Below, one piece after another: positions 1 to 61,613 of a stretch of 61,613 bases of DNA. Each line of letters begins with the position of its first letter. Positions within the stretch are counted from its first letter, which is position 1. Origin of the DNA: Lysobacteraceae bacterium NML95-0200 (GTDB taxonomy: Bacteria; Pseudomonadota; Gammaproteobacteria; Xanthomonadales; Xanthomonadaceae). Below the pieces are notes generated by a model. That model worked only from the letters and a program-made list of their open reading frames with translations. It searched no databases and was not told the DNA's origin. The stretch covers positions 1 to 61,613 of the forward strand of contig NWQQ01000016.1 in NCBI GenBank assembly GCA_002798255.1, in the 5' to 3' direction. Both the position numbers and the translations under genes were made by a program.

Positions 1-239
1 TTGCTCAGGCCGAGGCCTGAAATACTTTGAGTGCAGAATCCATCCAGACCAGAATCACTCGCTGCATATCGCTATGCTTTTGAATTGAATCAGGTTCTGT
101 TGAACATCTGCGAATTGGACAAGTCCATTCATCAGATGCCCGCACAAGTTACCTGCGTACACTTTCAAAGAACTGAACATCAATCCTCAGCGATTGACTT
201 CGAATCTTGCCCCGGAGGCCAGGGCCGAAGGGGTCGCTC
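1..239 (-). other. Leader of an rRNA operon (16S gene lies beyond the left edge)
   Basis: Read leftward, this stretch follows three tandem strong promoters. It contains a GC-rich discriminator, a hairpin around 211-233, and a boxA-like antitermination site (162-173, GTTCTTTGAAAG), followed by GCAGGTAACTTG. This arrangement is typical of the transcribed leader just upstream of 16S rRNA in gammaproteobacteria. No open reading frame here looks real. The 16S gene itself is not in the window, so the assignment rests on promoter architecture and boxA. Confidence 0.75.
162..173 (-). promoter_or_regulatory. boxA-like antitermination element of the rRNA leader
   Basis: The minus strand reads GTTCTTTGAAAG, close to the boxA consensus bound by NusB/NusE. 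It lies about 70 nt downstream of the proximal promoter, as expected for an rRNA leader. Confidence 0.6.
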
Positions 240-267
240 ACTATACCCTGTTTTTTGTTTTTGTCAA
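240..267 (-). promoter_or_regulatory. rRNA-type promoter, proximal, with GC-rich discriminator
   Basis: On the minus strand a consensus -35 TTGACA (262-267) and a -10 TATAGT (240-245) are spaced by 16 nt. They are followed by the G+C-rich discriminator GAGCGACCCC, a hallmark of stringently controlled stable-RNA promoters. A-rich tracts upstream resemble an UP element. Confidence 0.82.
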
Positions 268-324
268 CACTTGACTCAAACTTTTTTCAGAGCCGGCAAC
301 CGAAGCTGCCGAAGTGAGCTGGAA

Positions 325-352
325 ACTGTAACACGTCTTTTTGACTTGTCAA
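325..352 (-). promoter_or_regulatory. rRNA-type promoter, middle
   Basis: On the minus strand a consensus -35 TTGACA (347-352) and a -10 TACAGT (325-330) are spaced by 16 nt. It sits in tandem with two similar promoters and points at the presumed rRNA operon. Confidence 0.75.
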
Positions 353-406
353 CACCCCGAGGGGAAGTTTCCACCCCAACCGCAACACCTCGCTGCCGGG
401 ACGCGA

Positions 407-434
407 ATTATGCACAAGGCCAAAGCATTTGCAA
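407..434 (-). promoter_or_regulatory. rRNA-type promoter, distal (third upstream)
   Basis: On the minus strand a -35 TTGCAA (429-434) and a -10 CATAAT (407-412) are separated by 16 nt. AT-rich tracts at about 435-480 could serve as an UP element. It is the farthest upstream of three tandem promoters pointing toward the left edge. Confidence 0.65.
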
Positions 435-506
435 ACACTTTTTTGCAAAAACGTGAGATTTTCTCCAAACCATGACATTCATCACGATTTATGGCGCTCA
501 CTGCCC

Positions 507-541
507 AAAACAAAACGGCCCGGATTGCTCCGAGCCGTCTG
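507..541 (-). terminator. Intrinsic terminator of rpoH
   Basis: On the minus strand ACGGCTCGGA pairs with TCCGGGCCGT (stem arms within 515-538, one G-U pair, short loop). TTTTG follows immediately. It lies about 28 nt beyond the rpoH stop and separates rpoH from the rRNA promoters. Confidence 0.85.
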
Positions 542-565
542 GTTTGGTTTGGTTTGCGTGCGCCA

Positions 566-1435
566 TCAGGCTGCAAACAAGGCTTTCATCTTTTTCAGTG
601 CATTGACCTCGATTTGCCGGATGCGCTCGGCGCTGACGCCGTATTCATCGGCCAGCTCCTGCAAGGTCACCTTGCTGCCTTCATCCAGCCAGCGGCGGCG
701 GATGATGTCGCGGCTTCTGGCATCCAGCCCGGCCATGCTCTCGCGCAGCAGTGCCAGTTGGTGGTCTTCGCTGTCGGCGCGCTCGTAGGCTTCGGAAGGG
801 TCTTCTTCGGAAGCGGCCAGATACGCCACTGGCGAGGGCGGCGCATGCTCGTCATCTTCGCCTTCGGGCGCATCAAAGCCGATGTCGCGACCGGACAGGC
901 GCGCTTCCATTTCCAGCACTTCGGATTCGGGCACGTTCAAGTCACGCGCCACGGCGCTGACTTCTTCGGCATTCATCCAGCCAAGGCGGGTCTTGCTTTT
1001 GCGCAGGTTGAAGAACAGTTTGCGCTGCGCCTTGGTGGTGGCCACCTTGACGATGCGCCAGTTCTTGATGATGAAGTCGTGCATTTCGGCGCGAATCCAG
1101 TGCACAGCAAAGCTCACCAGGCGCACGCCCATGTCCGGGTCAAAACGCTTGACGGCTTTCATCAGGCCGACATTGCCCTCCTGGATGAGGTCACCCAGTT
1201 GCAGGCCGTAGCCGTTGTAGCCGCGTGCCACGTGCACCACGAAGCGCAGATGAGAAAGAATCAGGTTCTGTGCCGCCCCCAGATCATTTTCATCACGCAG
1301 GCGACGTGCATAGTCTTGCTCTTCTTCAACCGTCAGCACCGGAATCTGGTGAACCGCGCTGATGTAGGACTCCAGCGAGCCCAGCGCGCTTGGCACCGGC
1401 AGGTTATTGGGAATCAGGGCTGTTTGTTTATTCAT
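566..1435 (-). CDS. rpoH: RNA polymerase sigma-32 factor RpoH
   Basis: Alternative sigma factor that directs RNA polymerase to heat-shock promoters. The product of about 289 residues has sigma regions 2 and 4: the region 2 core around DLIQEGNVGLMKAVKRFDP, the RpoH-box signature QRKLFFNLRK, and a C-terminal HTH (LQELADEYGVSAERIRQIE). I chose the ATG at 1435 because it begins MNKQTALIP, the usual RpoH N-terminus; an in-frame ATG eight codons upstream overlaps the promoter. There is no Shine-Dalgarno. A -10-like TAGAAT lies 7 nt before the start, so the mRNA may be leaderless. A clear terminator follows the gene. Confidence 0.97.
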   Translation of the reverse strand: MNKQTALIPNNLPVPSALGSLESYISAVHQIPVLTVEEEQDYARRLRDENDLGAAQNLILSHLRFVVHVARGYNGYGLQLGDLIQEGNVGLMKAVKRFDPDMGVRLVSFAVHWIRAEMHDFIIKNWRIVKVATTKAQRKLFFNLRKSKTRLGWMNAEEVSAVARDLNVPESEVLEMEARLSGRDIGFDAPEGEDDEHAPPSPVAYLAASEEDPSEAYERADSEDHQLALLRESMAGLDARSRDIIRRRWLDEGSKVTLQELADEYGVSAERIRQIEVNALKKMKALFAA

Positions 1436-1442
1436 GTGCGCG

Positions 1443-1448
1443 ATTCTA
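1443..1448 (-). promoter_or_regulatory. -10 element (TGCTAGAAT) of rpoH, 7 nt before the ATG
   Basis: Minus-strand TAGAAT is preceded by TGC (extended -10) and followed by only 7 nt before the chosen rpoH ATG. Transcription would start at or next to the initiation codon. No convincing -35 was found at 16-18 nt. Confidence 0.5.
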
Positions 1449-1500
1449 GCAGAGCGCATGCGCGCGGCATGTACTCAAAGCGCGGCGCTTTTTGTTCCAT

Positions 1501-2211
1501 TCATGCAACACTGGCATCTATATCTGCTGGAAGCTGCCAGTCAATCGGTGCCACGCCGCGACGCGCCAGATATTCATTGCTGCGCGAAAAGTGCCGAGAG
1601 CCAAAAAAGCCGCGATGTGCTGAGAGCGGAGAAGGATGCGGTGCGCGCAGCACGCAGTGGCGGCGGCCATCGAGCACTTTGCCCTTGGCCTGTGCATGGC
1701 TGCCCCAAAGCAGGAACACCAGCCCCTCGCGCTCGCGGTTCAGGGTGTCGATGACATGGTCGGTAAAGCCCTCCCAACCACGGTTTTGGTGACTGCCGGC
1801 ACGCCCGGCTTCCACGGTCAGGACGGCATTGAGTAGCAGCACGCCTTGCCTTGCCCAGTGCATCAAATAGCCATGCGCCGGGCGCTGAAAGCCGATGTCG
1901 GTTTCCAGTTCCTTATAGATATTGAGTAGCGAAGGCGGCGGGGCAATACCGGGCAATACCGAAAAGCACAGTCCATGCGCCTGTCCGGTGCCGTGGTACG
2001 GGTCTTGCCCCAGTATCACGACTTTTACGGCATCAAATGGGGTGGCCTCAAAGGCGGCAAATATCTGCGCAGCGGGCGGGTAAATCCGTGCGCCCTGTTG
2101 CTTGCGCTGGCGCAGGAAGGCCGACAATGCCTGCATGTCCTCGCGCGCAAACCAATCCCCTACCCGCGCTTTCCAGGAAGGCTCCAGGCGCACATCGCGG
2201 CCAGCACTCAT
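1501..2211 (-). CDS. ung: Uracil-DNA glycosylase (family 1)
   Basis: Removes uracil from DNA to start base-excision repair. The 236-residue product has the water-activating motif [13 protein letters not shown], the LLNAVLTVE segment and a C-terminal [13 protein letters not shown] loop, all diagnostic of family 1 UDG. Its ATG overlaps the stop of the upstream response-regulator gene (ATGA at 2208-2211). It is therefore probably the last translationally coupled gene of the ftsE-ftsX-regulator-ung run. The 65-nt gap to rpoH holds the rpoH promoter. Confidence 0.97.
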
Positions 2212-3059
2212 GCCCTCACCGCATGTTTTTCAGGCAAGGCACAAAGACGCAACTGGAACAATGCCTTGGTCAGCAACAGCCTCTCCTCGATAGGCTTGAG
2301 CACCAGGTCATTGGCGCCAGCGCGCAACAGCTCGCTCTGGTTTTCGGCATTTTCATCTCCGGTCATCAACAGCACCGGCAACTGCCGTTTGCCCAGGCGC
2401 AGGCGCTGGCGGACATGCTCAAGCACATCCTTGCCGGTCAAATCGCCCAGCAAGTACAGGTCGGTCAGCAGCAGGTCGCAGCCGGGCGCGCCGGTTTCGG
2501 CGATGCGCGCATCCAGCCATTCAATCGCGGCCTCGGCACTGGTGACATGCGTGACCTCCAGCCCATGCAACTGCAACATCTTGCGGGTGGCATGCGCCAC
2601 CACGCGGCTGTCTTCGGCATACAGGATATGCGCCCCGGCAATCGGCTCCGGGTGCACAAAGCCGCGAATGAAGGCAGCCAGCGCCCCCATTCCCAGGGAT
2701 TTGTCGAAATAATCGGTGACTTCTTCGCTCAAGGTGCGCGCTTCAAGACGCGCCTGCGCCTCGCCCGATACCACAATCACCGGCACATAGCTTTGCCCGG
2801 CAGATTCGCGCACCGCTGCCGCTACGGCCAGGCCATCGCCATCAGGCAAGGCCAGCGATGTGGTAACCAGGTCAAATATGCCTGTGGACAGCACCCGGCG
2901 CGCATCGGCCACGCTTTCGGCCTGCTGCAAGTGGGCATTGGGCAGTTCTTTGGCAAGCACATCGCAGATGATTTTGCGCACCAGCCTGGAGCCATCCACC
3001 ACCAGCACGCGCGGCGCATCGCTCACTACATGGCGCAAGTCGTGGCATTTCTCACTCAT
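2208..3059 (-). CDS. Response regulator with two receiver domains, the first a pseudo-receiver
   Basis: The protein has 283 residues and consists of two receiver (REC) folds with no recognisable output domain. In the first (about 15-130) the usual phosphoacceptor position is Ser68 (context [10 protein letters not shown]) and the acidic pair is reduced to one Asp, so it probably cannot be phosphorylated. The second (about 145-270) keeps the acidic pair (AEDS), the phospho-Asp (LLLTDLYLL), Thr and Lys (LVLKP). The ATG at 3059 begins [10 protein letters not shown], 5 nt after the ftsX stop; the longer upstream reading overlaps ftsX and is rejected. It lies between ftsX and ung in one operon. A role in cell-division or envelope signalling is inferred from position only. 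Confidence 0.85.
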
Positions 3060-3064
3060 GCGTT

Positions 3065-3997
3065 TCAGCACTCCGGTCGGGTCTGGCGCAGAAAGTGCCC
3101 GGTCACGATGCCCGCGCCCAGCCAGCCCAGCAGGCCGGCTGCTGCCATCACCACCAGCACCTGCCACAGCGTCAGCCCCTGCAAGGCAAACTGGCTGCCG
3201 TAGCTTGCGGCAAGTTTTGCCAGCGGCTGCGACAGATAGTGATGCGCCAGAGCCAGCAGCGCCAGCGCCAAGGCGCCCGCGGCCAGGCCATACCAGGCGC
3301 CCAGATACAGGAACGGGCGACGAATGAAGCCGTCGGTAGCGCCCAGCAATTGCAGTACGCCGATTTCTTCCTTGCGCGACTGGATATCCAGGCGCACGGT
3401 ATTGCCCACCACCAGCAGGGCGCCTGCGCCCAGCAGTATCGCCAGCACCCAGGCCAGACGCTCGCCAAAGGCCAGCCATTGGTCGAGGCGCTCACGCCAA
3501 AGTGCATCGTGCTGCACCAGGTCCGTTTCCGGCAATGCTTGCAGGCGTCCGGCAAGCGCCGCCCCGTCATTGGCCGGTGTCAGGATGAAAAGATGCGGCA
3601 GCGGGTTATCCTCAAGCTGGTCGATGGCATCCCCCAGCGCCGGGTTCTGCCGCAGGCGCTGCAAGCCCTCATCCGGGGTACGCCATTCCAGCGCGGCCAC
3701 ATCCGGCCAGGTGCGCAGCTCATCGGCCAGCGCCGCCACTCGTGTGGCATCGGTGTCCTGTTTCAAGAACACGCTGAGCGCGCGCGCCTGCTGCACATTG
3801 CCGGCAAAGCGTTCGACATTGCCCAGCACCAGCGCCAGCCCCAGTGGCAATGACAGCGCCACCGCCATCACGCCGATGGTCAGCAAAGTCGCCCAGGGCT
3901 TGCGCAAGGCGCGTCCGAGGCTGGCGCTCAGGCTGTAGAGGTGTTGCTCAAACCAGGCGGTAATCGCCGTTGGCTGTGTGGTCTGCGGCGTGTTCAT
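3065..3997 (-). CDS. ftsX: Cell division ABC transporter permease subunit FtsX
   Basis: Inner-membrane partner of the ATPase FtsE; the FtsEX complex regulates septal murein hydrolases through EnvC-type activators. The 310-residue product has a cytoplasmic N-terminus, a first membrane segment (about 38-58), a large periplasmic domain and three C-terminal membrane segments. This is the normal FtsX topology. Its ATG overlaps the ftsE stop (ATGA, 3994-3997), which implies translational coupling. An EnvC homologue that could be its periplasmic partner is encoded at 55866-57164. Confidence 0.95.
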   Translation of the reverse strand: MNTPQTTQPTAITAWFEQHLYSLSASLGRALRKPWATLLTIGVMAVALSLPLGLALVLGNVERFAGNVQQARALSVFLKQDTDATRVAALADELRTWPDVAALEWRTPDEGLQRLRQNPALGDAIDQLEDNPLPHLFILTPANDGAALAGRLQALPETDLVQHDALWRERLDQWLAFGERLAWVLAILLGAGALLVVGNTVRLDIQSRKEEIGVLQLLGATDGFIRRPFLYLGAWYGLAAGALALALLALAHHYLSQPLAKLAASYGSQFALQGLTLWQVLVVMAAAGLLGWLGAGIVTGHFLRQTRPEC

Positions 3998-4680
3998 TCG
4001 GCCAAATCCTCCGGCGCGATATCGTCCACCAGCCGCCCGCGGTCGAGCACCAGTACCCGCTTTCTCATGCGTTTGACCAGGGCCAGGTCATGGCTGGCTA
4101 CCAGCACACTGGTACCGCGCTGTGGCAGTTCGGCAAACAGCGCCATGATTTCTTCGGCCAGCGTCGGGTCAAGATTGCCGGTGGGCTCATCCGCCACCAG
4201 AAGGCGCGGCTCGCCCACCAGGGCGCGGGCAATGCCTACGCGCTGTTGCTCGCCTGCCGAAAGCTGACCCGGCAGCGCATTTTCGCGCCCGGCAAGCCCC
4301 AGCCGCGCCAGTATTGCGCGCGCGCGCCTGCCGATTTCTTCGCGCCGGAGGCCGCGCAGAATCAGCGGCAGCGAGACGTTTTCCAGCACGCTGCGCTCAG
4401 CCAGCAGCAGGTGATTCTGATACACCACGCCCACATCGCGGCGGTGTAGCGCCACCTGCCGGCCACGTACTTTCAGCAGGTTTTTTTCCTGAAACAGCAC
4501 CGCGCCACGGCTGGGACGCTCGGCCAGCTGGATGAGTTTGAGCAGGGTGCTTTTGCCTGCGCCGGAGTGGCCGGTGATGAACAGCATTTCACCTTCTGCC
4601 ACGGCAAAGCTCACTTCTACAAGCGCATCCTGCCCGCCTGCATAGCGTTTGCTCACATTGTCGAAGCGAAGGATGCTCAT
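3994..4680 (-). CDS. ftsE: Cell division ATP-binding protein FtsE
   Basis: ABC ATPase of the FtsEX division complex, 228 residues. The Walker A GHSGAGKST, the ABC signature LSAGEQQR, the Walker B LLVADEPTGNLDP and the switch His in LVASHD are all intact. It is the first gene of the ftsE-ftsX-regulator-ung run. A good -10 (TATACT) ends 6 nt before the ATG and no Shine-Dalgarno is visible, so the transcript may be leaderless. Confidence 0.97.
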   Translation of the reverse strand: MSILRFDNVSKRYAGGQDALVEVSFAVAEGEMLFITGHSGAGKSTLLKLIQLAERPSRGAVLFQEKNLLKVRGRQVALHRRDVGVVYQNHLLLAERSVLENVSLPLILRGLRREEIGRRARAILARLGLAGRENALPGQLSAGEQQRVGIARALVGEPRLLVADEPTGNLDPTLAEEIMALFAELPQRGTSVLVASHDLALVKRMRKRVLVLDRGRLVDDIAPEDLAE

Positions 4681-4686
4681 GCAGAA

Positions 4687-4692
4687 AGTATA
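4687..4692 (-). promoter_or_regulatory. -10 element (TATACT) of ftsE, 6 nt before the ATG
   Basis: Minus-strand TATACT matches the sigma-70 -10 consensus at five of six positions. It lies 6 nt upstream of the ftsE start codon, in the 23-nt gap after rhlB. The -35 is not obvious. Confidence 0.5.
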
Positions 4693-4703
4693 GTCGCCTG
4701 TGT

Positions 4704-6317
4704 TCAGCTGCCGGACGAAAACAGCGATTTGATGCCGCGCACTACCCGCGTCAACAACGACGCCGGTGGCTGTGCCTTGGCAGGCTTGGAGACAGCCGAA
4801 TCAGATGCACTTGTGGCTGTTTCTGCCCTGCCTTGACCTGGTTTGCGACGACGGCGGCGACGTTTGCGCGCCGGATTTTCGCCTTCAGTCGCGGCTACCC
4901 TGCCCTCATCCGTTTGCAGTGGCCGTGGTTTGCGCTCGCCCTGCGGCTCGCCTGCATGCTGCCGGTCGCGCTCACCCTGCGCCCCGGCCTCGCCATTGCG
5001 CCCGCCACGGCGGCGATTACGGTTGCGGCTGCGACCACCGCTGCGTTTGGCCTCATCGGCAGTGCGTTGCTCGCGGGCTTCCTTGAAAATTTCGCCAATG
5101 CTCTCGCCCGTTTCCCCTGCCGGACGCTCGGGACGCGGCAGGGCGGTGAGCAATTCCTGCGTGACCGGCTCGGAGGGGATTTTCTGCTCGATATAGGCCT
5201 CGATATCCGGCAGGCTCATCGCATAGCGTTCGCAGGCGAAGCTGATGGCATCGCCCTCCGCCCCCAGCCGCGCAGTGCGGCCAATGCGGTGCACATAGTC
5301 CTCGGCATCGAACGGCAGGTCGTAGTTATAGACATGGCTGACGCCATCAATATGCAGGCCGCGTGCAGCCACATCGGTGGCGACCAGGATTTCCAGTTGC
5401 CCCTGCTGGAAGCGGCGCAGCAAGGTTTCGCGCTTTTTCTGCGGCACATCGCCCGAGAGCACGCCGACCCGATAACCGGCTTTTTCCAGCGCGCGCGCCA
5501 CTCGCTCGACAAATGCCTTGGTGTTGACGAACACCATGGTGCGCGCGCCTTCGCTGCGCGAAAGCAACCCCAGGAGCAATGGCAGCTTTTCCTCGTCCGC
5601 CGGGTAATAAAGTTTTTGCCGTACCCGCTCGGCGGTGATGGTTTCGGCCTCCACCACCAGCTTTTCCGGCTCGTTCATGTGCTCATAAGCCAGCTCCAGC
5701 ACGCGATGGCTGAGTGTGGCCGAGAACAGCAGGGTCTGGCGCTCGGTGCGCGCCGGCATGCGCCGCAGCAAGAAGCGCAGATCCTTGATGAAGCCGAGGT
5801 CAAACATGCGGTCGGCTTCATCCAGGATGCATATTTCGCAAGCATGCAGGCTGACCACCTTGTGCTGCTTGACGTAATCAATCAGCCGCCCGGGCGTGGC
5901 GATGATGATGTCCACACCGCTTTGCAACTGCGCGCGCTGCTTGTCGTAATCGACACCGCCATAGATCAGCGCAAACTTCAGCCCCAGGTCGGAAGCGAAC
6001 TTCATCGCGTCCTTGTGGATTTGAATCGCCAGCTCCCGGGTCGGCGCCAGAATCAGCGCGCGCGGGTCTTCGGGATTTTTCTCAGCCAGCGCCGGGCGGG
6101 ACAGCAAGCGGTTGATCGCGGCCACCAGGAACGCCAGTGTCTTGCCGGTACCGGTTTGCGCCTGGCCGGCGACATCGCGGCCTGCCAGCGCTACTGGCAA
6201 AGTCATGGCCTGAATTGGCGTGCAGCGCGTAAAGCCGGCTTTCTCCAGCCCGGCAAGCAGCGCCGGATGCAGGTCAAGTGTTGAAAACAGGGTATCGGTC
6301 AGGGGTTTTTCGCTCAT
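4704..6317 (-). CDS. rhlB: ATP-dependent DEAD-box RNA helicase RhlB
   Basis: RNA helicase that in gammaproteobacteria works with the RNA degradosome. The 537-residue product has the Q-motif region, Walker A AQTGTGKT, the DEAD box ([11 protein letters not shown]), SAT and the C-terminal motif HRIGRTAR. These are followed by a basic Arg/Gly/Asn-rich tail of about 130 residues, likely disordered and RNA-binding. I chose the ATG at 6317 (MSEKPLTDT) over one nine codons upstream because it gives the family N-terminus. It is divergent from trxA, a rhlB/trxA/rho neighbourhood familiar from Xanthomonadales and other gammaproteobacteria. Confidence 0.93.
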
Positions 6318-6471
6318 GGGCTTAATCTGCGCCAGCCAATGCACTGGCTTGCATGGAAAAGAGTCGCAGCGCAGACTGGTGCCATGTGCTGCATGGGCGC
6401 GACGGTGGGCTTGAAACGGCCACCGGGGCGCCCCAGTTTAACAACTTCTGCCCAATTCCCGAGGAACCCCC

Positions 6472-6798
6472 ATGAGCGATAACGTCATTCACGCCACCGA
6501 TGCCGACTTCAACCAGCAAGTGCTGGAGTCGGATGTGCCGGTACTGGTGGATTTTTGGGCGCCCTGGTGCGGCCCCTGCCGGATGATTGCCCCGGCATTG
6601 GACGAGCTGGCCGACGAATATGCCGGTCGCGCCAAAGTCGTCAAAGTCAATGTGGACGAAAACCAGGCCACGGCCCTGAAATATCAGGTGCGCTCGATTC
6701 CTTACCTGCTGGTGTTCAAGAATGGCCAGCCGGTAGCCACCCAGGTGGGCGCCGTCGGCAAGCCGCAACTGGCCGGCCTGATTGACAAGGCGCTTTGA
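6472..6798 (+). CDS. trxA: Thioredoxin
   Basis: Cytosolic dithiol oxidoreductase, 108 residues, the normal length. The active site WCGPC is at residues 32-36, and the cis-Pro loop is in the RSIPYLLVF segment. The Shine-Dalgarno GAGGA at 6461-6465 supports the ATG. An intrinsic terminator follows directly, and rho has its own promoter after it. Confidence 0.98.
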
Positions 6799-6812
6799 TT
6801 CCCTGTCCCCCG

Positions 6813-6841
6813 GGCGGCGCATGAAGCGCCGCCTTTTGTTT
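6813..6841 (+). terminator. Intrinsic terminator of trxA
   Basis: GGCGGCGC (6813-6820) pairs with GCGCCGCC (6826-6833), followed by TTTTGTTT. It lies 15 nt after the trxA stop. Confidence 0.9.
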
Positions 6842-6857
6842 GCGTTCACGCCAGCGC

Positions 6858-6886
6858 TTGCATCCATCTGGCTGCGATGCTAATTT
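6858..6886 (+). promoter_or_regulatory. Candidate rho promoter
   Basis: TTGCAT (6858-6863) and TAATTT (6881-6886) have a 17-nt spacer, and TGC immediately precedes the -10 (extended -10). It would give a leader of roughly 110 nt before the rho start. Known rho genes are autoregulated in their leader; no specific attenuator could be demonstrated here. Confidence 0.5.
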
Positions 6887-7003
6887 TTGCCCGCGTTTGG
6901 CGCACTTGGCTTTGTCCGGTTGCTTGGGCCAACGCTTCCCGAACTTTTCAAGACCACGAGCCCCGATGTTGATGCCGGGCGCTCGACCGCGAGGATTCCC
7001 CGC

Positions 7004-8686
7004 TTGTCCGACGAGACCACTACTCCGCCACCCGCGCCCAAGCGCCGTGGCCGCCCGCCCAAGGCTCGCCCCGCAGCCGATAGCCCCCAAACCAGCCTGA
7101 TTGTTGAAGTTGAGCCTGCAACTCCGCCGGCTCCGCCAGAATCTGCCCCCACCGCTCACGCGGCAGCGGAAACCATCCCGCCTGCGCCGGTAGCCGCGCC
7201 ATCTGAAAAGACCGCCGATACGGACAATAATGCCGATGCCGCGCAGCAAGCGCCCTCGCCCTATGGCGAAGGCCAGTCGCAGCCACGCGAATTCCGCAAC
7301 AATCGCCGCGAGCGCTTCAAGAACCGCCGCGACCGCCAGCGTTACCGCGACGGTTATCCCGACGATGGCCCGCAGGAGCCGTTCGTGCCGCGCCCGCATC
7401 CGCAGGTGCCCGAAGGCTTTCCAACGTATTCGCTGTCTGATTTGAAGCGCATGCCCGCGCCCAAGCTGCTGGATATTGCCGAGCAGCTGCAAATCACCGA
7501 CGGCGTGGCGCGCGCGCGCAAGCAGGACATCATCTTCGCGCTGCTGAAAGTGCTGGCGCGCCACGGCGAAGGCGTGGCTGCCGATGGCGTGCTGGAAATC
7601 CTCTCCGACGGCTTTGGCTTTTTGCGCGCTGCCGAAGCCAGTTATCTGGCAGGGCCGGACGATGTCTATATCTCGCCCAGCCAAATCCGCCGCTTCAACC
7701 TGCGCACCGGCGACCATATCGCCGGCCGCATCCGCTGGCCGAAGGATGGCGAACGCTATTTCGCCCTCAACACCCTCGACAGCATCAATGGCGAGCCGCT
7801 GGAGGCTTCCAAAAACAAAACCCTGTTCGAGAACCTCACGCCGCTGTTTCCGCGCAAACGCTTCCGCCTGGAGCGCGGTGATGGCAGCAGCGAGGACATC
7901 ACCGGCCGCATCCTCGACCTGATGGCACCGCAGGGCAAGGGTCAGCGCAGCCTGATTGTTTCACCGCCCAAGGCCGGTAAAACCATGATGATGCAGCAGA
8001 TTGCCACGGCCATCACCAGCAATCACCCGGAAGTGCATCTGATTGTGCTGCTGATCGACGAGCGCCCGGAAGAAGTCACCGAAATGCAGCGCACCGTGCG
8101 CGGCGAAGTGATTTCCTCCACCTTCGATGAGCCAGCCGCCCGCCATGTGCAGGTGGCGGAAATGGTCATCGAGCGCGCCAAGCGTCTGGTCGAGCACAAA
8201 AAAGACGTGGTGATCCTGCTCGACTCCATCACCCGCCTGGCACGCGCCTACAACAATGTGCTGCCCAGCTCCGGCAAGGTGCTGACCGGCGGCGTCGATG
8301 CCAATGCCATGCACCGCCCCAAGCGCTTCTTCGGCGCCGCGCGCAATGTCGAAGAAGGCGGCAGCCTCACCATCATCGCCACCGCGCTGGTGGATACCGG
8401 CAGCGCCATGGACAAGGTGATTTACGAGGAGTTCAAGGGCACCGGTAACAGCGAAATCCATCTGGATCGCCGCATCACCGAAAAGCGCGTGTACCCGGCC
8501 ATCGGTGTGAATCTCTCCGGCACCCGCCGTGAAGACCTGCTGATTGAGCCAGAGCTGCTGCAGAAGATCTGGATTCTGCGCAAACTGCTGCACCCGATGG
8601 ACGAAATCGCCGCGATGGAATTCCTGCTCGACAAGATGAAGCAGACCAAATCCAACGACGAATTCTTTACCTCGATGAAGCGCTAA
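7004..8686 (+). CDS. rho: Transcription termination factor Rho
   Basis: Hexameric RNA-dependent ATPase that terminates transcription. I set the start at a TTG (7004) because GAGGA lies 8 nt upstream and the product then begins SDETTT...KRRGRPPK, the family-like N-terminus; an earlier in-frame TTG at 6887 has no such support. The 560-residue product is longer than E. coli Rho owing to a disordered Pro/Ala- and Arg/Asn-rich N-terminal extension of about 130 residues. Then come the Rho-N helical domain (YSLSDLKRM...), the cold-shock RNA-binding domain, Walker A (SPPKAGKT), Walker B ([15 protein letters not shown]), and the Q and R loops ([20 protein letters not shown]). An 11-bp terminator follows. 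Confidence 0.96.
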
Positions 8687-8691
8687 ACCGG

Positions 8692-8724
8692 CAAACCCCG
8701 CTCACTTAAGCGGGGTTTGTTGTT
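8692..8724 (+). terminator. Intrinsic terminator of rho
   Basis: A perfect 11-bp stem (8692-8702 with 8709-8719; arms CAAACCCCGCT and AGCGGGGTTTG) is followed by TTGTTTT. It lies 5 nt after the rho stop. Confidence 0.92.
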
Positions 8725-8803
8725 TTCGCCGCGCCCGCCCTGGCAGGCGGGAAACCTGACTTGCGACTGATTGACAGCCGCAAAAACAGCACGCACCTGC
8801 TGC

Positions 8804-11800
8804 CTATTTGCGCTCGCGCAGCAGGCTGGCCACGGATACGCCTTGTTGACGCACGCCACCGAATTCGGCCGCCACATCGATAAGGCCGCGCATCATGGCG
8901 ATTTCGCGCGGGCTGCGTCCCAGCTGGTCGCGGATATTGGGATCGGCACCAAAACGCAGCAGGCAGCGGATGACCTGGGGCAGGCCATGCAGTGCAGCCA
9001 GATGCAGCGGTGTAAAGCCGCGCGGGTCGCGGGCGGCCAGATTGACGCCCCGCCCCAGGAGATATTCCACCCCGGCCAACACTACGCTTTCATTGCAGGC
9101 TGCTCCCGGTTCTGCACGGCAGCCCAGCAGGAATAGCAGCGGGGTCACCCCCAGATGGGTGCCGGCATCCGGTGCGGCACCGGCGGCCAGTAATACATCC
9201 AGCAGGTTACGTACCCGGTTGGCATCATTTGCGGCAAAGCCATAGAGCGCAGCGCAGTGAATCGGCAGAAGTCCCTCGCCATCGCCACTGTCAATGCGTG
9301 CACCGGCGGCAATCAGGCGGCTGGCAATATCGGCAAGCCCCAGCGCCGAAGCCAGCATCAACACCGTGGCCCCCCCGGACAGCGGTTGCTCAACATCTGC
9401 GCCAGCTTCAAGCAAACGCTCCACCACGGCCAGATGATGGCGGTTGGCGGCAGCCGAAAGCGCAGTGGCGCCGGTATTGGCAGGAATATCGGGATTGGCT
9501 CCGGCGGCCAGCAAATAGGCCACGGCGGCTACATGCCCGCCGCCTGCGGCGCGCAGCAGGGCGGTACAACCCTGGGCATCCTGGCTATCCACGGCAAAGC
9601 CCAAGGCCAGCATGCGACCAATGGCTGCGACATCGCCCTGTATGGCAGAAGCCGGCAGGTCGCTGGCGCGCAGGCGGCGCCCCGGATGCGGCCAGCCGCG
9701 CCAATCCAGCCACTCGGCCAGTTGCCGGTGCCCGGCCGACAGGGCAATGCCTTGTGCGGTTTGCCCATCGGCCGCACGCAATGCCGGTTGCGCACCGGCG
9801 GCGAGCAGGGCTTGCACGGCCTCATCGCGTCCCAATGCGGCGGCCAGATGCAAGGCGGTCATGCCACGTGCATCGGCGCGATTGGGGTCGGCACCGCGTG
9901 CCAGGAGCTCATCCATCAGCCGCATCCAGCCCAGCCGAACCGACAAGGCCAGCGGGCTTTGCCGGTCGCTGCTGGTGGCAAAGGCATCGGCGCCGCGCTC
10001 CAGCAAGGCCAGCGCCAGCGCCTCGCCCTGGGCGGCTTCCAGCCGGGCTGTTTGCGCGGCCACAAGATAACGGGCAAGACCGGCGCGTCCGCCAGGCTGT
10101 GCACCCGCCTGCAATTGCCCGGCCAGCGCCTGACGTGCTGCCGGGTCGGCAGCGGCATCCAGCAGCAGGAACAGCGCCGTTTGTGCATCCATATCGCGGG
10201 CTTCGATATTGGCACCCAGTTTGCACAATGCGCCCACCTGCGCCGGACGGCGTTTCACCGCCTCCAGTAGCGCGCGGTCAAATTCCTGACGCTCAAGCAG
10301 GCCGCTCACCATGCGCACCGCTGCATCGTCACCGACATCCAGTGCATCGGCCAGCAATTGCAGGGGCGGACGGGTCACTTCGCCTTCGCTCTGGGCAAAG
10401 CTGGTCGGCAACGGGTAGTCCGGGTCGATGGCAGCGGCCAGTGTCCAGCGGCCTTCGGCCACCGCCATGTCCAGTGCGCCACGGCCAGTGGCATCCAGGC
10501 GGAAGGTATCAATGCCCGACTCGCGCAACCATGTGGCCAGTGCCGGGCTGGCCTTGCCGTTTTCGATGGCGCGTATCAGTGCATCTCGGCCTTCCGGGTC
10601 AATACTGTTCACATCGGCACCGGCAGCCAGCAGGATTTCCAGCACCGGCTGATGCCCGCCCGCTGCCGCCAGCAACCAGGCATCCAAGCCTTCATCATCC
10701 GCCAGCCGCAGGTCGGCACCGGCAGCCAGCAGGGTTTTGACGATTTCCGCATGTCCGGCCTGGGCGGCTTGTTGCAGGGCGGTGCGCCCCTGCCTGCTGC
10801 TCGCATCCACGGCTGCCTTTTGCTGCAACAAGAACTCGACACCTGCCGGGTCATCATCATCCGTAGCAGCGGCAGCCAGCAAGACCGGGTCACCGCCCAA
10901 CGGCCAGGGTTTGGCGCCGCGCTCGACCAGGAATTTCAGCATCCGCCAGTTACCGGCCAATGCCGCCTGTGCCAACGGCGACTGCCCGGCATGGTTGAGC
11001 GCATCCAGCGAGGCGCCGGCATCCAGCAGCAACGCCGCCACACTGGGGTCGGTACTGCGCGCGGCATGGTGCAGCGGCGTGCAGCCTTCATCATCGGTTT
11101 CCGCCGGATTGGCGCCATTGGCAAGCAAGGTCATGACCGCTTCCGGGCGACCATGCCAGCTATCGCGGGTGGCAGCCAGCAGCGGGCTGGGCTTGCCCGC
11201 CGTGCCAGCGACCGATACGCCACGGGCAATCAGCTCGCGCAACAGGCGCAGGTCGGGCAGTACTGCCGCCAATTGCAGCAAGGTGCGCTGGTCGCGGTCT
11301 TCTGCCGGTGGCAGCGCCCCGGGGTCAGCGCCTGCTGCCAGCAATGCCAGGGCGCTCTCAACCCGGCCACCGCGCGCAGCGGCATACAGTTCGGCAGCTG
11401 TCGGTACAGGTTTTGGTTTTTCCGCCTCGCCCACGGATAGCGGCTGCGCGAGTTTTTCTGCCGGGGCATCGGCAACGGCCTGATATTCGTCCCAAAGGCT
11501 TTCCAGTGCGACCGGCTCGGCGTTTTTCAGGGGCTTTTGCCCCTGTAGCTGGCTGCTACGCGGCCGCCGCGCCTGCCGCAGCCATAGCGTCAGCGGCAGG
11601 GCGGCCAGCAAGACTGCACATAGCCAGCGGGTCGCACCTGTCATCAGGCCGGGCACGGCCAGCAGCACCGGCAAAGCGGCAAGCAGTGCGGCCGGTGTCG
11701 CTGTTTTCAGCCCCTGCCAGGCCAGCGGCGCTTGCCGTGCCGTGCTTTGCCAGTTATCCAGCGGCTCAATCTCGCCCGCCACAAAACGCCGCCACAGCGG

Positions 11801-12118
11801 CCAGCGTCGCCAGAATGCCAGCAGCAAAAAGCCAAAGCCAGCCGACAATGCCAGCGCCGCCCACAGGCTGCCGCTTTGCCCCAGCCGCAGCGCAGGCCAA
11901 AGCAGCAACAGCAGTGCAAGGCCGAAGCTGGTTGCCAGCGTTTTGCCCAGCGCCAGCGCGGCAGGCCGGGCAATGGATTGCGCATTGCCTGCCAGTGTCA
12001 GCCAAAATCCGGCCAACGCCAGCGGCAGGGCCAGCCATCCGGCTATGGCCGTAATCAGCCATACCGGGATGGACAGCAGCAAACCAAGCGTCTGTTTGTT
12101 GGTGATGTTCTCAGGCAT
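8804..12118 (-). CDS. Large membrane-anchored ankyrin-repeat protein
   Basis: About 1104 residues. The first roughly 200 are hydrophobic, with five to six predicted membrane segments (for example LGLLLSIPVWLITAIAGWL and ATSFGLALLLLLWPALRL). The remaining 850 or so form about twenty ankyrin repeats, recognisable by recurring G.TALH.AA..G and LL.AGA..N patterns. Ankyrin arrays bind proteins; the partner and function are unknown. The ATG at 12118 (MPENITNKQ, preceded by GGGG) overlaps the ycgL stop by 8 nt; an in-frame ATG five codons upstream at 12133 is possible. The two genes are probably co-transcribed. Confidence 0.85.
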   Translation of the reverse strand: MPENITNKQTLGLLLSIPVWLITAIAGWLALPLALAGFWLTLAGNAQSIARPAALALGKTLATSFGLALLLLLWPALRLGQSGSLWAALALSAGFGFLLLAFWRRWPLWRRFVAGEIEPLDNWQSTARQAPLAWQGLKTATPAALLAALPVLLAVPGLMTGATRWLCAVLLAALPLTLWLRQARRPRSSQLQGQKPLKNAEPVALESLWDEYQAVADAPAEKLAQPLSVGEAEKPKPVPTAAELYAAARGGRVESALALLAAGADPGALPPAEDRDQRTLLQLAAVLPDLRLLRELIARGVSVAGTAGKPSPLLAATRDSWHGRPEAVMTLLANGANPAETDDEGCTPLHHAARSTDPSVAALLLDAGASLDALNHAGQSPLAQAALAGNWRMLKFLVERGAKPWPLGGDPVLLAAAATDDDDPAGVEFLLQQKAAVDASSRQGRTALQQAAQAGHAEIVKTLLAAGADLRLADDEGLDAWLLAAAGGHQPVLEILLAAGADVNSIDPEGRDALIRAIENGKASPALATWLRESGIDTFRLDATGRGALDMAVAEGRWTLAAAIDPDYPLPTSFAQSEGEVTRPPLQLLADALDVGDDAAVRMVSGLLERQEFDRALLEAVKRRPAQVGALCKLGANIEARDMDAQTALFLLLDAAADPAARQALAGQLQAGAQPGGRAGLARYLVAAQTARLEAAQGEALALALLERGADAFATSSDRQSPLALSVRLGWMRLMDELLARGADPNRADARGMTALHLAAALGRDEAVQALLAAGAQPALRAADGQTAQGIALSAGHRQLAEWLDWRGWPHPGRRLRASDLPASAIQGDVAAIGRMLALGFAVDSQDAQGCTALLRAAGGGHVAAVAYLLAAGANPDIPANTGATALSAAANRHHLAVVERLLEAGADVEQPLSGGATVLMLASALGLADIASRLIAAGARIDSGDGEGLLPIHCAALYGFAANDANRVRNLLDVLLAAGAAPDAGTHLGVTPLLFLLGCRAEPGAACNESVVLAGVEYLLGRGVNLAARDPRGFTPLHLAALHGLPQVIRCLLRFGADPNIRDQLGRSPREIAMMRGLIDVAAEFGGVRQQGVSVASLLRERK

Positions 12119-12383
12119 CCGTACCCCAGTCATCGCACATCGGGTCTTGCGCCGCAGAGGGCGGAAATTGCAGATGGAAGCCGCGCTGGGTCAGACTTTC
12201 CATGACCTGACGCGGGTTTTCGCGCGCCAGCTTGCGCTCGGGCGTCAGCGCCACTTCCAGAACGAAATGCAGCGCCCCGAGCTGGCTGCGCAGCGGCCCG
12301 GGCAGGCGGTCAAAATCATCACGGGCAGCCAGATAGACATAGGTATCGGCGCGCCTGGAGCTTTTATAGACGTAAGCGTGCAT
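12111..12383 (-). CDS. ycgL: YcgL-domain protein
   Basis: Small protein of 90 residues matching the YcgL family by MHAYVYKSSRRADTYVYL, the DDF.R.P motif and the ending LTQRGFHLQFPPS. The biochemical function of the family is not established. The ATG at 12383 gives the canonical N-terminus; eight additional upstream codons in frame are rejected. It lies upstream of, and overlaps, the ankyrin gene, and is divergent from the S9 peptidase at 12496. Confidence 0.85.
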   Translation of the reverse strand: MHAYVYKSSRRADTYVYLAARDDFDRLPGPLRSQLGALHFVLEVALTPERKLARENPRQVMESLTQRGFHLQFPPSAAQDPMCDDWGTDA

Positions 12384-12495
12384 GGCAAAACGCGGAAAAA
12401 TAATCACCGATTGTGCGGGAAAGCGCCGCCCCGGAAAAGATGCAAAAGCCTGAACAACTGTTAGGCTTGTCGCCCCTTAAGCCGATATTGCCATC

Positions 12496-14865
12496 ATGCG
12501 CTTGCTCCGTTCTGCCCCGCTTGCCCTTGCCCTTGTTGCTGGCCTTGTCCATGCCCAGCCCCAACCTGCGCTGACGCTGGAAACCATCATGGCCGACCCG
12601 GACTGGATTGGGAATGGCGTGGAAGCGGCCTGGTGGCGCTGGGACGGGCAGAGCATCGAGTTCCAGCAAAAACGCGCTGGCAGCAATATCCGCGACAACT
12701 TCCGCATTGCCGCCCGCGGCGGCCAGGCGACGGCGCTGGCCGATGGCGCGCGCGCTGACCTGGATGCGGCCGATGCCGCCTATAGCCCCGACCGCCAGCG
12801 CACGGCGTTTGTGCGTCATGGCGATGTATTCGTGCGCGATTTGCGCAGCGGCGCACTGACGCAGCTAACCCGTGACCTGACCCGTGCCGGGCGCGTGCAA
12901 TGGAGCCAGGACGGCGCGCTGGTTTGGCAGCAGGGCGCGGACTGGTACCGCTGGAATGGCCGCATGGTGAGCCTGGCTGCTGCGCCGCGCGCCAGCGACG
13001 CACCGGGCAAGCCGCCCAAGGCCGATGAATTGCGCGAACGGCAACTGCGGCTGATTGACACCCTGCGCGAAGAGCGCGAGCGCCGCGATGCCGTGCGCGA
13101 ACAAAACCAGGCCTGGCAAGCCGCGGATGCCAGCCGCGCCCCGGCGGCGATTCATCTGGGCGCGGATGTGGATATCGAAGACAGTGCGCTCTCGCCCGAT
13201 GGCCGCTGGCTGCTGGTCATCACCCGCGCCAAGAACGCCGATGCCGGCCAGCGCGGGCAGATGCCGAAATACGTCACCGAATCGGGCTACGAAGAATTTG
13301 AAACGGTGCGCACCCGCGTGGGGCGCAACCCGCCGGTTCCGCACCGGCTATGGCTGGCGGAAGTCGCCACCGGCGCATTGCGTGAAGTGAAGTTCGACAC
13401 CCTGCCCGGCATCCATCAAGACCCGCTGGCCGAGCTGCGCAGCGCCGCAGGCAAAGAGCCGCTGAAAGGCGCGCGCCCGGTACGGCTGATGAGCCAGGGG
13501 CGCAGCGCAGAACCGGCGATTATCTGGAGTGCCGATTCGGCACAGGTGGCGCTGGCAGTGCGCGCCATCGACAACAAGGACCGCTGGCTGGCCACGCTCG
13601 ACCTTGACAAGGCCGCCCTGGCGCCACGCCACCGCCTGCACGATGCGGCGTGGATTAACTGGGATTTCAACGATTTTGGCTGGCTGCCGGACAACCGCAC
13701 GCTGTGGTTCCTGTCCGAAGAAAGCGGCTTTTCGCATCTGTACACACAACGCGGCAATGGCAAGCCCACGCGCCTGACCCAGGGGCAGTGGGAAGTCTCC
13801 AGCGTGGAGCTTTCCCGCGATGGGCAAGCCTTCCACTTCCGCTGCAACCGCAACTGGCCGGGCGATTACGAGCTGTGCAGCGTGCCGGTGGCTGGCGGTG
13901 CAGTACGTGAAATCACCGCACTCGATGGCGTGGAAAGTTTCAGCCAGTCGCCCGACGGGCGGCAATTCCTGCTGCGCTGGTCGGCCAGCTACACCCCGCC
14001 ACAGCTGGCGGTCATCGCTGCTGACGGCCAAAACCTCAAGCGCCTGACCGATACCCGCAGCGCCGACTTCCGCAAATTCGACTTCATCCCGCCCGAATAC
14101 GTGCGCATCCCCTCCAAGCACGGTGCAGGCGAGGTCTGGGGCAAGTTCTACGGCCCTGCCCAGCTGGAAGCGGGCAAGCAATATCCCATCGTGCTGTTCG
14201 TGCATGGCGCGGGCTATTTGCAGAACGTCCATGCCGGCTATCCCAATTACTTCCGCGAGCAGATGTTCCATAACCTGCTGGTGCAGCATGGCTATATCGT
14301 GCTGGATTTGGACTTCCGCGCATCTTCGGGCTATGGCCGCGACTGGCGTACCGCCATCTACCGGCATATGGGCAAGCCCGAGCTTGAAGATTACCTGGAC
14401 GGCATCGACTGGCTGGTCGCCAACAAACAGGGCGCGCGCGAGAAAGTCGGCATCTACGGCGGCAGCTATGGCGGCTTCATGACCTTCATGGCCCTGTTCC
14501 AGCGCCCGGACGTGTTCAAGGCCGGCGCCGCCCTGCGTCCGGTGACCGACTGGTCGCAATACAACCACGGCTATACCAGCAATATCCTCAACACCCCGGA
14601 TATCGACCCGGAAGCCTATCGCCGCTCCTCACCGCTGGAATTTGCCGACCGCCTGCAGGGCCACCTGCTGATCAGCCACGGCATGATTGACGACAACGTG
14701 TTCTACCGCGACTCGGTGATGCTGGCGCAACGCCTGATTGAACTGCGCAAGCACAACTGGGAACTGGCCAGCTACCCGATGGAACGCCACGGCTATGTCC
14801 ACGCCACCAGCTGGTACGACCAATACCGCCGCATCTTCGAACTGTTCGAGCGAAGTTTGAAGTAA
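12496..14865 (+). CDS. Secreted S9 family peptidase (dipeptidyl-peptidase IV type)
   Basis: Serine exopeptidase or oligopeptidase of clan SC, 789 residues. It has a cleavable signal peptide (LLRSAPLALALVAGLVHAQ), a beta-propeller region with repeated S.DG..L-type motifs (about 70-540), and a C-terminal alpha/beta-hydrolase domain. The nucleophile Ser is in GGSYGGFMT, the Asp in HGMIDDNVF and the His in MERHGYVHA. It is probably periplasmic and cleaves peptides, likely after Pro or Ala by family analogy. It is transcribed divergently from ycgL and has its own terminator. Confidence 0.93.
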   Translation: MRLLRSAPLALALVAGLVHAQPQPALTLETIMADPDWIGNGVEAAWWRWDGQSIEFQQKRAGSNIRDNFRIAARGGQATALADGARADLDAADAAYSPDRQRTAFVRHGDVFVRDLRSGALTQLTRDLTRAGRVQWSQDGALVWQQGADWYRWNGRMVSLAAAPRASDAPGKPPKADELRERQLRLIDTLREERERRDAVREQNQAWQAADASRAPAAIHLGADVDIEDSALSPDGRWLLVITRAKNADAGQRGQMPKYVTESGYEEFETVRTRVGRNPPVPHRLWLAEVATGALREVKFDTLPGIHQDPLAELRSAAGKEPLKGARPVRLMSQGRSAEPAIIWSADSAQVALAVRAIDNKDRWLATLDLDKAALAPRHRLHDAAWINWDFNDFGWLPDNRTLWFLSEESGFSHLYTQRGNGKPTRLTQGQWEVSSVELSRDGQAFHFRCNRNWPGDYELCSVPVAGGAVREITALDGVESFSQSPDGRQFLLRWSASYTPPQLAVIAADGQNLKRLTDTRSADFRKFDFIPPEYVRIPSKHGAGEVWGKFYGPAQLEAGKQYPIVLFVHGAGYLQNVHAGYPNYFREQMFHNLLVQHGYIVLDLDFRASSGYGRDWRTAIYRHMGKPELEDYLDGIDWLVANKQGAREKVGIYGGSYGGFMTFMALFQRPDVFKAGAALRPVTDWSQYNHGYTSNILNTPDIDPEAYRRSSPLEFADRLQGHLLISHGMIDDNVFYRDSVMLAQRLIELRKHNWELASYPMERHGYVHATSWYDQYRRIFELFERSLK

Positions 14866-14875
14866 TCTTCCCGCC

Positions 14876-14902
14876 GCCCCGGCTCTGACCGGGGCTTTCT
14901 TC
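14876..14902 (+). terminator. Intrinsic terminator after the S9 peptidase
   Basis: GCCCCGG (14876-14882) pairs with CCGGGGC (14889-14895), followed by TTTCTTC. It lies 10 nt after the stop codon. Confidence 0.85.
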
Positions 14903-14921
14903 ATCAGAAACCGCCCGCCTC

Positions 14922-16550
14922 ATGCCTGCCCTGCCTGCTTTTCTGCGTCCGCGCCTTTCCGCCAACGCCTTGATGTTCATTACTGCGTTGTGGCTCACCG
15001 TGCTTTGCAATCAGCGCCTGTGGGGCTTGATTTGGGCCGTCCCCGTGGAGGGGGGGATTGCACTCTGGCTGTTCCGGGCACTGATGGCCGCATTAATTTT
15101 CGCCTTCGCATTGGGGCTGATGCTGCCGCTGTCGTTTCGCGGTGTGCTCAAGCCCTGGCTGATAACGCTCTTGTTGATGTCGGCCTCGGCCAATGTGCTG
15201 ACCGTGGATTTTGGTGCGGTGGCCGACCGTCATGCCATCGCCAGCGTGTTTGAAACCGACCAGCGTGAAGCGGGCGAGATGATGTCGGCCTGGGTATTGA
15301 CCCGGATTTTCCTGCTGGGCGTATTGCCCGCCCTCTTTGTTGCGCTGGCGCGTCTTCAATGGCAGCCCTTCAGGCAAGAGCTGCGCGCGCGCTGGAAGCC
15401 GTTACTGCTGGTGATTGCGCCCATCACCCTGGCCATCACCCTGGCCGGGCAGCAAGTCATTCCATTTGTGCGCAACCATCCCGAAACGCGCTATCTCACG
15501 CTGCCGTTTTCGGTCTTGAGCGCGATTCGCGGTCATTTGCGGCATACCTTCAAAACCACACCGCCTCACCAAGTTATTGGTGAAGATGCGCGCATGCTGC
15601 ACCCGGCAAACGCTGACGACAAGCCGCGCGTGCTGGTGGTGGTGGTCGGCGAGTCGGCACGCTCGGAGAGTTTTGCATTCGACGGCTACGCACGCGACAC
15701 CAATCCGGCGCTGGCGAAACTGCCGGTGGTGTTCTTTGGCAGGGTGCAAAGCTGCGGTACCAATACTGCCACCTCGCTGCCGTGCATGTTCTCCGACCTG
15801 GGGCGCAAGGACTACGACCCGCACATCGCCAATCACCGTGACAATGCGCTGGACCTGCTGCAACGCGCAGGCTGGCAGGTGGAGTGGTTCGACAACAATA
15901 CCGGCAGCAAGAAGGTCGCCAGCCGCGTAGCCGAATCCGGCTGGCAGTCGCGTCCCGACCCGCGCTGGTGCGGCGCAAACGGCTGTCATGATGGCCTGTT
16001 GCAACACTATCTGGCCGAGCGCATCGGCCACATCGAGCGCGATACCGTCATCGTGCTGCATATGCTGGGCAGCCACGGCCCGGCTTATTACGAGCGTTAT
16101 CCGCAGGACTTTGCCCGTTTCCTGCCCGAATGCCGCAGCACCCAACTGCAAAGCTGTAGTCGCGAGGCTATTCTCAATAGCTACGACAACACCATCGCCT
16201 ACACCGACCATGTGCTGGCGGCGATGATTCAAACCCTGGATGGCAGCCCCGGCATTGATGCGGCGCTGCTGTACATCAGCGACCACGGCGAATCCACCGG
16301 CGAGAAGGGGCTGTACCTGCACGGTGCCCCGTATGCCTTTGCCCCCGAGCAGCAAACCCGCGTGCCGATGATTGCCTGGGCATCGCCCCACTATGCCGCC
16401 CGCATAGGGCTGGACATGCAGTGCCTTGAGGCAAAACGCAACGGCCAATACGCCCACGACCACTTCTTCGATACCCTGCTGGGTCTGGCTGATGTCAGCA
16501 GCAGTGCGCAGCGTGCTGCACTGGACATCAGCCACGACTGCCGCAAATAA
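14922..16550 (+). CDS. eptA: Phosphoethanolamine transferase (EptA/MCR family)
   Basis: Inner-membrane enzyme that moves phosphoethanolamine from phosphatidylethanolamine to lipid A, lowering surface charge and often polymyxin susceptibility. The 542 residues comprise about five N-terminal membrane segments (to residue 180) and a periplasmic sulfatase-fold domain. Metal and catalytic motifs are VVVGESARSE (about 241), the nucleophile Thr in CGTNTATSLPCM (about 282), HMLGSHGP, and SDHGES. It stands alone between two terminators. No adjacent two-component pair is present, so its regulation cannot be inferred. The lipid A target is by family analogy. Confidence 0.88.
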   Translation: MPALPAFLRPRLSANALMFITALWLTVLCNQRLWGLIWAVPVEGGIALWLFRALMAALIFAFALGLMLPLSFRGVLKPWLITLLLMSASANVLTVDFGAVADRHAIASVFETDQREAGEMMSAWVLTRIFLLGVLPALFVALARLQWQPFRQELRARWKPLLLVIAPITLAITLAGQQVIPFVRNHPETRYLTLPFSVLSAIRGHLRHTFKTTPPHQVIGEDARMLHPANADDKPRVLVVVVGESARSESFAFDGYARDTNPALAKLPVVFFGRVQSCGTNTATSLPCMFSDLGRKDYDPHIANHRDNALDLLQRAGWQVEWFDNNTGSKKVASRVAESGWQSRPDPRWCGANGCHDGLLQHYLAERIGHIERDTVIVLHMLGSHGPAYYERYPQDFARFLPECRSTQLQSCSREAILNSYDNTIAYTDHVLAAMIQTLDGSPGIDAALLYISDHGESTGEKGLYLHGAPYAFAPEQQTRVPMIAWASPHYAARIGLDMQCLEAKRNGQYAHDHFFDTLLGLADVSSSAQRAALDISHDCRK

Positions 16551-16564
16551 ACGCGGCTTTTGTG

Positions 16565-16592
16565 AAAGAGGCTCTAAGATGAGCCTCTTTTC
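16565..16592 (+). terminator. Intrinsic terminator of the phosphoethanolamine transferase gene
   Basis: AAAGAGGCTC (16565-16574) pairs with GAGCCTCTTT (16581-16590), giving a 10-bp stem that carries its own T-run. It lies 14 nt after the stop and 15 nt before rmuC. Confidence 0.85.
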
Positions 16593-16606
16593 ATTCCGGC
16601 CTGTCC

Positions 16607-18250
16607 ATGAGCCTTACGCTTGCCCTGATTCTGGTTTTGGCCGCTGCCCTGCTGGCGGCGTTGATTGTCTGGCTGCTGCTTGGTGGCCGTCATGCGGCGC
16701 AGATGCAGCGTCAGCAAAGTGCACATTTGCAGGCGCTCTCTGCCACCCAGCAGGAGTTGGCCGGGCTGGCCGAAAAGCACAAAATCAGCCAGCAGCAATA
16801 CCTGCAAGCCGAGCAACAGCTGGCATCGGTGCAGGCGGCATTTTCCGAGCAGCAGCGGCAACTGGTCGAGTCACAAACGCTCAATAAGCAACTGCCGCAA
16901 TTGCAGCAGCAACTGGCCGATTACAGCCAACGCTGGCAGGCAGGCGAGCAGCGCGCGCTGGACTTGCAAAGCCGCAACGCCGCAGCCCAGACACAGATTG
17001 CCCATCTTGAGCAACAGGCACAGGCGCTTGCTGCGCTGCGTGATGAGTACGCCCAGTTGCAGCAAACACTGGAGCAAACCCGCGTGGAAAACGAGCGGCT
17101 GCGCACGCAATGGCGGCAGGCGGAGCAAACACAGGCAGAAAAGCTGGCGCTACTACAGGACGCCCGTGAAAGCCTAGGACATCAGTTCCAGCAGCTTGCG
17201 CAAAAGGTACTGGAAGAAAAATCGCAAAACTTTTCCCGGCAAACCCAGGAGAATCTCGGCCAACTGCTGAACCCGCTGAACCAGCAAATCAGCCAGTTCG
17301 GCCAGCTTATCCAGAACACCTATGAAAAAGACACCCGCGAGCGCAGCGCGCTGGAAGTTGAACTCAAGCGCCTGCAAAGCCTCAATACCCAGCTGCATGG
17401 CGATGCCAGGGCGCTGACCCAGGCGCTCCTGGGCAGCCGCAACAAAACCCAGGGCAACTGGGGTGAAATCATTCTGGAAAGCGTGCTTGAGCACTCTGGC
17501 CTGACCCGCGGGCGGGAATACATCGTGCAGGCGGCCAGCACCCGTCAGGAAGAAGACGGCAGCATCCGCCGCCTGCAACCGGACGTGCTCATCAACCTGC
17601 CGGATGGCAAACAAATCGTCATCGACAGCAAGGTGTCACTCACCGCCTATGTGCGTCATGTCAAGGCCGAAGACGCCGCCAGCGCCGAGGCCGCCCTGCG
17701 CGAACATGTCGCCAGCGTGCGCGGTCATATGCGTGAGCTGTCACTGAAGAACTACAGCCAGCTCGATGGCGTGAACACGCTGGACTTCGTATTCATGTTC
17801 ATCCCGGTGGAGCCGGCCTATCTGCTGGCGCTGCAACACGACGACAAGCTGTTCAATGACTGCTTCGAAAAACGCATCATGCTGGTCGGCCCCAGTACCT
17901 TGCTTGCCACCTTGCGCACCATCGCCAATATCTGGCGTAACGAGCAACAAAACCGCAACGCCCAGGAAATCGCTGATGAAGGCAGCAAGCTCTACGACAA
18001 ATTCGTGGGCTTTGTGGAAACGCTGGAAAGAGTCGGCAAAAACCTGAATCAGGCGCAAAACGATTACCAGCAGGCGTTCTCTCAGCTCTCCGAAGGGCGC
18101 GGCAACTTGGTGCGGCGCGTGGAAAAATTGAAAGCGCTGGGTGTCAGAAGCAAAAAAAACCTGAGCACCGAATTGCTGGAAAAAGCCGAACACAACCACT
18201 TGCAGGCACTCAACGCGCCTTTGGCCAAAGACAAGGAAGAAAACGCATGA
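16607..18250 (+). CDS. rmuC: DNA recombination protein RmuC
   Basis: The 547-residue product has an N-terminal membrane anchor (LTLALILVLAAALLAALIV), a long Gln/Glu-rich coiled coil (about 35-230) and the RmuC nuclease-like domain (NWGEIILESVLEHSGL, then PDVLINLPDGKQIVIDSKV). RmuC limits inversions between short inverted repeats in E. coli; its catalytic activity is inferred from its PD-(D/E)XK-like fold. Its TGA overlaps an ATG at 18247 that begins a degenerate copy of the oleD 5' end, which is evidence that oleD once started exactly here. Confidence 0.95.
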   Translation: MSLTLALILVLAAALLAALIVWLLLGGRHAAQMQRQQSAHLQALSATQQELAGLAEKHKISQQQYLQAEQQLASVQAAFSEQQRQLVESQTLNKQLPQLQQQLADYSQRWQAGEQRALDLQSRNAAAQTQIAHLEQQAQALAALRDEYAQLQQTLEQTRVENERLRTQWRQAEQTQAEKLALLQDARESLGHQFQQLAQKVLEEKSQNFSRQTQENLGQLLNPLNQQISQFGQLIQNTYEKDTRERSALEVELKRLQSLNTQLHGDARALTQALLGSRNKTQGNWGEIILESVLEHSGLTRGREYIVQAASTRQEEDGSIRRLQPDVLINLPDGKQIVIDSKVSLTAYVRHVKAEDAASAEAALREHVASVRGHMRELSLKNYSQLDGVNTLDFVFMFIPVEPAYLLALQHDDKLFNDCFEKRIMLVGPSTLLATLRTIANIWRNEQQNRNAQEIADEGSKLYDKFVGFVETLERVGKNLNQAQNDYQQAFSQLSEGRGNLVRRVEKLKALGVRSKKNLSTELLEKAEHNHLQALNAPLAKDKEENA

Positions 18251-18389
18251 AGATTCTGGTGACAGGCGGTGGGGGGCGAGCCGCTGCGCCTGCACGCACC
18301 CACAAGGTGCGTGCGCAGTGGGCGAGCGCCATGCATGGACGCATGGCCGGATACAGCCGCCAGGGACGGCTCCATGTGAGAACAATGAA
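18247..18389 (+). repeat. 143-bp tandem repeat, copy 1
   Basis: The unit opens with a copy of the first ten codons of oleD ([10 protein letters not shown]). It then continues into about 112 bp of unrelated sequence rich in short inverted repeats (GCACGCAC/GTGCGTGC, CCATGCATGG) and ends with CAATGAA. Copy 2 follows immediately with the same length. The two copies differ at about seven positions. The non-oleD part looks like a dispersed intergenic repeat, which cannot be confirmed from one window. Confidence 0.95.
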
Positions 18390-18393
18390 ATGA
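18247..18393 (+). CDS. Mini-ORF 1 created by the 143-bp repeat
   Basis: A 48-codon reading frame that starts with ATG overlapping the rmuC stop (ATGA) and encodes [10 protein letters not shown] followed by a basic segment ([19 protein letters not shown]...). Its TGA overlaps the ATG of the next copy (ATGA, 18390-18393). It could be translated by coupling from rmuC. No known function; it may merely relay ribosomes to oleD or be a non-functional remnant. Confidence 0.4.
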
Positions 18394-18532
18394 AAATTCT
18401 GGTCACAGGTGGCGGGGGGCGAGCCGCTGCGCGTGCACGCACCCACAAAGTGCGTGCGCAGTGGGCGAGCGCCATGCATGGACGCATGGCCGGATACAGC
18501 CGCCAGGGACGGCTCCATGTGAGAGCAATGAA
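18390..18532 (+). repeat. 143-bp tandem repeat, copy 2
   Basis: This is a near-identical second copy of the unit at 18247-18389. Its oleD-like head matches the true oleD start (18533) through about 26 bases, and it ends exactly at the real start codon. The spacings 18247 to 18390 to 18533 are both 143 bp. Confidence 0.95.
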
Positions 18533-18536
18533 ATGA
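18390..18536 (+). CDS. Mini-ORF 2 created by the 143-bp repeat
   Basis: A second 48-codon frame, differing from mini-ORF 1 at two residues (Pro to Arg, Thr to Ala). It starts in the ATGA overlap with mini-ORF 1 and ends in an ATGA overlap with oleD (18533-18536). The chain rmuC, mini-ORF 1, mini-ORF 2, oleD is joined by three consecutive ATGA junctions. Confidence 0.4.
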
Positions 18537-19531
18537 AAATTCTGGTCACAGGTGGCGGTGGGTTCTTAGGCCAAGCCCTCTGCCAGGGCCTGCGCGCGCG
18601 CGGCTTTGAAGTTGTCAGCTTCAACCGCAGCCATTACCCGGCGCTGGATGAAATCGGCGTTACCCAGATTCAGGGCGATTTGGCCAGCCGCGATGCCGTG
18701 ATTCATGCCGCCAGCAGCTGCAACGCCATCTTCCACAATGCCGCCAAGGCCGGCGCCTGGGGCAGCTATGCCAGCTATCACGCGGTGAATGTCACCGGCA
18801 CCGAGAACGTGCTGGCGGCCTGCCGTGCGCATGGCATTGGCAAACTCGTGTACACCTCGACGCCCAGCGTGACCCATCGCGCTACGCATCCGGTGGAAGG
18901 CGGCACTGCCGATAACGTGCCCTATGGCGAAAATCTCAAGGCACCGTATGCGGCCACCAAGCAGATAGCCGAGAAAATGGTGCTGGCGGCCAACAGCACA
19001 ACCCTTGCCACCGTGGCGCTGCGCCCGCGCCTGATTTGGGGAGTGGGCGACAACCATCTGCTGCCGAACCTGGTCAAACGCGCCCATGCCGGAAAACTGG
19101 CGCTGGTGGGCGATGGCCAGAACCTGATTGACACCACCTATATCGACAATGCCGCCGAGGCGCATTTCGCCGCCTTCGCGCATCTGGCTCCCGGCAGCGC
19201 CTGCGCCGGGCGCGCCTATTTCATCAGCAATGGCGAGCCGTGGACGCTGGAAGCCACCTTGAATGCCCTGCTCAAAGCCGCCGGTGCGCCGCCGGTCAAG
19301 CGCAAGATTCCGTTCCGCGTGGCTTATGCCGCAGGCTGGCTGGCAGAAAAACTCTGGCCGCTCATCCAGCCCGATGGCGAGCCGCCGATGACGCCATTCC
19401 TTGCCGAGCAACTTGCCACCACCCACTGGTACAGCATGACCCCGGCGCAGCAAGATTTCGGCTACCGGCCGCAAGTGTCCATGACCGAAGGGCTGCGGCG
19501 GCTGGCGCTGGCTCATAAAATGCCCGCATGA
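18533..19531 (+). CDS. oleD: NAD(P)-dependent 2-alkyl-3-oxoalkanoate reductase, OleD-like
   Basis: Extended short-chain dehydrogenase/3-beta-HSD family, 332 residues. It has the Rossmann motif TGGGGFLG near the N-terminus, the catalytic YAATK, and family segments such as [25 protein letters not shown] and ATTHWYSM that I recognise from OleD of Xanthomonas and Stenotrophomonas. OleD reduces the beta-keto acid made by OleA during long-chain olefin biosynthesis. No oleA, oleB or oleC is in the window, so the pathway assignment is by family resemblance. The start at 18533 fits the Rossmann motif; an in-frame GTG at 18461 would add 24 repeat-derived residues. Its stop overlaps ubiJ. Confidence 0.75.
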
Positions 19532-20151
19532 ATATTTCTTTGCCCTTCAATTGGAAAATTCCGGCAGGCCGCGCCCTGCAATTGGCCTTGAACCGTGCGC
19601 TGGCGCTGGACGAAGACACGCGCGCGGCGCTGGCTCCCCTGCAAGGCCGGCAGGTGCAGCTGCATATGCAATCGCCGCCGCTGGCACTGGCCATCACCGT
19701 GATGGATGACGCGCTACAGGTAGGGCCGGCCAGTGGCGAGGCCGATTTGTCGGTGCGTGCCAGCCTGTCCGCACTGTTGCGACAATTGCCGCCGCTGCGC
19801 CGTGACGATGCCGCGCCGGTCGGGCAGTTGCGTATCGAGGGCGATGCCGAGCTTGCGCGCCGCCTGCAAAAACTGGCTCAAGGCTTTGAACCGGACTGGG
19901 CCGAGCCATTGACGCGGGTGTTTGGCGATGTGCTGGGCATGCAGATGGCCAATGGCTTTGCCTTCGCCCTGCGCCGCGCCAAAACTGCGGCACAGGGCTT
20001 TGCCAGTGACAGCGCCGACTGGCTGACCGAAGAATCCCGCGTGGTGGTGGGGCGCGAAGAACTTGCGGCATTTCATGAAGATGTCGATGCCATCCGCGAT
20101 GATGTCGAGCGTTTGGCCGCACGCATTGCGCGCCTGGGAGCTGCGTCATGA
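19528..20151 (+). CDS. ubiJ: Ubiquinone biosynthesis accessory factor UbiJ (SCP2 domain)
   Basis: Lipid-binding accessory protein of the soluble ubiquinone-biosynthesis complex. The 207 residues carry an SCP2-like sterol-carrier fold (about 15-125), an amphipathic middle and a C-terminal helix ([22 protein letters not shown]). Identification is supported by its place directly before ubiB, with ATGA overlaps on both sides (19528-19531 and 20148-20151). ubiE, often adjacent in other genomes, is not here. Confidence 0.88.
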
Positions 20152-21815
20152 AGTCGGCACGCCGCATCTGGCGGATAGGCCGGGTATTGCTGCGCTATCG
20201 GCTGGATGCGCTGCTTGATGGCACAGCCGCCGAGCGCTGGTTGAAGCTGGCGCGTCCGTTTGTGCCGCGCGCCAGCGCCGATGTGCAAGCCATGCCGCGC
20301 GGCCAGCGGCTACGCATGGTGTTGCAGGAGCTGGGGCCGATTTTTGTCAAAGCCGGGCAAATTCTCTCCACCCGCCGCGACCTGGTGCCCGCCGATGTGG
20401 CCGATGAGCTGGCGCTGCTGCAAGACCAGGTCAAACCCTTTGATGGCGATGAGGCGCGCGGCATCGTCGAGGCATCGCTCGGCCAAAGCATCACCGCGCT
20501 GTACTCGCGTTTTGACACTACGCCTCTGGCTTCGGCCTCAATTGCCCAGGTGCACGCCGCCACCCTGCACGATGGCCGCGAGGTGGTGGTCAAGGTGCTG
20601 CGCCCCAATATCCGCAGCCAGATTGAGGGCGATATCGCCCTGCTGTACGACCTGGCCGCTGTGGTGGAGCGCACCCATCCACGCGCCGACAAAATCCGTC
20701 CGCGCGAAGTGGTGGCGGAAATCGAATCCACCCTGGCCGCCGAGCTTGACCTGCAACGCGAGGCCGGCAATGCCAGTGTGCTGCGCCGCAACTGGCTGGA
20801 AAGCGGCGACCTGTACGTGCCGGAAGTCATCTGGACGCATACCAGCGAAAAGGTGATGACGCTGGAACGGGTGCATGGTATCCACAGCGATGACGTGGCC
20901 GCACTCGACAATGCCGGCATCGACCGCAAGGCACTGGCTGCCAAGGGCGTGCGCGTGTTCTACCAGCAGGTATTCCGTGACAACTTCTTCCATGCCGATG
21001 CCCATGCCGGCAATATCTGGGTGGACCCGGACCCGGCGCGCGCGGCCAACCCGCGTTTCATCGCCCTGGATTTCGGCATCATGGGGCAGCTCTCGCGTGC
21101 CGACCAGTATTACCTGGCCGAAAACTTCATGGCGATTTTCAACCGCAACTATCGCCGCATTGCCGAGCTGCATGTGGAGGCAGGCTGGATGCCCGCGCAT
21201 GTGCGTATTGATGAGCTGGAAGCTGCCGCACGCGCCATCTGCGAGCCGTACTTCACCCGCCCGCTGTCGGAAATCTCGCTGGCCGAAGTGCTGGCCAAGC
21301 TGTTCCGCATGGCGCAGCGCCACCAGCTCACCCTGCAACCGCAGTTGATTCTGCTGCAAAAGACCCTGCTGAACATCGAAGGCGTGGGCAGGCAGCTCGA
21401 CCCGCAAATCGACATCTGGGCAGTCGCCAAGCCGGTACTGGAAGCCATCCTGCGCGAACGCTACAGCCCGCGCCGCCTGCTGCGCGAAGCCGGGCAACGC
21501 CTGCCCGAATGGATAACCCGCGCCCCGGACATGCCCGGCCTTGTCCACGACTGGCTGAAGCAGCAAGTCCACGGCGGCCACCTGATTCAGATGCAATCCG
21601 AAGATGTACGCGTGCTCTCCAAAGACCTGCACATCATGCAAAAACGCATGATTTCCGCCGTGCTGGGCGCAGGCCTCTTGATTGTCGCCAGCGTGCTGTA
21701 CGGCCTCGATGCTGGTGGCCCACGACTTGCCGGCATCCCCGTCGCCACCTGGATTGCCGGCCTTGGCGGCATCTGGGCACTGTTTGCCGCCTGGCCACGA
21801 CGGCGGGTGAAGTGA
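20148..21815 (+). CDS. ubiB: Ubiquinone biosynthesis regulatory kinase-like protein UbiB
   Basis: Atypical ADCK/ABC1-family kinase-like ATPase needed for coenzyme Q synthesis, 555 residues. It has the hallmark KxGQ motif ([11 protein letters not shown]), the A-rich loop ([13 protein letters not shown]), the HADAHAGNI catalytic loop, the ALDFGIMG metal motif, and two C-terminal membrane helices (about 500-548). It is coupled to ubiJ by an ATGA overlap. Twenty nucleotides separate it from the next small gene. Confidence 0.96.
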
Positions 21816-21834
21816 AGACCCTGCGGAGACTTTC

Positions 21835-22113
21835 ATGGTCATTGAACTTGCAGAAATATCGAAACGACTGGTTGCATCGGTAAATGGCGAAATCCCACCC
21901 CATCCGCATGATGAAATCACCCAGCTGGAAGTCGCCATTGAAAAACTGGGCAGCGAAATCGCGCTATTGAATGCTCGCCGCAAAACCCTGCAAGAAGGCG
22001 ATGAATTACAACAACTCATGCAAGAAATGACCCGGCTGCGGACACTACAAGACAGTCTGAGCGCCAATGACGCACAAACCATTGCCGAGATTCTGACAAG
22101 GCAGCTGTCATGA
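21835..22113 (+). CDS. Small helical protein, putative antitoxin of the adjacent zeta-type toxin
   Basis: The 92-residue product is nearly all helical, with a heptad-like stretch (EITQLEVAIEKLGSEIALLN...). I do not recognise a named family. Its stop overlaps the toxin start (ATGA, 22110-22113), and short acidic or helical partners preceding zeta toxins normally act as antitoxins. The antitoxin role is inferred from position and size, not homology. It does not resemble the PezA HTH type, as no HTH is visible. Confidence 0.65.
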   Translation: MVIELAEISKRLVASVNGEIPPHPHDEITQLEVAIEKLGSEIALLNARRKTLQEGDELQQLMQEMTRLRTLQDSLSANDAQTIAEILTRQLS

Positions 22114-23036
22114 GCCTTGTAATGACCGGAGAGCAAGTTGAAGACATCGTGCAGTTGCATTTGACGCTCTGCCAGTCAATGCACAGCACCCAGCGCCGGG
22201 AAAAGCCATTGCTGCTTCTGGTAGCCGGCCAACCCGGTGCCGGGAAAACCGGCCTTGCCGAAACCAACAAGCAATATCTGCGTGCGCATGGCGGCTATAT
22301 CCATCTGGACGCCGACCGCCTGCGCGAATTATTGCCAGGCTATGCCGCGCTTGCGGCCGCGCATGGCGAAGCCGCCTCGGAAATCACCCAAGCCGCAGCC
22401 GGTGCTTGTGTCACCCGACTGCGTCAATATGCGGTAGAGACACGCCGCAATATCCTTGAAGAAGGCACACTGCGCGCCGGTGCCGATACTTTCACCCGTT
22501 ATATTCAGCGCATGCAGGAAGTCGGCTATCTGGTGGAACTACGGGTTCTGGCCGTGTCCCCAGAAGAAAGCCTGCTCGGCATTTACAAACGCTACGAAGG
22601 CCAGATTGCCGCACATAGCCCGGCACCGCGCTTCGTGCCGGAAGACTATCATCGCAGCACAACCCATGCCTTGGCGCAGACCATAGCCGCGCTGGAAAAA
22701 CAGGCCGACAAAGTGCTGGTATTCGACCGCCGCGGGCATGTGCTGCATCAGCATCTGCGTGGTGATGGTGACAGTGGTGCAAGTGCCATCCTCTGTGCCG
22801 CGCAACAAGACAACAATGCACAAAGCAAGGCTGCATTGGCACTGGGCTGGGATGCGATTTTCAAGACTGCCCATGCCCGCAATGCCAAGCCTGACTATCT
22901 GCAACGTATTGCACTACATCAAGCGCGCCTCCATGCAGCCATGCGAGCCGATATGGAGGCCTCAAAAATTTACGACGACAAACTGCCCGGTGCCCAAGCC
23001 TTCAGCCAGAAGTTGGCAGCGCACTCTTCCCATTGA
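22110..23036 (+). CDS. Zeta-toxin family P-loop kinase
   Basis: The 308-residue product has Walker A AGQPGAGKT (39-47), the downstream acidic loop HLDADRLRELLPGY and the ILEEGTLR segment, typical of zeta/PezT kinases. Known members phosphorylate UDP-N-acetylglucosamine and block peptidoglycan synthesis. The region after about 190 (to residue 308) is less familiar. It is coupled by ATGA to a 92-residue helical gene. Both follow ubiB in the same direction and end at a strong terminator. An ATG four codons in (22122) is an alternative start. Confidence 0.82.
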   Translation: MSLVMTGEQVEDIVQLHLTLCQSMHSTQRREKPLLLLVAGQPGAGKTGLAETNKQYLRAHGGYIHLDADRLRELLPGYAALAAAHGEAASEITQAAAGACVTRLRQYAVETRRNILEEGTLRAGADTFTRYIQRMQEVGYLVELRVLAVSPEESLLGIYKRYEGQIAAHSPAPRFVPEDYHRSTTHALAQTIAALEKQADKVLVFDRRGHVLHQHLRGDGDSGASAILCAAQQDNNAQSKAALALGWDAIFKTAHARNAKPDYLQRIALHQARLHAAMRADMEASKIYDDKLPGAQAFSQKLAAHSSH

Positions 23037-23041
23037 AAACA

Positions 23042-23073
23042 ACAAAGCCCCGGTTTTTGCTGGGGCTTTGTCT
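23042..23073. terminator. Bidirectional terminator between the zeta toxin and the lipoprotein gene
   Basis: ACAAAGCCCC (23042-23051) pairs with GGGGCTTTGT (23062-23071). The arms carry A- and T-runs, so it can act on both strands between convergent genes. Confidence 0.85.
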
Positions 23074-23089
23074 CACGTTGGGATTCAAC

Positions 23090-23605
23090 TCAACCCACGC
23101 CTTTGCATCTGCGGCGCAGAAAATAGCGGTCATCGTCAGTCACGTCCATCAGCTCTTCGCCGTCTGCGGACAGTTCAAAGCGCCAGTAAGTCAGCCACTG
23201 CTTCCCCTCATCAGGCATATCGGCAATGATGGCCAGCTCGTTGTCCCCGTTCAAAACAACCGCCTTGATATTGCCCGTCTCGCTGAAGGCAATCGTATCT
23301 GCGGAAATGGTCATATTGCTTTCATCGTATTCGCCGGGCTTGAGGCATTTACCGCTCCAGTCGCCACGAAACCTGGCCGGGACTTCGGTAACGGCGATGG
23401 CATCAGCCACTTGCCCTGCACAATCGCAAGCCGGCTCCACAGCCAGCGCTGCCGCATCCACTTCAGCGTCTGCCGGCGCGGATACTTCCGCCACCCTGGG
23501 CGATGGCGTTTCCGCAGCCGCAGAGGGCTCAGACTTCTTGCCCAGCGGGCAACCGGCAAGCAGCAGAGTGGCCGCCAGCATCAGGGGAACTTTAACCACA
23601 CGCAT
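23090..23605 (-). CDS. Hypothetical lipoprotein
   Basis: The 171-residue product has a type II signal peptide (VVKVPLMLAATLLLAGC) with the lipobox Cys at about residue 19, followed by a low-complexity Ala/Glu/Pro linker and a small globular domain (about 80-171; RGDWSGKCLKPGEYD, TYWRFELS). No family recognised. I chose the ATG at 23605 because AGGAGACTAAGG precedes it and it begins the signal peptide; the 30 upstream in-frame codons are rejected. It is convergent with the zeta toxin and divergent from the GbsR-type regulator. Confidence 0.8.
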   Translation of the reverse strand: MRVVKVPLMLAATLLLAGCPLGKKSEPSAAAETPSPRVAEVSAPADAEVDAAALAVEPACDCAGQVADAIAVTEVPARFRGDWSGKCLKPGEYDESNMTISADTIAFSETGNIKAVVLNGDNELAIIADMPDEGKQWLTYWRFELSADGEELMDVTDDDRYFLRRRCKGVG

Positions 23606-23704
23606 CCTTAGTCTCCTGTTTGATGAATGAAAATTTGTGCAAGCCAAACGCTTGGCTGTTTGCATGACGATAGCCAGAGCAGAATCGACTTTCAAATTTC
23701 ACTA

Positions 23705-23732
23705 TTGACAGAAATTTCTGCAAATGTATTAT
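23705..23732 (+). promoter_or_regulatory. Promoter with embedded palindromic operator for the GbsR-type regulator
   Basis: TTGACA (23705-23710) and TATTAT (23727-23732) have a 16-nt spacer. The perfect palindrome CAGAAATTTCTG (23709-23720) sits between the two hexamers, where a bound regulator would block polymerase. The -10 ends 7 nt before the ATG, suggesting a leaderless mRNA and autorepression. Confidence 0.7.
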
Positions 23733-23739
23733 CTGCGCC

Positions 23740-24264
23740 ATGCACCTGACTGATATCGAACGCCGCTTTATTGTCCACTGGGGAGAGATGGGCTCCGCCT
23801 GGGGCGTGAACCGCACCGTGGCGCAAATCCATGCACTGCTGTTCATTCACGGCCAGCCGCTGCATGCCGAGGCTATTACCCAGACCCTGGGCGTGGCGCG
23901 CTCCAATGTCAGCAACAGTCTCAAGGAGCTGCTGAACTGGAAGCTGATCCGCACCACGCAAATCCTCGGCGACCGGCGTGATTACTTTGAAACCTCGGGG
24001 GATGTCTGGGAGTTGTTCCGCATCATCGTGCGTGGTCGCAAAGAGCGTGAGTTCGACCCCACTACCGTGCTGTTGCGCGAGCTGGTCAACCGCGATGACT
24101 TTGCCGAGCAGTCGCCCAATGCACAAGACCGACTGCATCAGACGCTGCGTTTCATGGAAACCATCGGCAGCTGGAGCGATGAAATGCTGCGGCTCTCGCC
24201 ACAGACGCTGGAGAAAGTGCTGCATCTGGGCGCCAGCATCCAGCGTTTTGTGCGCGACAAGTAA
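23740..24264 (+). CDS. GbsR/MarR-type transcriptional regulator
   Basis: The 174-residue product has a winged HTH in its first 90 residues (QPLHAEAITQTLGVARSNVS as recognition region, DRRDYFE as wing) and a helical C-terminal dimerisation part. This matches the GbsR-like branch of MarR proteins. It begins without a Shine-Dalgarno, 7 nt after a -10. The palindrome inside its own promoter suggests autorepression. A related motif at 24298-24312 precedes the membrane operon that follows, which it probably also controls. Confidence 0.82.
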   Translation: MHLTDIERRFIVHWGEMGSAWGVNRTVAQIHALLFIHGQPLHAEAITQTLGVARSNVSNSLKELLNWKLIRTTQILGDRRDYFETSGDVWELFRIIVRGRKEREFDPTTVLLRELVNRDDFAEQSPNAQDRLHQTLRFMETIGSWSDEMLRLSPQTLEKVLHLGASIQRFVRDK

Positions 24265-24297
24265 CAAGCTGTTTTTTTGCCCCTAAGTTTCATTTTT

Positions 24298-24312
24298 AAC
24301 AGAAATTACCGT
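24298..24312 (+). promoter_or_regulatory. Possible second operator site
   Basis: AACAGAAATTACCGT shares ACAGAAATT with the operator in the upstream regulator promoter (23709-23720). It lies between the regulator and the operon at 24377. The inverted half is degenerate, so this is tentative. Confidence 0.35.
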
Positions 24313-24376
24313 AGCAACAGCCAATCATGAAAGCCATCCATTTCCAGTCCGTTTTCCACCACCCAGGAGCACTGCC

Positions 24377-24742
24377 ATGAATCTCCCGCTTTTTCTGCTG
24401 TCCATCACCATCGCCGTCGTCGCACCGCTGATTGCCGTGCGCTATCTGCGTCCGATTCTTGTCCGGGTACTGACCCGCCTCTGCCATGACCAGGCCAATG
24501 GCGCCGAGTTCTGGGTGCGCAGCGCCTACTTGCTGGCGCTGAGTGGCACGCTCATCCTGATGCTGCTGTTTGGCAATTTCTCTGAAACAGCCAGCCTGCT
24601 GGATGCGCTGCATCGCACATTGCTGCTGGTCTGCGGCGGCGTATTCATTAGCGTTGCCCTTATTGCCCGCAATATCTGGAAACAGGTCATCGCCAGCATC
24701 AGCGCCCAATCCCTGCCACCCAAAATTCCCCGGGAGCATTGA
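24377..24742 (+). CDS. Small integral membrane protein
   Basis: The 121-residue product has three predicted membrane helices (about 4-24, 46-66 and 78-98) and a short charged tail. No family recognised. CAGGAG a few bases upstream supports the ATG. It is first in a four-gene run with an NAD(P)-binding reductase, a DoxX-like protein and a DUF2269 protein, following the GbsR-type regulator. A membrane redox or stress role is inference from context. Confidence 0.8.
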   Translation: MNLPLFLLSITIAVVAPLIAVRYLRPILVRVLTRLCHDQANGAEFWVRSAYLLALSGTLILMLLFGNFSETASLLDALHRTLLLVCGGVFISVALIARNIWKQVIASISAQSLPPKIPREH

Positions 24743-24744
24743 CA

Positions 24745-25632
24745 ATGCGCACGCCTACGGTATTGCTCTGCGGCGCCAATGGCTTTATTGGCCGTCATAT
24801 CCATGCGCGCTTGCTGCAAGCTGGCTGGCGGGTAAAAACCGCAAGCCGGCACGGGGAAGCCCGCATCGACTTTCGCCGTGCCACCGCTGCCGGGCACTGG
24901 CTGGATGCACTGCATGGCGTGGATGCAGTCATCAATGCGGTCGGCATCTTGCGTGACCGTCCCACTCAGCCGATGGCGGCAATTCACGATGCCGCGCCGC
25001 GTGCGCTGTTCGACGCCTGTGCGCAGCTGGGTATCCGCCGCGTAGTGCAAGTCTCTGCACTGGGCGTGGCCGAAGGCGATACCGCCTATGCCCGAAGCAA
25101 ACGCGCCGCCGATGAACATTTGCTGGCGCTGAATGCACAAGGTCAGCTTGATAGTGTCGTGCTGCGCCCCAGTCTGGTATTTGGCATGGATGGCGATAGC
25201 ACTCGGCTGTTTCTGCGGCTGGCACGGCTGCCGGTGCTGTTACTCCCCAAGGCGGCGATTCGCGCCCGGGTACAGCCATTGGCGGTGTGGGAGCTGGCCG
25301 AAGCCTGTAGCCGCTTGCTGAAAGACAACCACGATACCGGCGTGCTGGAGCTGGCAGGCTCACAGGCGCTCGGCATGGGTGAATACATCGCCTGCCTGCG
25401 CCAGCAACTTGGCAAAACGACACCGGCCAGGGTGCTGCCACTGCCTGATGCAATCACTCATGCCGCTGCGCGCATTGGCGATGCACTGCCGTTCTCGCCG
25501 CTGTTCAGTGAAGCCTTGCAGCTGCTGGCGCGTGACAACTGCAGCGAGACCGGGCATTTTGCCCGTCTGCTGCAACGCCCGCCCTGTGCGCCCGATGATT
25601 TTCTGGCCGCCGCCACGGAGCAAATCGCATGA
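24745..25632 (+). CDS. NAD(P)-binding SDR/epimerase-like oxidoreductase
   Basis: The 295-residue product has an N-terminal Rossmann motif GANGFIGRHI. A YARSKRAADEH segment keeps a Y-to-K spacing like that of extended SDRs. The substrate is unknown. It resembles the atypical SDR proteins (YbjT/NDUFA9-like) often found with DoxX and DUF2269 genes. The ATG at 24745 lies 2 nt after the upstream stop; a TTG two codons earlier is possible. Its stop overlaps the next start (ATGA, 25629-25632). Confidence 0.85.
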   Translation: MRTPTVLLCGANGFIGRHIHARLLQAGWRVKTASRHGEARIDFRRATAAGHWLDALHGVDAVINAVGILRDRPTQPMAAIHDAAPRALFDACAQLGIRRVVQVSALGVAEGDTAYARSKRAADEHLLALNAQGQLDSVVLRPSLVFGMDGDSTRLFLRLARLPVLLLPKAAIRARVQPLAVWELAEACSRLLKDNHDTGVLELAGSQALGMGEYIACLRQQLGKTTPARVLPLPDAITHAAARIGDALPFSPLFSEALQLLARDNCSETGHFARLLQRPPCAPDDFLAAATEQIA

Positions 25633-25994
25633 GCGGCAAAGACCTGAACCTGTTGCGCCATAGCCTGATTGCCGTGTGGTGGCTGACCATCATCGCCAGC
25701 CTTGTGGAATGGAATGGACAGAGCCTGGCCTTGCTGCAGACAGGCGGCATCCAGTCCATGCCATTGGCACACGGCCTGATTGCCGCAGGCGTTGCGCTCG
25801 ACCTGCTGCTTGCCTTGCTGCTGATGTTCTGGCCACGCCGCATCAGCTACCAAGTTTCCATGGCCGCCGTTATCGCACTCACGCTCACCGCCTCGGTTCT
25901 TTCGCCAAATCTGTGGCTGCACCCCTTGCAGCCGCTGGGCAAGAACCTGCCAATTCTCGCCATCCTGCATATCCTTGCCAGGCGCTCGTCATGA
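25629..25994 (+). CDS. DoxX-like membrane protein
   Basis: The 121-residue product has four predicted helices (about 14-30, 46-68, 74-92 and 100-118), matching the small DoxX-like family seen next to SDR and DUF2269 genes. Function unknown. It is joined to both neighbours by ATGA overlaps (25629-25632 and 25991-25994), indicating a tightly coupled membrane module. Confidence 0.75.
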   Translation: MSGKDLNLLRHSLIAVWWLTIIASLVEWNGQSLALLQTGGIQSMPLAHGLIAAGVALDLLLALLLMFWPRRISYQVSMAAVIALTLTASVLSPNLWLHPLQPLGKNLPILAILHILARRSS

Positions 25995-26473
25995 ACACCT
26001 ATCTCATCATCAAATGGCTGCATATCCTCAGCAGCGTGCTGCTGGTTGGCACCGGCTTTGGCTCGGCGTTCTACATGTTTTTTGCCAACCGCAGCGGCAG
26101 CCTCGCCGCCCAGGCCGTCGTCACCCGACTGGTAGTGCGTGCCGATTGGTGGTTCACCACCCCCGCCGGCATCGTGCAACCCATCAGCGGGTTTTACCTG
26201 ATGTATCTCACCGGCTGGGGGCTGTCTTGGGATACGCCGTGGATACTGGCAAGCCTCATTCTCTACCTCATTGCCGGGCTGTGCTGGCTGCCGGTGGTAT
26301 GGCTGCAAATCCGCATGGCAGACATGGCCGAACTTGCCCTGCAACAAGGCCAGGCACTACCGCAAAAATACTTCCGCTACGCACGACGCTGGGAACTGCT
26401 CGGCTACCCCGCCTTTATCGCCATGCTGGGGATTTACTATCTGATGGTGAACAAGCCGGTGTTGTGGGGGTGA
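25991..26473 (+). CDS. DUF2269 family integral membrane protein
   Basis: The 160-residue product has four predicted membrane segments, with the conserved N-terminal start YLIIKWLHILSSVLLVGTG and the central segment RADWWFTTPAGIVQPISGF typical of DUF2269. The conserved His in the first helix suggests possible cofactor binding, but this is not established. It is the last gene of the operon controlled, probably, by the GbsR-type regulator. The start is fixed by the ATGA overlap with the DoxX-like gene. Confidence 0.85.
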   Translation: MNTYLIIKWLHILSSVLLVGTGFGSAFYMFFANRSGSLAAQAVVTRLVVRADWWFTTPAGIVQPISGFYLMYLTGWGLSWDTPWILASLILYLIAGLCWLPVVWLQIRMADMAELALQQGQALPQKYFRYARRWELLGYPAFIAMLGIYYLMVNKPVLWG

Positions 26474-26478
26474 TGTGA

Positions 26479-26907
26479 CTATTCGTGATGATAGATATGC
26501 CCGCATTTGAGGCAGAGCCACTCATTTTCCCAGTACGCCATCAACTCCGGCCAGACTTTGTTGTTAAAGGTATAGACGCGATATGCCCAGTAACCACACA
26601 ACGCGATGACCGCACTTGAAAGCAAAAACCACTTGCTGAATGCAGAGGTATAAACCCACAACAGCCAGGCCAGAAATCCCAGAAACAAGGCAAACACATA
26701 TCGCTGCTTGGCTGGGGGCGCGGCTCTGTATGCCAAAGTTGAGCGTGATATCCCCGTTGTCTGCGTACTGGCCGCTCCAACGCCCAACCCACCTCCACCT
26801 ATACCTATTCCTGTGGTACGACTCGTGGCGCTGATGTTTTGAGTGCCGCCCTCATAGACGACCTGCAAACGCTGAGTGTTATCCGAATGGCATTTCTCAC
26901 ATTGCAT
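26479..26907 (-). CDS. Membrane protein with a split zinc ribbon
   Basis: The 142-residue product has one CxxC knuckle at each end: CEKC at residues 3-6 and CLKC about ten residues before the C-terminus. Between them lie a Gly-rich linker and two membrane helices (about 70-90 and 94-112). Both knuckles would be on the cytoplasmic side and could together bind one zinc. GGGAG before the ATG supports the start. Function unknown. It is convergent with the DUF2269 gene, only 5 nt apart. Confidence 0.72.
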   Translation of the reverse strand: MQCEKCHSDNTQRLQVVYEGGTQNISATSRTTGIGIGGGGLGVGAASTQTTGISRSTLAYRAAPPAKQRYVFALFLGFLAWLLWVYTSAFSKWFLLSSAVIALCGYWAYRVYTFNNKVWPELMAYWENEWLCLKCGHIYHHE

Positions 26908-26940
26908 GAAAACTCCCTAATCAATCAAAACGAGCTGGGC

Positions 26941-27519
26941 TTAGTACGAGCTAGCTCCGGAAATCATCCAAACACCATCGGGCTGCCGAGTCAGAGTAAA
27001 AAATCGCTCAGTACTTTCACCGCTTTGCTCGGATACATACTGCACACGGAAGGAAAAGGCATTGCGTGCCTCCAGCTTCCAGGCATCCACCCTTTGCACA
27101 TCAAGACAAAGCGAGGAACTGTGATGTGTCATGAGGAGGTTGGCGTTTATGAAGTTCCAATGCACCCCCGGAGCCTTGTAACGTGCAAGCTGCCGCCCTG
27201 GAGATGAAAAATTGCAGCTTGTAATCAGCAAAATCCCGGAAATCAGCTCTTTGGCTTCTTGATACAGGGCTTCGACTTCTTCTGATTTTCCCGGTGCGTT
27301 CATTGCCTGAACCATGCGCATCAATTGCGCATCACTGGGCTGGGCATCCAGCATCCCGCCCCTTGCAGCAGCTGCATTGTTGCCCACAGAGCCGCCTGCC
27401 AGTACACGGTTAACGCGCTCAAGTCCGCTGTTGATACGCTCAAGCATGTTCTGCGCTTGTATTGGTTCCGCTACCCCCAAGCCGAGCACAGCCAGCAAAC
27501 ACAGCTTCAGTACCTTCAT
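26941..27519 (-). CDS. Small secreted protein of unknown function
   Basis: The 192-residue product has a signal peptide (KVLKLCLLAVLGLGVAEPIQAQ) and no further recognisable domain. An Asn/Ala/Gly-rich segment is at 45-60, and a C-terminal half is predicted to be mainly beta. The ATG at 27519 is preceded by AGGGAG and begins the signal peptide; five upstream codons are excluded. It lies directly upstream of the zinc-ribbon gene on the same strand (33-nt gap) and is divergent from the HTH regulator at 27653. Confidence 0.7.
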   Translation of the reverse strand: MKVLKLCLLAVLGLGVAEPIQAQNMLERINSGLERVNRVLAGGSVGNNAAAARGGMLDAQPSDAQLMRMVQAMNAPGKSEEVEALYQEAKELISGILLITSCNFSSPGRQLARYKAPGVHWNFINANLLMTHHSSSLCLDVQRVDAWKLEARNAFSFRVQYVSEQSGESTERFFTLTRQPDGVWMISGASSY

Positions 27520-27652
27520 GTTTTTCTCCCTCATTACCGATACTTGCTTGCCCCATCATTGAGCAAGCCACGACAAATAAAAACACAAAGGTTTCATAAA
27601 AACAACTCAATAGGTTTTATGCAGCACACGCGCTTGCGTAAGTTGCCTGACC

Positions 27653-28084
27653 ATGACCATCGAACGTCGGCAATTCTCCGAGCGGCTGGCTGCCGCCCTG
27701 CGCAATGCAGGATATGAACCGCGCGCAGCCACCTTGCACCGGCTATTCAACTCGCGCTATGCCGGGCGTTCTGTCAGTTATCAAACCTCATTGCGCTGGC
27801 TGAGTGGTCAAGCCATCCCCGAACAAGACAAGCTGCAAGTGCTGGCACTCATGCTGGGCATCACGCCACAGTGGCTGCGCTATGGCAGTGACGCCAGCAA
27901 AAATCAACGCGCGCCTTTACCGTTGGACAATGACGACGAACAAATCCTGCGCCTGTATCTGGCGCTACCGGGCGACAGCAAATTTTTGGTCGCAAGGCTC
28001 ATCCGTAAGCTGAGTCATCCTGAGCAAAACGCGCTGGGAACGGCTCCAGTCAATCCAACCGAAAACATTCCGCCCAAGGGTTGA
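27653..28084 (+). CDS. Putative HTH (XRE/CI-like) regulator
   Basis: The 143-residue product has an N-terminal helix-turn-helix of the CI-repressor type (FSERLAAALRNAGY, YQTSLRWLSGQAIPEQDKLQVLALML), followed by ITPQWLRYG, typical of small phage-type and chromosomal repressors. A C-terminal extension has no known domain. It is divergent from the secreted protein gene, so it may regulate that promoter region, which is speculative. Confidence 0.72.
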   Translation: MTIERRQFSERLAAALRNAGYEPRAATLHRLFNSRYAGRSVSYQTSLRWLSGQAIPEQDKLQVLALMLGITPQWLRYGSDASKNQRAPLPLDNDDEQILRLYLALPGDSKFLVARLIRKLSHPEQNALGTAPVNPTENIPPKG

Positions 28085-28102
28085 GGATAGCTGCAACCAA
28101 CT

Positions 28103-31100
28103 TCAGGATGCGCCCTGCCAGGCAGCTATCCGGGCGGCGAGTTTCTTGGCGGAGATGCCGCCTTTGGCGCCGAGTTCCTGGGCGAAGGTGGCGATACGCA
28201 GTTCTTCCAGTTCGCGGCGCAGGGTGTTGGCTTCGGGGTCGTTTTTTGTAGCATTGGCCAGGGCATCGACAAAGGGTTTGATTTCCAGCATGCGCGCCTG
28301 GTCTTTGCCCGGGTCGCGCTGGGCGCGTTCGGCGCGCAGCGCAAGGCCGCGCAGCCAGCGCGGGTATTCGGCCAGTATCTCGGCGCCTTGCTCGCGCAAG
28401 AAACCGGGGAAGGTCAGGGTATTCAGATGCGCCTGCATATCGTCGAGATTGCCGCTGGCCCAGCCCATCAGTTTTGATTCCAGTGCGGCGCGCACTTGGG
28501 CTATCAGCTCAAGAATGGTTTCGGCCTGTTGCAGGCGGCGCATGGCCTCGGCAAACACGCTTTTGCCAAGCCGCTGGGCGTGCTGGGCAAAACTTTCTGC
28601 GTCGCGGATTTCGGCAAGCCCCTCGGCGCTCAACGCATTGAAAGCGCCCTCGACCAAATCCTCGCGCAGCGGCTCGCTATCGCGATTACTGGGCTTTTTG
28701 AACACATCGGCCTTGCTGGTGGGCTGCTCCAGCGCCGCATACAGCAACCCGGTCTTGGGGCTGATGGGCAGTTGCCGGCGCGCCTGTTTGAGTTTGTCTG
28801 CAAGGGCGATGCGCAGCAGGCGGCGCACGCCTTCGGCGTGATGGCGCAGCGCCAGCTCGCGCTGTGCGTGGACATGCAGCGAGACGCTATCGCCATCGTC
28901 ATGCAGTGCCGGAAAGGCCGGAATGCCGGCATCACCCTGCATTTGCAACGGCACTGGCGCATCAGGAAAGCGGGTCAGTCCGGTTTGCCGCAAGTCGCGC
29001 GCAGCGCGGCTGGCAAACGCGCGCTGTGCACGGCTGCCAAATTTCTCCCGTAATGCGGCCAAGTCGCGCGATACGGCAAGCACGGTTTTGCCCTTTTCGT
29101 CCTGCAATTGCAGATTGATATGCAGATGCGCGGGCAGGCTTTCTTCATCAAAATCCAGCGCCGAAAGTTCAACGCCGCTGAGCTTTTGCAAAAACCGCGC
29201 CAGTGCCGCCGGCAGGCTGTCAGCCTGCGAGCCGCGATGCGCCTCGGCAAAGGCGCGGGCAAAATCCGGCGCAGGCACAAAATTGCGCCGCAATGATTTG
29301 GGCAGGGTTTTAATCAGTGCAGCGGCTTTTTCTTCGACAAAACCCGGCGCCATCCAGCTGAGCATAGCCGCATCCACAGCATTCAAAAGATGCAGTGGTA
29401 GCAGCAGGTTCATGCCGTCATCAGCCGCGCCCGGCTCAAAGCGATAACGCACCGCCAGACGCACATCGCCCAGCGCGATATACGGCGGGAAGCGTGCGGC
29501 ATCGGTTTCCTCAGCCACCAGCAAGTCATCGCGCGACCATTCCAGCTGCGCCTTGCCTGCCGCATCCAGCCCTTTGTACCAGGCATCCAGCACCTGCACG
29601 TTATGCACATGCGCGGGCAGCCGATCCAGATACCAGCGGCTCTGCCAGTCCTCATCGACGACCAGCCCGGTGCGGCGCTGTTTGGCTTCTTCTTCGCGGG
29701 CCGCTTCCAGCGTGCGCAGATTGCGGGCAAGGAATGCGCTGCGGGTATTGACCTCGCCCATCACCAACGCATCGTGGGCAAAAATCGCGCGTGCTTCCTG
29801 CGGGTACAGCGCGCCGTAATGCACCGGCTTTTTCGGTGCCAGCACCAGCCCGAACAGGCTGATTTGCTCGCTGCCAATCACCCGCCCCTGCGCGCGCGAC
29901 CAGCGCGGCTCGTGATGGCGGCGCGACAGCAGATGCGCAAGTTCGGCAATCACCCAGTCCGGCTCGATCGCGGCATTGGTGATGGCCCAGACTTTTTCGG
30001 TATCCAGCAAGGTCGCACTCAGCACCCAGGCCGGTGGCTTCCTGGCCAAAGTCGATCCGGGAAATAACTGGAAGCGCCGCCCGCGCGGGCCTTGATAACT
30101 GTTGCGCTCATCCAGATGGCCGATTTGCGTGGGCAACCCGGCAATCAGCGCACGATGCAGCCGTGCATACAGGACGGCGTTATCACCGCTGGCCTCACGC
30201 TTTTCTTGCGGCCACATTTCCTCGCATTGCAGCTTCAGCTGCCGATGCAACTCGCGCCATTCACGCAGCCGCAAGAAACCGAGAAACTTTTTCTCCGCCC
30301 ATTTGCGCAGCTGGCTTTGACTCATGTCCTCATGCGCTTGGCGGAAGGCTTCCCACAGGTTCCAGATGCCGACAAATTCGGATTTGTTATCGGCAAACTC
30401 GGCATGCGCGGCATCGGCAGCGGCGCGCGCATCGGCGGGACGCTCGCGCGGGTCTTGCACGCCGAGAAAACTGGCGATGGCCAGCATTTGCGGCAATACG
30501 CCGTGTTTTTTCGCGGCAATCAGCATCCGCGAGAGCTTCACGTCCACTGGCAGGCGCGCCATTTCCCGGCCAATGGCGGTGAGGCGACGCTCGCCATCAA
30601 TCGCGCCCAGCTCCAATAGTTGCTGCCAGCCATCGCTGATAGCACGCGCCTCGGGCGGCTCGAGAAACGGAAACGCTTCAATCTGCCCAAGACCGATGGA
30701 AAGCATGCGCAGAATCACCCCGGCCAGTGCCGAGCGCCGGATTTCCGGGTCGGTAAATTCTGGCCGGGCGGCAAAATCCGCCTCGGAATACAGGCGGATG
30801 CAGACGCCATCGGCGACGCGACCACAACGCCCGGCGCGCTGGTTGGCGCTGGCCTGGCTGATGGCCTCGATATGCAGGCGGTCGATTTTCTGCCGCGGGC
30901 TGTAGCGCTTGACGCGGGCAAAGCCCGGATCGACCACATAGCGGATGCGCGGCACAGTCAGCGAGGTTTCCGCCACATTGGTGGCGAGCACGATGCGGCG
31001 CTTCACGCCGGGATTGAACACCTTGTCCTGATCGCGTGCCGACAGCCGGGCGTACAGTGGAATCACTTCGGTGGCGCGGTATTTGCGCCTTTCCAGCGCC

Positions 31101-32023
31101 TGATGCGCATCGCGGATTTCGCGCTCGCCGGGCAGAAAAATCAGGGTATCGCCCAGCGGATTTTCGCGGGTGATTTCATCGCAGGCGGCGATGATGCCAT
31201 CAAGCACGCTCATCGCTTCGCCGTCTTCGGTTTCGGCCAGCGGCCGGTAGCGCACTTCCACCGGATAGGTACGGCCTTCCACTTCCACCACCGGCGCGTC
31301 ACCGAAATGTTCGGCAAAACGCGCGGTGTCGATGGTGGCCGAGGTGACGATGAGCTTCAAATCCGGGCGCTTTGCCAGCAGCCCTTTCAGATAGCCGAGC
31401 AGAAAGTCGATATTGAGGCTGCGCTCGTGCGCCTCGTCGATAATCAGCGTGTCATAGCGCGAGAGCCAGCGGTCAGACTGGATTTCCGCCAGCAGGATGC
31501 CATCGGTCATGAACTTGATGGCGGTGCGCTCGCCGACTTGCTCATTGAAGCGTACCTGAAAGCCCACCGCATCGCCCATCGGCACTTGCAGCTCTTCGGC
31601 CACGCGGCGCGCCACCGAGCGCGCCGCGATACGCCGCGGCTGGGTACAACCAATCATCCCGGCCTCACCGCGCCCGGCCATCAGGCACAGCTTGGGCAAT
31701 TGCGTTGTCTTGCCGCTGCCGGTTTCCCCGGCAATCACCACCACCTGATGTTGGCGAATCAAGGCGATGATGTCCTCGGCCTTGTCGGCCAGCGGCAGGT
31801 CTTGGTTGATACTGGCCGTAGGCAATTGCGCGCATCGCGCCTGCCGCGCGGCGATGGAGGCTTGCAGCTTTTCGGTGAAGGCAGCACGCAATGCACCGTC
31901 TTTCGGCCGGGCTTTCCATTTGCTCAACAGCCCCAGCAAGCGGCCACGGTCGCGGCTCAGCGCGTCATCAATGGCACGGCGGGCATGGCGCAAATCCAGA
32001 TTTTCCGGCAGCGGCGCAGACAT
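28103..32023 (-). CDS. hrpA: ATP-dependent RNA helicase HrpA
   Basis: Large DEAH-box helicase, about 1306 residues, the usual HrpA size. Motifs are Walker A GETGSGKTTQ, DEAH in IIDEAHERSLN, SAT in VTSATIDT and QRAGRCGR, then the HA2/OB-fold and the long HrpA-specific C-terminal domain. In E. coli HrpA processes fimbrial mRNA and acts on collided ribosomes. The ATG at 32023 gives MSAPLPENL; a TTG one codon upstream is unlikely. It is last in the yqgE-ruvX-pyrB-hrpA run, 12 nt after pyrB. Confidence 0.97.
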   Translation of the reverse strand: MSAPLPENLDLRHARRAIDDALSRDRGRLLGLLSKWKARPKDGALRAAFTEKLQASIAARQARCAQLPTASINQDLPLADKAEDIIALIRQHQVVVIAGETGSGKTTQLPKLCLMAGRGEAGMIGCTQPRRIAARSVARRVAEELQVPMGDAVGFQVRFNEQVGERTAIKFMTDGILLAEIQSDRWLSRYDTLIIDEAHERSLNIDFLLGYLKGLLAKRPDLKLIVTSATIDTARFAEHFGDAPVVEVEGRTYPVEVRYRPLAETEDGEAMSVLDGIIAACDEITRENPLGDTLIFLPGEREIRDAHQALERRKYRATEVIPLYARLSARDQDKVFNPGVKRRIVLATNVAETSLTVPRIRYVVDPGFARVKRYSPRQKIDRLHIEAISQASANQRAGRCGRVADGVCIRLYSEADFAARPEFTDPEIRRSALAGVILRMLSIGLGQIEAFPFLEPPEARAISDGWQQLLELGAIDGERRLTAIGREMARLPVDVKLSRMLIAAKKHGVLPQMLAIASFLGVQDPRERPADARAAADAAHAEFADNKSEFVGIWNLWEAFRQAHEDMSQSQLRKWAEKKFLGFLRLREWRELHRQLKLQCEEMWPQEKREASGDNAVLYARLHRALIAGLPTQIGHLDERNSYQGPRGRRFQLFPGSTLARKPPAWVLSATLLDTEKVWAITNAAIEPDWVIAELAHLLSRRHHEPRWSRAQGRVIGSEQISLFGLVLAPKKPVHYGALYPQEARAIFAHDALVMGEVNTRSAFLARNLRTLEAAREEEAKQRRTGLVVDEDWQSRWYLDRLPAHVHNVQVLDAWYKGLDAAGKAQLEWSRDDLLVAEETDAARFPPYIALGDVRLAVRYRFEPGAADDGMNLLLPLHLLNAVDAAMLSWMAPGFVEEKAAALIKTLPKSLRRNFVPAPDFARAFAEAHRGSQADSLPAALARFLQKLSGVELSALDFDEESLPAHLHINLQLQDEKGKTVLAVSRDLAALREKFGSRAQRAFASRAARDLRQTGLTRFPDAPVPLQMQGDAGIPAFPALHDDGDSVSLHVHAQRELALRHHAEGVRRLLRIALADKLKQARRQLPISPKTGLLYAALEQPTSKADVFKKPSNRDSEPLREDLVEGAFNALSAEGLAEIRDAESFAQHAQRLGKSVFAEAMRRLQQAETILELIAQVRAALESKLMGWASGNLDDMQAHLNTLTFPGFLREQGAEILAEYPRWLRGLALRAERAQRDPGKDQARMLEIKPFVDALANATKNDPEANTLRRELEELRIATFAQELGAKGGISAKKLAARIAAWQGAS

Positions 32024-32035
32024 CAATCAGGGCAG

Positions 32036-32941
32036 TCAGGCAAAGGCGCGCTCCAGCACTGCCATCCGCACCAGCACACCGTTTTCCACCTGCCGCAGAA
32101 TGCGCGACTGCGGGCCATCGGCCACTTCGTCGCTGATTTCCACGCCGCGATTGAGGGGCCCCGGGTGCATGACGATGGCATCCCGGGCTGCGCCGGCCAT
32201 GCGGGCAGCGGTAATGCCGTAGTCGCGGTGATAGCCATCCAGCGACTCAATCAGGCCATCTTCCATGCGCTCGCGTTGCAGGCGCAGGGTCATCACCACA
32301 TCAGCATCGCTGAGTGCCTCGTCAAGATCATGGCTGACATGGCAGCCCGCCAAGGTATCGTCGCTGGGCAGCAGATTGGCCGGGCCGCAGACGCGGATAT
32401 CCTGCACGCCCAGGGTGCGCAGCGCAGCAAGGTCGCTGCGCGCCACCCGCGAATGCAGGATGTCGCCGACAATCGCCACTTTCAGCGCAGAAAAATCGCG
32501 CCCCTTGGCTTCGCGGATGGTGAGCATGTCCAGCAGCGCCTGGGTCGGGTGCTGGCTGCGACCGTCCCCGGCATTGATAAGCGCCGTGCCCGGCGCGGCG
32601 CTTTGTGCAAGCTCGGCGACCAGGCCGTCTTCACGGGCACGGATGATGAAGGCGGACACGCCCATCGCCTCGATGTTTTTCAGGGTATCGAGCGCGGTTT
32701 CGCCCTTGGTGGCCGAAGAGGTCGCCGCCTCGAAGTTCAAAATATCCGCACCCAACCGCTGCGCGGCGCGCTGAAAGCTGAGCCGGGTGCGCGTGGAGGG
32801 CTCAAAAAACAGGGTGCAGACAGCGTGGCCGGACAGATGGCTACGACAGTCGCCTGCATGGCGCAGTGCTTCGGCACGGTCAAGGATGGCAGTCAGCGCA
32901 TCAAAATCGAGCGCCTGCATGGACAGCAGATGTTGCGGCAT
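32036..32941 (-). CDS. pyrB: Aspartate carbamoyltransferase catalytic subunit
   Basis: First committed step of pyrimidine synthesis: carbamoyl phosphate plus aspartate to carbamoyl aspartate. The 301-residue product has the carbamoyl-phosphate site FFEPSTRTR, DGRSQHPTQALLD and HPGPLNRGVEI. The ATG at 32941 (MPQHLLSMQALD) follows the ruvX stop by 4 nt and matches the family N-terminus; 23 upstream in-frame codons overlap ruvX and are rejected. No pyrI or pyrC-like gene is next to it. Confidence 0.96.
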   Translation of the reverse strand: MPQHLLSMQALDFDALTAILDRAEALRHAGDCRSHLSGHAVCTLFFEPSTRTRLSFQRAAQRLGADILNFEAATSSATKGETALDTLKNIEAMGVSAFIIRAREDGLVAELAQSAAPGTALINAGDGRSQHPTQALLDMLTIREAKGRDFSALKVAIVGDILHSRVARSDLAALRTLGVQDIRVCGPANLLPSDDTLAGCHVSHDLDEALSDADVVMTLRLQRERMEDGLIESLDGYHRDYGITAARMAGAARDAIVMHPGPLNRGVEISDEVADGPQSRILRQVENGVLVRMAVLERAFA

Positions 32942-32945
32942 GGCT

Positions 32946-33425
32946 TTAGTTTTCCTTGTCTTGCGTAGTTTGGGCTGGTGTGATGGGCACGGCGCTATCG
33001 GGCGCGGCAATCCAGCGTTCTATGATGACGGCAGCGGCGACCGCGTCCAGCTCGGCGGCATCACGGCGGCGGCGCTGGCCTTCGGCGCGCGCGGCGGCAA
33101 AGCGTTGTGCCGCCTCGATGCTGGAGCGGCGCTCGTCCACCATCAATACCGGCAGACCGAAGCGTTGCTGCAATTGCCGGGCAAAGCGCTGCGCACGTTG
33201 TCGTGCTGGCTGGTCGCTGCCGTCCAGAGTCAACGGGTCACCGACGATAAAACCGCTGGGCAGCCATTCACGGCGCAGCTTTTCAATCGCCGGCCAGTCC
33301 GGCTTGTCATCGCGCATCTCCACCACGGCAATCGCGCGCGCCCCGGCACCGATGACACTGCCGACCGCCACGCCGATGCGCCGTGCACCGACATCAAAGC
33401 CCAGTACCGCGCCATCCAGCCTCAT
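32946..33425 (-). CDS. yqgF: Putative pre-16S rRNA nuclease YqgF (RuvX)
   Basis: RNase H-like nuclease implicated in final maturation of 16S rRNA, 159 residues. It has the motif GFDVGARRIGVAVG at the N-terminus, VGDPLTLDG, VDERRSSIEA, and the C-terminal DAVAAAVIIERW with a catalytic acid. Its start overlaps the yqgE stop (ATGA, 33422-33425), the widely conserved yqgE-yqgF pairing. Confidence 0.94.
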   Translation of the reverse strand: MRLDGAVLGFDVGARRIGVAVGSVIGAGARAIAVVEMRDDKPDWPAIEKLRREWLPSGFIVGDPLTLDGSDQPARQRAQRFARQLQQRFGLPVLMVDERRSSIEAAQRFAAARAEGQRRRRDAAELDAVAAAVIIERWIAAPDSAVPITPAQTTQDKEN

Positions 33426-33988
33426 GCGCGACCGCTGTAATGAGTCATGTTCATCAGGTTCACACCCACCAGCCCGGCAGCGGCCTGCCAGCGTTGTTCC
33501 AGCGGCAGGCGGAACAGCAAATCATCATCCGATGGCGCCAGCAGCCAACTGTTTTCACTGATTTCCTGTTCAAGCTGGCCTGCGGCCCAGCCCGCACAAC
33601 CCAGCGCCACCAGCGCCTGCGCCGGGCCATCGCCACGCGCCATTGCTTCGAGCACATCGCGCGAAGTGGTCAGCGCAAGACCACCGGGCAGCCGCACGCT
33701 GGAATCCCATTCGCGCTCGCCATCATGCAGCACAAAACCACGCTCGGCATGTACCGGGCCACCGGCCAGCACCGGCTGCGCCAAAAGCTCAGGCGCGCCG
33801 CCTTCGATGCGGATTTGTGCAAACAGCTCGCCGACGCTGAATTCCGAGGCACGATTGATGACAATCCCCATCGCGCCGTGTTCGTCATGCTGGCAAATCA
33901 GGCTGACGGTGCGCGCGAAGTTGGGGTCGTCCAAAGCCGGCAAGGCAATCAGCAATTGCCTGGCCAAAGATGAGGCAGATTCTGTCAT
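33422..33988 (-). CDS. yqgE: YqgE/AlgH family protein (UPF0301)
   Basis: The 188-residue product has LLIALPALDDPNFARTVSLICQH near the N-terminus, GIVINR, and GGPV followed by GFVLH, all typical of YqgE/AlgH. Biochemical function is not settled; AlgH was linked to alginate regulation in Pseudomonas. The ATG at 33988 (MTESASSLA) has no Shine-Dalgarno and lies 6 nt after a TACAAT -10. It is therefore probably the leaderless first gene of the yqgE-yqgF-pyrB-hrpA operon. Confidence 0.92.
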   Translation of the reverse strand: MTESASSLARQLLIALPALDDPNFARTVSLICQHDEHGAMGIVINRASEFSVGELFAQIRIEGGAPELLAQPVLAGGPVHAERGFVLHDGEREWDSSVRLPGGLALTTSRDVLEAMARGDGPAQALVALGCAGWAAGQLEQEISENSWLLAPSDDDLLFRLPLEQRWQAAAGLVGVNLMNMTHYSGRA

Positions 33989-33994
33989 GCCGAG

Positions 33995-34000
33995 ATTGTA
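33995..34000 (-). promoter_or_regulatory. -10 element (TACAAT) of yqgE, 6 nt before the ATG
   Basis: Minus-strand TACAAT ends 6 nt upstream of the yqgE start codon. No strong -35 is apparent. Confidence 0.5.
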
Positions 34001-34025
34001 GCCTGTGCGCCCTGTTTGCCGGGGT

Positions 34026-34054
34026 AAAAACGGCAACGCCCGCCGGGGCGGGCG
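34026..34054 (-). terminator. Possible terminator of pilU
   Basis: On the minus strand a GC-rich hairpin (CGCCCGCC against GGCGGGCG, 34037-34054) is followed 6 nt later by GTTTTTA. It lies about 30 nt after pilU and just ahead of the yqgE promoter. The separated T-run makes it weaker than the others listed. Confidence 0.5.
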
Positions 34055-34084
34055 CGGCTCATCGCAATGCCTGAAGCTCGCGTA

Positions 34085-35218
34085 TTAGCGGACTTCCGCC
34101 ACTTCCACGCCATCCAGCCCCTGTGCCAGGGTACGGGCATCGCCCCCCTGCGCCAGCTTGATTTTCAGGCGCACTTCGTTTTGCGAGTCGGCATAGCGCA
34201 ATGCGTCGTCATAGCTGATTTCACCGGCCTGATACAGCTCGAACAGGCTCTGGTCAAAGGTTTTCATGCCGAGCTGGGTGGAGTCCTTCATCACCTCTTT
34301 GAGCTTGTGGATTTCGCCATCGCGGATATAGTCCTGCACCAGCGGCGTGCCCAGCAGGATTTCCATCGCCACCCGGCGCCCCTTGCCATCCACGCGCGGC
34401 ACCAGTTGCTGCGCAACCACCGCCTTGAGGTTCAGCGACAAGTCCATCAGCAATTGCTGGCGGCGGTCTTCCGGGAAGAAGTTGATGATGCGGTCCATTG
34501 CCTGGTTGGCATTGTTGGCGTGCAGGGTACACAGCACCAGGTGGCCGGTTTCGGCAAAAGCGATGGCGTGATCCATGCCTTCGCGGGTACGCACTTCGCC
34601 AATCATGATGACATCCGGCGCCTGGCGCAGGGTGTTCTTCAGCGCCGCCTCCCAGCTTTCGGTGTCGATGCCGACCTCGCGCTGGGTAACGATGCAGTTT
34701 TCGTGACGGTGCACGAATTCAATCGGGTCTTCGATGGTGATGATATGACCGGTCGCCGCCTTGTTGCGATGGCCAATCATCGCCGCCAGCGAGGTGGTCT
34801 TGCCGGTGCCGGTGGCGCCCACAAAGATGATGATGCCGCGCTTGGTCATCGCCAGGGTTTTGATGATCGGCGGCAGGTTCAGTTCTTCGGTGGTCGGGAT
34901 ATGGGTCTCGATGCGGCGCAGCACCATGCCGACCTGATTGCGCTGGTAGAAGGCCGAAACACGGAAGCGCCCCACTCCGGCAAGGCCAATGGCGAAGTTG
35001 CATTCATGGGTTTTTTCAAACTCTTCACGCTGCGCCGGGGTCATCACCGACAGCACCAGGTCACGGCTCTGCTGCGAGGTCAGCGGCTCCTGGGTCACAG
35101 GCGTGATCTTGCCGTTGACCTTCATCGAAGGCGGCATGCCGGAAGTGATGAACAAGTCCGAGGCGCGCTGCGTGGACATGAGTTTCAGCAAGGAGGTGAA
35201 CTCGGCGGGTGTCGTCAT
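34085..35218 (-). CDS. pilU: Twitching motility ATPase PilU
   Basis: Accessory retraction ATPase of type IV pili, 377 residues. It has Walker A GATGTGKTT, the Asp box (IITIEDPIEFVH), Walker B MIGEVRTREGMD and the His box (CTLHANNANQA). Compared with PilT it has the longer N-terminal segment MTTPAEFTSLLKLMST and an extended C-terminus typical of PilU. It is downstream of pilT in a two-gene run (34-nt gap). No pilin genes are in the window. Confidence 0.95.
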   Translation of the reverse strand: MTTPAEFTSLLKLMSTQRASDLFITSGMPPSMKVNGKITPVTQEPLTSQQSRDLVLSVMTPAQREEFEKTHECNFAIGLAGVGRFRVSAFYQRNQVGMVLRRIETHIPTTEELNLPPIIKTLAMTKRGIIIFVGATGTGKTTSLAAMIGHRNKAATGHIITIEDPIEFVHRHENCIVTQREVGIDTESWEAALKNTLRQAPDVIMIGEVRTREGMDHAIAFAETGHLVLCTLHANNANQAMDRIINFFPEDRRQQLLMDLSLNLKAVVAQQLVPRVDGKGRRVAMEILLGTPLVQDYIRDGEIHKLKEVMKDSTQLGMKTFDQSLFELYQAGEISYDDALRYADSQNEVRLKIKLAQGGDARTLAQGLDGVEVAEVR

Positions 35219-35252
35219 GGGAAGAACTCCAGAAAATTCATGCCGCTAGGTC

Positions 35253-36290
35253 TTAATCGAACAAACGCTTGTCCTTGGCGTATTCGCGCGCCTGCGGCTT
35301 CAGAATCAAGCCGCGCGCCACCAAGTCTTGCAGATGCTGATCCAGGGTCATCATGCCGTATTGCTGGCCGGTCTGGATGGCCGAGTACATCTGCGCCACC
35401 TTGTCCTCACGAATCAGGTTACGGATGGCCGGAATCCCCACCATGATTTCCCAGGCTGCGGTACGGCCACCACCGACTTTCTTCAAAAGCGCCTGCGAAA
35501 TCACCGCACGCAGTGATTCGGACAGCATCGAGCGCACCATCGGTTTTTCGCCAGCCGGGAACACGTCGATGATACGGTCGATGGTTTTGGCAGCCGAACT
35601 GGTATGCAATGTGCCGAATACCAGGTGCCCGGTTTCGGCAGCGGTCAGCGCCAGCCGGATGGTTTCCAGGTCACGTAATTCGCCCACCAGGATATAGTCC
35701 GGGTCTTCACGCAGCGCCGAGCGCAGCGCCTCGTTGAAGCCGTGGGTATCGCGGTGCACTTCGCGCTGGTTGATCAGGCACTTCTGCGACTGGTGCACGA
35801 ATTCGATGGGGTCTTCCACCGACAGGATGTGGCCATACTCGTTCTTGTTAATGTGATCGAGCATCGCCGCCAGCGTGGTGGATTTGCCAGAACCCGTAGG
35901 GCCAGTCACCAGAATCAGACCCTGCGGCTGGTTGACCAGCTCGCGGAACAGCGGCGGGCAGCCGAGCTGGTCGAGCGTCAACACTTCTGAAGGAATGGTG
36001 CGGAACACCGCACCGGCGCCGCGGTTCTGGTTAAAGGCATTGACACGGAAGCGTGCAAGGCCGGGGATTTCAAAGGAGAAGTCGGTTTCCAGGAATTCTT
36101 CGTAATCGCGGCGCTGCTTGTCCGACATGATGTCGTAAATCAGCGCATGCACGGTTTTGTGATCCAGCGGCGGGATATTGATACGGCGCACATCGCCATC
36201 GACGCGAATCATCGGCGGCAAGCCTGCCGACAGATGCAAGTCGGATGCCTTGTTCTTTACAGAAAAGGCCAATAATTCTGCAATATCCAT
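35253..36290 (-). CDS. pilT: Twitching motility retraction ATPase PilT
   Basis: Hexameric motor that disassembles type IV pili, 345 residues. The N-terminus MDIAELLAFSVKNKASDLHL matches Pseudomonas PilT closely. Walker A GPTGSGKST, the Asp box (ILSVEDPIEF), Walker B and the C-terminal AIRNLIRE motif are all present. AGGGAG is 8 nt before the ATG. A TTATACT -10 about 60 nt upstream is a plausible promoter. It is divergent from proC; the yggS gene that often sits between them in pseudomonads is absent. Confidence 0.97.
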   Translation of the reverse strand: MDIAELLAFSVKNKASDLHLSAGLPPMIRVDGDVRRINIPPLDHKTVHALIYDIMSDKQRRDYEEFLETDFSFEIPGLARFRVNAFNQNRGAGAVFRTIPSEVLTLDQLGCPPLFRELVNQPQGLILVTGPTGSGKSTTLAAMLDHINKNEYGHILSVEDPIEFVHQSQKCLINQREVHRDTHGFNEALRSALREDPDYILVGELRDLETIRLALTAAETGHLVFGTLHTSSAAKTIDRIIDVFPAGEKPMVRSMLSESLRAVISQALLKKVGGGRTAAWEIMVGIPAIRNLIREDKVAQMYSAIQTGQQYGMMTLDQHLQDLVARGLILKPQAREYAKDKRLFD

Positions 36291-36422
36291 TCTTTCTCCC
36301 TAGTTTCTTGAAACTGTGATCGAATGCCGGTTCCCCAGCCCCTTGCGGAGTATAACTCCCTGAAAACATGAGAATCGCTTGATTGCTATGCTTTATGCCT
36401 TGACCCAACTCAAAGTAATGAC

Positions 36423-37250
36423 ATGAATCCTGCTTCCGACTCGATTACCTTCATTGGCGGCGGCAATATGGCGCGCTGCCTGATTGGCGGCCTGATTGCC
36501 GCAGGCAAAGCGCCGGAAAAAATCCGCGTGGCCGAGCCGGTAGAAGCCGTGCGCCAAACCCTGGCGGCAGATTTCTCCGTGCAAGTCTTTGCCCAAGGCC
36601 AGGATGCGGTGAAAGACAGTGCCATCTGGCTGCTGGCCGTCAAGCCGCAGGTCATGAAAAGCCTCTGTCAATCGCTGGCCGGACAGGCACAGGCGCAAAA
36701 ACCGCTGCTGGTATCAGTCGCTGCCGGCATCACCAGCGAGCAGATATCCAGCTGGCTGGGCGGCGGACTGGCGGTGGTGCGCACCATGCCCAATACCCCG
36801 GCACTGCTTGGAGCAGGCGTAACGGGCCTGTACGCCAACCACCAAGTCACCCCCTCACAAAAGCAAGCAGCCCAAGCGCTGCTGCAAGGCGCAGGCGCGA
36901 CCGTCTGGATTGATGATGAAAACCTGATGGATGCGGTCACCGCAGTTTCCGGCAGCGGCCCGGCTTATGTGTTCTTGCTGGCCGAAGCCATGCAGGCCGC
37001 AGGCGAAGCCGAAGGCCTGAGTGCAGAAGCCGCGCGTAGCCTGACTATCCAGACCCTGCTGGGTGCGGCCAAAATGCTGACCCATGACGATACCCCGGCC
37101 GCCGAGCTGCGCCGCCGCGTGACCTCACCGGGCGGCACCACCCAGGCAGCGATCGAGAGCTTCGAAGCCGATGACTTTCGCGCCATTGTCGCCCGCGCCA
37201 TCCATGCCGCCCGCCAGCGCGGCATTGAACTTGCCAAGGCCAATGCCTGA
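36423..37250 (+). CDS. proC: Pyrroline-5-carboxylate reductase
   Basis: Last step of proline synthesis (NAD(P)H-dependent). The 275-residue product has the Rossmann motif GGGNMA at the N-terminus, VRTMPNTPALLGAGVTG and the signature SGSGPAYVFLLAEAM with TSPGGTT. It is divergent from pilT. Its stop overlaps the next start (TGATG at 37248). Confidence 0.97.
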   Translation: MNPASDSITFIGGGNMARCLIGGLIAAGKAPEKIRVAEPVEAVRQTLAADFSVQVFAQGQDAVKDSAIWLLAVKPQVMKSLCQSLAGQAQAQKPLLVSVAAGITSEQISSWLGGGLAVVRTMPNTPALLGAGVTGLYANHQVTPSQKQAAQALLQGAGATVWIDDENLMDAVTAVSGSGPAYVFLLAEAMQAAGEAEGLSAEAARSLTIQTLLGAAKMLTHDDTPAAELRRRVTSPGGTTQAAIESFEADDFRAIVARAIHAARQRGIELAKANA

Positions 37251-37723
37251 TGAAAACACTATTGCTTACCCTGTTATTAACGCTATCGCTGGCGGCCTGC
37301 GGTCAGGATGCGCCTCGCCCGGCTACGCCGGTCGGTCAGAACGCACCGAGCCAGGCCGCCCGCGCCACGCTGGGCGATATGCGGTTGGAGGCGCGTCTGG
37401 TGCGCAGCAGCGATTTAAGCGAGGCCATCGCCCGGCAATACGGGGTGCGCCGCGATGCCGACAACTGGCTGCTTCTGGTTTCTCCGCGCAGCGCAGCAGG
37501 CGATGTCGTCCCGGTCGATGGTCTGCATTTGCAGGCGCGCGCGGCAAGCCTTGCCGAAAGCATGAAGCCGCTGACACTGCGCCGCATCGACAGCGCCGGA
37601 TTTGCCGACTGGATTGCCGAAATCCACGCCAGCGCGCCGACCACCTTGCAGCTGGAAATCGACGCGCGCCGGGACACGGCCAGTGCGCAGCTGCGCTTCA
37701 GCCGCGACCTGCCCAAGCCCTGA
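37250..37723 (+). CDS. DUF4426 family lipoprotein
   Basis: The 157-residue product has a lipoprotein signal peptide (KTLLLTLLLTLSLAACG; lipobox Cys about residue 17) and a domain matching DUF4426, a family frequently encoded beside proC in pseudomonads and relatives. Function unknown. It is coupled to proC by TGATG. Its last 26 bp overlap the convergent BtuF-like gene. Confidence 0.8.
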   Translation: MKTLLLTLLLTLSLAACGQDAPRPATPVGQNAPSQAARATLGDMRLEARLVRSSDLSEAIARQYGVRRDADNWLLLVSPRSAAGDVVPVDGLHLQARAASLAESMKPLTLRRIDSAGFADWIAEIHASAPTTLQLEIDARRDTASAQLRFSRDLPKP

Positions 37724-38492
37724 TAATCGCCGCAAGCGCGGCCAGGCCATCGCTCAGGGCGGCAGGGCCTGGTTGCAGAATCAGGGGCGATTTCACTTCG
37801 TGCAGCTCGCCATGCAGCACCGCCGGAATCTGCGCCCAGCCCGGTCTTGCGGCGACTTGTTCCGGACGGAATTTCTTGCCGCACCAGGAACCGATGATGA
37901 TGTCCGGGGCGCGGCGGATGACTTCATCGCCATCGGCCAGAATGCGGTTTTTGGCCAGCGGCTCGGCGGCATGCTCGGGAAAGATGTCATCACCTCCGGC
38001 CATCGCAATCAGCTCGCTGACCCAGCGGATGCCGCTAATCATCGGCGTGTCCCATTCCTCGAAATACACCTTGGGACGTCGCGGCAGACGTGCAGCCTCA
38101 GCCGCCACCGCGTCAATACCTTGCTGCAAGGCAGCGGCGTAATCATTGGCCTTGGCGGCCGCACCGACCAGCGCGCCCAGCCTGCGGATGTAGTCAAGAA
38201 TGCCCTCGACACTGCGGTGGTTGGCAATCCAGACCTCCACGCCGTGGCGGATGAGTTCGGCGGCGATATCGGCCTGGATATCGGAAAAGCCAATCACCAA
38301 ATCCGGCTGCAAGGCCAGAATCGCGTCGGTCTTGGCGCAGGTAAAGGCACTGACCCTGGGCTTTTCACGTCGCGCCCGTGCTGGCCGCACGGTAAAGCCG
38401 GAAATGCCGACAATCCGGTCTTGCTCGCCCAGCGCGTACAGGGTTTCGGTGGGTTCTTCGGTCAGGCAGACAATGCGCCGCGGGCCAGTCAT
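37698..38492 (-). CDS. BtuF-like cobalamin/siderophore-type binding protein
   Basis: The 264-residue product matches the periplasmic-binding fold of class III (BtuF-like; RIVCLTEEPTETLYALGEQDRIVGIS, ILALQPDLVIG, VYFEEWDTPMISG). It has no signal peptide from the chosen ATG (38492, MTGPRR), although related cobalamin-binding proteins are often annotated without one. The longer reading is an artefact overlapping pdxH. It is 19 nt downstream of pdxH and overlaps the convergent DUF4426 gene by 26 bp. The ligand (B12, haem or siderophore) cannot be decided. Confidence 0.8.
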   Translation of the reverse strand: MTGPRRIVCLTEEPTETLYALGEQDRIVGISGFTVRPARARREKPRVSAFTCAKTDAILALQPDLVIGFSDIQADIAAELIRHGVEVWIANHRSVEGILDYIRRLGALVGAAAKANDYAAALQQGIDAVAAEAARLPRRPKVYFEEWDTPMISGIRWVSELIAMAGGDDIFPEHAAEPLAKNRILADGDEVIRRAPDIIIGSWCGKKFRPEQVAARPGWAQIPAVLHGELHEVKSPLILQPGPAALSDGLAALAAIIRAWAGRG

Positions 38493-38511
38493 GGACAAGC
38501 GCCTGCACGCA

Positions 38512-39114
38512 TCAGGGATAGAGCATGCGCTTGTGCCAGTGGCCGTCGGCATTGCGCTCGTACAAGCAGCGCTCGTGCAAGCGGAACTGGGCGCCGTACC
38601 AGAATTCGATGGCGCGCGGCACCACGCGGGTGCCTGACCAGGTGGCCGGGCGCGGCACGTCGCGGCCGGCAAACTCACGCTCGAAGTCGTTGATGCGCGC
38701 CTCAAAGGTTTCGCGCCTGTCCAGCGTGCGTGATTGCTGCGAGGCCCAGGCGCCAATCTGGCTCATGCGCGGGCGGCTGGCAAAATAGGCATCGGCCTCG
38801 TCCGCGCTGACCGGCTGGGTATCGCCCTCGATACGCACTTCGATACCGGCCTCGCCCAGATGCGGCCACCAGAACAGCAGCGCCGCCTGCGGGTTGGCGG
38901 CCAGCTCCGCGCCCTTGCGGCCATCGGTATGGCTGTAAAACACAAAGCCGCGCGCATCAAAATCTTTCAGCAGCACGATGCGCGCTGCCGGGCGGCCTTG
39001 CGCATCGGCGGTAGCCAAGGTCATGCCGGTGGGCTCCGGCTCGCATTCACGGGCACGTGCAAACAGGCTGGCAAAGGTGTCGATGGCTTCGGCAAGCAGA
39101 GATTCGGTATTCAT
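38512..39114 (-). CDS. pdxH: Pyridoxamine 5'-phosphate oxidase
   Basis: FMN-dependent oxidase making pyridoxal phosphate, 200 residues. It has [18 protein letters not shown] (FMN site), [18 protein letters not shown], and a C-terminal [16 protein letters not shown] with RLHER. The ATG at 39114 is only 17 bp from the divergent aroK start at 39132. A symmetrical -10 lies in that gap. Confidence 0.96.
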
Positions 39115-39119
39115 TGCGG

Positions 39120-39126
39120 TATTGTC
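39120..39126. promoter_or_regulatory. Putative symmetrical bidirectional -10 for pdxH and aroK
   Basis: TATTGTC reads as -10 TATTGT on the plus strand (39120-39125) and -10 GACAAT on the minus strand (39121-39126). Each ends exactly 6 nt before its ATG. The whole intergenic gap is only 17 bp, so both transcripts would be leaderless. No good -35 was found for either. Confidence 0.5.
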
Positions 39127-39131
39127 TCCCG

Positions 39132-39689
39132 ATGAAGTCCGCAATGCATCCTGCAATCTTGCTGCACACATCTGCCAATTTGGTGTTCATCGGCCCGACG
39201 GGCGCGGGCAAGACTTCGATTGGCAAACGCCTGGCTGGCGCACTCGGGCGGCGCTTTGTCGATACCGACCGCGAGCTGGAGCAGCGCACCGGCGCCAGCA
39301 TTGCGCAAATTTTTGACTGCGAGGGCGAAGCTGGCTTCCGGCGCCGTGAATCGCAGCTCTTGGCCGAACTCTTGGCCGCCCAAAACCTGCTGATTGCCAC
39401 CGGCGGCGGCGTGGTTCTGGCTGCGGAAAACCGTGCAGCCCTCGCCAGGCAGGCTTTCGTGATACATCTGCATGTCAGTGTCGCCGGGCAATTGCGCAGG
39501 CTGGCGCGCTGTCGCCAGCGTCCCTTGCTACAGCGCCCCGACCGCGAGCAGGCGCTCATGCAAATGGCCGCAATCCGCAATCCGCTGTATGCACAAGTGG
39601 CCGATCTGCATTTTGATACCGAAGGCCACAGCCCGGATGAAGCCGTCCATCTTTTACAACTATTACTGCAACACCGGGAACTGACATGA
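39132..39689 (+). CDS. aroK: Shikimate kinase
   Basis: Phosphorylates shikimate in the chorismate pathway; about 185 residues from the ATG at 39132 (MKSAMHPA). It has Walker [10 protein letters not shown], the shikimate-binding [19 protein letters not shown], and the lid RPLLQRP. A later in-frame ATG (39144) is equally plausible. No Shine-Dalgarno is visible. It is coupled to aroB by ATGA. Confidence 0.94.
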
Positions 39690-40768
39690 ATATTGAAAGC
39701 GTGGCCGTCGGCGGCCCTGCCCCCTACCGCATTGATATTGGCGCAGGGCTGCTGGGTGATGAGGCGCGTCTGGCCGCACACTGGCGCGGTCGCCATGCAC
39801 TGGTACTGAGTGATAGCCATGTCGCCCGACATCATGCACAGAAGCTGATGGATGCGCTCTCCCGCGCCAAACCGCAGGCCGATATTCGCCTGCACACCAT
39901 TGCCGCCGGAGAGGCCTCGAAAACCCTGGCGAGCTTCTCCGGGGTGATTGACGCACTGGCCGCACAGGGCGCTACCCGCGATGCCTGCGTGTTTGCCCTC
40001 GGCGGTGGCGTGGTCGGGGACTTGGCCGGGTTTGCCGCCGCCTGCTGGATGCGCGGCATCGACTGCGTGCAACTACCCACCTCACTGCTGGCGATGGTTG
40101 ATTCCTCGGTCGGCGGCAAGACTGCGGTGGATATTCCCGCCGGCAAGAACCTGGTCGGCGTATTTCATCTGCCGCGCGCGGTCATCATCGACACCAACAC
40201 CCTGCATACCCTGCCGCAGCGCGAAATCTCTGCCGGGCTGGCCGAAGTGGTCAAATACGGTGCGATTTTCGATGCGGAATTTCTTGGCTGGCTGGAGCAG
40301 CATGCCGAAGCACTCTTGGCGCTGGACGAGGCCGCGCTCAAGTACGCCATCGCCGCCAGTTGCCGCTACAAGGCCGCCGTGGTCGAGCGCGACCCGTTTG
40401 AACATGGCGAGCGCGCCCTGCTCAATTTCGGCCATACCTTTGCCCACGCCATCGAAGCCGAACAAGGCTTCGGCGGACTGGTACATGGCGAGGCCGTCGC
40501 CATCGGCATGGTGCTGGCCGCGCGCCTTTCCACCCGGCTCGGGCTTGCGCCGCAACCACACGGCGAGCGCCTTGCCCGGCTGCTGGCGCGGCTGCACCTG
40601 CCCACCACCCTGCCCGAGGGCTTGGATATTGAGGCATTGCTGGCACGCATGCGGCTGGACAAAAAAGCCAGCGCCCACGGCCTGCGTTTCGTGCTCTGGC
40701 AGGGCGCAGGTAAAGCCGAGCTCATCAGCGGCGTGGATGAGCAGGCGGTGCGCAAGATATTGCAATAA
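39686..40768 (+). CDS. aroB: 3-Dehydroquinate synthase
   Basis: Second step of the shikimate pathway, 360 residues. It has the NAD-binding [37 protein letters not shown], and the metal ligand regions ([11 protein letters not shown]). It overlaps aroK by ATGA (39686-39689), the classical aroK-aroB pair. Confidence 0.97.
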
Positions 40769-40781
40769 CAGCCATCTCAAG

Positions 40782-40809
40782 TTGACGGACGGTTTAACCC
40801 GGCTATCAT
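40782..40809 (+). promoter_or_regulatory. Promoter of the S9 peptidase gene
   Basis: TTGACG (40782-40787) and TATCAT (40804-40809) have a 16-nt spacer. The predicted leader before the ATG at 40859 is about 40 nt and contains CGGAG. Confidence 0.65.
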
Positions 40810-40858
40810 GCCACATCCTGTTAAGCTAAACTTCAGATTAAATCGGAGTAAGTTTTAA

Positions 40859-42874
40859 ATGAATCATCGCTCCCTCCTGATTACAGCCTGTGGCCTGTTT
40901 TTTTCCCAGTCACTGTTTGCCCGCGAGCCGATTCCGGCAGAGGCCTTTGCCCGCACGCCGGACATCCAGTCAGTTTCGATGAGCGCCGATGGCAAAAATC
41001 TGGTCGCACTGATTAAATCCCCAGCTGCCGGCAGCGAGGACACTGCGCTTGCCACCTGGGATCTGGACAATCTCTCTGCACCGCCGCGCATCACGCCATC
41101 AGGTGACCGGATGAAGTTCATCGCCGCCAACGCCATGAAGGCCAATCGCGTCTTGGTACTCGGCCGTCAGGAATGGACCGGGCAGCTGGCCGGCTGCGGC
41201 GAGGGCAGGAGTACCGGCTCGACCAAGACCTTTGTCGTCAAGCCTTATCTCACCGATGTGCAGCAGCAAAAGTTCAGCGAGGCCTTCGCCGACAACAGCC
41301 GTCGCACCGGTGTCAGCCGCGAGACCCAGCAATGCATGGAAATCAGCGGCACATCCTCGCTGGTCAACAGCCTGCCGCTGGATCCGGACAACGTCATCAT
41401 CCGCCAGATCAACAGTGCCAACCTGCAAAGCTATTACTACCTCTACAACCTGCGCACGGATGAAACCAAGCTGTTGTTCCAGGCCAATGGCCGCAGTTCG
41501 CCGGGACTGTTCAATCCACGCAATGGCGAGGTGATGACGCGCGAACAAATCGAGCCGGTTGGCGGCGACTTCGAACTGCGTATCTTTATCCGCAACCCGA
41601 CCAGCGGCGAGTTTGAGCTGCACGAGAATCTCACCCGCAAACTCAGCGAGCGCATTGAAACCAGTTTCGTTGGCATTGATGAGGCCAGCGGCAAGTATTA
41701 CGTACTCACGGACGCCGACTCCGATCTGGTGCAGGCGCGGATGTACGACCCGGTTACCCGCAAGTTTGATCCCGAACCACTGGTGGCTCACCCGCAATAC
41801 TCGATTGGCGGCCTGGTGCTGGGGCGCCAGCCCAGCAATTTCAACAAGGTGCTCGGCTTCGTGGTGAATGGCCCGAGCCCGGAAGTCGTGTATGTCGACC
41901 CGCAGATGAAGGCCATCCACGATGGACTGAAAAACAGTCATCCTGGTCAGAGCATCTTCATCGAAAGCTACAACGACGACCTCTCACGCGTGCTGTATGG
42001 CACCGAAAGCCCGCGCCACGCCCCCAGCTATCACCTGCTGCTGGATCGCAAACAGGTCAAAACCCTGGGCAGTCAACGCCCGTGGATCAAGGCCGATGAT
42101 ATCGGTGAGCAACGCTGGATAACCTACAAGGCTCGCGACGGTATGGAAATCCCGGCAATTCTCGACCTTCCTGCTGGCTGGAAACCCGGTGATGCACCAC
42201 TACCGGCGATTGTCCATCCGCATGGTGGCCCATGGGCACGCGACTATACCGGCTGGGATCAGTCCGGCTGGGTGCCATTCCTGACCTCGCGCGGCTATGC
42301 CGTGTTGCGCCCGCAATATCGCGGCTCGGCAGGGCTTGGACGCAGCCTGTGGCGCGCCGGTGATGGTCAATGGGGCCTGAAAATGCAGGATGACAAGGAC
42401 GATGCCGCTGCCTGGCTGGTCAAGGAAGGTATCGCCGCCCCGGATCGGATTGCCATCTTTGGCTATTCCTACGGCGGCTTCTCTGCCGCTGCCGCCGTAG
42501 TCCGCCCTGGCGGCCCATTCCAATGCGCGATCTCCGGTGCTCCGGTGACCGATCTTGCCCGAATCGGCCGCAGCTGGAGTGACAACCGTCTGCAACGCAT
42601 CCTGCAAGGCAGTACCGTGACCGGCATGGATCCAATGCGCAATACCGACAAGGCCAGCATCCCGGTACTGCTCTATGTCGGCGACCGTGACGTCAGAACC
42701 CCGGCTTTCCATGCCCGCAGCTTCTACGATGCAGTCAAAGGCAAGGTGCCTGCACGTTTCCAGCTGATTGCCGACATGCCGCACAGCATGCCGTGGTATC
42801 CGCGCCACCAGACACAAACCTTGAGCCTCATCGAAAGCTTCCTTGCCAACGAATGCGGCCCCGGCGGTTTGTAA
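40859..42874 (+). CDS. Secreted S9 family peptidase (prolyl oligopeptidase type)
   Basis: The 671-residue product has a signal peptide (LLITACGLFFSQSLFA), a propeller-like N-terminal region (about 35-400) and an alpha/beta-hydrolase domain with Ser in GYSYGGF, Asp in GDRDVRTP and His in DMPHSMPW. It is probably periplasmic and cleaves short peptides. It has its own promoter and terminator and is immediately upstream of a TonB receptor, suggesting peptide or amino-acid scavenging. It is unrelated in length and sequence detail to the S9 peptidase at 12496. Confidence 0.92.
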   Translation: MNHRSLLITACGLFFSQSLFAREPIPAEAFARTPDIQSVSMSADGKNLVALIKSPAAGSEDTALATWDLDNLSAPPRITPSGDRMKFIAANAMKANRVLVLGRQEWTGQLAGCGEGRSTGSTKTFVVKPYLTDVQQQKFSEAFADNSRRTGVSRETQQCMEISGTSSLVNSLPLDPDNVIIRQINSANLQSYYYLYNLRTDETKLLFQANGRSSPGLFNPRNGEVMTREQIEPVGGDFELRIFIRNPTSGEFELHENLTRKLSERIETSFVGIDEASGKYYVLTDADSDLVQARMYDPVTRKFDPEPLVAHPQYSIGGLVLGRQPSNFNKVLGFVVNGPSPEVVYVDPQMKAIHDGLKNSHPGQSIFIESYNDDLSRVLYGTESPRHAPSYHLLLDRKQVKTLGSQRPWIKADDIGEQRWITYKARDGMEIPAILDLPAGWKPGDAPLPAIVHPHGGPWARDYTGWDQSGWVPFLTSRGYAVLRPQYRGSAGLGRSLWRAGDGQWGLKMQDDKDDAAAWLVKEGIAAPDRIAIFGYSYGGFSAAAAVVRPGGPFQCAISGAPVTDLARIGRSWSDNRLQRILQGSTVTGMDPMRNTDKASIPVLLYVGDRDVRTPAFHARSFYDAVKGKVPARFQLIADMPHSMPWYPRHQTQTLSLIESFLANECGPGGL

Positions 42875-42900
42875 GCCGCTATCAGGGAGCTTATCTCCAT

Positions 42901-42930
42901 ACCCCGGTGATTCACCCATCGGGGTTTTTC
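42901..42930 (+). terminator. Intrinsic terminator after the S9 peptidase
   Basis: ACCCCG (42901-42906) pairs with CGGGGT (42920-42925), with an additional inner GTG/CAC pairing, followed by TTTTC. Confidence 0.8.
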
Positions 42931-43023
42931 ATGCGGATGCCAAAGCTACCGGCAAAAATGTGGTGAAGCTCACAAAAACAGGGGAAATCCTCGTATTCAT
43001 AAAAAAATTCACACAAATGACTC

Positions 43024-43051
43024 TTGCCTGTACCAGAAAATTCATTTAAAC
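43024..43051 (+). promoter_or_regulatory. Candidate promoter of the TonB receptor gene
   Basis: TTGCCT (43024-43029) and TTAAAC (43046-43051) have a 16-nt spacer in an AT-rich stretch, about 38 nt upstream of the GTG start. Other hexamer registers are possible. Nothing else was seen between 42931 and 43089. Confidence 0.4.
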
Positions 43052-43089
43052 ATTGTTAATCAACCTCCCATCCTTCATGAGGACATGCA

Positions 43090-45978
43090 GTGAAGACCCA
43101 TCGTAAACCTCACTCTCTAACCCGCCTGCCGCTGATCGTGGCAATGCTTGGCTGCCTGTACGGTGTTTCCGCCCAGGCTCAGGAAGCTACCGATCAAACG
43201 CCCGCCAGTGATGAGACCCGGGAAAAGTCCAACAAAGATCTGGGCACCATTACCGTCACCGGCTCGCTGCTGCGCCGCGTCGAATACGATACTGCCGCTC
43301 CAGTACAGGTCATCACTGCCGACACCAATATCGCCGCAGGCCAGGTGGATGTGGCCGAATTCCTGCAGACTTCCAGCGTGGCAGCCGGCAGCACCCAGAT
43401 CTCCAACCAGTTCTCAAGCTTCGTCACCGAAGGCGGCATCGGCACCCAGACCGTCTCGCTGCGCGGCATGGGCGCCAATCGCAGCCTGGTACTGCTGAAC
43501 GGCAACCGCCCCGGCCCGGCCGGCACCCGTGGCCAGGTTGGCGCTTTCGACCTCAACGTGATTCCGCAGGCCATCCTGCAGCGCGCCGAAGTGCTCAAGG
43601 ACGGCTCTTCCTCGATCTACGGCTCCGATGCCGTTGCCGGTGTGGTCAACCTGATCACCCGCAAGAACATCAGCCGCCCGGAAGTTTCCTTCATGGTGCG
43701 CGCACCGCAACACGGCGGTGGCGAGTCCTATGACCTTTCCGGTGCATTCGGCTGGAATCTCGGCAGCGGCAATATCGCCCTGGCCGCCAGCTACTACCAG
43801 CAGCAGCCGCTGAAGGTCAAGGATCGCGACTTCTTCCGCTGCCCGCGCGACATGTACTGGGACGACTACGGCAACCGTCTTGACCGCGCCGATACCTCAA
43901 TCAATGCCGGCACCGCCTACGAAGGCTGCCAGGGCTCGCTCTACAATGCCGTCATCGATGCCAATACCGGCATCCGCTATGTGCCCTCGACCGATGGCAG
44001 CACGGTCGGCCCGATTCCCGGTTACCGCCCGCGCACCCGAACCACCTATGCCAACTCCCCCAAGGCCTCGACCGATGAAGTGATCTACGGCGACTGGCAG
44101 GAGGAGGACAATATCATCGCCTCGACCAGGCGCTACAGCCTGTACGGATCTTCCGATTTCAACTTCAGCAATGGCCTGGCCTGGACCAGCGAAGTGTTGC
44201 TCAACCGCCGCGAAACCCAGGCGCGCAGCTTCCGCCAGTTCTTCCCGCTTATCGGCAGCGATTATGCCAACAGCCCCGGCTACAAGGCACCGGTTCCAAG
44301 CGGTCTGGCCATGCCGGTCATGCCGTTCCGCATGGATAACAATATCAAGGTAGATTTCTATTACCTGAATACTGCACTGGAAGGCGACCTGCCGTTTGCC
44401 GACTGGACCTGGAAGGCCAATACCTCCTATTCGCGCAGCAAGGGCAGTTACAGCTCACTGAACATTCGTGCCAGCGCCAGTGGTGATGCCGAGTACAGCG
44501 ATACTGCCCCCAGCCTTGACTACTTTGATCCCGGCTTCCTCAGCGGCCGACGCATGGATGAACTGGTCAATGCCCTTGGTGTTTGGGACAAAGGGGTCAC
44601 CATCTACGATCAATTCGTCTTCAATGCCGTGGCCACAGGTGAACTGTTCCAGCTCCCCGCCGGTGCCGTCGGCGCCGCCGTAGGTGCCGAATACCGCCGC
44701 TACAGCATCGACGACCAGCCCGGTGCCCTGTCGCGTAATGCCGACTCCTGGGGTCTAACCTCGGCGAGCGTCACCAAGGGCAAGGACAACGTGAAGGAAT
44801 TGTTCTTCGAAACCGAAATCCCGCTGCTGAAGGGCAAGCCGGCAGTGGAATCGTTGACCCTGAACCTTTCCGCCCGCGCCTTCGACTACGACTCGCTGAA
44901 AGACAACGACAAGGTCTGGAAGCTCGGTCTCAACTGGCAGGTCATTCCCTCCCTGCGCCTGCGCGCCACCAAGGGCACCTCGTTCCGCGCCCCTGGCCTG
45001 TACGAGCTGTACCTCGGCAACCAGAGCGGCTTCCAGGGACAGCGCGCGATCGACCCCTGTATCGAATGGCGTGACAGCACCAACGAATACGTCCGTGCCA
45101 ACTGCGCCGCAGCCGGCATTCCGGATGACTACGCTGGCGCCAGCAGCTCGGCCACGGTCTATACCGGCGGCGGTGCCGGCCTGCTGCGTCCGGAAACCTC
45201 CAAGGCGTTCACTGCCGGCTTTGTCTGGACCCCGAGCTTTGCGCCGCTGAGCGTGGCGCTGGACTACTTCAACTACGAAGTCATCGACCAGATTTCCGAG
45301 TTGAAAGCTAATAGCATTCTGGCAGGCTGCTACGGCTCACCGGTCTATCCGAACGAATTCTGCAGCCGCTTCGATCGCAATCCCGCAAACCACGGCACCG
45401 CCCCGCACAAGATCGAAACCGTGCGCGCCAGCTACATCAATATCAACCGCCAGCAGGTGCGTGGATATGACCTTCTGGCCCGCTACGAAAACGATTACAG
45501 CTTCGGCAAGCTGGATATCGAGGCTTCGGTCAGCTATCTCCTGGAAGATGCCTACCAGACTTTCTCCAGCGCTTCGGCCAGCGGCTATGAAACCAACGAC
45601 TACGTCGGCAATATTGCCCGTCCACGCACCGTAGGTAACATCCGTACCAACTTCAAGCGCAATGACTGGAGCTACACCTGGAGCATGGACTACGTCGGCG
45701 GTACCGATGCCATCTTCCGCAAGCCAGTGGTCGATTATTACCGCTTCAAGAATGCCAACCGCAATATCTCGTTGGCAGCCCGCATGTACCACACGGCTTC
45801 GGTGATGTACTCAGCCGACAAGTGGTCGATGCTGTTCGGGGTACGCAATGTGTTCGACACCACCCCGCCGACCATTTCCTCCGGTGCTACCACCCGCTAT
45901 GGCAACATCCCGGCCTTTGCCACCCAGTACGACTGGCTTGGCCGTACCTTCTTTGCCCGTTTCAACTACAAGTTCTGA
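43090..45978 (+). CDS. TonB-dependent outer-membrane receptor
   Basis: The 962-residue product has a signal peptide ending near VSAQAQ, a plug domain starting DLGTITVTGSLLRRVEYDTAAPVQVI (with VSLRGMGANRSLVLLNG and DGSSSIYGSDAVAGVVNLIT) and a long beta-barrel ending in a terminal aromatic residue (FARFNYKF). The GTG start has GAGGA 6 nt before it. The substrate is unknown. The neighbouring S9 peptidase makes peptides or amino acids plausible. A 14-bp hairpin follows the gene. Confidence 0.95.
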   Translation: MKTHRKPHSLTRLPLIVAMLGCLYGVSAQAQEATDQTPASDETREKSNKDLGTITVTGSLLRRVEYDTAAPVQVITADTNIAAGQVDVAEFLQTSSVAAGSTQISNQFSSFVTEGGIGTQTVSLRGMGANRSLVLLNGNRPGPAGTRGQVGAFDLNVIPQAILQRAEVLKDGSSSIYGSDAVAGVVNLITRKNISRPEVSFMVRAPQHGGGESYDLSGAFGWNLGSGNIALAASYYQQQPLKVKDRDFFRCPRDMYWDDYGNRLDRADTSINAGTAYEGCQGSLYNAVIDANTGIRYVPSTDGSTVGPIPGYRPRTRTTYANSPKASTDEVIYGDWQEEDNIIASTRRYSLYGSSDFNFSNGLAWTSEVLLNRRETQARSFRQFFPLIGSDYANSPGYKAPVPSGLAMPVMPFRMDNNIKVDFYYLNTALEGDLPFADWTWKANTSYSRSKGSYSSLNIRASASGDAEYSDTAPSLDYFDPGFLSGRRMDELVNALGVWDKGVTIYDQFVFNAVATGELFQLPAGAVGAAVGAEYRRYSIDDQPGALSRNADSWGLTSASVTKGKDNVKELFFETEIPLLKGKPAVESLTLNLSARAFDYDSLKDNDKVWKLGLNWQVIPSLRLRATKGTSFRAPGLYELYLGNQSGFQGQRAIDPCIEWRDSTNEYVRANCAAAGIPDDYAGASSSATVYTGGGAGLLRPETSKAFTAGFVWTPSFAPLSVALDYFNYEVIDQISELKANSILAGCYGSPVYPNEFCSRFDRNPANHGTAPHKIETVRASYININRQQVRGYDLLARYENDYSFGKLDIEASVSYLLEDAYQTFSSASASGYETNDYVGNIARPRTVGNIRTNFKRNDWSYTWSMDYVGGTDAIFRKPVVDYYRFKNANRNISLAARMYHTASVMYSADKWSMLFGVRNVFDTTPPTISSGATTRYGNIPAFATQYDWLGRTFFARFNYKF

Positions 45979-45998
45979 GCTTGAAGGCAAAGTGCGAT

Positions 45999-46030
45999 AT
46001 GACAAGGGCGGCTTCGGCCGCCCTTGTCAT
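45999..46030. terminator. Strong TTCG-loop hairpin after the TonB receptor gene
   Basis: Perfect 14-bp stem (45999-46012 with 46017-46030) closed by a TTCG tetraloop, without a clear T-run. It starts 20 nt after the receptor stop and likely terminates or stabilises its mRNA. Confidence 0.65.
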
Positions 46031-46089
46031 GTGCGCCCCATCACGCTGGCCTTTCCTCATGCCTTTATTTGCAAGTCTCACCTTGCCGC

Positions 46090-46095
46090 TACAAT
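46090..46095 (+). promoter_or_regulatory. -10 element (TACAAT) of the WGR gene, 6 nt before the ATG
   Basis: TACAAT precedes the ATG at 46102 by 6 nt. A TTGCAA lies 15 nt upstream. No Shine-Dalgarno is visible, so the transcript is probably leaderless. Confidence 0.55.
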
Positions 46096-46101
46096 GTGCG
46101 G

Positions 46102-46368
46102 ATGCGCGTCCTGTTGCAACACTCCCCCAAGTCCGGAGAGCCCCCGCATTTTGTCCAACTGATGCTCCAGCCGGATTTGTTCGGCGGCTGGACACTGCTG
46201 CGCGAAGCTCGCCGGGAAGGCAAAAGCCAGCTCAAGCGCAGCCAGTTCGAAGATCGTGCCAGTGCCGTTGCTGCCCTGAAGAAACTGCGCGATAGCCACA
46301 TCAAAAAAGGCTTCAAACCCCTGCTGCCACCCGGCAGCAATCTCCAGACGGAAATCCCATGGCCCTGA
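46102..46368 (+). CDS. Stand-alone WGR-domain protein
   Basis: The 88-residue product matches WGR domains ([50 protein letters not shown]). The W-G-R motif itself is replaced by EAR, so the nucleic-acid contact may differ. I chose the ATG at 46102 because of the -10 spacing and family N-terminus; longer upstream codons are not supported. The gene overlaps the start of hemE by 10 bp. Function unknown; WGR domains are associated with DNA-related proteins. Confidence 0.75.
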
Positions 46369-47438
46369 AAAACGACCGATTCCTGCGTGCCCTGCGCCGC
46401 GAACCCGTGGATGCCACGCCAGTATGGCTGATGCGTCAGGCCGGGCGCTATCTGCCCGAATACCGCGCCACCCGCAAGGCGGCCGGCAGCTTCCTGGCGA
46501 TGGCGAAGAACCCGGAAATCGCCTGCGAAGTCACCCTGCAACCGCTGCGGCGCTTTCCGCTGGATGCAGCGATTTTGTTTTCGGACATCCTCACCGTGCC
46601 CGACGCCATGGGGCTTGGCCTGTACTTTGTCGAAGGCGAAGGCCCGAAATTCGAGCGTCCGGTACGCGATGCCGCTGCGGTTGCCCAACTCGCCGTGCCG
46701 GACATGGAAACCGAACTTGGCTATGTGATGGATGCGGTACGGCTGATTCGCCGCGAACTGGACGGGCAGGTACCGCTGATCGGCTTTTCCGGCAGCCCCT
46801 GGACGCTGGCCTGCTATATGGTCGAAGGCGGCGGCAGCAAGGACTTTGCCCGCATCAAGGCGATGGCCTATAGCGAGCCTGCACTGCTGCACCGCTTGCT
46901 GGATATCACCACCGATGCGGTGATTGCCTACCTTGCCGCACAACGCGCCGCCGGCGCCCAGGCGCTACAGGTCTTCGATACCTGGGGCGGGGTGCTCTCT
47001 CCGGCGCTGTACCGCGAGTTTTCGCTGCGCTATCTGCAACGCATTGCCCGCGAAGTGCCGAGCGGCAAAGGCGCCGAGCGCACCCCGCTGATTTTGTTCG
47101 GCAAGGGCTGTGGCCAGCATATCGAGTCCCTTGCCGCAACCGGCGCCGATGCACTCGGCATTGACTGGACCACCTCGCTTGGCGATGCCCGCAGCCGCAG
47201 CGGCGGCCAGGTTGCACTGCAAGGCAATCTCGACCCGACCACGCTGTATGCAAGCCCGGAGGCAATCCGCACGGAAGTGCGCAAGGCGCTGGATGATTAC
47301 GCCCATGCCAACGGTGGCTCGCGTGATGGTCATGTGTTCAATCTTGGACATGGCATGTCCCCGGACATGAACCCCGAGCATGTCGCGGTACTGGTAGACG
47401 AAGTGCATCGCTACAGCCATCGCCAAGCCGCTGTCTGA
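46359..47438 (+). CDS. hemE: Uroporphyrinogen decarboxylase
   Basis: Converts uroporphyrinogen III to coproporphyrinogen III in haem synthesis. The 359-residue product has the conserved [14 protein letters not shown] motif, [15 protein letters not shown] and [19 protein letters not shown]. It starts inside the 3' end of the WGR gene, implying coupling. Confidence 0.97.
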
Positions 47439-47448
47439 ATAGACGAAA

Positions 47449-47472
47449 GCAACAGTCCTGCAGGGCTGTTGC
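47449..47472. terminator. Possible bidirectional terminator hairpin between hemE and the hybrid kinase
   Basis: GCAACAGTCC (47449-47458) pairs with GGGCTGTTGC (47463-47472), including one G-U pair, closed by TGCA. T-runs are short on both sides, so efficiency is uncertain. Confidence 0.5.
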
Positions 47473-47512
47473 CCCCCGCACAAAGCCCACCTGGGCACCT
47501 GCTCAAGGCTGC

Positions 47513-50500
47513 TTATTTCTCCAAAACTTCCGCCAGCATTTCCAAGGTGACCGGCTTGCGCAGCAAGTGGCTGAAGCCTGCCACCTTGACCCTGGATTCC
47601 AGGTCTGGCTCAACACTGGCCGTGACGGCAATCATTGGCGCATCCTGCCCGCAGGCACGCAACTGCTGCGCCAGTTCAAAACCGTCCATGCCGGGCAAGT
47701 CCAGATCCAGCAGCAGCTGGTCAAAGCGCTGCGTGGCATTCTCTGCCAATGCCGCCAGCGCATGTTCGGCATGCCGTACCTGATGCCCCAATGCCTGCAA
47801 TAGCGAGACCAATACTTCTGCAACCAGCGGGTCATCTTCCACCAGCAATAAATGCAAATGGGCATCCCCTTGCAGGGGCTTGTCGGCAGCCCCGGTCGCT
47901 GGCATTGCTGCCGCAGCCAGCGGCAATTGCACGCTGAAACAGCTGCCCTGTCCGGGTGTGCTCTGTAGCTCGATGGTGCCGCCCATCGCCGCTGCCAGCT
48001 CCCGGCTGATGGCAAGCCCCAGCCCGCTGCCACCATATCCGACACCATTGCGTGGCGCCTCGCCTTGTTCAAAACGCTGGAACAGCTTGTCGATTTCCGC
48101 GGCGGCAAGTCCGGGGCCGGTATCCTGCACATGGAACGCCACGCCCTGCCGCTCGCCTGCATCAACGCGCAATGACACGCGGCCAGTTTCGGTGAACTTG
48201 ATGGCATTGCCCAGAAGATTGAGCAGGATTTGCTCCACGCGGGTACGGTCACCAAGCAGACAAACGGGTGCATCCGCGCTGATTTGACAGTCAAATTGCA
48301 GCCCCTTTTTCGCTGCCAGTGGCTGCATCAATGCCGCCACTTCATTGAGCAGCTGCCGCATGTCAAACGGTGCCTCGACCAGTACCAGCTTGCCAGCTTC
48401 CACCCGCGCCAGGTCCAGTGCATCGTTGACCAGATGCAGCAGATGCTTGCCCGCACTCTGGATGGCCTCGACCTGTTTGCGCTGACGCGCATCCAACGCA
48501 CTGCTTTGTAACAACTCGGACATGCCCAGTACGCCAGTCAGTGGCGTGCGGATTTCATGTCCCATGGTGGCAAGGAAACGGGTCTTGGCCTCGGATGCCT
48601 GTTCGGCCAGCAAACGCCGCTGCTCGGCCAGTTGCCATTGGTGTTTGCGCTTAAGGCGCTGCCGCCAGATGTGAACCAGGCCGCAAAGTGCCAGAAAAAC
48701 CAATATCCCCGCCAATAACATTGCCCAGCCGGAGCGCCACCAAGGTGGTGTAATGACAAATGCCAGCTGCTGCTCTTCGGCCATATTGCCGTAGGCATCG
48801 CGAGCACGCATATGCAGCACATAATGTCCCGGCGGCAGGCCGGTAAAAATGCGCTCCCCCTGAGCGCCATGATCCACCCAGTCCTTGTCGAAGCCTTGCA
48901 GACGGCTCCAGTAACGCGCGGCTGCCGGGTCGTCAAAGGCCAGCAAATGCCCGGTAATGCGCAATTCACGGTCATCCGGGTCAAACACCAGCGCATTATC
49001 GCCAAGCCGCTGGCTGACCCATTCGCCATTACGGCGTACATCCACCGAGTCGATTTTCAGTACCGGCGTGCGAATTTCCGGGTCAGGATAGCGCGTATCA
49101 ATCAGCGCCAGCGTACCGGCATCGGTGGTCGCGGCAAGCAAGCCTTTTTCACTCAACACCAGACCACGGTCAACAAATTCCTGGCTAAGCAAGCCATTGG
49201 CAATGCCATAAGTCCGCAGGTGGGCGCGTTGCGGATCCCAGAGAAACAATCCACGGCGACTGGAGACCCAGACGCGACGGCGCGCATCAATCACCAGGCC
49301 ACCGGCTTCCACCGCAGGCAGTTCACGTCCGGCCCGCAGTTCCGCGACCTTTTTCCATTCGCCATCCTGATATTGATGGCGCTCAAGACCACCCAGACGA
49401 TGCAGCCACAGCGCATCATCGCCCTCAAAGGCAAAAGCAAAAACCCGCGCCCCCGCCAGGCCTGCGGGCGCCACCAGCTTGCCACTGGCTGCATCCAGCC
49501 AGCCAAGGCCGTGACTGCCGGCGACCCAAAGCCTGCCCGCCGCATTCACAGCAATGGCTTCGCTATCACCTGCGCCAAGGCCGTTGGCTTCACTGGCAGC
49601 GATGACCTTCAGCACCCTGCCGGTCTCAATATCGCGCTGTTGCAAGCCATAGCCCTGGATCGACAACCACAAGCTATCGTCCTGCCCGGATGTAATCAGA
49701 TCCGGAAAGCCGGTTGCTGGTAATGCATCTTGGGGGCTGTCGGCATGCCAATGCTGCAACTGGCCATGCGCATTGATGCGCAGCAAACCAATCCGGCCAT
49801 CGCCCAGCCATAGCTGCCGGTTTTTGTCTTCATGAATCACCATCGGCTTGATACGACGCAGTACCTCATGATGCTGTGAGCCGTTGATGTATTCGGCCAC
49901 ACCCGTTGCGTCAATCCTTTCAATATGTCCATCCACACCGGCAATCCATACCCCACCCTGGCGCGCCGGGGTGATGGCGCGATACATCTCCGAAGCCAGT
50001 CCATATTCGCCATCCCCCCGCCTGAGCTCGACCATACTGCGCCAATCCGGGCGCAAAAAGCCAAGACCAGCACCCGGCACCCCCACCCACAAGCCGCCAT
50101 CGGCCTGCACCTTCAAACCCAGCACCAGCCGTGGCATTGCGCCACTATCGGCCATTACCGGCAACGGAATGGCATCATCCGCCACGACCCGCCACAGCCT
50201 GCGCTGGCTGCCCAGCCACATGCTGCCATCGGCAGCGCGCGCCATCGACACGACCGCATTGGGGCGCTCGAACATCGGCGAATACGGCAGGCGCAGCCAC
50301 TGTCCATTGGCTTCACGACGAAATACACCTGCTGCGCTCCCCACCCATAACCTGCCATTCTCCACCAGCAGCGAGTACACCACCCCCAGCGCACTTGCCT
50401 CTGGCAGTACTTGCGGATGCAGGGTCTTGCCATCCCAATACAGCAGCCCCTTACCGGTACCAATCCACAAGCCGCCGGACTCATCGCTGGCCAAAGACAG

Positions 50501-51034
50501 CACTACCGGCGATGGCAATGCCGGCAACGCTTGCAGCTGCCACTGCTGCGGGTCATTGCCTTCTGCGCTGACCTGGAACACCCCGGCATTGGAGGTGCCA
50601 AGCCAAAGCGTGTCGCCACGGCTGGCAAAGGCGAATACATCGCTCTCACCCAGTTCGGGATGGGTTTTGTTGTTCAGCCGTGCAAATCCGACACGGTCTT
50701 CCCCCAACATCGCCACCCCGCCAAACTCCACTGCAAGCCATAGCCGGTCGCGGCTGTCCACATGCATCGCCTGGACATAATTATTGGGCAGAGAGTCAGC
50801 CGCATTCGGGTCGTGCCGCCAGATGCGAAACCCCTGGCCGTCATAGCGCGCCAGGCCATCGGCGCTACCGGCCCAGACAAAACCAGCCTTGTCTATCTCA
50901 ATTGCAGTCAGCGCGGATGAGGGCAGGCCATCGCGTACGCCCAGAATCCGCAGATGCGGCACTTCCGGTACTTGTGCGCACACAACGCCTTCCACGCATA
51001 GCAGCAGAGCCAAAATCCAGACAAGCAGGCGCAT
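47513..51034 (-). CDS. Hybrid two-component sensor kinase with periplasmic propeller
   Basis: The 1173-residue product has a signal peptide (LVWILALLLCVEGVVCAQ) and a long periplasmic sensor made of regulator-propeller repeats (many D..G.LW.G/GLW.GT motifs, to about 650). It continues with a Y_Y_Y domain (GYVLHMRARDAYGN-like, about 660-725), one membrane helix (about 735-760), HisKA (FLATMGHEIRTPLTGVLGM), a HATPase with NLLGNAIKF and GGSGLGLAIS, and a C-terminal receiver (LLVEDDPL, LLLDLDLPGMDGF). The ligand is unknown; related hybrids often sense oligosaccharides. No DNA-binding partner is adjacent. It is convergent with hemE and divergent from the cytochrome b561 gene. Confidence 0.92.
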   Translation of the reverse strand: MRLLVWILALLLCVEGVVCAQVPEVPHLRILGVRDGLPSSALTAIEIDKAGFVWAGSADGLARYDGQGFRIWRHDPNAADSLPNNYVQAMHVDSRDRLWLAVEFGGVAMLGEDRVGFARLNNKTHPELGESDVFAFASRGDTLWLGTSNAGVFQVSAEGNDPQQWQLQALPALPSPVVLSLASDESGGLWIGTGKGLLYWDGKTLHPQVLPEASALGVVYSLLVENGRLWVGSAAGVFRREANGQWLRLPYSPMFERPNAVVSMARAADGSMWLGSQRRLWRVVADDAIPLPVMADSGAMPRLVLGLKVQADGGLWVGVPGAGLGFLRPDWRSMVELRRGDGEYGLASEMYRAITPARQGGVWIAGVDGHIERIDATGVAEYINGSQHHEVLRRIKPMVIHEDKNRQLWLGDGRIGLLRINAHGQLQHWHADSPQDALPATGFPDLITSGQDDSLWLSIQGYGLQQRDIETGRVLKVIAASEANGLGAGDSEAIAVNAAGRLWVAGSHGLGWLDAASGKLVAPAGLAGARVFAFAFEGDDALWLHRLGGLERHQYQDGEWKKVAELRAGRELPAVEAGGLVIDARRRVWVSSRRGLFLWDPQRAHLRTYGIANGLLSQEFVDRGLVLSEKGLLAATTDAGTLALIDTRYPDPEIRTPVLKIDSVDVRRNGEWVSQRLGDNALVFDPDDRELRITGHLLAFDDPAAARYWSRLQGFDKDWVDHGAQGERIFTGLPPGHYVLHMRARDAYGNMAEEQQLAFVITPPWWRSGWAMLLAGILVFLALCGLVHIWRQRLKRKHQWQLAEQRRLLAEQASEAKTRFLATMGHEIRTPLTGVLGMSELLQSSALDARQRKQVEAIQSAGKHLLHLVNDALDLARVEAGKLVLVEAPFDMRQLLNEVAALMQPLAAKKGLQFDCQISADAPVCLLGDRTRVEQILLNLLGNAIKFTETGRVSLRVDAGERQGVAFHVQDTGPGLAAAEIDKLFQRFEQGEAPRNGVGYGGSGLGLAISRELAAAMGGTIELQSTPGQGSCFSVQLPLAAAAMPATGAADKPLQGDAHLHLLLVEDDPLVAEVLVSLLQALGHQVRHAEHALAALAENATQRFDQLLLDLDLPGMDGFELAQQLRACGQDAPMIAVTASVEPDLESRVKVAGFSHLLRKPVTLEMLAEVLEK

Positions 51035-51115
51035 CCCTCATCCCCAGTATGCAGTCACTGCCGATGCTGGCGAGCAATGCCTGCAAGTGCAAGTCTTTTC
51101 ACACCTCATGCCCGC

Positions 51116-51143
51116 TTGCAAGGTAAAGTTCCGGCTGTTTAAT
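51116..51143 (+). promoter_or_regulatory. Promoter of the cytochrome b561 gene
   Basis: TTGCAA (51116-51121) and TTTAAT (51138-51143) have a 16-nt spacer, 15 nt before the ATG at 51159. A GGAAG lies in the short leader. Confidence 0.6.
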
Positions 51144-51158
51144 CCGGAAGCCAGCCTT

Positions 51159-51707
51159 ATGACGATTCGTCCAGCCAGCCTCCACTGGAATGGCCTTGCC
51201 AAATTTTTCCATTGGAGCATCGTGATTTTGTTGCTAGTCCAGGGTATTGCTGCGGTTTTGATGGACGGCTTTCCACGCGAAATGCGCGGCACGCTGATGA
51301 TGCTGCACAAATCCACAGGAGTGCTGATTTTGCTGCTCGCCATTGCGCGCCTTGCATGGCGCCTGATGAGCAAAGCGCCGCCTGCATTGCCCGAAGTCAG
51401 CGCCGCCAACCGCATGCTGGCGCAGCTGGGGCATGTCGTGCTGTATGTGCTACTGTTTGCCGTGCCGCTCAGCGGTTTTCTGATGTCTGCCTATGGCGGA
51501 CGTGTGACCGAATTCTATGGCCTGTTTGCGCTGCCCAATTTCGTCGCCGCCAATGAGTCCATGAACGAATTGATGCACGAAATCCACGCGCCGCTGTTCT
51601 TTGCCCTGGTGCTGGTGGCTGCCGGGCATGCCGCTGCGGCGCTGTATCACCACTACATCAAGCGTGATGCCACGCTGATACGCATGCTTCCGGACAACAA
51701 GACTTAG
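51159..51707 (+). CDS. Cytochrome b561 family protein
   Basis: Di-haem inner-membrane electron carrier, 182 residues. It has four membrane helices and the family N-terminus WNGLAKFFHWSIVILLLVQG. Conserved His are in FHW, LHKSTGV, LGHVVLY and HEIHAP. I chose the ATG at 51159; a longer frame overlapping the hybrid kinase antisense is rejected. Its stop overlaps that of the convergent glutaredoxin-like gene by 4 bp. The redox partner is unknown. Confidence 0.92.
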   Translation: MTIRPASLHWNGLAKFFHWSIVILLLVQGIAAVLMDGFPREMRGTLMMLHKSTGVLILLLAIARLAWRLMSKAPPALPEVSAANRMLAQLGHVVLYVLLFAVPLSGFLMSAYGGRVTEFYGLFALPNFVAANESMNELMHEIHAPLFFALVLVAAGHAAAALYHHYIKRDATLIRMLPDNKT

Positions 51708-51937
51708 ACCACATCCTGCAAAAACGCCCGCGCAGTGGCGGCATCGAACGGCCAGCGCAGTTCCCTGCCACTGCGCCGGTGCTGCAATACCGGCACATGC
51801 AGGCCATAGCGCGCTTCCAGCGCCTCATCTTCATCAATGAACACACTGTCAAACTCTGGCCAACCCGCTTCTGCCAGCACCGCCAGTGCCTCATCGCATA
51901 GATGACAGTCATCGCGTTGGTACACAATCCAGTCCAT
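51704..51937 (-). CDS. Glutaredoxin-like protein (DUF836 type)
   Basis: The 77-residue product has a thioredoxin-like fold with CHLC at the N-terminus (YQRDDCHLCDEALAVL), then VFIDED and VPVLQHRRSG, characteristic of the small glutaredoxin-like DUF836 family. It probably handles disulfides in the cytoplasm. It overlaps the cytochrome b561 stop (51704-51707) and shares a divergent promoter region with sdaA. Confidence 0.83.
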   Translation of the reverse strand: MDWIVYQRDDCHLCDEALAVLAEAGWPEFDSVFIDEDEALEARYGLHVPVLQHRRSGRELRWPFDAATARAFLQDVV

Positions 51938-51964
51938 TTCAAAACGGCGGTTCGGGTTCGCACC

Positions 51965-51971
51965 TAGAATA
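51965..51971. promoter_or_regulatory. Putative symmetrical bidirectional -10 between the glutaredoxin-like gene and sdaA
   Basis: TAGAATA reads as TAGAAT on the plus strand (51965-51970, toward sdaA) and as TATTCT on the minus strand (51966-51971, toward the glutaredoxin-like gene). The -10 starts 26-32 nt from each ATG. No convincing -35 was found. Confidence 0.4.
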
Positions 51972-51996
51972 GCCGCAATTTTTCGGAACTCCTCTC

Positions 51997-53379
51997 ATGG
52001 CCGTCAGCGTTTTCGACATTTACAAAATCGGTATTGGCCCCAGCTCCTCGCATACCGTGGGGCCGATGCGCGCGGCAGCGCGCTTCGTGCGCCACCATCT
52101 GAACGAAACCGGCAAACTGGCCGATGTTGTCCGCATCCGCGCCGAGGTATTTGGCTCGCTGGCGCTGACCGGACGTGGTCATGGCACCGACAAGGCGGTG
52201 CTGATGGGACTGGAGGGCCATCGCCCCAACCAGATTGACCCGGACATCATCCCTGCGGCACTGGAACGCATCCGTGGCGAGAAAAAAATCCGCGTCGATG
52301 GCGTGCATGAAATCGCCTTCAACGAAAAAACCGACCTCATCATGAACAAGCGCCAGAAGCTGCCATTCCATACCAATGGCATGCGCTTCATCGCCTTCGA
52401 TGCCGAAGGCAAAGAGGTCGCCAGTCGTGACTATTATTCAGTGGGCGGCGGTTTTGTGGTCAATGCCGACGAGGCTGCCGAAGACCGTATCGTCGCCGAT
52501 ACCACCGAGGTGGCACATCCTTTTTCCAGCGGCGATGAACTTTTGGCGCGCGCGGAGCAAACAGGCCTGTCCATTGCCCGCATCATGATGGAAAACGAGC
52601 GCGCCTGGCGCAGTGATGAAGCCATCCTCGCCAATCTGCGCGAAATCTGGGCAGCGATGAAAGCCTGCGTGGCGCGCGGCATCCGCGAAGCCGGAACCCT
52701 GCCCGGCGGCCTGCATGTGGCACGCCGTGCGCCAGCGCTGTATGCCGAACTGTCCGCGCGCCCGGAAGCCGGAATGCGCGACCCGCTGACCATCCTCGAC
52801 TGGGTGAACCTGTACGCGCTGGCAGTCAACGAGGAAAACGCCGCCGGCGGTCGGGTGGTGACTGCGCCCACCAATGGCGCAGCCGGCATCATCCCGGCAG
52901 TGCTGCATTACTACGACCGCTTCTGCCCTGGCGCCAACGAGCAGGGCGTGTTCGACTTTTTGCTGACCGCAGCGGCGGTGGGCATTCTTTACAAGGAAAA
53001 CGCCAGCATTTCCGGCGCAGAAGTCGGCTGCCAGGGCGAAGTCGGCGTCGCCTGCTCGATGGCCGCCGCCGGCCTGACCGCCGCACTCGGCGGCACGCCC
53101 TCGCAAATCGAAAACGCCGCGGAAATCGGCATGGAGCACAACCTGGGGCTGACCTGCGACCCGATTGCCGGACTGGTGCAAATCCCCTGCATCGAGCGCA
53201 ATGCCATGGGCGCGGTCAAGGCCATCAATGCCACCCGCATGGCGATGCGCGGTGACGGCAAGCACAAAGTGTCGCTGGACAAGGTCATCAAAACCATGCG
53301 CGATACCGGCCGCGACATGCAGGACAAATACAAGGAAACCAGCCGCGGCGGCCTGGCGGTGAATGTCATCGAGTGCTGA
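51997..53379 (+). CDS. sdaA: L-serine dehydratase, iron-sulfur dependent
   Basis: Deaminates serine to pyruvate with a [4Fe-4S] cluster. The 460-residue product is the single-chain form. It has the N-terminal [14 protein letters not shown], the GTD loop, and Cys residues in the C-terminal domain ([34 protein letters not shown]). The start has little Shine-Dalgarno support. It shares a divergent promoter region with the glutaredoxin-like gene and converges with sodC. Confidence 0.95.
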
Positions 53380-53397
53380 TATGCCACTGCCAATTGC

Positions 53398-53429
53398 GAC
53401 AAACCTCGCCCTGATGGACGAGGTTTGTC
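53398..53429. terminator. Hairpin between convergent sdaA and sodC
   Basis: Perfect 11-bp stem: GACAAACCTCG (53398-53408) and CGAGGTTTGTC (53419-53429), with a 10-nt loop. No long T-run. Its position suggests a bidirectional terminator. Confidence 0.65.
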
Positions 53430-53452
53430 GGCAGCTCAAAGACAGCGTTGGA

Positions 53453-54028
53453 TTAGAGCTTTATCACGCCGCAGGCAATCCGTCCTCCCGCATTACCGGT
53501 TGGCTGACTGGTGTAATCATCCGCGCCGGCATGCACAATCACGGCCTTGCCCGCCGCATCACTTGACGCACCATCGCCCAGACTGACGCCGGGAAAAAAG
53601 GCATTGACTTCGGCCACACCCTGCGCATTGGCCTGCAGATTGTCCTGATCACCCAGGTGATGCTCGCCATGCGCACTGCGACCATGCGCCCGCGCCGTAG
53701 GATTGAAGTGACCACCGGCACTGCTGCCATCCTCCGCACTGCAATCGCCCGTTTCATGAATATGAAAGGCGTGCTCGCCATTTGCACCAAGACCGCTGAT
53801 TTGACCACTCAGGCGCACACCCTCACCTTCACGCACCAAGCGCAAATGACCGCTTACTTGCGACCCTGATTTGGCTTCCAGGCTGATGCTCGCTTCGACA
53901 GGCGCCGCCTTGGTTGTCGATACTTCCAGCGGGGCGGCAGCCTCAGTAGCAGTCATCTGCTGCTGACTGCAGGCTGCCAACAGCAAACCGCAGCTCAGCG
54001 GCAGCATATTTTTCAGTATCTTGCTCAT
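53453..54028 (-). CDS. sodC: Cu/Zn superoxide dismutase, lipoprotein type
   Basis: Periplasmic superoxide scavenger, 191 residues. It has a lipoprotein signal (SKILKNMLPLSCGLLLAAC) and the metal ligands HAFHIHETGDC, GGHFNP, HGEHHLGD and IVHAGADD, with GGRIACGVI at the end. The ATG at 54028 has GGAG upstream. It is convergent with sdaA and divergent from the thioesterase gene. Confidence 0.95.
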   Translation of the reverse strand: MSKILKNMLPLSCGLLLAACSQQQMTATEAAAPLEVSTTKAAPVEASISLEAKSGSQVSGHLRLVREGEGVRLSGQISGLGANGEHAFHIHETGDCSAEDGSSAGGHFNPTARAHGRSAHGEHHLGDQDNLQANAQGVAEVNAFFPGVSLGDGASSDAAGKAVIVHAGADDYTSQPTGNAGGRIACGVIKL

Positions 54029-54103
54029 GTTTTTCTCCAATCCGGGCTTGCCACGCTAACGGATTTGCAACCGACTGAAAACCTCCCAACTCCAAGGACT
54101 CAC

Positions 54104-54526
54104 ATGTTCCGTCAAGATGTTTCTTTGCAGCAACTCAATGCCTTGTCCGAAAAAACCCTGATGCGCCCGCTCGGCATCGTGTTCACCGAAATCGGTACGG
54201 ATTATTTGTGTGCCACCATGCCTGTGGATGCACGCACCCATCAACCCTATGGCCTGCTGCATGGCGGTGCTTCTGCGGCACTGGCCGAAACACTGGGCAG
54301 CACGGCCGCCGGCCTGTGCGTGGACGATGACAAAGCGGTGGTCGGCATTGAAATCAATGCCAATCATCTGCGTGGCGTGCGCGAAGGCGAGGTCAAGGGT
54401 ATCGCACGCCCACTGCATGTGGGACGCAGTACCCAGGTCTGGGAAATCCGTATTGAAAACAGCGCCGGGCAACTGGTTTGCATCTCACGCCTGACGGTCG
54501 CGGTGATTGCCAAACACGGCCACTGA
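54104..54526 (+). CDS. Hotdog-fold thioesterase (PaaI/YdiI type)
   Basis: The 140-residue product has the catalytic loop HQPYGLLHGGASAALAETLGS and the beta strand VVGIEINANHLR, characteristic of PaaI/YdiI-type acyl-CoA thioesterases such as DHNA-CoA hydrolases. The acyl-CoA substrate cannot be determined. The ATG at 54104 has AAGGA before it; 13 upstream in-frame codons are unsupported. Its stop is 14 nt from the convergent peptidase stop. Confidence 0.88.
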   Translation: MFRQDVSLQQLNALSEKTLMRPLGIVFTEIGTDYLCATMPVDARTHQPYGLLHGGASAALAETLGSTAAGLCVDDDKAVVGIEINANHLRGVREGEVKGIARPLHVGRSTQVWEIRIENSAGQLVCISRLTVAVIAKHGH

Positions 54527-54539
54527 GGCTGCCGCCCGA

Positions 54540-55820
54540 TTATTTCGGATTCTGACTGGCAAGCCGCTTCAACTCGGCCAGCGCCGCCTGGATGGGCGCA
54601 TCGCCGGGCAATACATGGCCGGCGTTTTCTCCGGCCAGCTTGCTTTCGGGTTCTTCTTCGCCCTGCAGGTGGCCGGGCAGGCTGGCCTCGCTGTAGCGGC
54701 TGGGGGCGGTTTCGTTTTCCGGGGTCAGGATGACATCGGGATGGATACCCACCCCTTGAATGGAGCGACCGCTGGGGGTGTAGTAGCGGGCGGTGGTGAG
54801 TTTGACGGCATCGCCATTGGCCAGTGGCAGAAAGCTCTGTACCGAGCCTTTGCCGAAGGTACGGCTGCCGATGATGCGGGCGCGCCGGTTATCGCGCAGT
54901 GCCGCCGCCAGCACTTCTGATGCACTGGCAGAGCCGGCATCCACCAATACCGCAACCGGTGCGCCAGCCAGCAAGTCACCAGGCTTGGCATGGTTGCGGA
55001 TATCGCTGTTCCGGGCGCGGCCACGGGTGCTGACAATCAGGCCATCGTCCAGCAAGTCATCGGCGATTTTCACCGCAGGCCCGAGCAGGCCGCCGGGATT
55101 GCCGCGCAAGTCAATCAGCAGGCCGTTGAGCCGTCCGTTTGCCTGTGTCTTCAGGGCTTCCAGTGCCTGGTCGAACTCCTCGCCAGTGCCCGCCTGGAAA
55201 CGACTGATGCGGATATAGCCATAGCCCGGCTCCAGCAGGCGGCTGCGCACGCTTTGCAGCTGGATGCGCTCACGCTTCAGGCTAACTTCGAAAGGCGCGC
55301 GCCCCTGGCGTTGCACCGTGACTTTGACCTCGCTGCCGGCTACGCCGCGCAATGGGGTGCTGCCCGTGGTGTCGTTGATGGGCTGGCCGTCGATGGCGGT
55401 AATGATGTCGCCCGAGCGCAGCCCGGCGCGTTCGGCAGGCCCGCCTTCCAGCGGGGCGATGATTTTCAGCACCGGGCCTGGCTGTTGTTGCAGTTCAACG
55501 CCCACGCCCTCATAAGCCCCGGCGGTATCTTCGTTGAAATCCTTGGCTGCATCTGCATCGAAATACACGCTGTGCGGGTCAAGGTCGAGCAGCAGCCCGC
55601 GCAGTGCCGAGCGCATCAGTTTTTTGTCTTCCACCGGGGTGACATAGGCTTCGCGGATGGCGTTGTAAACGCTGACGAAATAGCGGATTTCTTCCAGGGG
55701 TATCTGGCGGCTGCGGTTTTCACTGTCTGCGCCTGCCGGGTCTGGGGCTGTGCCTTGTTGTGCCATTGCTGGCAGGGCACAGGCGATGGCAACGGCAAGA
55801 ATCAGGGGGCGAAGGCGCAT
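54540..55820 (-). CDS. Carboxy-terminal processing peptidase (S41 family)
   Basis: Periplasmic C-terminal processing protease, about 426 residues. It has a signal peptide (LRPLILAVAIACALPAMAQ), an N-terminal helical part, a PDZ domain (about 105-180, with GLRSGDIITAIDGQPI) and the S41 core with catalytic Ser in DAGSASASEVL and Lys in GKGSVQSFL. It lies 45 nt downstream of envC in the gpmI-envC-ctp run, a common gammaproteobacterial arrangement. An ATG two codons earlier is also possible. Confidence 0.93.
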   Translation of the reverse strand: MRLRPLILAVAIACALPAMAQQGTAPDPAGADSENRSRQIPLEEIRYFVSVYNAIREAYVTPVEDKKLMRSALRGLLLDLDPHSVYFDADAAKDFNEDTAGAYEGVGVELQQQPGPVLKIIAPLEGGPAERAGLRSGDIITAIDGQPINDTTGSTPLRGVAGSEVKVTVQRQGRAPFEVSLKRERIQLQSVRSRLLEPGYGYIRISRFQAGTGEEFDQALEALKTQANGRLNGLLIDLRGNPGGLLGPAVKIADDLLDDGLIVSTRGRARNSDIRNHAKPGDLLAGAPVAVLVDAGSASASEVLAAALRDNRRARIIGSRTFGKGSVQSFLPLANGDAVKLTTARYYTPSGRSIQGVGIHPDVILTPENETAPSRYSEASLPGHLQGEEEPESKLAGENAGHVLPGDAPIQAALAELKRLASQNPK

Positions 55821-55865
55821 CGGCAACAGCTCCGGAAGGAATGAGGGGATTATGCAGCCGCCGGC

Positions 55866-57164
55866 TCAGCGGCGCAGCCAAACATTGGGGTTGACCGGAC
55901 GGCCAGCGCGGCGCAGCTCAAAATACAGCGCAGGCCGCCCCTGCCCGCCGGAATTGCCGACACTGCCGATGGCATCGCCGCGCCTGACCTGGCTGCCGGT
56001 TTCTTTCATCAGTGCATCGTTATGGGCATACAGGCTCATATAGCCGTTGCCGTGGTCGATGATGCACAGCAGGCCGTAGCCACTCATCCATTCGGCAAAC
56101 ACGACCTGTCCATCAGCGACGGCGCGCACTGGCGTTCCCGCCGCAGCGGCAATCAGCAACCCGGAGCTGCGCGCACCATCGGGCAGGGTGCCGCCGAAGC
56201 CTGCCAGCAATTGCCCGTTGAGTGGCCAGCCTGCGCCGCCCACGGCGACTGGGCTCACCGGAGCCGGGCGTGATGCCGTAGTGCTGGTGGTTTGTGCCGG
56301 GCGCGGGGCCGTGCTGCGGCTTTCACTGCGGCGGCGGGCATCGCGCTCACGGCGGGCGGCGGTTTGTCTTGCCCGGCGTTCGGCAGCGGCCTGTTCGCGC
56401 TGGGCGCGCTCTGCGGCCTCACGGCGCTCACGCTCGGCGCGTGCGGCGGCGGCGCGCAACTGGGCGAGCAGACGCTCCAGTGCGGCGGCATCTTGTCCCA
56501 GTGCCTGTTCGCGGCTGCGCTTGTCCTGATACTGGCTATCAAGCCTGCCCAGCAGCCCGGCGCGTTCGTTGCGCAGTTTCTCCACTTCGGCAAGTTCGGC
56601 CTGCTGCTTTTGACGCGCCTCGGCCAGCCGTGTCTGGTTGTCAGCGATGGCTTGTTGTAGCGTCCTGGCCTCGTTCAGCTGCTCGGAAATCTGCCGGATT
56701 TGTGCCGCGCGCTGGCGCTGCAATGCGCCGTAATAGGCCAGGTCATGCTGACCCTGCTGAATCTGGTCTTGCGAGAGCATGACTTTCAGCGCCGATTCCG
56801 GGCCGGTGAGATAGGCCGCGCGCAGCAGCCGGGCCAAATGCTGCCGCTGGCTGGCGAGTGTTTTTTCAAGGCTCGCGCTGCGCGCTTCCAGCTCGGCCAG
56901 TTGTGCCTGGTCACGGCTGATGGCCTGGCGGGTCTGCGCCAAGGCACGCGCCGAACGGGCGATGGACTCGTCCGCTTCACGCAAGGCGCGCGCCGCTTCG
57001 CCACGCTCGCCCTCCAGGCGGCGGCGCTCCTGACCGATTTGTTGCAGCTCGCCACGCAACTGCTGCAGTTTGCGCTCGGTCTGGCGAACGTCCTGCGCCA
57101 CTGCCATGCCAACGGCAAGCGTCAGCAGTGCGGTGATGGCAAGACGGGCGAGCGTGGGTTTCAT
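55866..57164 (-). CDS. envC: Murein hydrolase activator EnvC (degenerate LytM)
   Basis: The 432-residue product has a signal peptide, two long coiled-coil blocks (about 25-110 and 150-280), an Arg/Ala-rich and Ser/Thr/Pro-rich linker, and a C-terminal M23/LytM domain (about 310-432). Three of the four zinc-ligand positions of active LytM enzymes are lost (SSGLLIA in place of HxGxD; ALYFEL in place of HLHFE). It should therefore activate amidases rather than cut peptidoglycan itself. In E. coli EnvC is recruited by FtsEX, also encoded here (3065-4680). It is coupled to gpmI by ATGA. Confidence 0.93.
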
Positions 57165-58696
57165 TGGATAAGCAGGCTCTCGCCGGTCATTTCCGCAGGT
57201 TTGTCGATACCCAGCAAATCCAGCAGCGTCGGGGCGACATCGCGCAATGCGCCGCCACGGCGCAGGCTGGCCTGGCGCGTGCCGACATAAATCAGCGGCA
57301 CCGGCCCCACGGTGTGTGCGGTATGCGGCTGGCCGGTTTCTGCATCGCGCATCATTTCCAGATTGCCGTGGTCGGCGGTAATCAGCAGGGCGCCGCCTGT
57401 TTTTTCCACCGCAGCCACCACGGCGCCAATGGCGTTATCCACCGCTTCGGCGGCCTTGATGGCGGCGGCCATCACCCCGGTATGCCCAACCATGTCCGGG
57501 TTGGCGATATTGCATACCACCAGGTCGTACTGGCCGCTTGCAATGGCGGCGGTGAGTTTCTCGGTCAGTTCCGGGCAGCTCATTTCCGGCTGCAAGTCGT
57601 AAGTGGCCACTTGCGGGCTGGGGATGAGGATGCGGTCTTCGCCTGCATACAATGCCTCGCGCCCGCCGCTGAAAAAGAAGGTCACATGCGCGTATTTTTC
57701 GGTTTCGGCAATGCGCAGCTGCCTCTTGCCATGCGCCTGCATGATTTCGCCCAGGGTATTGGTGAGATTTTCCGGCGGAAAGGCCAGGCTCGCCGGCAGA
57801 CTGGCATCGTATTCGGTCAGGCAGACAAACGCGGCCAGCTGCGGGCGGCGGGCAGTGAAACCATCAAAATCCGCTTGCACAAAGGCTGCGGCCAATTGCC
57901 GGGCACGGTCGGCACGGAAGTTGATGAACACGGCGGTATCGCCATCGGCAAATTTCGCGCCCTCGCCAATCACCGTGGGCTGCACGAATTCATCGTTTTC
58001 ATCGCGGGCATAGGCCGCTGCCAGCGCATCAAGGGCGTTGTCGGCATGCAGGCTGGCCGTGGCTTCCACCATCGCATCCCAGGCGCGCTGCACCCTGTCC
58101 CAGCGTTTGTCGCGGTCCATCGCGTAATAGCGGCCACTGACGCTGGCGATGCGTGCATTGCCAAGCTGCGTGCAAAGCGCCTGCAAGGCTTCAAGGCTGG
58201 GCCTGGCCGAGCGCGGCGGCATATCGCGGCCATCCAGAAAGGCATGCACGGCCACTTGCGGCACTTGCATCTGCTGCGCCAGTTCCAGCAGCGCAAACAG
58301 GTGTGATTCGTGGCTATGCACGCCACCGGGCGAGAGCAGCCCCATCACATGCAGGGTGCCGCCATTGGCCCTGGCCTTTTCGCAGGCCGCGCGCAGTGCC
58401 GGGTTTTCAAAGAAGCTGCCGTCCTCAATCGCCGCATCAATGCGGGTCAAATCCTGATACACGATGCGCCCGGCGCCCAGATTCATATGCCCCACTTCGG
58501 AATTGCCCATCTGCCCGTCCGGCAGCCCGACATGGCGGCCTTCGGTATGAATCAGCGTATGCGGGCGCTCTGCCCATAGTTTGTCCCAGTTGGGGAGATG
58601 CGCTGCGGCCAGCGCGTTGTCGGTGGGGTCTTCACGGTAGCCCCAGCCATCCAGAATCAGCAGGACGACGGGCTTGGGATGCAGGTTGCTGGACAT
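57161..58696 (-). CDS. gpmI: 2,3-Bisphosphoglycerate-independent phosphoglycerate mutase
   Basis: Interconverts 3- and 2-phosphoglycerate in glycolysis using two Mn ions. The 511-residue product has [10 protein letters not shown], the phosphoserine Ser at about 66 in [24 protein letters not shown] and TADHGNLE. The ATG at 58696 (MSSNLHPKP) gives the usual N-terminus; ten upstream codons are unlikely. It overlaps envC by ATGA, a conserved pairing. A TACAAT -10 is present at 58743-58748. Confidence 0.96.
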
Positions 58697-58773
58697 GGTG
58701 AGCAGTGACTTTTGGCAGATGCCCAAAACCGGGCGATGTGGAATTGTAGTCTGCCCTTGCCAGGAGACGACTT

Positions 58774-59610
58774 ATGAACAAGACATTGCCTTTGCTACTG
58801 GTGTTGGCGCTCGCACCTGCGGCCACTTGCGCGCAGCAAAATTACAGTGAAGTGAGCAAGTCCATCCGCATTGCAGCGAGCACCCAGGCGGGTCATCTGC
58901 AATCGGTCAGTGGTCGCATTGAAATTGCCGAAGGCGCGCACGTGCGCAGCGCGAAGACCGTCAGCGGCGGGGTGAAACTGGCGCGCAATGTGCAGGCAGG
59001 CGATGTGGAAACGGTCAGCGGCCGGGTTGAAGTAGGCGACGGCGCGCGTGTGGGCAATCTGGAGTCGGTCAGTGGCACTATCGAACTGGGCGCCGATGTG
59101 CGTGGCGGCGATGTGGAAACGGTCAGCGGCAGCATCCGCGCCGGCACCGCCAGCCAACTGGGCAAACTGGAAACAGTCAGTGGCGCCGTGCGATTGCAAG
59201 GCAATAACCGCAGCGGAAAAGTGGAAAGCGTCAGCGGCAGTGTTTTCATTGGCAGCGGCAGCCAGGTCGCGGGCAGTGTGGAAACCGCCAGCGGCAGCAT
59301 TGGCCTGGTGCGCAGCACGGTGGAAGGCGATGTCATCACCTATGCCGGGGATGTCACCGTAGGTATCGGCTCGCACGTCAAAGGCACGGTGGTGGTGAAA
59401 AAGCCCAATTCGCAAAACAGCATTTTGCGGCTGCTGCCGGCCGGCGGGCAGCGGCTGCCGCGCATCATCATCAGCGCCGATGCCGTGGTGGATGGCGAGT
59501 TGCGCTTCGAACACGAAGTCAAACTGTATGTGCATGAGCGCGCACGCACCGGCCACATTCATGGCGCAACCGCGGTGCGCTTCAACACCCCGACCCCGCC
59601 CCGCGACTGA
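58774..59610 (+). CDS. Secreted protein built of 18-residue beta repeats
   Basis: The 278-residue product has a signal peptide (PLLLVLALAPAATCAQ) and about nine tandem repeats of roughly 18 residues (about 40-205), consensus VETVSGxIxxGxxxxxGx. These should fold as a stacked beta-helix or bactofilin/DUF4097-like array. A C-terminal region (PRIIISADAVVDGELRFEHE) resembles the polymer-forming cytoskeletal style. AGGAG is 8 nt before the ATG. Function unknown; a structural or adhesin-like envelope role is only inference. It is divergent from gpmI. Confidence 0.8.
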   Translation: MNKTLPLLLVLALAPAATCAQQNYSEVSKSIRIAASTQAGHLQSVSGRIEIAEGAHVRSAKTVSGGVKLARNVQAGDVETVSGRVEVGDGARVGNLESVSGTIELGADVRGGDVETVSGSIRAGTASQLGKLETVSGAVRLQGNNRSGKVESVSGSVFIGSGSQVAGSVETASGSIGLVRSTVEGDVITYAGDVTVGIGSHVKGTVVVKKPNSQNSILRLLPAGGQRLPRIIISADAVVDGELRFEHEVKLYVHERARTGHIHGATAVRFNTPTPPRD

Positions 59611-59671
59611 TTGCGCCACGCCTGCCAGGCCGGGCTATCATCGGCATTCCGTACCCAACCCCGGAGTTCCG

Positions 59672-61369
<1,698 letters not shown>

Positions 61370-61394
61370 TCGCACGCTTTCATCCAGGTGCAGC

Positions 61395-61422
61395 AGAACG
61401 GCTCCCGAAAGGGAGCCGTTCT
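61395..61422 (+). terminator. Terminator-like hairpin after the M28 peptidase
   Basis: Perfect 12-bp stem (61395-61406 with 61411-61422) with a GAAA tetraloop. No long T-run, but its position 26 nt after the stop fits a terminator. Confidence 0.75.
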
Positions 61423-61432
61423 CAGACTGCTG

Positions 61433-61467
61433 ACAAACCCTGGCCTTGGCCTGGGTTTGTTGTTTTC
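61433..61467 (+). terminator. Intrinsic terminator upstream of the transposase
   Basis: ACAAACCC (61433-61440) pairs with GGGTTTGT (61453-61460), with an inner GGCC pairing, followed by TGTTTTC. It either ends the M28 transcript or protects the insertion sequence from read-through. Confidence 0.75.
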
Positions 61468-61475
61468 ATAGACAG

Positions 61476-61613
61476 ATGCTGAAAGAGCCCACGCCTGCGC
61501 AGCAGCAGCTTGAGATGGTGACGCTTGAGATGCTGGTGCCCCAAGACCACCTGTTGCGCAAGATCGACGCAACGGTGGATTTCTCCTTCATCCGTGACCA
61601 TGTGGCGCATCTG
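61476..61613 (+). mobile_element. IS1182-family transposase, 5' part only (window edge)
   Basis: The 46 visible codons read MLKEPTPAQQ, then LEMLVPQDHLLRKIDA and FSFIRDHV. This matches the N-terminus of IS1182-type transposases (DDE, DUF772-type N-terminal domain). The rest lies beyond the right edge, so intactness cannot be judged. The element's terminal inverted repeat was not identified. It would be the only mobile element in the window. Confidence 0.85.

Follow-up and report, generated by a model that had tools for sequence, protein, structure and literature searches.

A structured sequence of about 100 nt beside duplicated gene heads: a candidate mobile element at the rmuC-oleD locus of Lysobacteraceae bacterium NML95-0200 and elsewhere in its family

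Two tandem units located between rmuC and oleD in Lysobacteraceae bacterium NML95-0200 each associate a copy of the oleD gene head with a structured body. Bodies of the same paired structure were found at other genes, at tRNAs and in other genera of the family, about half of those examined being flanked by a duplication of host sequence. From these sequence comparisons, the body is probably a non-autonomous structured mobile element whose insertion produces a long target duplication of variable length. The window analysed is a stretch of 61,613 nucleotides (contig NWQQ01000016.1, assembly GCA_002798255.1); G001 and G006 designate two sister species of NML95-0200.

Layout of the rmuC-oleD locus

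The initial annotation had described two copies of 143 bp between rmuC and oleD, each opening with the first ten oleD codons, and sequence comparison confirmed both points. The two units (18247-18389 and 18390-18532) are 95% identical, with 7 differences, and a third, partial copy, which is the genuine oleD start (18533-18562), lies directly 3' of unit 2. The array is not due to chance, since its TRF score is 576, against 136 for the runner-up in the window. A diverged repeat with a period of 54 bp (65% matches) was also observed in the window at 58976-59131.

In each unit the ten oleD codons are followed by 113 nt with stem-loops, made up of a body (about 98 nt, three stem-loops) and a short leader (Table 1). 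The three consecutive ATGA junctions and the two 48-codon mini-ORFs reported earlier were likewise recovered, at 18247-18250 (rmuC stop and mini-ORF 1), 18390-18393 and 18533-18536. Because the unit length is 2 modulo 3, each mini-ORF stops in the ATGA that opens the following head. With the duplicated head and this unit length kept as they are, the frame was open to the next ATGA in 39.6% of shuffled bodies, so that an open frame at the oleD locus alone is unremarkable. The Shine-Dalgarno interaction before head copy 1 (-5.4 kcal/mol) is stronger than that at oleD. No Pfam family was found for either mini-ORF peptide and no NCBIfam family for that of mini-ORF 1; a search of 18000-18800 against Rfam gave no family, its two sub-threshold matches being chance matches outside the units.

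Table 1. Features of the rmuC-oleD locus (coordinates in the window)
Feature	Coordinates	Strand	Evidence and remarks
rmuC	16607..18250	+	ORF; PF02646 (Pfam) match; NF007686 match below its cut-off; TGA stop shares ATGA with head copy 1
oleD head copy 1	18247..18276	+	repeat comparison
element body copy 1	18275..18372	+	R1 115.5 bits; among the seven bodies used to build R1
body copy 1 stem-loops	18283-18319, 18328-18347, 18359-18370	+	structure counted in alignments
mini-ORF 1, 48 codons	18247..18393	+	stop shares ATGA with head copy 2
oleD head copy 2	18390..18419	+	5' part resembles gene head, 3' part resembles head copy 1
element body copy 2	18418..18515	+	R1 111.1 bits; also among the bodies used to build R1
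body copy 2 stem-loops	18426-18462, 18471-18490, 18502-18513	+	
mini-ORF 2, 48 codons	18390..18536	+	stop shares ATGA with oleD
oleD leader (3' end of unit 2)	18516..18532	+	Shine-Dalgarno -2.7 kcal/mol
oleD, intact host gene	18533..19531	+	product OleD (NF042422, score over cut-off)

Occurrence in the clade and origin of the locus

Among 60 genomes (NML95-0200 and relatives, E ≤ 0.001), the element was present in three, the two sister species carrying it at the same locus, with a gap of 100 N inside the array of G001. Sequence searches and the R1 model (see below) found no body elsewhere in the NML95-0200 genome, the oleD locus being the only site retrieved; copy number there rests on draft assemblies, as many of the genomes used here are drafts. 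A short core pattern searched in 297 family genomes was retrieved from NML95-0200 only. An exact 25-mer of stem-loop 1, which is too strict a query for distant copies, matched only two records of genome_contigs: JAUMYP010000008.1 (a MAG) and NWQT01000017.1 (Lysobacteraceae bacterium NML07-0707). Both scans of viral_contigs gave 0 matches and the phage search none; in plasmids, two matches of 28-29 bp do not correspond to the element, and the G231 unit (described below) gave none. The repeat GCCGCCAGGGACGGCT was rejected as a dispersed candidate in the NML95-0200 genome, as it occurs with two mismatches at 4 other places versus 3 for the control.

Restriction of the body to oleD in NML95-0200, at a locus common to three sister species, would agree with a single old local event, that is, insertion of an unrelated 113-bp segment into oleD and then plain tandem duplication with no mobile element; this scenario is very improbable in view of the same structured body and head duplication at other genes, tRNAs and genera. 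The initial annotation had itself regarded absence of the element elsewhere in the genome, combined with invariant copies in relatives, as the mark of an immobile duplication. No copy was found elsewhere in the genome, but the known copies are not invariant, and relatives carry the element at scattered places. That the array is an assembly artefact (a collapsed or chimeric repeat) is scarcely credible: the three genomes of the clade are drafts and one array holds the gap mentioned above, but two units of distinct sequence were assembled in both NML95-0200 and G006, and other genes show the same layout, including in the single-contig assembly G077.

The oleD gene was found in 17 of 17 genus genomes searched. 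In 11 of the 14 element-free ones, including the nearest, G010, the upstream ORF has an oleC-type end and shares four bases with oleD (the other three are without this overlap). The proposal that rmuC directly overlapped oleD in the ancestral state is therefore not supported. The AMP-binding gene upstream of oleD in relatives is taken to be oleC, and its homologue in NML95-0200 is on a different contig (G000:C23, L060), beside hemF. Close homologues of the window rmuC (95 and 99%) exist in the two sister genomes only, the other 14 genus members giving 26-31%. Since this rmuC was found in the three repeat carriers only and the oleC homologue lies elsewhere, a rearrangement brought rmuC to the former position of oleC; the element may have arrived either before or after it. 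Relatives of this RmuC, with up to 48% identity, were also noted in other genera of the family. The last dozen or so codons of the oleC homologue of NML95-0200 fail to align with G010.

Structure of the body and covariance model

Seven bodies were aligned over 98 columns and used to build a covariance model, R1 (two of them, L225 and L226, being dispersed copies considered again below). In this alignment, 97.7% of cells are paired (90.3% in shuffles), and two-sided changes affect 7 of 25 pairs, a number matched by 1 of 500 shuffles. Further pair types were not above shuffles, 143 of 500 reaching the same number. The structure was taken from six of the same seven sequences, so that this test is biased in its favour. 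With 38 distinct rows aligned to R1, two-sided changes were counted at 23 of the 25 pairs (15.9 in shuffles), and 96.0% of cells were paired versus 67.5% after shuffling and at most 49.9% in slid versions of the structure; being fitted to R1, this second alignment leans toward the model structure. The body opens with GGCGAG, and its end, of which the 3' border is only approximately placed, is not an inverted copy of this motif.

Dispersed copies and host duplications

A broad search gave many weak blast matches; nine contexts were inspected, and the only real one led to G077, which belongs to a different genus and has an identical layout in the oleC-oleD interval. Junctions upstream of oleD were then compared, at least 288 of the 297 family genomes searched having an oleD match. 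A second oleD-like head was found at 5 of 139 junctions (17 from the genus of NML95-0200, plus 22 and 100, with 7 of the 129 listed left out, and one, L218, shortened by a contig end), namely in NML95-0200, G006, G001, G077 and G231, the last belonging to a third genus. A sixth second-head match, L200, was discarded as noise. In G077 and G231, oleC is followed by a 4-nt overlap, a mini-ORF of 45 or 46 codons, a second 4-nt overlap and oleD.

Searches with R1 gave matches at E ≤ 0.01 in at least 21 of 395 family genomes and at least 12 of 54 genera, the clade of NML95-0200 included, with at least 1-4 matches per positive genome; these counts are lower bounds for the one family covered, as the best 10 candidates per genome were scored and strict filters applied. 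Among the 39 matches, 6 are those of NML95-0200, G006 and G001, and 31 of the other 33 were examined (L248 and L242 being left out). A host duplication whose left copy ends 4 nt or less from the body start was found at 15 of these 31 (12 of 22 and 3 of 9), two of which, L225 and L226, are model-building copies. At random sites, a duplication score of 17 or more was reached at 22 of 1200, and at 0 of 1200 with an end within 4 nt of the site; the score threshold was chosen after the scores had been seen, the lowest positive being 17.5. In an earlier control near the loci, 11 of 600 reached such a score, the end position being outside that test.

The duplicated sequence is the head of oleD in G077, G231, G158 and G178 (the last two outside the 139 junctions), of ubiG in G133, G178 and G107 (UbiG confirmed for G178 and G107), of purA in G064, of a gene of G178 which we take from its sequence to be accB, and of a molybdopterin-oxidoreductase-like gene in G133 (closest to PhsA, with a score under the cut-off). 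At tRNA genes, the duplicated starts are those of tRNA-Met in G107 and G095, tRNA-His in G107 and tRNA-Arg in G020 (L258). In G077, an antisense body with a duplication sits at the 3' end of a gene, presumably purD to judge from its sequence, and changes its last codons. The loci are not established as independent, and several of them (oleD and ubiG in genus g45) may go back to a single ancestral insertion.

Duplications are 22-90 bp long, and 122 bp in a tandem array, the G095 site being such an array with a second body found by R1. At 14 of the 15 duplicated sites, the last bases of the left copy are GG (TGG in most cases), the exception being tRNA-His (TTGGT), and GTGG precedes the body at many sites, though not all.

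The remaining 16 of the 31 matches are without host duplication. At five of them (L233, L234, L236, L249 and L255), a long upstream ORF stops at the TGA of the body-start GGTGAG, and at another, L231, the upstream ORF stops at the TGA of GCTGAT. The element may thus also sit at gene 3' ends, where it gives or adjoins the stop codon, a possible second mode. Three tandem bodies with a period of about 110 bp were observed in G062 (L252, about 1210-1531), and no copied gene head was found at the two of them that were examined.

Borders of the duplications

The alignable duplication starts at the start codon in the four oleD cases and in purA, 1 nt before it in accB and 4 nt before it in the oxidoreductase gene, and 2-3 nt before the tRNA for tRNA-Met (L229) and tRNA-His (L254). 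It starts inside the gene for the three ubiG copies (4-16 nt in) and for purD, and 22 nt upstream of the tRNA for tRNA-Arg (L258); at L239 the border is hidden by the tandem array. When G231 is compared with two members of its genus that have an empty site, G266 and G277, its left copy retains the original upstream context, so that the new material there consists of the body, the leader and the second head. The G231 arrangement is apparently that of an insertion with long, variable target duplication.

Most duplications begin near the gene start, which argues against this reading, since it is not expected of random target duplication. Such borders, as well as the variable lengths, would be accounted for by RNA-templated insertion, in which a nick after GG would prime the copying of a host RNA to its 5' end and then of the element RNA. 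Copying to the 5' end of a host RNA would give duplications starting at gene boundaries, as at oleD, purA, accB, the oxidoreductase gene and two tRNAs, but the ubiG, tRNA-Arg and purD duplications start away from them, and the mRNAs would need their 5' end at the start codon; we consider this mechanism improbable. Better survival of those insertions that restore the gene is the favoured explanation of the start-near borders, rather than host-RNA copying.

Translational coupling

At all of the 8 duplicated heads beginning with RTGA (oleD x4, ubiG x3 and the oxidoreductase gene), the truncated head and the body form one ORF ending in a 4-nt overlap with the genuine start. The unit lengths of these heads (134, 137, 194, 197 and 221) are all 2 modulo 3, and the body reading frame differs between the oleD and ubiG insertions. 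The chance of an all-coupled result is 2e-5 with six independent lineages (NML95-0200 included) and 0.005 with three genes. Open frames by themselves are weak evidence, because 8 of 9 inserted copies counted are open in two or three frames. The purA and accB genes begin with ATGG, which makes a 4-nt overlap impossible, and the ORFs of their left heads are soon closed by a stop. In 6 of the 8 cases, the left head shares 1-4 nt with the end of a long ORF before it, no overlapping upstream gene being found at L228 and L247.

Coupling is not preserved throughout the clade of NML95-0200: the G001 unit readable to its end carries a 1-bp deletion, and its mini-ORF stops at codon 26. The earlier idea of an element inserting just inside a gene head, copying this head and preserving translational coupling is supported in that the same body and arrangement occur at other genes and in other genera, but not for coupling in G001. 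Termination-reinitiation at ATGA overlaps is described in PMC6728339; the 4-nt overlap is the same here, except that it is recreated by the inserted unit.

Proposed mechanism and comparison with known systems

According to the target-duplication reading, which we prefer, an element of about 100 nt with three GC-rich stem-loops would enter directly 3' of a GG (TGG in most cases) read on its own strand, with the result that about 22-90 bp of host sequence preceding this site would be present on both sides of it. At a gene start, this would give the original leader, a truncated head copy, the body, a new leader and the intact gene. The insertions retained would be those in which the second copy extends as far as the gene start and the gene survives. 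In a gene beginning with RTGA, the truncated head would be in phase with the body and end in a 4-nt overlap, at which ribosomes arriving from upstream might restart translation on the intact gene.

A more specific proposal is possible, although we regard it as less likely than not: an undescribed mobile element of about 100 nt would enter the 5' ends of genes and tRNAs after GG and duplicate the host sequence back to the gene start (possibly via host RNA), with the gene and its coupling left working, so that heads of essential operon genes are colonised almost harmlessly. If so, small mobile DNA could enter the starts of ubiG, accB, purA or tRNAs without inactivation and with the ribosome hand-over kept, and upstream short ORFs with copied gene starts could mislead annotation and alter expression. 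Long host duplications tending to gene boundaries would point to either strong selection or an unusual insertion mechanism.

Integrative elements enter a gene end and restore the gene with a copy that they carry. The target gene is regenerated beside the insertion here as well, but about 100 nt is too short for an integrase gene, and the duplicated part is target-specific. In a plain tandem repeat (VNTR), all of the unit comes from local duplication, whereas the body described here also stands beside unrelated genes, some of them in other genera. IS200/IS605-type movement inserts 3' of a short motif that is fixed; at the duplicated sites described here, GG, mostly within TGG, ends the left copy in 14 of 15. 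MITEs are defined by terminal inverted repeats; none is visible at the ends of the body (3' border approximate). The host duplication of 22-90 bp is a difference from MITEs.

In PMC10969869, MITEs appear as small, non-autonomous and hairpin-forming, like the element proposed here, and Rickettsia palindromic elements (RPEs) as sequences of about 150 bp located in frame inside ORFs. The present element resembles the latter as a small palindromic sequence in frame inside an ORF; RPEs join the gene product, whereas in the present case an intact gene follows the element, which itself occupies a short ORF of its own or precedes a tRNA. REP/BIME elements mobilised by RAYT (IS200/IS605-like) transposases are described in Xanthomonas and Stenotrophomonas, where the palindrome of the Stenotrophomonas REPs is preceded by a GT(A/G)G head and 37-427 exact copies occur (PMC2817692). 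Short GC-rich palindromes between genes, and GTGG before the body at many sites, are common points; the three stem-loops in about 98 nt, where a REP has a single short hairpin, are a difference. The 37-427 exact copies compare with at least 1-4 matches per positive genome here. PMC2817692 gives no larger target duplication for known IS200/IS605 members, unlike the duplications of 22-90 bp (122 in the tandem array) at 15 of 31 sites. A literature search recognised nothing as a three-hairpin head-copying element in the sources covered, subscription journals being mostly outside its scope.

Divergence of units within the clade

Body differences affect 3 sites between the two units of NML95-0200, 1 between those of G006 and 5-9 between the two genomes. 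At five body sites, NML95-0200 and G006 each have their own base in both units, all five differences being non-synonymous in the mini-ORF frame, and no body site tells the first unit from the second in both genomes. Head differences within the clade are all synonymous. Column 21 of the head does distinguish the first unit from the second in both genomes, and over whole units, unit 1 of NML95-0200 has 6-7 differences with the G006 units and 7 with its own unit 2; homogenisation consequently holds for the body, not for the heads. Body homogeneity, together with the mosaic head copy 2 of NML95-0200 (Table 1), fits unequal recombination in the 30-bp heads: the long direct repeats left by insertion would have allowed such exchanges, which would yield the two units and shuffle head variants among the mini-ORFs and oleD. 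The heterogeneity of the heads inside each genome and head column 21 speak against it.

Synonymous divergence of rmuC and oleD is 0.05-0.06 between NML95-0200 and G006 and 0.33-0.36 between NML95-0200 and G001. Body divergence equals it in the first comparison (5/113 vs 35/627). In the second, it is far below that of synonymous sites (7/111; P below 1e-6), and the stem-loop part has 3/75 differences against 173/627 synonymous ones. Compared with plain coding DNA, the body has an average divergence for G001 and a high one for G006. The comparisons are thus mixed, and the stem-loops may be under constraint, as the second suggests.

Low stem-loop divergence, the conserved structure and the in-phase mini-ORFs would also be expected of a leader serving the host, in which stem-loops and a short upstream ORF act as an attenuator or translational brake and were spread by recombination rather than selfishly. 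The Shine-Dalgarno interaction, weaker at oleD than at head copy 1 in NML95-0200 and G006, points the same way, but not in G001, where that of oleD is -5.9 kcal/mol. Such a leader remains an unlikely explanation, in view of bodies placed ahead of unrelated genes, ahead of tRNAs and, in antisense, at the 3' end of purD, of a second head at just 5 of 139 oleD junctions, and of the five fixed, non-synonymous body differences.

Species relations differ at ubiB (window 20420-21815), where dS is 0.265 between NML95-0200 and G006 but 0.099 between NML95-0200 and G001, the opposite of rmuC and oleD, which suggests recombination between species.
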